From the NCBI GenBank assembly GCA_022566355.1, contig JADFJB010000068.1:1-24273 (forward strand): a stretch of DNA of 24,273 nt, read 5' to 3'. Positions 1 through 24,273 of this stretch are shown here, one piece after another; position 1 is the first letter of the stretch; the number at the start of each line of letters is the position of its first letter. The notes under the pieces are model-generated. The model was not told where the DNA came from and did not search any database. It saw only the letters and a program-made list of their open reading frames with translations. The translations under genes and the position numbers were made by a program. The DNA comes from a candidate division KSB1 bacterium (lineage in GTDB: Bacteria; Zhuqueibacterota; JdFR-76; DREG01).

Positions 1-494
1 TATCTTCAACAATCTTGATTTTTTCTGGTTTGATACCCCATTTAATTATCGTTTCTTTTACTATGTTGCTATTTGCTCTGATTTTTGTAGCTTTTAAACA
101 AACAAATTTTTTCATCAAAGATTGTATTTTTCCTACTGTAAATTCATAACCATGTATGCTTATCAAAACAGGTTTATTGATAATTTTACCTGCAATCACA
201 CATAACAACCCTGCAACGAAAGGATTTTGTGCTACAATCAAGTCAAAATTTTTTCCATTTTTTATTATACTAAAAAATAAACTTACTAAACTTGGAACTA
301 AAAATACGCTTAAATTTTTAATTTTAATAAATTTATGATGTTTTTCCTTTGATTGAAAAATTACAGCATTTTCTATCATAAATTCTGACATTGATTGAAA
401 ATGAATAAGGTCATATCCTATTTTTAATTCTGATAGATCATCACTTATGAAACGTCTTGCTACATGAAGTACTTTAATTGAAAATTCTTTCATT
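1..494 (-). CDS. GT4-type glycosyltransferase, N-terminal part (runs off the left edge)
   Basis: An open frame reads from an ATG at 494 leftwards to the window edge, giving 164 complete codons with no stop. It is preceded by a good ribosome site (GAGGA about 7 nt upstream on the minus strand). The visible part looks like the acceptor-binding N-terminal half of a GT-B, GT4-family glycosyltransferase: a beta strand near residues 6-11, the segment FDLIVAQNPFVAG around 83-95, then HGYEF at 114-118. The stretch near 140-164 resembles the family's linker that leads to the NGVD loop, which would lie just outside the window. The donor-binding C-terminal domain is not visible. It is divergently placed against a sugar-nucleotide epimerase and close to a Wzt-like ABC ATPase, which suggests a role in surface polysaccharide assembly at the cytoplasmic side of the inner membrane. 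Substrate cannot be told. Base composition is very AT-rich, like its two neighbours. Confidence 0.75.
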
Positions 495-617
495 TACATT
501 TCCTCTCTTTATTTCTTAATTTTTTCAATTAAATCATGTTTTCCGTTTATTAATAAAAAATTCATCATGGAATAATTTACGATTGAAAGGTTAATTTAAT
601 TCAGTTTTTAAAAGACT

Positions 618-1580
618 TTGTTGAATCTTAAAAACTCACAAATTTTGGTCACTGGTGCTGCTGGTTTTATTGGCTCCACATTAGTTGAAGCTCTTCTGGA
701 AATGGATTGTAATGTACTTGGATATGACAATTTTTCTGATTATTATAAAGGCAAAGAGACTAATGTAGATGCTTTTTGCTCAAGCCCTAAATTCAAATTG
801 ATTAAAGATGATATTCTACATTTTGATGGTTTGGTCCAAGCAACTAAAGGAGTAGATATTATTTTTCATATTGCTGCTCAACCAGGTGTACGTTATTCAT
901 TAGAAAATCCTACAATTACAAACAGAATTAATATTGAGGGCACCTTGAATATATTACAAGCATCAGTAAAAAATAATGTTAAAAAAATTGTTAATGCTTC
1001 ATCATCATCAGTTTATGGTAATCCTCAATATACTCCAGTTGATGAGAATCACCCAAAAGTGCCTATTTCGATCTATGGCGTTTCAAAATTAACCGCTGAA
1101 AATTATTGTAGGATTTTTCATGAGCTGTATGATCTAAACACTGTTTCATTACGTTATCATACAGTTTATGGACCAAAAGGTAGACCTGATATGGCTGTAT
1201 TCAAATGGATTGATTCGTTATTTAATAATAAAAAAATAATAGTTTTTGGTGATGGAAATCAAACAAGAGATATGACATTTGTAAATGATATTGTAAATGG
1301 AACTATTCAAGCTGCTGAAAATGATACTGTGTCTGGTGATGTTTTTAATCTGTCTAGTGGTAGAACAGTTACAATGAATTACATTCTGGAACAGTTAGTA
1401 TCTCTCACTGGAATTAATCCCTCTATTGAATATCAGAAACCAAGACAAGGTGATGTAAAAGATACTTATGGAAATATTGAAAAAGCAAAAAAAATTCTTA
1501 ATTACATTCCTCAAACTTCTGTTGAAGATGGATTACGTTTAACAGTTGAATGGCATAAAAAATATTTTTTAATTAAATAA
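618..1580 (+). CDS. NAD-dependent UDP-sugar 4-epimerase (UDP-glucuronate 4-epimerase-like SDR)
   Basis: Extended short-chain dehydrogenase/reductase of 320 residues, normal length for UDP-sugar epimerases. The NAD-binding Rossmann glycine motif TGAAGFIGS is at 12-20. The catalytic Y-x3-K pair is Y153/K157 (YGVSK), and a serine run near 128-131 offers the third catalytic residue. The segment RPDMA at 189-193 is typical of UDP-glucuronate 4-epimerases, so UDP-GlcA/UDP-GalA interconversion is the best guess; UDP-glucose or UDP-GlcNAc epimerase activity is possible. The frame opens after a stop at 609-611, and the only usable starts are TTG at 618 or 621; no clear Shine-Dalgarno sequence precedes them. 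It acts in the cytosol to supply activated sugars, consistent with the adjacent glycosyltransferase and polysaccharide-export-type ABC ATPase. Composition is AT-rich, like the other polysaccharide genes here. Confidence 0.85.
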   Translation: MLNLKNSQILVTGAAGFIGSTLVEALLEMDCNVLGYDNFSDYYKGKETNVDAFCSSPKFKLIKDDILHFDGLVQATKGVDIIFHIAAQPGVRYSLENPTITNRINIEGTLNILQASVKNNVKKIVNASSSSVYGNPQYTPVDENHPKVPISIYGVSKLTAENYCRIFHELYDLNTVSLRYHTVYGPKGRPDMAVFKWIDSLFNNKKIIVFGDGNQTRDMTFVNDIVNGTIQAAENDTVSGDVFNLSSGRTVTMNYILEQLVSLTGINPSIEYQKPRQGDVKDTYGNIEKAKKILNYIPQTSVEDGLRLTVEWHKKYFLIK

Positions 1581-1668
1581 TAATCTTTATAACTCAATAC
1601 ACACAATTTATTTTTTGATGTTTGAAATTATTTTTATAATTAAATTTTGCTAGGATTTAGAATAAATA

Positions 1669-2862
1669 TTAAGTGGTTAGCAAAGATGAAACTTTTTCAG
1701 AAATTTCGTCCAGGTCGTACGGCTTGTAAAAAACAGAATGTACATTTTCTCTAATAATTTTATCAATTGTCTTTAGGCTTGATTTATAAACATATGTAAT
1801 AATTACAGGGATGGAATTATTATTTGTGCTAAAATTCTCACAAAAGTTTTCAACTTTAGCATCCGGGTCAGAATCTAAGAACAATAAATTAGGTTTAATA
1901 GCAGAAGTAATTTTATCTAATATATCAAAGTCAGTTGTTGTAATAACGTTAAATTTGTTCTGTAAATAAACTAAAAGGCTCAAACATAAATTATAATCCT
2001 TACTATAGAAAAGTATGGTTTTCATTAAAATATTTAAAATTTTCTCTATGGAAATCGCGCTAGGTTTATAAGCAATTGATAAGGAATGATTATCATGCAA
2101 TGAAAAACCAAAATTCTTTAGTTCACTAGGTAACTCTAATATAGAGTTCTCAAATAATACCTTTACAGATTTTAAGTCAATATTTTTTAATAGTTTTTTT
2201 ATTTTTCCTTTAATTAAAACTTTTCCTTTATCTATCATTATTACCTCATCACATATTTTTTCTACTACTGATAAATTATGTGAGACAAAAATTATAGTTT
2301 TGTTTTTTTCTTTAAATGATAAAAAAGCGTCATAACTTTTTTGCCTAAACGCAATATCGCCTACTGAAATCACTTCATCCACTAACAATAAATCTGGATT
2401 CATGGACATTGCAGTTGAAAACATTACTCTTACTTTCATGCCACTTGATAGATGCTTCATTTTTGTGTTGACGTATTCTTCTAATTCTGCAAATTTCAAA
2501 ATCTCAGAAACTTTGTCTGTTATAGTGTGTTTACTAACTCCAAGTAGTACTCCTTGAAGTACTATGTTTTCTTTTACACTTAGCTCCTCACTACTACCTG
2601 CCACAATTTGAAGAAGTGGACCGATCTTTCCTTTTGTAAAAATTGTTCCTTTGTCCCCCTTTAAAATTCCCGCAATTAGTCTGAGCAGTGTTGTTTTACC
2701 ACTTCCGTTTTTACCTATTATTCCTATGTTTTTTCCTTTTTCAATACTAAATGACATATCATCAATTACCTTCTTAGTTTTTAATTTTGATCCATTTTGT
2801 ATTAATTCATTTTTGGATAAACTGTAAGATTTTGATAAATTATTTATTAGCCGACACACCAC
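1669..2862 (-). CDS. Wzt/TagH-like polysaccharide-export ABC ATPase with C-terminal receiver-like domain
   Basis: 397-residue protein with a complete ABC nucleotide-binding domain: Walker A GKNGSGKT 50-57, signature LSSGM 138-142, Walker B ending D162-E163, switch His195. The stretch 88-170, with ELSVKENI and DEVISVGD, is typical of Wzt/TagH ATPases that drive O-antigen or teichoic acid export. Those proteins normally end in a carbohydrate-binding domain. Here residues about 281-397 instead read as a response-regulator receiver fold: beta-1 KTILFY, NLLFLD with candidate phospho-acceptor D330, IPVIIT with T356, and FYKPYD with K380. The usual acidic pair after beta-1 appears as S287-K288, so phosphorylation is doubtful. 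Residues about 210-280 form a linker. No permease partner lies in the window. The start is GTG; the A/G-rich stretch upstream that could serve as ribosome site lies in a dispersed repeat. The ATPase call is secure, the receiver call is from pattern reading. Confidence 0.85.
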   Translation of the reverse strand: MVCRLINNLSKSYSLSKNELIQNGSKLKTKKVIDDMSFSIEKGKNIGIIGKNGSGKTTLLRLIAGILKGDKGTIFTKGKIGPLLQIVAGSSEELSVKENIVLQGVLLGVSKHTITDKVSEILKFAELEEYVNTKMKHLSSGMKVRVMFSTAMSMNPDLLLVDEVISVGDIAFRQKSYDAFLSFKEKNKTIIFVSHNLSVVEKICDEVIMIDKGKVLIKGKIKKLLKNIDLKSVKVLFENSILELPSELKNFGFSLHDNHSLSIAYKPSAISIEKILNILMKTILFYSKDYNLCLSLLVYLQNKFNVITTTDFDILDKITSAIKPNLLFLDSDPDAKVENFCENFSTNNNSIPVIITYVYKSSLKTIDKIIRENVHSVFYKPYDLDEISEKVSSLLTT

Positions 2863-2867
2863 TAAAT

Positions 2868-2914
2868 CCCCCTTCGTCAGGCTCAGGACGCAGCCTCTTG
2901 AGATTCTCGAGAGG
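2868..2914. repeat. Partial copy of the dispersed CCCCCTTCG repeat arm plus hairpin
   Basis: Bases 2868-2897 match the left arm of the palindromic element at 6152-6426 with only a few differences. They are followed by a short hairpin with arms 2894-2902 and 2906-2914 (CCTCTTGAG / CTCGAGAGG). The copy abuts the start of the ABC ATPase gene and marks the change from the very AT-rich left segment to more average composition. Confidence 0.6.
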
Positions 2915-3032
2915 GGACTTTTGAATTCTTTTTCTCCCTTATTTTGCTGAAATCATTTACAACAATTTTTCAACTGGTCATTCCTATTGATAATTAATCA
3001 TATAATCTATTAGAGAAAATTACCTGTGATAC

Positions 3033-3959
3033 TTATTCTTTAATTTTTTGAAATATGGCCGGATCAATTTCCTGGTTAATTTTAGTACTGGTATATGTCA
3101 TCTCCATAAATTTCTCACCATTCGTATTAACCAATATTTTCCCTGGCAACAGCATACCATTTACATCCTTTATTTCCAGATAGAACTCTTCGAATTCCGC
3201 CGGGCTGCCCATCATTGTGGTACCGTTATAAACTTGTTTAAGCGGTTTGAAGGTGCTGGCATCCACATATAGCTTGGTGGTATTATCGTTTTGATCTTTC
3301 ACAAGCAATATTTCCGCAGCTTTACCATCGACATCGCCGGAACCCAAATACTGAGAAGTTATGCCATCAGCTTCACCAAGACGAAATAAAACGATCCAGT
3401 CACGAAATAGACTACCTTTAATTCCATCTAATTGTGATTTTGGCATATCCCTTGAACCTTGCGGTGACACCATCCACCCTTTGTCTCCGACTAAAACTTG
3501 TTTCATTTCTCCAAACGGTAAATTTAATACCATTTGTATTTTATCCGGTGGGACCAATGTCATAGTTGAAGTCGCTTGCATTTCTCCCTGGGGAGTGGAA
3601 ATAACCATATTGCCCTCTACAACATAATTTTCAACAGAAGCGTATGCTTTTTGTCCTCCACAAGCTGCAACAGTCTTCGTGAAGATTTCCATTCCCTTAG
3701 CCAAAGATTCAGGGGTCGCTTCCGGCATTTCCTCTTTAGGAGTTGGAATGGTTATATCAATTTCATTGACAGTGCCCAACACAGATAACGGCTCATCGAA
3801 ATCTTCTACATTACCGACTACAAGGATCCTCACTTTGTCCGGCTGCAAGTATTTGTTGGCGACGCGCCGCACATCTTCTTTGGTAACTTTTTCAATATTT
3901 TCTTTCGTCTGCTGCAAAAAGTCTTTTGGATATCCATAATACTCATAAATAATTAAATA
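3033..3959 (-). pseudogene. M16 (insulinase-like) zinc peptidase, C-terminal remnant with LolA-like tail
   Basis: The frame from about 3959 to 3033 begins with YEYYGYPKDF and continues into a segment near KVTKEDVRRVANKYL and ILVVGN, the typical end of the non-catalytic C-terminal module of periplasmic M16 peptidases. About 200 further residues resemble an outer-membrane lipoprotein-sorting (LolA-like) fold. The HxxEH zinc site and the rest of the peptidase (several hundred residues) are absent. The frame is open upstream only to a TGA at 3977-3975 and has no convincing start: the first possible one, TTG at 3917, lies inside the conserved part and lacks a ribosome site. Homology stops next to an inverted-repeat element at 3973-4129. 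I infer a truncated, non-functional peptidase gene, although translation of the 294-residue remnant from TTG cannot be excluded. It would have been an exported or periplasmic protein. Confidence 0.7.
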
Positions 3960-3972
3960 ATTAACCTGGATA

Positions 3973-4129
3973 ATTCATAGCCACCAAGACTCAAAGACAC
4001 AAAGCTTTAAAAAATAAAGGTTAAGAAAGATTGATTTTTTATATTGACAGAAAATTGGTTCATAGTAATTTTATTTATAACTTTAATATTCTTAGTGATT
4101 TAGAGTCTTTGTGGCAAAAATTCATGAAT
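3973..4129. repeat. MITE-like imperfect inverted-repeat element
   Basis: Two arms face each other about 85 bases apart: 3973-4004 (ATTCATAGCCACCAAGACTC and on) and 4091-4129, whose reverse complement starts ATTCATGAATTTTTGCCACA and continues AAGACTC. The arms share the CCAC/AAGACTC/AAAT-or-AAAGACAC pattern with several mismatches and small indels. There is no open reading frame inside. The rest of the gap up to 4262 holds only a 12-base perfect palindrome CCGTCCGGACGG at 4247-4258 and no gene. Confidence 0.55.
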
Positions 4130-4262
4130 AGTGCAGGTTAATGAATAGCTATTATTTTGTTAGCATTTCAATGTAAATAATAACTCCCCTCTTTGAGAGG
4201 CTGTTGCAGAATGCATCCAAAGATGATAAAAATTGTCATCCTGATCCCGTCCGGACGGATAA

Positions 4263-6002
4263 TCAATTAACCAGGCTTTCCCCCATTTTAGCCTTCCTGT
4301 ATTTCACTTCCCCGCCAATAATCGTATAAACCACTTCGGCGCTTCGGATTTCATCTTCAGGAATTTTCATGATATCTTTGGATAGAACCGTGATGTCAGC
4401 CAGTTTCCCCACCTTCAAGGAACCCTTAATATCTTCTTCAAAAGCCGCGTACGCGTTGTTGATGGTGTAAGCTCTAAGCGCCTGTTCCCGGGTCATCCGC
4501 TGTTCCGGGAAAAAGATTGAGCCATCCGGCAGTTCACGCGTCACCGCACAATGAAAGCTGGCGATAGGGTCGATATCTTCTACCGGGGGATCGGTGCCAT
4601 TCATCACAACAGCGCCGGCCTGGATCATTGACTGAAATAAATAACTACGTTCCCGGGCTCGTTCTTCACCCAACCGATCCAATACCCATGGCCCATCGGA
4701 ACAGGCGAAAATCCCTTGAATGCCTGGAATCACCCCCAATTCAGCAAAGCGTGGCAGATCATCAGGATGTATCACCTGTGCATGCTCGATGCGCCAGCGC
4801 AGATCATTTTTAGTCGGGTTCTTTTTGAATTCGGCTTCATAAATATCAAACAAAATACGAGCTGCCCGATCCCCAATTCCCTGGATCGCCATTTGGTAAT
4901 CATGCTGGATCGCCAGCTCAGCGGATCGCCGAATATCTTCAACCGGTGTGACATTAAATCCTACACTTCTTGGCAAATCGCTATATGGTTCGAGGAGCCA
5001 ACCGCCATGGGTTCCCAAAGCGCCATCCAACACTTTTTCACCGATTGTCCGAACAGTTAAATATCCATCTCCATGATTGATCAACCTGTACTGCTGAAGC
5101 TTACCTTCCAAATCTTCCGCAGATTCTTGAATTGCCAGGTAGAGTCGAATAGGCAGGTTTCCTTCTCCTGCCATTTTTTTAAGTTTATCGATTGTTTCAA
5201 ATGAGGAACCCATGTCCTGAAAACTGGTGATGCCATTTTCGATTGCGTTCCGAGCTGCCAGCGCCACCTGGTTTCTAAACTCTGCTTCAATTTCCTGAGA
5301 AGAACGACTTGCTTTGAATTGGTCCACCAAATTCCAAACCATTTCAGCCGCAGTTTCTCTTAACATGCCAATTGCGTACCTTCTCACATCTCGAACAATT
5401 TCACCACCAGGTGGATTTGCAGTGGTTGTAGTAATACCTGCAAGTTGAAGGGCTTTTTCATTAACAAATATGCCATGACCGCTTACATGGTTCAGCAGAA
5501 CAGGATTATTCGGACTGACTTTACTCAAGTCATGATGAGTCGGCAGACCTTCTACATTTGGGCTGGGAGGTTTTTCCCACTTATCCTGGTGCCAACCCCA
5601 ACCCAAAATCCAGTCGCCAGGGTTTGCATTGATCGCTGCTTCAGCAACCAATTTGACAATTTCCGGCCAATTTCTGGCTTTCGTTAAATCCAATTGAGTT
5701 AGAACTTCACCCAGACGCAAAAAATGGCCATGACCCTCAATAAGTCCCGGAATTGCAAGCTGTCCCTGCAAATCGATGATGTCAGTTCTATCGGTTATGT
5801 AATGTTTGATTTCTTGTTCGGTCCCTATGGCCAAAATGTGTTTGCCCCTAATTGCTATAGCCTCAACTTCCGGATAATCATCCTCCATAGTGACGATTTT
5901 GCCATTGAGCAGGACTAAATCTGCGGTATTGTTTTTGGATTCACATCCAATCAGAAGTTGAAGAGGAATAGCTAGTGCAATAATGATCATAATTTTATTC
6001 AT
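4263..6002 (-). CDS. Amidohydrolase family (YtcJ-like) lipoprotein
   Basis: Metal-dependent hydrolase of the amidohydrolase_3/YtcJ type, 579 residues from the chosen ATG at 6002. That start has GGAG at 6009-6012 in good spacing; an in-frame start 11 codons upstream would spoil the signal peptide. Residues 1-20 are a lipoprotein signal ending in LLIGC, with Cys20 as the lipidated residue, so the enzyme is probably anchored in the cell envelope. The family N-terminus (LVLLNGKIVTM) is followed by the metal motif GHGH (His91, His93) in IPGLIEGHGHF. Further metal candidates are His407 (IEHAQ) and Asp471 (GTDPP). The C-terminal GKLADITVLSKD segment is the usual closing beta-sandwich. The substrate is unknown: family members cleave N-acyl, formamide or similar C-N bonds. 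The downstream neighbour is an M16 remnant, and upstream is a repeat-rich gap, so it is probably monocistronic. Confidence 0.88.
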   Translation of the reverse strand: MNKIMIIIALAIPLQLLIGCESKNNTADLVLLNGKIVTMEDDYPEVEAIAIRGKHILAIGTEQEIKHYITDRTDIIDLQGQLAIPGLIEGHGHFLRLGEVLTQLDLTKARNWPEIVKLVAEAAINANPGDWILGWGWHQDKWEKPPSPNVEGLPTHHDLSKVSPNNPVLLNHVSGHGIFVNEKALQLAGITTTTANPPGGEIVRDVRRYAIGMLRETAAEMVWNLVDQFKASRSSQEIEAEFRNQVALAARNAIENGITSFQDMGSSFETIDKLKKMAGEGNLPIRLYLAIQESAEDLEGKLQQYRLINHGDGYLTVRTIGEKVLDGALGTHGGWLLEPYSDLPRSVGFNVTPVEDIRRSAELAIQHDYQMAIQGIGDRAARILFDIYEAEFKKNPTKNDLRWRIEHAQVIHPDDLPRFAELGVIPGIQGIFACSDGPWVLDRLGEERARERSYLFQSMIQAGAVVMNGTDPPVEDIDPIASFHCAVTRELPDGSIFFPEQRMTREQALRAYTINNAYAAFEEDIKGSLKVGKLADITVLSKDIMKIPEDEIRSAEVVYTIIGGEVKYRKAKMGESLVN

Positions 6003-6008
6003 GATAAA

Positions 6009-6012
6009 CTCC
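6009..6012 (-). promoter_or_regulatory. Ribosome binding site deciding the amidohydrolase start
   Basis: GGAG on the minus strand lies 6 nt upstream of the ATG at 6002. It selects the start that begins directly with the lipoprotein signal peptide. Confidence 0.65.
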
Positions 6013-6151
6013 GTCAAAATAAACCAGGGCAACAATGATCAACTGAATTTTTTTGATTGAATATGTGTAAGTTCATTTTACCGACTGGTTTTGATAAAAG
6101 CAAGATTTATTCTGTTGCTACATTCAAAAACTTTGTTTTTTTATCGTTCAG

Positions 6152-6426
6152 CACCCCCTTCGACATGGCTCAGGACGCTGCCTCGATACGCAATCATTAA
6201 AAAACTATGATTGCTACTCGGGATGCTCGTTTTAATATTATTCTCTCCAAAAGGAGCATCCTGAGTAGGGGCTTTCCAAAAAGGGTCATAGATAATACGT
6301 AACTCGACATTTATGTCGAAAAACTAGCCTCAAGCTCGGCGACATGAATGTCGCGTTACTGACTCTTCACGAGCTTTTTTGACAGCCCCGTATCGAAGCA
6401 GCGACCTGATGCCGTCGAAGGGGGTG
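6152..6426. repeat. 275-bp palindromic (MITE-like) element with nested hairpins
   Basis: Terminal arms of about 38 bases, 6152-6190 and 6389-6426, are inverted copies with a few mismatches (outer end CACCCCCTTCGAC, inner end CGATACG). Inside are four more inverted repeats: GCAATCAT/ATGATTGC at 6190-6214, TACTCGGGATGCTC/GAGCATCCTGAGTA at 6215-6267, TCGACATTTATGTCGA at 6304-6319 and CGACATGAATGTCG at 6340-6353. There is no coding capacity. Related partial copies occur at 2868-2897 and, inverted, at about 12028-12110. Confidence 0.75.
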
Positions 6427-6534
6427 TCCATCAATTAAGCATCAACTTCAATGATAGCTTTTACAACTTAATGCTGAAAAACCCTAATTTGTTTGCAGTC
6501 TTGAACTGCGCTTGAATAATTTAAATCAAAGCAA

Positions 6535-6567
6535 AAACCTCTCAGGTTCTAAAAACCTGAGAGGTTT
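6535..6567 (-). terminator. Hairpin terminator downstream of the Gly-rich lipoprotein gene
   Basis: Arms AAACCTCTCAGGTT (6535-6548) and AACCTGAGAGGTTT (6554-6567) form a perfect 14-bp stem with a 5-base loop. Read on the minus strand, the stem is followed by a T-rich run, as expected for an intrinsic terminator of the gene ending at 6655. This stem also resembles a repeat common in environmental FCB-group genomes. Confidence 0.65.
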
Positions 6568-6595
6568 GATTTCCATATTATCCTTATCAAAGAAA

Positions 6596-6637
6596 TCGCC
6601 ACTCCCGAAATTTAATTCGGTAAGTGGCGATCGGGAG
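6596..6637 (-). other. Overlapping, mutually exclusive hairpins in the 3' region
   Basis: TCGCCACT (6596-6603) pairs with AGTGGCGA (6623-6630) around an inner CCGAA/TTCGG stem, while CTCCCGA (6602-6608) can instead pair with TCGGGAG (6631-6637). The structure lies between the lipoprotein stop and its terminator hairpin. Function is unknown; it may simply be a repeat fragment. Confidence 0.4.
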
Positions 6638-6654
6638 CTATGAATATCGAAAGT

Positions 6655-7755
6655 TCAATTTAATATCAGCACAACCTGGTCCCCGGTTCGAATACTTGTT
6701 ACATATTGTTTTTCATCTTGTTCGGTTTCCTGCTGGATCATTTGCATCACTTGTACAATAATACCGGTTACATTTTCATCACTCGCAAGAGCTTGGATGT
6801 CCGCTGCCGGGATTGTATATTCGCCGGTATTGGTTTCGATTTCGTAGCGTGGTGGCGGCTCATGGTTTCCCGAACCACGTCTATGTCCTCTTGGCCCACG
6901 ACCAAATGAACCCTGGTTATTATCCCTGTCGATCACTGGGATGAGTCCAATGACCAGCTTTCCTTCGCTTGCGCCACCATCCCAGGAGACTTTGAGATCC
7001 TCACTTGAATTAATTGCACTATCATTTGCAGGGCTGGTAATTTGCAAAGTCTGCTGTGGTGCAGTAATGGATACTGTTAGCGCCGGAAAATCTTCAGAGC
7101 CTGTGGCAGTGAAACTGTAAGTGTCGCCAGCAACAAAGGGGATATCGATGTCCGGCTCATTATTGCCTTCATGATTACCTGGCCGCATACCGCCAAGGTT
7201 ACCCGAACCAAATCCTAAGCCTCTTTGATTGCCGCCCCTATTACCACGTCCAAATCCACCTTGATTATTTGATTCAGGTCCTCCACGGCCTCCTGACCTA
7301 AAACCACCCTTGCGGCCATGCATTTTTTTACCAATATTGTAAACTACACCACCATTAGGTAATTCTCTTTTGTTAAGCTCAAATTCTCCCTGGCTAAACA
7401 CCAATGTAACCGTTCCCATATCTTTTCCGGCTCGTAATCGACGTTCCTGGGTAGAATCGGAATTTAATGCTACTGCGAAGGCATCGCTACGTATTTGCAA
7501 TTCTTCTTCAATAGGATTGTAGAATGGATGCCATCCCAACGAGAAAATTGCATCCACACCTTCCAGATCAGTTCCGTTATCTGCAACTTTGGAAAGTTCG
7601 TCATTTACTGCTGCTTCATATATTGCGGCGTTTATCTCATTCAACGAATCCTCTTCAAAAGCGTTTATTCCATCGGTGAATGAATTATCACAGCCAACTG
7701 AAAAAATCAATAGAGCCCCAATACAAGCCATTGAATATAGATGAGTCCTTCTCAT
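6655..7755 (-). CDS. Secreted lipoprotein with two Gly/Arg/Asn-rich insertions (unknown function)
   Basis: 366-residue protein that I do not recognise as a named family. The start ATG has AAAGGAG upstream. Residues 1-22 form a lipoprotein signal (FSVGC, Cys22), so it should be lipid-anchored in the envelope. Residues 23-145 are ordinary globular sequence. Residues 146-199 are a low-complexity Gly/Arg/Asn stretch with GGFGRGNRGG. Residues about 205-275 look like a beta-rich, Ig-like domain (ITSPANDSAINSSEDLKVSW is typical of such folds in secreted proteins). A second Gly/Arg-rich insertion (278-303) then interrupts that domain before the final strands. The two insertions share the pattern NNQG-FGRG...GNHE, so one may be a copy of the other. 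The gene is downstream of an ECF sigma factor on the same strand, but 461 repeat-bearing bases separate them, so a regulatory link is only a guess. Confidence 0.75.
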   Translation of the reverse strand: MRRTHLYSMACIGALLIFSVGCDNSFTDGINAFEEDSLNEINAAIYEAAVNDELSKVADNGTDLEGVDAIFSLGWHPFYNPIEEELQIRSDAFAVALNSDSTQERRLRAGKDMGTVTLVFSQGEFELNKRELPNGGVVYNIGKKMHGRKGGFRSGGRGGPESNNQGGFGRGNRGGNQRGLGFGSGNLGGMRPGNHEGNNEPDIDIPFVAGDTYSFTATGSEDFPALTVSITAPQQTLQITSPANDSAINSSEDLKVSWDGGASEGKLVIGLIPVIDRDNNQGSFGRGPRGHRRGSGNHEPPPRYEIETNTGEYTIPAADIQALASDENVTGIIVQVMQMIQQETEQDEKQYVTSIRTGDQVVLILN

Positions 7756-7988
7756 AATCGTTCTCCTTTATTCCTATTAAATTATTTTTTCCCGATGCCT
7801 TCATTCTTTGGGCCCTTAAGTTTTTCAGCATCATTTCTTTTCATTGGATAATACGGATGAAAAATGAATGACCCTATCTGAAGAGGAAATTAAGCCGCGG
7901 ATACACATAGATTGATACTGAGTATACAAAAACATAATTACTGTAACGTATAAAAATTGTATTCATCAATATCAAAAAGGCATAATAA

Positions 7989-8073
7989 AAACTTCCCCTG
8001 TCCCCTCCTTAACAAGGAGGGGAAATTCCTCCTCTGCTAAATCTTGCTAAGGGGAGGTTAGGAGGGGTAATTG
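7989..8073. repeat. CCCCTCC-type inverted-repeat element
   Basis: Perfect 9-bp stem CCCCTCCTT/AAGGAGGGG at 8002-8010 and 8014-8022 lies inside a larger imperfect inverted repeat (left arm ACTTCCCCTG TCCCCTCC, right arm GGGGAGGTTAGGAGGGG at about 8053-8069). The remaining bases of the 7756-8216 gap show no gene or other clear signal. Confidence 0.6.
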
Positions 8074-8216
8074 AGAAAAACAAATGGCTACAGCTTTAAT
8101 AGCTCCGTTTAAAAATACGTCACCGAATTTATGACAGACCACTAAGGAGCACTACTTTCCGGGGTTAATTCGTGTACCTCTGTAGCTAATAATTGAATCC
8201 TAATTTTCGGGAAATA

Positions 8217-8828
8217 TTAAAAGAGTAATAAAGCAAGGAAGGATTTGAGTTCAATACGAAGAATTTTCAAGGCTTTGCTCATTCTGCTTTCCACGGTCTT
8301 GACCGATATATCCAAAGTTTCGGCGATTTCCGTGTATTTCAACCCATCAAAACGATTTAGGCAAAAGACTGTTTGGAGTGGCTCGGGAAGTGATTTAATA
8401 GCTTCATCCGCTTTTTCCTGAAGGTCAAATTGTTCATTTGGCATTACGGTTTGGTTTTTTTCTGCATTCTGAATATATACATCTTCAATGGTGACCTTCC
8501 GTAAATGATCGATTGCTAAATTATTTGCAGACCGGAATAAATAAGCTTTTATTGATTTACTTTCATCCAGTGAGTCTCTATTATTCCAAATCTTATAGAA
8601 AATATCCTGAACCAGGTCTTTGGCTAATTCATAGTTACGAGTCTTATACACTAAAAATCTAAATAGATGCTCAAAATATCGATAATACAATATCTTGAAA
8701 GCGCCTGTATCCGAAGTTTTGATTAGGAGTGTTAGATCAGTATCGCTTTGTTCCACTTGTGTGTCATATAATATTGATTTTGAAGAATCTATCCGCGATA
8801 TGGTAATAAATGAATTTGATAATGGCAA
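8217..8828 (-). CDS. ECF RNA polymerase sigma factor (sigma-70 family)
   Basis: Up to 203 residues, the usual size of extracytoplasmic-function sigma factors. Region 2 spans about residues 45-115 (FEHLFRFLVYKTRNYELAKDL followed by QDIFYKIW, the core-RNAP and -10 binding helices). Region 4 spans about 140-195 (SLPEPLQTVFCLNRFDGLKY followed by TEIAETLDISVKTVESRMSKAL, the -35 binding helix-turn-helix). The start is uncertain: TTG at 8828 gives a long N-terminus, while GTG at 8756 (VEQSDTDLTLLI...) matches the typical ECF N-terminus better; neither has a clear ribosome site. It directs RNA polymerase to a small regulon. The common partner, a FecR-like anti-sigma gene, is not next to it: downstream is a repeat region and then the Gly-rich lipoprotein. 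Confidence 0.88.
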   Translation of the reverse strand: MPLSNSFITISRIDSSKSILYDTQVEQSDTDLTLLIKTSDTGAFKILYYRYFEHLFRFLVYKTRNYELAKDLVQDIFYKIWNNRDSLDESKSIKAYLFRSANNLAIDHLRKVTIEDVYIQNAEKNQTVMPNEQFDLQEKADEAIKSLPEPLQTVFCLNRFDGLKYTEIAETLDISVKTVESRMSKALKILRIELKSFLALLLF

Positions 8829-9171
8829 AATATTTCAGGTTCTTGGCTAAAATTGTTTAAATATTCACAAAACTTCCACTTGAATTGGCAACTGAATCAA
8901 TTCGATGATCTTTTTAAATGAAGAAGCGAAATTTAAGTTCAAAATCTTTGGGGTTAGAAAAATAAATAAAATTGATAAATTGGACGATATTGTAGTTAGC
9001 TCCAATTAAATATTTGTAATCTTTCAGTCTTTAAAAGATGGTATTGGTTTCAAGGTTATTAAATTATTATATTACTCGTGGATAAATCAGCCTACATTAT
9101 GAGAACAATAACTTTCCACTCAACTAAAACTAAAAGCATTCTAGTTACCTTACAATCTCAGGAGTCTTAAA
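8829..9171. other. Intergenic gap between divergent sigma factor and acyl-CoA dehydrogenase genes
   Basis: 343 AT-rich bases with no open frame of note and no strong inverted repeat. It must hold the promoters of both divergent genes, but I could not assign -35/-10 boxes with confidence. Confidence 0.5.
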
Positions 9172-11100
9172 ATGGAAGAAAAGACTAAACAAATGCATGC
9201 CTCCGAGGAAGAAGCACGTCGTGTTGCGGAAGAGGCCAGGGAGAAAGAATGGGATCGTCCCAGCTTTCTGAAAGAAACCTTCCTTGGCAATTGTCGAATG
9301 GATATTATCTATCCATTTCCAGAGCTTAAGGGCATCAACAGACCGGAATTTAAGGAATTTTATGACAAGATGTACTCTTTCTTAAAGGCAGTGGATTCAG
9401 ATGCAATCGATCGCAATGGCAAGATTCCTCCTGAAGATATTAAGAAGTTAGCGGTAATGGGCGCTTTTGGAATGAAGATCGAGACCAAGTATGGCGGTGT
9501 TGGATTATACCAGGCGGAATATAACAAAATCATGAAATTAGTTGCTAGCAAAGATGGCAATCTCGCTGCGTTACTTTCGGCGCATCAATCCATTGGTGTA
9601 CCTCAACCACTGAAATTATTTGGCACCGAAAAGCAAAAAAATGAATACTTCCCTCGGATCGCTAAAGGTGAAGTGACTGCGTTTGCACTTACTGAATCTA
9701 ATGTTGGCTCGGATCCGGCAAAATTGTCTACTTCGGTGGAGGATTCTAAGGACGGAAAGTATTATATCTTAAATGGCGAGAAGCTCTGGTGTACGAATGG
9801 TACGATTGCCGATTTATTGGTAGTGATGGCTAGCCATACTGAAGATGGAAAAATGAGCGCTTTTATCGTCGAAACAAAATGGAAAGGCGTCGAAGTCATC
9901 CATCGTTGCCATTTTATGGGTTTACGGGCACTCGAAAATGGTGTGATAAAATTTACGGATGTTAAAATTCCCAAAGAAAATCTTCTTTGGAAAAGAGGCG
10001 CTGGACTCAAGTTAGCGTTAATTACTTTAAATACCGGTAGGTTAACGATCCCGGCATGTTCGGTTGGAGCAGCAAAGGCATGCATCGAGATTTGCAGAAA
10101 CTGGGGAAAAAGCAGGGTGCAATGGGGTCAGCCTATCGGTAAGCACGAAGCAATTGCCCAAAAGATTACAACCATTACAGCAAATACATTTGCCATGGAA
10201 TCGGTATCGGATTTAGCCACGGCGCTTTCGGATAATGACTTCGATATCCGATTGGAAGCTGCCGTCGCTAAAATATTTAACACTGAGGTTGGCTGGAAAA
10301 TAATCGACGAAACACTTCAAATCCGTAGCGGACGCGGTTATGAAACAGCAGATTCTCTAAAAGCGAGAGGAGAACCCGGAATTCCGGTTGAAAGAGCACT
10401 TCGAGATTTTCGTATCAATATGATCTTTGAAGGCACGAGTGAAATTATGCGTCTGTTTATCGCTCGAGAGGCTGTGGATAAACATCTTGAGGTAGCCGGA
10501 GCCATGATCGATCCGAAAAAGAAAATTGGCGAGAAATTGAGCGCTTTCCCCGGGATCGTTAAGTTTTATATTAAATGGTATCCTAAGCTGTGGTTTGCCT
10601 GGGATAGATGGCCGAATCATGGTCAATATGGTAAACTCTCGAAACATATAAGATTTATCCATCGAGCCACTCGAAAACTTGCGCGAGAAATTTTTCACGG
10701 TATGCTGATTTACCGAGCAGCAATGCAGAAAAAACAAGCTTTTCTGTTTCGGATAGTGGATATTGGTGCAGAATTATTTGCAATGTCAGCAACGGTTAGC
10801 CGTGCCATTAAAGTGAAAAAAGAAGGCACTAAAAATGCTGAAATTTTAGCGGATATTTTCTGTGCTAATGCTCGAAAACGAATACGGCAAAGTTTCAAAG
10901 CACTATGGTCTAATACGGATAAAAAGCAATACAAACTAGTAAAAGAGATCCTGGATGATAAATACCTGTGGATGGAAGATAATATTATCAGCAACTATCC
11001 GGATGAAGTTGGAGAGAAGAAAGAAGAAGCTCCGGTAGCTAAACCTAGCGAAAAGACAATCGAAGAAAAGAAAGAAGAAGTAGAAGAAGCCACGACGTAA
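9172..11100 (+). CDS. Acyl-CoA dehydrogenase, VLCAD/ACAD9-like (FAD-dependent)
   Basis: 642-residue flavoprotein that introduces the trans-2 double bond in acyl-CoA during beta-oxidation, passing electrons to an electron-transfer flavoprotein. The N-terminal helical domain covers about 60-175. The flavin-contacting segment FALTESNVGSDPA is near 181-193. Substrate and FAD residues follow through 290-400 (GRLTIPACSVGA, QWGQPIGKHEAIAQK). The catalytic base is predicted as Glu420 in FEGTSEIMR. Length beyond about 440 matches the extra C-terminal helical domain of very-long-chain enzymes, which associates with membranes. The last about 35 residues are a Lys/Glu-rich, probably disordered tail. The ATG is preceded by AGGAG at good spacing. 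The gene appears monocistronic, facing the hydrolase gene convergently across two hairpins. A different acyl chain preference is possible. Confidence 0.92.
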   Translation: MEEKTKQMHASEEEARRVAEEAREKEWDRPSFLKETFLGNCRMDIIYPFPELKGINRPEFKEFYDKMYSFLKAVDSDAIDRNGKIPPEDIKKLAVMGAFGMKIETKYGGVGLYQAEYNKIMKLVASKDGNLAALLSAHQSIGVPQPLKLFGTEKQKNEYFPRIAKGEVTAFALTESNVGSDPAKLSTSVEDSKDGKYYILNGEKLWCTNGTIADLLVVMASHTEDGKMSAFIVETKWKGVEVIHRCHFMGLRALENGVIKFTDVKIPKENLLWKRGAGLKLALITLNTGRLTIPACSVGAAKACIEICRNWGKSRVQWGQPIGKHEAIAQKITTITANTFAMESVSDLATALSDNDFDIRLEAAVAKIFNTEVGWKIIDETLQIRSGRGYETADSLKARGEPGIPVERALRDFRINMIFEGTSEIMRLFIAREAVDKHLEVAGAMIDPKKKIGEKLSAFPGIVKFYIKWYPKLWFAWDRWPNHGQYGKLSKHIRFIHRATRKLAREIFHGMLIYRAAMQKKQAFLFRIVDIGAELFAMSATVSRAIKVKKEGTKNAEILADIFCANARKRIRQSFKALWSNTDKKQYKLVKEILDDKYLWMEDNIISNYPDEVGEKKEEAPVAKPSEKTIEEKKEEVEEATT

Positions 11101-11108
11101 AATTCAAA

Positions 11109-11139
11109 AAACCCTCGGGATCTTCAAGACGCAGGGTTT
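11109..11139 (+). terminator. Weak hairpin after the acyl-CoA dehydrogenase gene
   Basis: AAACCCT (11109-11115) pairs with AGGGTTT (11133-11139), a 7-bp stem just past the stop codon. There is no strong T-run, so this is a weak terminator candidate. Confidence 0.35.
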
Positions 11140-11166
11140 AAAGCTTTCCTTGTAAAATAAGCAAAC

Positions 11167-11195
11167 CTGCCAGTTTTCCATAGCCTGGCAGTTTT
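11167..11195. terminator. Terminator hairpin between convergent genes
   Basis: CTGCCAG (11167-11173) pairs with CTGGCAG (11185-11191), followed by TTTT. The 12-base word CAGTTTTCCATA occurs twice in direct order at the two arms, so the site also carries a short direct repeat. It could serve the dehydrogenase and, in the other direction, the hydrolase gene. Confidence 0.55.
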
Positions 11196-11204
11196 CCATA
11201 TCTA

Positions 11205-11984
11205 TTATTTGTTAGATAAAAAAGACAAGATTTGATTTGTTACCTCAACAGGAGCATCTGCATGTACCCAATGACCTGCTCCTGCGATTGTGGAAATTTT
11301 TGCATCAGGGAATAATTGGGGAATCAATTCTTCATCTTGTAATGGTATATAGTCCGAATTTCCACCACGAAGAAAAAGCGTTGGCCCTGAAAATGGCTTT
11401 TTGGAAAAAACACCTTCTCTTAGAATTTGAATATTTTGTTCAATTGCGCTCAGATTCAATTTCCAGGTAAGTGAGTTGTCTTTTTCCCTGGTGAGGTTTT
11501 TTAGTAAAAATTGTCTTATTGCAAGATTTGGAATTCCTTGCATTAACGACTCATCAGCTTGTTTACGTGATTGGATAATTGTGAAATCCAATGTTTTCAT
11601 CGCTTGAATGATATTTACAATAAACTGGATATTAGATGAATTACGATCAATAGGGGATATATCAACAATAACCAGCTTGTCCAAGTGGCGCGGGAAACGA
11701 AGAGCGTACTTCATGGCTATCTTGCCACCAAGAGAATGACCTACCAAAGAAATGTTCTCGAGATTATGATCAGACCGAAATTCCAGCAAGTCTTCAACCA
11801 TACCATTGAAACTGAAATCATCACTATGGGGGGATTGGCCGTGGTTCCTCAAATCGAGCAAGTAGACAGAATTGTGATCTGCTAATTTTTTACCAACTGT
11901 CAGCCAATTATCGGAAGCGCCGAACAAGCCATGCATGATTATGATAGGTTTACCGCCGCCCAGTTTTTTGAAATTTAATTTCAT
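11205..11984 (-). CDS. Alpha/beta hydrolase, YbfF/ABHD11-like esterase
   Basis: 259-residue single-domain alpha/beta hydrolase, normal length for YbfF-type esterases. The oxyanion region MHGLFGASDNW is at 17-27, the family sequence DLRNHGQSPHS at 44-54, and the nucleophile elbow GHSLGG puts the catalytic serine at 84. Asp211 (GNSDYIP) and His238 (AGAGHWVHAD) complete the predicted triad. There is no signal peptide, so it is cytosolic. YbfF-like enzymes hydrolyse short to medium acyl esters, including acyl-CoA thioesters; the native substrate here is unknown. It is convergent with the acyl-CoA dehydrogenase gene, which hints at, but does not prove, a lipid-related role. Confidence 0.88.
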   Translation of the reverse strand: MKLNFKKLGGGKPIIIMHGLFGASDNWLTVGKKLADHNSVYLLDLRNHGQSPHSDDFSFNGMVEDLLEFRSDHNLENISLVGHSLGGKIAMKYALRFPRHLDKLVIVDISPIDRNSSNIQFIVNIIQAMKTLDFTIIQSRKQADESLMQGIPNLAIRQFLLKNLTREKDNSLTWKLNLSAIEQNIQILREGVFSKKPFSGPTLFLRGGNSDYIPLQDEELIPQLFPDAKISTIAGAGHWVHADAPVEVTNQILSFLSNK

Positions 11985-12027
11985 AACACAGCAAAGCTGA
12001 AAACAAATTAGTTAGGTTCTTCCGGAA

Positions 12028-12110
12028 TTGGAGAGAATAAACTAAAAACGAGCATCCCGAGTAGCAATCATAGTTTTTTTATGATTGCGTATCGAGGGGG
12101 TGCTAAACTT
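12028..12110 (-). repeat. Second, shortened and inverted copy of the 6152-6426 element
   Basis: On the opposite strand this matches about 6144-6250: the words GGAGAGAATAA, ACGAGCATCCCGAGTAGCAA and ATGATTGCGTATCGAG recur in order. About two dozen bases of the terminal arm are missing before GGGGGTGCT. The hairpin GCAATCAT/ATGATTGC (12063-12088) is intact. The copy sits upstream of the hydrolase gene. Confidence 0.7.
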
Positions 12111-12263
12111 TGATAAAAAACAAAAGTTTTACAACTGTAATAGTATAAAGGCTCAGAAATATAAAAGACAGCATTGAAAATTTTATTATTCAAAAACTGA
12201 CCTTAAGAAATAATAAACAACAATCTGGTTTTATCTTGATCATCCTGTCATTACTATTTAAAA

Positions 12264-12641
12264 TCAACTTTCCGAAAAGTACTCTCTTGGAATTAGTTTT
12301 CTGCCGGCAAATCCGGCTTCAATATCGTGATAATACTTCAGGTTGTCTTCATCGCTGCGCCAGCATAACAAGACCTCTTTGCCGTTGATCTTTGCTGGAA
12401 AATCAACCAGCCCGATTGTGAAATTCCAATCTTTGAAATAGCAACCGATTTGCTCTAATTCTGCTAAATAACCATTCAGCTTATCGACAAGCTCTTCAAC
12501 TTCCGGATTGTCCGCTTCACCATCTTTTTGCATTAAGTTTAAGGTTCCAATTCTCTGGCCAATTTCAAGAATGTCGTATACGATTCGTTTCACCAATGGC
12601 AAAGTCTTACTGGCTTCCACAGGAGTGTAATATTTTTTCAT
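12264..12641 (-). CDS. DUF2203 family protein
   Basis: 125-residue cytosolic protein. The N-terminal YYTPVEASKTLPLVK is the family opening, followed by a helical stretch (about 15-65, charged and probably coiled-coil-like). The conserved C-terminal block is LEQIGCYFKDW, GLVDFPAKINGKEVLLCWR and EAGFAGRK. Family members are small helical-hairpin proteins of unknown biochemical role. The start is the ATG at 12641 (MKKYYTP). It follows the aquaporin gene on the same strand but is separated from it by a strong hairpin, so it is probably transcribed on its own. Confidence 0.85.
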   Translation of the reverse strand: MKKYYTPVEASKTLPLVKRIVYDILEIGQRIGTLNLMQKDGEADNPEVEELVDKLNGYLAELEQIGCYFKDWNFTIGLVDFPAKINGKEVLLCWRSDEDNLKYYHDIEAGFAGRKLIPREYFSES

Positions 12642-12666
12642 AATTTATAAACTTTTCTTGTACCCT

Positions 12667-12730
12667 AAAAACCAACTTTCTGAGTAATTTCTAAAATGAT
12701 TTTGACAGAGAGCAATAGAAAGTTGGTTTT
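12667..12730 (-). terminator. Long-loop terminator hairpin after the aquaporin gene
   Basis: Arms AAAAACCAACTTTCT (12667-12681) and AGAAAGTTGGTTTT (12717-12730) make a 14-bp perfect stem with a 35-base loop. Read on the minus strand, it ends in a T-run. Confidence 0.6.
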
Positions 12731-12747
12731 CTATTACGATATAAGCA

Positions 12748-13365
12748 CTACTCTCCGGCATTTAGATACAAATAAATTCTTGCAGCAAGCGCTCCGCCCA
12801 ATAGAGGGCCAATTAAATAGATCCATATTGATCCTATTGCAGAACCGCCATTCAATGCATCCACAACCATGGGTCCGATGGCTACAGCAGGATTCAAAGC
12901 GCCACCGGAAATAGATCCTATCGACATGGCGGCAGTCAGCACTGTAAAACCTATGGCTAGTCCATAGATATAATTTCCTTCTAACTTCTTGGTTGTGGCA
13001 ACAGTTAACACAACCGAACAAAGTGCAAATGTAAACAATAACTCCAGCAGGATAGCTTTCCAGGCTGCCACACCGGCGCCGGGAGTTGGAGCAAATGTGT
13101 TATTATTGATTAAATAATAGATCAGGGCTGCAACCAATGCACCTAAAATTTGAGCAGCCATATAACCGGGCACCTGGCTTGCATTCAGTTTTCCCCGCAT
13201 CCAAACGGCTAATGTTACAGCCGGATTGTAATGACCTCCTGAAATATGCCCGCCCATGTATACCATAACCATCAAAACAACTCCAATGGCTATTGGATCG
13301 CCGGCTAAACCAATGGTTAACACCAGGAACATCGTGCCAATAAACTCCATCAAATAGTTACGCAT
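12748..13365 (-). CDS. Aquaporin/glycerol-facilitator (MIP) family channel
   Basis: 205-residue membrane channel with six predicted membrane segments and the two hallmark half-helix motifs: NPA at 47-49 (SGGHYNPAVT) and NPA at 158-160 (SGGALNPAV). I chose the ATG at 13365 because GGAGG lies just upstream; a GTG four codons earlier overlaps that ribosome site. In nearly all aquaporins the second NPA is followed by an arginine that forms the selectivity filter. Here it is followed by valine (Val161), so the pore constriction must differ and the permeant solute is uncertain (water, glycerol, another small neutral solute, or ammonia). It sits in the inner membrane. Length is slightly short for the family, mainly because of short termini. 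Confidence 0.88.
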   Translation of the reverse strand: MRNYLMEFIGTMFLVLTIGLAGDPIAIGVVLMVMVYMGGHISGGHYNPAVTLAVWMRGKLNASQVPGYMAAQILGALVAALIYYLINNNTFAPTPGAGVAAWKAILLELLFTFALCSVVLTVATTKKLEGNYIYGLAIGFTVLTAAMSIGSISGGALNPAVAIGPMVVDALNGGSAIGSIWIYLIGPLLGGALAARIYLYLNAGE

Positions 13366-13370
13366 TACTT

Positions 13371-13375
13371 CCTCC
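13371..13375 (-). promoter_or_regulatory. Ribosome binding site deciding the aquaporin start
   Basis: GGAGG on the minus strand, 5 nt upstream of the ATG at 13365, argues against the upstream GTG at 13377, which overlaps it. Confidence 0.7.
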
Positions 13376-13441
13376 ACTTAGGTTAAGATTATAATTTTGG
13401 CGGACAATATACAGAAAAATGGTGGGTTATGCAATGGTTTA

Positions 13442-13640
13442 ATTAGTGTTTGACCGAAAACTCTTTGCCCATACCACTCATTGTCATTTCGAGTGAATGC
13501 GAGAAATCTTATAAGTTTCTATAATTCTAATATGTTAGCATCTTTTTATGAAAAAGATTTCTCCTCGCGGAGTTTATCCTGAGCGCAGCCGAAGGGCTCC
13601 GTCGAAATGACAAATGCCTAGTTTTCGTTCAGACACTAAT
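13442..13640. repeat. 199-bp nested inverted-repeat element
   Basis: The outer arms ATTAGTGTTTGACCGAAAACT (13442-13462) and its near-inverse at 13620-13640 match at 19 of 21 positions. Inside is a second pair, TGTCATTTCGA (13482-13492) and TCGAAATGACA (13602-13612), plus GAGAAATCT/AAGATTTCTC, the layout of a widespread intergenic repeat of environmental bacteria. There is no coding frame. The remaining gap, 13641-14061, shows no gene that I can support. Confidence 0.75.
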
Positions 13641-14061
13641 TATGAAAATAGTCGAAAATTTAATCCAATCTCTTAAATTATTATGACAACAGAATAAGAC
13701 AAAAAATCAATTATTCTACAATCGGCCAGAGAACTACTCTTCTTTCGATTTGGATTTAACAAAACTTCGATGGATGATATTGCAGTACTGAGCAGCCGAT
13801 AATATGAAAACGATACGGATAATTCCAGGAAAAGAATCTATTTTTGAGGTGGAATTAAAAAGGTGGTATAATTTTTTTATTTTGTCTTCTATTCGTGTTG
13901 GCATTCTTACAGTTGCTATTTTATACAACCTCCAGATAGGATTTTTTTGTTAATCAAATAGCAATCCAATACTTGAAATCAGACTATACTTGATAAAGTA
14001 GAAATTTGACACTATATTTTGGATAAATGTCGTATTCTCACTTTAACAGGAGAGACTAAAA

Positions 14062-14493
14062 ATGAATCTATCCGCCCTTGCAAATGTGTTAGGAGGAAAG
14101 AAAGTTCTCAAAAAAGACATACAAAGCCGAATGGATCTGATTGAGCTAAGTAATAAAGGGGTGACGAAAGATGCTCTAATCCATCTGGCAAAATACTTTG
14201 CTTGTTCGGTTAATCAGATAGCACAGCTCCTCCCTGTTACTGAGCGAACGATACAGAGGTACACACCCGGAAAACCCTTTAATAGAATTGTTTCAGAGCA
14301 TATACTACAAATTGCCGAAGTCGCAGCCAGGGGCTCTGAAGTGTTTGAAGACAGAGATAAATTTCTTGCATGGATGAAGCAACCCAGCAAAGCTCTAAAT
14401 AATAATAAACCAATGAGCCTATTAAACTCAAGGTTTGGTAATGATATGGTAATAGATGAACTTGGCCGAATGGAGCATGGTGTGTTCTCTTAA
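14062..14493 (+). CDS. Xre/ParS (DUF2384)-type antitoxin of a RES toxin pair
   Basis: 143-residue cytosolic protein with the layout of the antitoxins that partner RES toxins. An N-terminal helical helix-turn-helix region covers about 30-75 (GVTKDALIHLAKYFACSVNQ then IAQLLPVTERTIQRY). A C-terminal DUF2384-like domain follows (EHILQIAEVAARGSEVFED then FLAWMKQPSKALNNNKPMSL), whose end normally plugs the toxin active site. The ATG has AGGAG 9 nt upstream. Its stop overlaps the toxin start by one base (TAATG), so the two are translationally coupled. It should neutralise the toxin and repress the operon by binding its promoter; I could not identify the operator with confidence. Confidence 0.88.
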   Translation: MNLSALANVLGGKKVLKKDIQSRMDLIELSNKGVTKDALIHLAKYFACSVNQIAQLLPVTERTIQRYTPGKPFNRIVSEHILQIAEVAARGSEVFEDRDKFLAWMKQPSKALNNNKPMSLLNSRFGNDMVIDELGRMEHGVFS

Positions 14494-14948
14494 TGAAAGT
14501 CTACAGAATCGTCAAAACTCGTTATATTAACGGTTTGTCAGGGAATGGGGCCGGTATTTATGGAGGAAGATGGAATCATAATGGTACGAAAATGGTTTAT
14601 GCTTCTGAGAGCAGATCCTTGGCAACTGTTGAATACCTGGTTCATGTGCCTCTATCATTTGTTCCAACCAATCTTAGTTTGGCGACTCTTCAAATACCCG
14701 ATGGAATAACTCAAAAAAAAATCAAAACCTCTGATTTACCCAATAACTGGCGAAAACATCCAGCGCCTTTGATGTTAGCTGAAATAGGAACAAAATGGGC
14801 AACAAAAAAAGAGTCGTTACTGCTCCGTGTCCCTTCTGCTGTTGTTGAGCATGAATTTAACATTCTGATCAATCCGTTACATCCGGAAATACAACATATT
14901 TCCATATTTCAAATTGAAAGATATTTTGTTGACAACCGGTTACTTTGA
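14493..14948 (+). CDS. RES-domain toxin (NAD+-depleting, toxin-antitoxin system)
   Basis: 151 residues, typical for RES toxins. The family begins with YRIVKTRY and SGNGAGIYGGRWN. By comparison with characterised RES proteins, Arg26 (GGRWN), Tyr36 (MVYAS), Glu47 (TVEYLVH) and Ser115 (VPSAVV) are the expected NAD-site residues, and all are present. The final NPLHPEI segment is also typical. Known members destroy NAD+ (hydrolysis or phosphorolysis), stopping growth until antitoxin is made. With all key positions intact and the antitoxin gene directly upstream, the pair looks functional. It lies just after a repeat-rich gap, which fits an accessory, mobile location. Confidence 0.9.
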   Translation: MKVYRIVKTRYINGLSGNGAGIYGGRWNHNGTKMVYASESRSLATVEYLVHVPLSFVPTNLSLATLQIPDGITQKKIKTSDLPNNWRKHPAPLMLAEIGTKWATKKESLLLRVPSAVVEHEFNILINPLHPEIQHISIFQIERYFVDNRLL

Positions 14949-15085
14949 TGATATTCCTTTTGGACGATAACTATCTAATTCACTGATATTAAACACTGAA
15001 ATACAAATTCTTGTGAATAATGAACAGAAATGATCCCCAACAATCATAGGCTTACATTTTTTCTTTTTAAGTTCAAGAGGCATCC

Positions 15086-16306
15086 ATGAAATTTCAAAAG
15101 ATATCGTTCAAGAATAAAAATGGTGATCTACTCTCCGGAAGACTCGATCTTCCTATCGACAACCTGCCGATTGCCTATGCCCTATTTGCCCATTGTTTTA
15201 CCTGTTCCAAAAACTTGAAAGCTTTGGTAAATATCAGCAATGCCTTGAATATGGCAGGTATCGCAGTTTTTCGGTTCGATTTTACCGGTTTGGGGGAAAG
15301 TGAGGGTGATTTCGCTAATACAAATTTCTCTTCAAACGTAGCGGATTTGGTTGCTGCAGCAAATTACCTGAAAGAGCAGTTTCAATCTCCTAAAATCCTG
15401 ATCGGGCATTCACTTGGTGGTGCGGCAATATTGCAGGCAGCTGCACAGATTGAATCGGCCGAATCGGTTGTGACAATTGCCGCACCTTGCAGTCCAAATC
15501 ATGTTGCCCATTTACTTGAAAGTAATCGAGAAGAAATCGAGCAGAAAGGCGAAGCGCAAGTAGTGCTTGCCGGAAAAAAATTTAACATCAAGAAGCAATT
15601 CCTGGATGATCTGGATCAACACAAAATGCAGGAGACAATTCGTAAAATACGAAAAGCGATGTTGATTTTTCATTCGCCTGTGGACAAGATTGTTGGCATT
15701 GAAAATGCCACATGGATCTTTCAGGCAGCAATGCATCCCAAAAGCTTTATTTCATTGGATAAAGCGGATCACATGCTTACTGACCCATCTGATTCTTTGT
15801 ATGTGGGGTCGGTCATGGCGGCCTGGGCAAGAAAATATATTTCAATCCCAAAGAGAGCAGGTAAACCCCTCGATGCTGAGGGAAACCAGGTAATCGTTCG
15901 AACCGGGGAATCGGGATTTCGTACGGAAGTCAAGGCCGGAGAACATGCGCTGCTTGCCGATGAGCCGGAAAAGTACGGGGGTACAGATACTGGGCCGAAT
16001 CCGTATGATTACCTGGTAACCGCTTTGGGCGCTTGCACCTCAATGACTTTAAGAATGTATGCCGATCATAAAAAATGGCCGTTAGACTCGATAACCGTTC
16101 GTTTAAACCATTCTAAGATCCATGCTGCGGATTGCGGGGATTGCGAATCAAAGGAAGGAAAGATCGATGTTATTGAACGGGAAATTGATGTTGAAGGTGA
16201 ACTGGATGATCAGCAACGACAGCGGCTCCTGGAAATCGCAGATAAATGCCCGGTTCATCGAACACTGCATGGAGAAGTGAAGGTAAGGTCTAAATTAAAA
16301 GCATAA
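15086..16306 (+). CDS. Bifunctional alpha/beta hydrolase-OsmC family protein
   Basis: 406-residue natural fusion. Residues 1-250 are an alpha/beta hydrolase: AHCFTCSKN at 35-43, nucleophile elbow GHSLGG with Ser109, Asp200 in HSPVDKIVG and His229 in KADHML as triad candidates. Residues about 265-406 are an OsmC/Ohr-type domain with the two redox cysteines Cys317 (LGACTSMTLRMYA) and Cys388 (DKCPVHRTL), the latter probably the resolving cysteine. An additional CGDC pair (350/353) sits in the loop between them. OsmC-family proteins reduce organic hydroperoxides using thiols; the attached hydrolase may release peroxidised acyl esters, but this is inference. It is cytosolic. A PaiB-like gene follows after 10 bases in the same orientation, so the two likely form an operon. 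Hydrolase-OsmC fusions are known in many bacteria. Confidence 0.9.
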   Translation: MKFQKISFKNKNGDLLSGRLDLPIDNLPIAYALFAHCFTCSKNLKALVNISNALNMAGIAVFRFDFTGLGESEGDFANTNFSSNVADLVAAANYLKEQFQSPKILIGHSLGGAAILQAAAQIESAESVVTIAAPCSPNHVAHLLESNREEIEQKGEAQVVLAGKKFNIKKQFLDDLDQHKMQETIRKIRKAMLIFHSPVDKIVGIENATWIFQAAMHPKSFISLDKADHMLTDPSDSLYVGSVMAAWARKYISIPKRAGKPLDAEGNQVIVRTGESGFRTEVKAGEHALLADEPEKYGGTDTGPNPYDYLVTALGACTSMTLRMYADHKKWPLDSITVRLNHSKIHAADCGDCESKEGKIDVIEREIDVEGELDDQQRQRLLEIADKCPVHRTLHGEVKVRSKLKA

Positions 16307-16316
16307 AAGGGAAAAT

Positions 16317-16943
16317 ATGTATACGCCAAAATATTTCAAAGAAACAAATCCGGAAATTATTCGAAATTTCATTAAACAAAATAATTTTGCAACGATTGTC
16401 AGCCAGGTTAACGGAGAACCCATAGCATCTCATCTTCCCCTGGAGTATTTCTGTTCTGAAGAAGGAGAATATATAAAAGGACACATGGCCCGGGGGAATA
16501 AACAATGGTGCACCTTTCAAAATAATCAAACGATTCTGGCAATGTTTTTGGGGCCGGATGCTTATATTTCACCAAGCTGGTATGATCATGTGAATGTTCC
16601 CACCTGGAATTATGCGGCGGTGCATGTGTATGGCAAACCTGCCATCATTGAAGACCGACCGGAGTTACTTGAACTGCTTAAGTACCAGGTAGATAAATAC
16701 GAAAAAAATGAATCCGGTGAGTATCAATTGGAAGCGCTGCCCAAGTCCTTTTTAGAAACGGAAATATTGGGGGTTGTTGGATTTAAAATAAAAGTTGAAC
16801 GAATGGAAGCAAATTTTAAGCTAAGCCAAAACCGCAATCAAAAAAATTATGAAAAGGTGATACAAAAATTAATAGAGCGGAAAGAGGAAAAATCCGTAGA
16901 AGTCGCGAAGTTAATGACTGAGAATAATCCCAACTCAAATTAA
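16317..16943 (+). CDS. paiB: PaiB-like FMN-binding split-barrel protein
   Basis: 208 residues, the family size. The start MYTPKYFKE is the family opening. The FMN-binding split barrel includes HLPLEYF near 40, GHMARGNKQW around 55-64, YISPSWY and VPTWNYAAVHVYG, and the C-terminal signature FKLSQNR close to 175. A/G-rich AAGGGA lies about 8 nt before the ATG. Bacillus PaiB was described as a negative regulator of sporulation and degradative-enzyme genes, but most homologues have no proven role; a flavin-dependent redox function is equally plausible. Co-transcription with the hydrolase-OsmC gene upstream points to stress or redox use. The gene ends just before a strong terminator. Confidence 0.85.
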   Translation: MYTPKYFKETNPEIIRNFIKQNNFATIVSQVNGEPIASHLPLEYFCSEEGEYIKGHMARGNKQWCTFQNNQTILAMFLGPDAYISPSWYDHVNVPTWNYAAVHVYGKPAIIEDRPELLELLKYQVDKYEKNESGEYQLEALPKSFLETEILGVVGFKIKVERMEANFKLSQNRNQKNYEKVIQKLIERKEEKSVEVAKLMTENNPNSN

Positions 16944-16945
16944 GC

Positions 16946-16985
16946 AAAAAAAAGCTTCCTTATTTTTTTTAAGAAAGCTTTTTTT
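16946..16985. terminator. Bidirectional intrinsic terminator between convergent paiB and ferredoxin genes
   Basis: Near-perfect stem of AAAGCTTCCTT against AAGAAAGCTTT, flanked by an A-run on the left (16946-) and a T-run on the right (to 16985), so it can stop transcription from both sides. Confidence 0.8.
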
Positions 16986-17004
16986 GTAAATTCTTATTAA
17001 GTAA

Positions 17005-17301
17005 TCAGTTAGGGGCTTCGAAACCAAATCTCTCGTAATTAACAGCAATATATGAAGTTTGATCTTCTGGAACATCCTCTTCCGGATAGATTGCTTCAAC
17101 GGGGCATTCCGGCTCGCAAGCGCCGCAATCGATACATTCTTCCGGATGAATGTAAAGCATTTCACCGTCTTTTAATATTCGTTTTTTATCATCATCCTCA
17201 AGCGTATAACCTTCGGGTGGATAGATACAATCAACTGGGCACACGTCTACGCATGAAGTGTCACAGGTTCCTTTGCAGACTTCAACAATAATATATGTCA
17301 T
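17005..17301 (-). CDS. 7Fe-type (3Fe-4S/4Fe-4S) ferredoxin
   Basis: 98-residue electron carrier. The N-terminal cysteine set (Cys9, Cys13, Cys17, Cys21, Cys25 in [17 protein letters not shown]) and the C-terminal [12 protein letters not shown] block give the pattern of seven-iron ferredoxins, followed by the family end [14 protein letters not shown]. It resembles FdxA-like ferredoxins, but the loop between the cysteine blocks (about 28-55) is longer and acidic (LEDDDKK). The ATG has AGGAGG at ideal spacing. It is cytosolic and probably donates electrons to unidentified oxidoreductases. It is convergent with paiB and not obviously in an operon. Confidence 0.9.
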
Positions 17302-17460
17302 TCAATCCTCCTGGAAAAATCCGGTCTATTATGCACAAATATTTCCTTTCTAAGTTTTATTGAAAATATGAAAAGAATGAAATCTTAGCAATGAAAAATT
17401 GCTTTATTTACAATTACAAAAAATGGATTTTATTAAGCTTTACTCCAATTGCTTTGAATT

Positions 17461-17925
17461 TTACTCCAGTCGTTTGATAATATGCCAACCAAAAGGGCTT
17501 TCCGTAGAATCTTGATCGGCAATTCCAAATTCACTAATTTTTAAACTAAAACTTACATCGCTAAATCTCTTAGCCATAACTCCCCTGGCATATTCGCCAT
17601 TTGTCTGATCCGGGGTAACGCCATTATTTGCCAGTTTATAGATTCCCGGGGGTCGGTCATCCGAATATTCTTTAGACAATGCTTCAAAATCTTCTCCCGA
17701 TTTTGCTCTCTCCAAAATATCGTAAGCTAGAGTTTTTGCATCCTCTAAACTTCTGGATACATTTAACCGGGGTGCGCCATCATATCCAATGAGGATATGT
17801 TGAACCACAACATGATCAGGTTCTGCATTGGACGCATTAGTGGTATCTGCGGCCTCTTCTTTTTTACCACACATGCCTAAAAGGGGAATCAAGAAAAAGA
17901 CGTAATATTTATTAACCAATCTCAT
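17461..17925 (-). CDS. Parvulin-type peptidyl-prolyl isomerase lipoprotein
   Basis: 154 residues from the ATG at 17925, chosen because GGAGG lies just upstream and an earlier GTG overlaps that site. The lipoprotein signal ends LLGMC (Cys19). The mature protein begins with a charged, low-complexity linker. It then has the PpiC/rotamase core: [14 protein letters not shown], a helix rich in acidic and alanine residues, [15 protein letters not shown], and the closing [12 protein letters not shown]. Such lipoproteins assist folding of exported proteins in the periplasm. The short length means a single rotamase domain without SurA-like chaperone parts. It is divergent from the frameshifted nucleotidyltransferase gene. 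Confidence 0.85.
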
Positions 17926-17930
17926 AGTAT

Positions 17931-17935
17931 CCTCC
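17931..17935 (-). promoter_or_regulatory. Ribosome binding site deciding the parvulin start
   Basis: GGAGG on the minus strand, 5 nt before the ATG at 17925. It overlaps the upstream GTG at 17937, which would otherwise extend the protein by four residues. Confidence 0.7.
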
Positions 17936-18021
17936 ACAATTATATAGTTGTTTACCCGTTTGAATTTCTATTCCGCAAAAAAGAATTCCCAATATATAGA
18001 ATATTTATCGAGAAAGCAACC

Positions 18022-18524
18022 ATGGAAAACGAAATTATGCCTGACAAAAATGTTTTATTGGAGAAATTTGTGCCAATTAGAAATAAGATTGCAGACGATG
18101 GCAAAAAGTTGGTATGGACCAACGGTTGCTTTGATATTCTTTACATCGGACACGTTCACTATCTGCAGCAAGCAAAATCCTATGGCGATTATTTGATTGT
18201 GGGCGTCAATTCAGATTCGTCTTAAAAAAATGGAAACGTAAACCCGGACCGGTTATTCCACAGGATCAACGGGTACTGGTTTTACTCGCTTTATCGTCAG
18301 TCGATTTTGTTATTCTGTTTGATGAGCCATCGCCAGTGGATCTAATTCGGGAAATAAAGCCGGATATTTATATCAAAGGGGATAATTATAATTTAGACAT
18401 GATTGACCGTGAGGAGCGAAAAGCGCTGGAAAGTTATGGGGTCGGAATTAGATTTTGCCCGGGAAGTAAGGGGATATCGACAACAGGGATCATTCAAAGG
18501 ATTCTCGGGCTTTATGGAACCTGA
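18022..18524 (+). pseudogene. rfaE2: RfaE2/HldE C-terminal-like nucleotidyltransferase, frameshifted
   Basis: Two frames together spell one cytidylyltransferase-fold protein. The first part (18022-18225) has [10 protein letters not shown] and ends VGVNSDSS at a TAA. The second, shifted by -1, continues KKWKRKPGPVIPQDQR, then DEPSPVDLIREIKPDIYIKG and STTGIIQRILG to the stop at 18524. One missing base just before the 7-A run near 18226 explains the break: restoring a G gives SVKKWK, the expected family sequence. The nucleotide-binding motif, usually HxGH, reads YIGH (41-44), so the first histidine is also changed. RfaE domain II activates D-beta-D-heptose 1-phosphate with ATP to ADP-heptose for LPS core. 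Either this is a decaying gene or the base loss is a sequencing or assembly error. Confidence 0.75.
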
Positions 18525-18777
18525 TTCCGGGTGTACAAAATGGTTTTTACAATTAAGTCTGAGTTTAAGGTTTAAATTATACTCCCCTTGATACAAATTC
18601 TGCTTACTAAAATAATTGTTTATCCACCTTAAGTCGTTCAATTATTTTTTTCCAATAGACTAACAGCTAATTTCTTTGAACATAAGACCGATAAAATTGA
18701 AGAGTAGATAATGGTTCTCGTGGGTAAATCATATCCGGAACATCTGTTGATTATAAATTCATTATGGATGGTTTTAA

Positions 18778-19554
18778 ATGTCAATTTTAATCGCTGTTAC
18801 AATTTTTTTAGCTGGTCTCATATTCGGAAGCTTTTTCAATGTTTGTATTTATCGGCTTCCACGAAAAAAATCTATCATATGGCCCGGATCCCAATGCAGC
18901 CAATGCAAATCTGCAATTAAACCCTGGGATAATATCCCATTACTTAGTTTTTTAATTCTTCATGGAAAATGCAGAAGTTGCGGATACAAAATTAGCTGGC
19001 GCTATCCTTTGGTTGAGGCGTTAACAGGATTTTTATTTGTAAGTGTCTATTTAAAATTCGGATTTACAATTGAAAGTATCCCATGGTTTGTTTTAGCAGC
19101 ATTGTTGGTTATTATCACTTTTATTGACATAGAATTTCAATTAATCCTAAACAAAATTACTTTACCCGGCGTGATTGTAGGCATAATCCTTTCCTGGCAG
19201 CTGATTCACATTGATATAGTTGATATCGGCTTGGGTCTTTTAGTTGGCGGCGGATTGTTGGTGGTTATAGCTTATCTCGGCAAAATGTTTTTTGGTAAAG
19301 AAAGTATGGGAATGGGCGATGTAAAAATGGCAGCGATGATTGGAGTATTTATTGGCGCTAAAGGGATTGCGCTGGCATTATTTTTTGGATTTTTTATCGC
19401 GGGTATTTTCAGTGTGACAGGAATGGCTCTAAAAAAGCTAGAGCGTACTTCGTATCTTCCGTTCGGACCATTCATAGCTGCGGGAACCTTGCTATATATA
19501 TTTTTGGGCGAACAAATTGTCCTTTGGTACTTCCGGACTATGGGTATTATTTAA
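18778..19554 (+). CDS. pilD: Prepilin peptidase / N-methyltransferase (type 4)
   Basis: 258-residue polytopic inner-membrane aspartyl protease that cleaves and N-methylates type IV pilin-like precursors. The N-terminal methyltransferase part (FGSFFNVCIYRLPRKKS, 16-32) carries the zinc-binding cysteine pairs Cys40-x2-Cys43 and Cys65-x2-Cys68. The catalytic aspartates are Asp117 (FIDIE) and Asp181 (GMGDVK). At least seven hydrophobic segments are visible. The length is normal. It is the first gene of the co-directional pilus/secretion set and is followed within 20 bases by a REC gene, suggesting one operon. Whether it serves a type IV pilus or type II secretion cannot be decided here. Confidence 0.93.
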   Translation: MSILIAVTIFLAGLIFGSFFNVCIYRLPRKKSIIWPGSQCSQCKSAIKPWDNIPLLSFLILHGKCRSCGYKISWRYPLVEALTGFLFVSVYLKFGFTIESIPWFVLAALLVIITFIDIEFQLILNKITLPGVIVGIILSWQLIHIDIVDIGLGLLVGGGLLVVIAYLGKMFFGKESMGMGDVKMAAMIGVFIGAKGIALALFFGFFIAGIFSVTGMALKKLERTSYLPFGPFIAAGTLLYIFLGEQIVLWYFRTMGII

Positions 19555-19574
19555 TTAAGGAATAAAGGCTTAAT

Positions 19575-19979
19575 GTGAAAGAAGTAAAAAAAAGAATTTT
19601 AGTAGTTGATGATAATCCTCAATTAGTCGATTTATTAAGAATAAGACTGGAGTATTCGGGATTTGAAGTACTGACGGCATTCGATGGCAAAGAAGGTCTT
19701 GACAAAGCCCGAAATGATAATCCTGATTTAATCATCCTGGATGTGATGTTGCCTAAAATGAATGGGTACAAGGTTTGTCGGCTACTGAAATTTGATCAAA
19801 AATATAAACATATACCCATTGTTATGTTATCATCTCGGGCTAAAGAATCAGATGCAGCAATTGGAATTCAAACCGGGGCAAATGAGTATGTGTTTAAACC
19901 TTATGACCAGAAAAAATTGATAGAAATTGTCAACAAGTATGTAAATGTTCTGTTTTTAGAAGAATGCAAGAAAAATTAA
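19575..19979 (+). CDS. Stand-alone response regulator receiver protein
   Basis: 134 residues, essentially one CheY-like REC domain with no output domain. The acidic pair is Asp12-Asp13 (VVDDNP), phospho-acceptor Asp56 (LIILDVMLPKMNG), conserved Ser86 (PIVMLSS) and Lys108 (FKPYD). The start is GTG, 20 bases after the prepilin peptidase stop, with an AAAGG ribosome site. The closest look-alike in the window is the REC protein at 22690, which shares the words RLEY, PDLI, LDVMLPK and RLLKFD, so the two look like recent duplicates. The role is probably phosphorylation-dependent control of pilus or secretion assembly by protein contact, inferred from position only; no histidine kinase is present in the window. 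Confidence 0.9.
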   Translation: MKEVKKRILVVDDNPQLVDLLRIRLEYSGFEVLTAFDGKEGLDKARNDNPDLIILDVMLPKMNGYKVCRLLKFDQKYKHIPIVMLSSRAKESDAAIGIQTGANEYVFKPYDQKKLIEIVNKYVNVLFLEECKKN

Positions 19980-20017
19980 TAGTGGCGATTAGAGTTTAAA
20001 ATTAAGGAGATATTTCA

Positions 20018-20875
20018 ATGGTAGATATTGATGAAATGGTAAGAGTTTTGGATGGTTTGGATGATTTGCCAACCCTGCCAACAATTTATACCCAGGTTTC
20101 TGAACTTGTTAGAGACCCTAAAGTCTCTGTTGCTGATGTAGCCAAGGTCATAGAAATGGATCAAGCTATTACAAGTAAAATACTTAGACTGGTAAACTCT
20201 TCGTTTTTTGGATTCAGCCGTCAAGTCACATCTATACGCCAGGCAGTTGTATTGCTTGGATTTACCACGGTACAAAACACTGTCTTATCAGTATCTGTTT
20301 TTGATTCTATTTCCTCAACTAAGGTGAATGGATTTGATCTCAAAGAATATTGGCGCCACTCAATTGGCTGTGGAATCGTTTGCACTTCTCTGGACAGAAT
20401 ATTGAAAACCGGCCATAAAGAAGAGACTTTTGTCGCCGGATTGCTTCATGATATTGGTAAACTCATTCTTGATCGCTACTTTGCATCTGAATTTGGGCAA
20501 GCTGTCGAGTATGCGAATACAAATGGAGTAACATTTTATGAAAGTGAACGATTGCTGATCGGAAGCACTCACGATGAGATCGGTGAGTATCTGGCTGAAA
20601 AATGGAAACTACCATACAGTTTAGTTGAAGCTATTGCATTGCATCATCAACCAAGCAATATTCGCAGTGAACCCAAGCTTGTCTCATTGGTTCATATTGC
20701 AGACTATTTTACCCACCGGTTGGGTTTTGGATTTTCTACCAATTATGGCCTCCCTGAAGCAGAACCCTTTGCTTTAGACGAGCTTGGGCTGGATGGGGAA
20801 AGTCTTGCTAATCTTGAGGAAAAGCTAGAAAAAGTTCTTGAAGACAATAGTGAGTTATTTTCCCTGGTTAACTAA
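20018..20875 (+). CDS. HDOD domain protein
   Basis: 285-residue cytosolic protein covered by one HDOD domain: LPTLPTIYTQVSELVRDP at about 17-34, MDQAITSKILRLVNSSFFG at 47-65, then the HD pair His144-Asp145 in GLLHDIGK and the second helix set near HHQPS. HDOD proteins resemble HD hydrolases, but most are thought to be non-enzymatic signalling adaptors; only one HD pair is clear here. The ATG is preceded by AAGGAG. It lies between a REC gene and the GspE/PilB ATPase gene, so it may relay a signal from the REC proteins to the motor ATPases (inference). Confidence 0.9.
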   Translation: MVDIDEMVRVLDGLDDLPTLPTIYTQVSELVRDPKVSVADVAKVIEMDQAITSKILRLVNSSFFGFSRQVTSIRQAVVLLGFTTVQNTVLSVSVFDSISSTKVNGFDLKEYWRHSIGCGIVCTSLDRILKTGHKEETFVAGLLHDIGKLILDRYFASEFGQAVEYANTNGVTFYESERLLIGSTHDEIGEYLAEKWKLPYSLVEAIALHHQPSNIRSEPKLVSLVHIADYFTHRLGFGFSTNYGLPEAEPFALDELGLDGESLANLEEKLEKVLEDNSELFSLVN

Positions 20876-20970
20876 TTGTACCGAGAGTTGATTACATCCT
20901 ATTCTCAGACTCTTGAGATTGGTGATTGTTTTGGAAATTATTGCGAAATCGATAAAGTGCTATTGACCGA

Positions 20971-22677
20971 ATGCTAAAACTAAAGTCAAAGAAAATTGGC
21001 GAAATTCTGATCAAAAAAGGTTTTATTTCACAAGAACAATTAATTAAGGCTCAGAATGAACAGCGACTTACACAACAGAAATTAGGTTCTATCTTTGTAA
21101 AATTCGGGTATATTACTGAAAAAGCACTAATTGAAACACTCGCAGAGCAGCTTGAAATTCCACATATTGTCCTCGAAGATTATGAAATTGAAGCAGAGTC
21201 CCTCGCATTAATTTCGAATAAAATTGCACAAGAACATCTGGTTTTACCTCTATTTCTCATTGGGGATACGCTTACTCTTGCAATGGCAAATCCTCAAGAT
21301 ATCAGTACGATAGATTCTATCCGTCATCTCACCGGTAAACAAATAGAGCCGGCAATTGCCAGCGAAAGTGACATTAAACGGGCAATTGAACAGCAGTACG
21401 AAATATCTGCTGAAGTAACGAAATCGATGGATGAAGTTATCCAGACGTTATCTGCGGAATCTGAAATATTAGAAGAAGAAATACGTCCCATAGAAGATCT
21501 ACGGCAGATGGCCGAAGATGCACCGGTAGTTAAATTAGTCAACATGATTCTGGCACAAGCTGTTCGAGATAATGCGTCAGACATTCATATTGAACCGGAA
21601 GAAGATATGGTAATGGTACGCTTTAGGGTTGATGGGATATTAAGAGAAATCTTCACCCCGCCAAAGCGACTGCAAGCTGCTATCATTTCGAGACTGAAAA
21701 TCCTCGCCGAAATGGATATTGCGGAAAATAGAGTACCCCAGGACGGACGTTTTCGCATTGGATTGGACAACCGTGAAATTGATCTGCGCGTATCAACCCT
21801 GCCAACTTCATACGGAGAGAATGTTGTTCTACGGATTCTGGATAAAAGCAATGTACTGATGAAAATTGACGATTTGGGATTTGAAAAAGACAACATCGAG
21901 CGGATTGAGCATTTTTTATCGCAATCGTACGGGATCATTCTTGTAACCGGTCCAACAGGAAGCGGGAAGACAACGACTCTATACAGCGCATTAAACAGAT
22001 TAAATTCAGTGGAAAAAAATATTATAACTGTTGAAGATCCTATAGAATATAGAATTAAAATGATCCGACAATCCCAGGTAAATGTCAAAGCGGGAATGAC
22101 ATTTGCAACCGGTTTGAAGGCGATTTTGCGGCAAGATCCGGATATAATAATGGTTGGAGAAATTCGTGATTCAGAGACTGCAAGTATTGCCGTTCAGGCG
22201 GCGCTAACCGGACATCTGGTTTTATCAACTCTCCATACCAATGATGCTGTTGGCTCACTCTCACGAATGGAAGAGATGGGGATCGAATCTTTCCTGCTAG
22301 CGACTGCGACAATTGGTGTTATTGGCCAGCGCCTGGTAAGAAAAATATGTCTCAAATGCAAGAAAGAATTTAAGCCAGGAGCCACACTCTTAAAGCGAAT
22401 TGGCATAGACTCTCAGAATAAAGACTTGAAATTCTACAAAGGTGAAGGCTGCATAGCTTGCAAAGAAAGTGGTTATAAAGGCAGATTGGGTATTTATGAA
22501 ATTCTGAAAGTTGACGATAAATTGAAAGAGCTAATCATAGCAAATGCATCGGCTGAAAAACTAAGGATCGCAGCCATCGACGGAGGTATGACGACCTTAA
22601 AACAAGACGGACTAATAAAGTGCGTTAAAGGGATAACAACAATAGAAGAAGTAATGCGTGTAACCAATATTGACTAA
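20971..22677 (+). CDS. GspE/PilB family secretion/pilus assembly ATPase
   Basis: 568-residue AAA-type ATPase that powers assembly of type IV pili or type II pseudopili at the inner membrane. Residues 1-145 are an MshEN/T2SSE N-domain with two tandem copies of the (R/K)LGxxLxxxGxI...LxxAL motif (near 8-30 and 37-60), which can bind cyclic di-GMP in related proteins. The catalytic part has Walker A GPTGSGKTT 327-335, the Asp box VEDPIEY 354-360, Walker B with Glu397, the His box with His422, and the zinc cysteine pairs Cys460/463 and Cys494/497. The length and all motifs are complete. Start ATG 20971 with weak ribosome site. The following REC gene begins 12 bases after the stop. Whether it is PilB or GspE cannot be decided without the rest of the locus. 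Confidence 0.93.
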   Translation: MLKLKSKKIGEILIKKGFISQEQLIKAQNEQRLTQQKLGSIFVKFGYITEKALIETLAEQLEIPHIVLEDYEIEAESLALISNKIAQEHLVLPLFLIGDTLTLAMANPQDISTIDSIRHLTGKQIEPAIASESDIKRAIEQQYEISAEVTKSMDEVIQTLSAESEILEEEIRPIEDLRQMAEDAPVVKLVNMILAQAVRDNASDIHIEPEEDMVMVRFRVDGILREIFTPPKRLQAAIISRLKILAEMDIAENRVPQDGRFRIGLDNREIDLRVSTLPTSYGENVVLRILDKSNVLMKIDDLGFEKDNIERIEHFLSQSYGIILVTGPTGSGKTTTLYSALNRLNSVEKNIITVEDPIEYRIKMIRQSQVNVKAGMTFATGLKAILRQDPDIIMVGEIRDSETASIAVQAALTGHLVLSTLHTNDAVGSLSRMEEMGIESFLLATATIGVIGQRLVRKICLKCKKEFKPGATLLKRIGIDSQNKDLKFYKGEGCIACKESGYKGRLGIYEILKVDDKLKELIIANASAEKLRIAAIDGGMTTLKQDGLIKCVKGITTIEEVMRVTNID

Positions 22678-22689
22678 AGAAATCATATT

Positions 22690-23088
22690 ATGAAAAAGAA
22701 AAAAATCTTGGCTGTAGATGATGTGCGAGAAACATTACTCGCTCTTAAAATAAGATTAGAATATGCCGGTTACGATGTCTATACCGCTACTGATGGTGAA
22801 GCTGGTTTAAAAATGTCAAGAAATTTAAAACCGGATTTAATTTTGTTAGATGTGATGTTGCCGAAGATTGATGGATTTTCTATCTGTAGATTATTGAAAT
22901 TTGATGAAGAGTATGAGTCAATTCCAATTATTATGCTTACAGCAAAAAGTCAAACCAATGATAAGGAAATTGGAAAGAAAGTTGGCGCAAATGCGTACTT
23001 CACCAAGCCTTATAATGCCAAAGAATTGTTAGAGAAAATAGCAGAGTTAATAAGCAATAAGTTGGCAGCCTTTAATTTTAGTAACTAA
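22690..23088 (+). CDS. Stand-alone response regulator receiver protein (second copy)
   Basis: 132-residue single REC domain: acidic pair Asp10-Asp11 (AVDDV), phospho-acceptor Asp54 (LILLDVMLPKIDG), Thr84 (PIIMLTAK), Lys106 (FTKPYN). No output domain. It closely resembles the REC protein at 19575 along its whole length, the clearest sign of tandem duplication in this gene set. It is sandwiched between two ATPase genes (12 bases from the first, 44 from the next), so it is co-transcribed with both. Confidence 0.9.
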   Translation: MKKKKILAVDDVRETLLALKIRLEYAGYDVYTATDGEAGLKMSRNLKPDLILLDVMLPKIDGFSICRLLKFDEEYESIPIIMLTAKSQTNDKEIGKKVGANAYFTKPYNAKELLEKIAELISNKLAAFNFSN

Positions 23089-23132
23089 TAGACTTTTTGG
23101 ATCGCGAACAAATAAGTTAGGAATAGGGAGTT

Positions 23133-24273
23133 TTGGCAAAAAAAAATATTTTATTAGGAGATATGCTTCTTGATCAAAGGTTAATCAGTGAAGAAGATCT
23201 ACGACGGGCATTAAAATACCATAGAGATACCGGTAAATTATTGGGCCGATGTCTGATTGAGTTAGGAATCATCGATGAAAAATCTTTGATAAAAGCGATA
23301 AGCGATCAGATGGAGGTGCAATATGTCTCTCTGAAAAAATACAAATTAGATCCGGAAGTATTGGACTTGGTCCCGCGAGAATTTGCGATGTCTCACAGGG
23401 TCTTCCCATTATTCAAGATAGAAAAAAAACTAACTGTGGGGATGGTCAATCCCCTGGATGTAATTGCCATCGATCGCCTTGCTCATATGACAAACCTTCA
23501 GATTGAGTCTGTTGTTTGTCATGAACAAGATATAGAAGATGCAATAGAAACCTACTACAAGGGTGGCGATTCTTTTGAAGAAGCCGAACAGCATTTTGAT
23601 AGCAATGAAGAGGATGAAGAAACTGCTGAACACGATGAATTTAGTTTAAGATTACAAGCAGAAGAAGGACCTGTTATCAAACTGGTTAACATGATTCTTT
23701 TGCAAGCGATTAAAGATGGCGCAAGTGATATTCATATCGAACCCAAAGAAAAATCTTTAATCATAAGATACAGAATTGATGGGATACTTCATGAGGTTTT
23801 AGCGCCGCCTAAAAATATGCAGTTGGCAATTGTATCACGTATAAAAATTCTTTCACAATTGGATATCGCAAACCTTAGGCTCCCTCAAGATGGACGTTTT
23901 CGTTGGAGGCAAGATCGTCATGTCGTTGTTTTTAGAGTTTCCACTTTACCGACGGTATTCGGTGAAAAAATTGTAATGCGTCTCTTGGACAACTCAGATG
24001 GAATTTTGGAATTTCCCAAATTGGGCATCAACAAATCCATGATTGAAGATTTTCAACATATCCTTCATAAACCTTATGGTATTGTTTTAGTTACCGGACC
24101 CACCGGAAGTGGCAAACGTGAGGCTGCCCGCGGGTTCGCCGGAGAGCTGTTCGCACGGGCAGGCGGTGGCGATGATGCCGATCGGCATCGCAGGCTCGCG
24201 AGGTCCGAGCAGCACCCGGACTTGGTGGTTTTCGAGTTCACAGGCGTAACGATAAAGGTCAGAGACGAGCTAC
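23133..24273 (+). CDS. Second GspE/PilB-like ATPase, truncated by a chimeric junction
   Basis: Open frame of 380 codons running off the right edge. Start TTG 23133 is chosen because the tandem MshEN motif then aligns with the paralogue at 20971; an ATG at 23163 is an alternative. Residues about 1-145 are an MshEN-type N-domain, followed by an acidic linker, then the GspE core: GPVIKLVNMIL near 183, ASDIHIEP, DGILHEVLAPP, RLPQDGRF, RVSTLPTVFGEKIVMR and the Walker A start VTGPTGSGK ending at codon 328 (24116). After this the sequence no longer matches GspE: the expected TTTLY is replaced by high-GC sequence read in frame to the edge. Codons 329-380 are therefore not part of this protein in my view. 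Confidence 0.85.
   Translation, partial: MAKKNILLGDMLLDQRLISEEDLRRALKYHRDTGKLLGRCLIELGIIDEKSLIKAISDQMEVQYVSLKKYKLDPEVLDLVPREFAMSHRVFPLFKIEKKLTVGMVNPLDVIAIDRLAHMTNLQIESVVCHEQDIEDAIETYYKGGDSFEEAEQHFDSNEEDEETAEHDEFSLRLQAEEGPVIKLVNMILLQAIKDGASDIHIEPKEKSLIIRYRIDGILHEVLAPPKNMQLAIVSRIKILSQLDIANLRLPQDGRFRWRQDRHVVVFRVSTLPTVFGEKIVMRLLDNSDGILEFPKLGINKSMIEDFQHILHKPYGIVLVTGPTGSGKREAARGFAGELFARAGGGDDADRHRRLARSEQHPDLVVFEFTGVTIKVRDEL
24117..24273 (+). other. High-GC foreign tail, probably a misassembled piece of another genome
   Basis: By hand count 101 of 157 bases are G or C (about 64%), against about a third in the preceding 60 bases. The switch is immediate after the P-loop codons. In the same frame it reads REAARGFAGELF, then an acidic and His/Arg-rich stretch, then EQHPDLVVFE and GVTIKVRDEL. 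That looks like the region after Walker A in a DNA polymerase III delta-prime (HolB-like) protein of a high-GC bacterium, possibly an actinobacterium. The identity is from pattern memory and needs a search. Confidence 0.65.

Follow-up and report, generated by a model that had tools for sequence, protein, structure and literature searches.

The window, the whole 24,273-bp stretch of DNA analysed here, is one complete contig (C68, 1-24273) of a 213-contig draft genome (G000). Towards its right-hand end lie two genes for PilB/GspE-type ATPases with a response regulator gene between them, and the second ATPase gene passes at its Walker A motif into a fragment of a different gene. The features are as follows.

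20971..22677, + strand: intact first PilB/GspE-type ATPase gene (full-length T2SSE, 475 bits), the paralogue used to judge what the second lacks at its 3′ end
22690..23088, + strand: response regulator gene between the two ATPase genes (gene order as in the relatives' loci L030 and L033)
23133..24116, + strand: second PilB/GspE-type ATPase gene, 5′ part only, with MshEN and with T2SSE up to the Walker A Lys (Pfam and TIGR matches, orthologue)
24105..24116, + strand: ambiguous junction word GGAAGTGGCAAA (GSGK), which may come from either parent, between GspE-type Thr codons on its left and a HolB-type codon on its right
24117..24273, + strand: foreign 157-bp tail reaching the contig end, a piece of the holB gene of an Acidimicrobiia-like actinobacterium, which encodes the DNA polymerase III delta′ subunit (HolB models, Acidimicrobiia matches)

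The second ATPase gene and its neighbourhood

On the + strand, an ORF at 23133-24272 remains open through the window end, with no stop before the contig ends. Its residues 1-328 are those of an MshEN-containing ATPase of the PilB/GspE type. In Pfam, 23133-24113 matches T2SSE at 4.7e-49 and MshEN at 5.5e-21, and TIGR02538 matches the ATPase part (23133..24116) at 1.6e-89; the MshEN domain and the N-terminal part of T2SSE that mark a PilB/GspE ATPase are thus both present. These 328 residues agree with the family (T2SSE, PF00437; TIGR02538/TIGR02533, MshEN domain) and with its orthologues, and the gene order is conserved. In contrast to the PilB/GspE assembly ATPases, the ORF lacks everything past the Walker A Lys and carries Arg in place of Ser/Thr. 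Its T2SSE profile match ends at position 155 of 370 and the catalytic C-terminal half is absent.

A homologue of the left part was present in 49 of the 59 genomes searched, the window's own genome included. The orthologue of the second ATPase in a genome of the same family (G001) shares 72% identity and has kept the gene order. The succession of HDOD gene, first ATPase, response regulator and second ATPase is common to the window, G001 and a further genome, G002, in which the second ATPase is intact (563 aa) and genes for an NtrC-type regulator and GspF come after it. As the response regulator is placed alike in the relatives, the left flank is genuine and colinear with theirs. Judged by these sequence comparisons, 23133..24116 is genuine host sequence, and wherever the rest of the contig was compared, it too looks sound. 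Elsewhere in the window, at 14062-14948, lies a RES-Xre toxin-antitoxin pair, with a RES-domain toxin (PF08808) immediately after an Xre/MbcA/ParS-type antitoxin (PF09722, PF20432).

No fragment of the missing C-terminal T2SSE half was found in the host draft genome. The next contig was also sought through the downstream genes. A search of the draft for a GspF-like match to protein P0002, run without a positive control, returned none, and a search with the NtrC-type regulator was swamped by paralogues. By similarity to the regulator from G002, about 20 NtrC-type regulator genes are present in the host draft.

The junction and the foreign tail

Across the junction the ORF reads ...GIVLVTGPTGSGK followed directly by REAARGFAGELFARAGGGDDADRHRRLARSEQHPDLVVFEFTGVTIKVRDEL. 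The Lys codon AAA of GPTGSGK occupies 24114-24116, the first non-GspE codon, CGT, occupies 24117-24119, and the reading continues CGT GAG GCT GCC. At this point the initial annotation of the DNA had described an abrupt in-frame switch inside the Walker A motif, from a GspE-type ATPase matching its paralogue up to the P-loop into unrelated sequence of about 64% GC. The alignment to the paralogue at 20971..22677 indeed stops at GPTGSGK, with 24116 as the last base, and in all 19 related loci examined, orthologous or paralogous, the similarity likewise ends precisely at residue 328, the P-loop Lys. In these loci the GPTGSGK words continue as [ST]T[TS]LY without exception (27 of 27). The GC content is 38.2% (GC3 33%) to the left of the junction versus 64.1% (GC3 69%) to the right, close to the value first given. 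A close relative carrying the same fusion, which would speak against an artefact, was looked for, and a PilB-HolB fusion is absent from all 19 related loci examined.

Instead of the GPTGSGK[ST] form of the Walker A motif, the fusion has an Arg after the Lys, as do many HolB relatives. In P-loop ATPases, the Ser/Thr at this position is needed for Mg-ATP binding. Thus, with Arg replacing it and the catalytic half lost, the fusion product would be a dead ATPase.

Together with the P-loop, the tail matches the HolB models NF005926 (1.4e-08) and TIGR00678 (8.6e-08) as a fragment, far under the full-length cut-offs; the tail alone, without the P-loop, gives no significant Pfam match. It corresponds to the N-terminal region of HolB, and it is similar to HolB of the GPxGSG[KR]R form seen in Acidimicrobiia, starting at the P-loop, including the HPDL region and extending to the contig end. 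It differs from a HolB gene in comprising only about 60 residues within the 157 bp before the contig ends, in having no start codon of its own and in sitting in a foreign contig. The best genome match (G258) belongs to the class Acidimicrobiia, at 65% amino acid identity and E 5.5e-20, and its HolB aligns without a gap from the P-loop on, at 67% over 57 residues. At the nucleotide level, identity to the best Acidimicrobiia relative is 75% over 100 bp. Within this class, 52 of 395 genomes match the tail at 1e-8 or better. A draw from the tail's whole phylum gave matches at 1e-10 in 6 of 396 genomes, all six of which were also found in the Acidimicrobiia search. The first named match is an Acidimicrobiia MAG, isolate ErkenSummer_bin-0525 (L028). 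The donor genome was not found in the collections searched, where the best relative reaches 65% amino acid identity.

Apart from the window itself, the host's own phylum (59 genomes, host and relatives) yielded no convincing match to the tail; the sole extra match (E = 0.0065) contains three stops and is spurious. The viral contigs searched contain no relative of it, and in the host genome it is single-copy, confined to the window. The host's own holB lies on contig C2 and its dnaX on contig C60; with these copies elsewhere and the relatives devoid of a convincing match, an origin of the tail from the host's own holB was rejected. The tail, described earlier as unrelated sequence, is identifiable as HolB from an Acidimicrobiia-like source. 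Neither this gene identity nor the source clade was visible to the initial annotation from the letters alone, and nor was the fact that the window stops at a contig end.

The position of the breakpoint and the length of the word common to both parents were assessed by aligning the codons of 20 Acidimicrobiia HolB genes with the junction. Within VTGPT, both Thr codons (24093-24095 and 24102-24104) are GspE-type and absent from the 20 HolB relatives, and the CGT at 24117 is a HolB-type codon. The relatives carry P, R, S, H, A or D, never Thr (0/20), at the GPT position, and Val in 20 of 20 where GspE has the other Thr. As neither Thr is ever found in the HolB relatives, the breakpoint most likely lies within or at the edge of 24105-24116, to go by codon type. 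Counted back from the AAA Lys codon, 0-6 nt of the window are matched exactly in the 20 genes; one relative has CGGAAGTGGCAA in common with it and then AAG. The word shared by the GspE gene and the true donor would thus probably be no longer than about 12 nt, with an upper limit of about 22 nt.

Base composition and contig ends

Only 157 bp separate the junction from the contig end, and no upstream 157-bp stretch of the contig exceeds 58% GC. In a survey of GC change points at 198 ends of 101 contigs, out of 213, the end of C68 ranked second, and only that of C180 was larger. The GC log-likelihood ratio was 26.1 at the C68 end versus 27.6 for the top interior control. Because interior controls reach the same strength, we rejected the GC change point as sole proof of a chimera; it is homology that makes the case. 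At the C180 end (L177), the first ~390 bp belong to a TPR-repeat gene of 61% GC that runs off the contig, in a genome of 40% GC. From six-frame translations only, this gene and the low-GC region upstream of it look native. The ends of C138 and C140, which also have GC steps, look like ordinary coding ends on the same six-frame basis. An imperfect inverted repeat of about 90 bp and 62% GC, single-copy in the genome, lies at the end of contig C184 (L181, 5868-5964) and appears attC-like by eye.

Two pairs of contig ends, C132/C183 (L129, L180) and C104/C156 (L101, L153), overlap by exactly 127 bp, and none of the draft ends surveyed shares a longer exact overlap. These two pairs suggest that the draft came from a de Bruijn assembler whose last k was near 127.

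Origin of the junction

Halves from different lineages meeting at the tip of a contig mark a misassembly as the GUNC paper (PMC8201837) defines it, a chimeric contig within a metagenome-assembled genome. As in such contigs, fragments from two sources share one contig, here at its tip. Unlike them, the break keeps an open frame at homologous codons and passes as a fusion protein. In the literature on assembler chimeras at contig ends we found only general statements.

We have very little doubt that the junction is an artefact, in which an Acidimicrobiia holB fragment was attached at the P-loop codons to a chromosome with an intact second PilB/GspE gene; it is almost certainly an inter-phylum chimera from library preparation or assembly, not biology. 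The real chromosome would keep this second gene intact, its 3′ part not having been recovered in the draft. A holB fragment of an unrelated, co-sampled high-GC actinobacterium (Acidimicrobiia) would have been joined to it at the GSGK codons, 24105-24116, and would have survived as the contig's final 157 bp. Because the two genes meet in codon register at a Walker A motif conserved in both, the ORF is not interrupted. The data show what the two halves are, that they belong to different phyla, that the contig ends nearby, that relatives lack the fusion and that the 3′ part is missing. At which stage the chimera formed we infer from the junction word and the contig ends: the source of the join was most likely a chimeric template or read at a short common word, or else an early misjoin at small k, and given the short exact words in the HolB relatives these fit better than a collision at a long k-mer.

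A biological origin has to be set against this. Microhomology recombination at the P-loops in the sampled population, with transfer from an actinobacterium giving rise to a real PilB-HolB fusion, would explain the open frame, and the sequence itself forbids nothing of the kind. We nevertheless regard it as highly improbable, as the junction is so close to the contig end, the fusion is missing from the relatives, Arg stands in for the Walker A Ser/Thr and most of the ATPase domain would have been lost from an otherwise conserved operon. A real event would also require that DNA of two phyla met at a single point and that the contig, by chance, ended right after it, which argues for an artefact. 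Still more improbable, to the point of being negligible, is that 24117-24273 represents a mobile element or GC-rich island of the host and not HolB. GC steps of similar size do occur at other contig ends of this genome, but the specific HolB similarity is continuous through the P-loop, Acidimicrobiia relatives reach 65% amino acid identity and the tail has no second copy in the genome.

Within the artefactual reading, two routes compete. We rather favour a chimeric molecule or read that arose when the two sequences annealed through a short word, while the DNA was amplified or the library prepared, and that became the contig tip as the sole extension at a coverage gap. The common word of the parents is probably short, and the 157-bp tail is of the order of a read length, although a lone chimeric read is usually removed as a tip. 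The alternative, an assembler misjoin at a k-mer (a 21-mer or so) over GPTGSGK that was kept by later rounds, is a tentative second choice. It accounts for a junction lying in frame exactly at a homologous conserved word of both genes, and GGACCCACCGGAAGTGGCAAA is exactly 21 nt long, so that a shared 21-mer would be possible if the donor HolB had GPT with the same codons. Against it stand the HolB relatives, none of the 20 of which has Thr at that position and whose longest exact run to the Lys codon is 6 nt, and the 127-bp contig-end overlaps suggesting a large final k. The usual minimum k of assemblers is 21, and the expected common word is at or below this length. A common word short for a k-mer collision, together with a final k near 127, thus puts the chimeric template or read on a par with the k-mer misjoin, if not ahead of it. 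Chimeras from multiple displacement amplification mostly have overlaps of 3-13 nt, with 12-13 nt preferred as templates (PMC5372508), and such overlaps would fit if the sample was amplified. The apportioning between template or read and k-mer misjoin is rough, and the verdict of an artefact is unaffected by it. The initial annotation had foreseen a false fusion protein of artefactual origin, and the different phyla, the nearby contig end, the lack of a fused relative and the broken Walker A motif bear this out. It had attributed the fusion to a misjoin at a common k-mer. The junction does fall at the P-loop word, but a k-mer collision is not evident, with 6 nt or fewer shared by the HolB relatives. 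Thus, that annotation was right on the artefact and possibly wrong on the exact mechanism.

The relevance of the junction is one of data quality only. Through a chimeric contig tip of this kind, a false fusion protein could enter protein databases. A conserved P-loop can act as a frame-keeping crossover point, and genes that run off contig ends just past the Walker A motif deserve suspicion.
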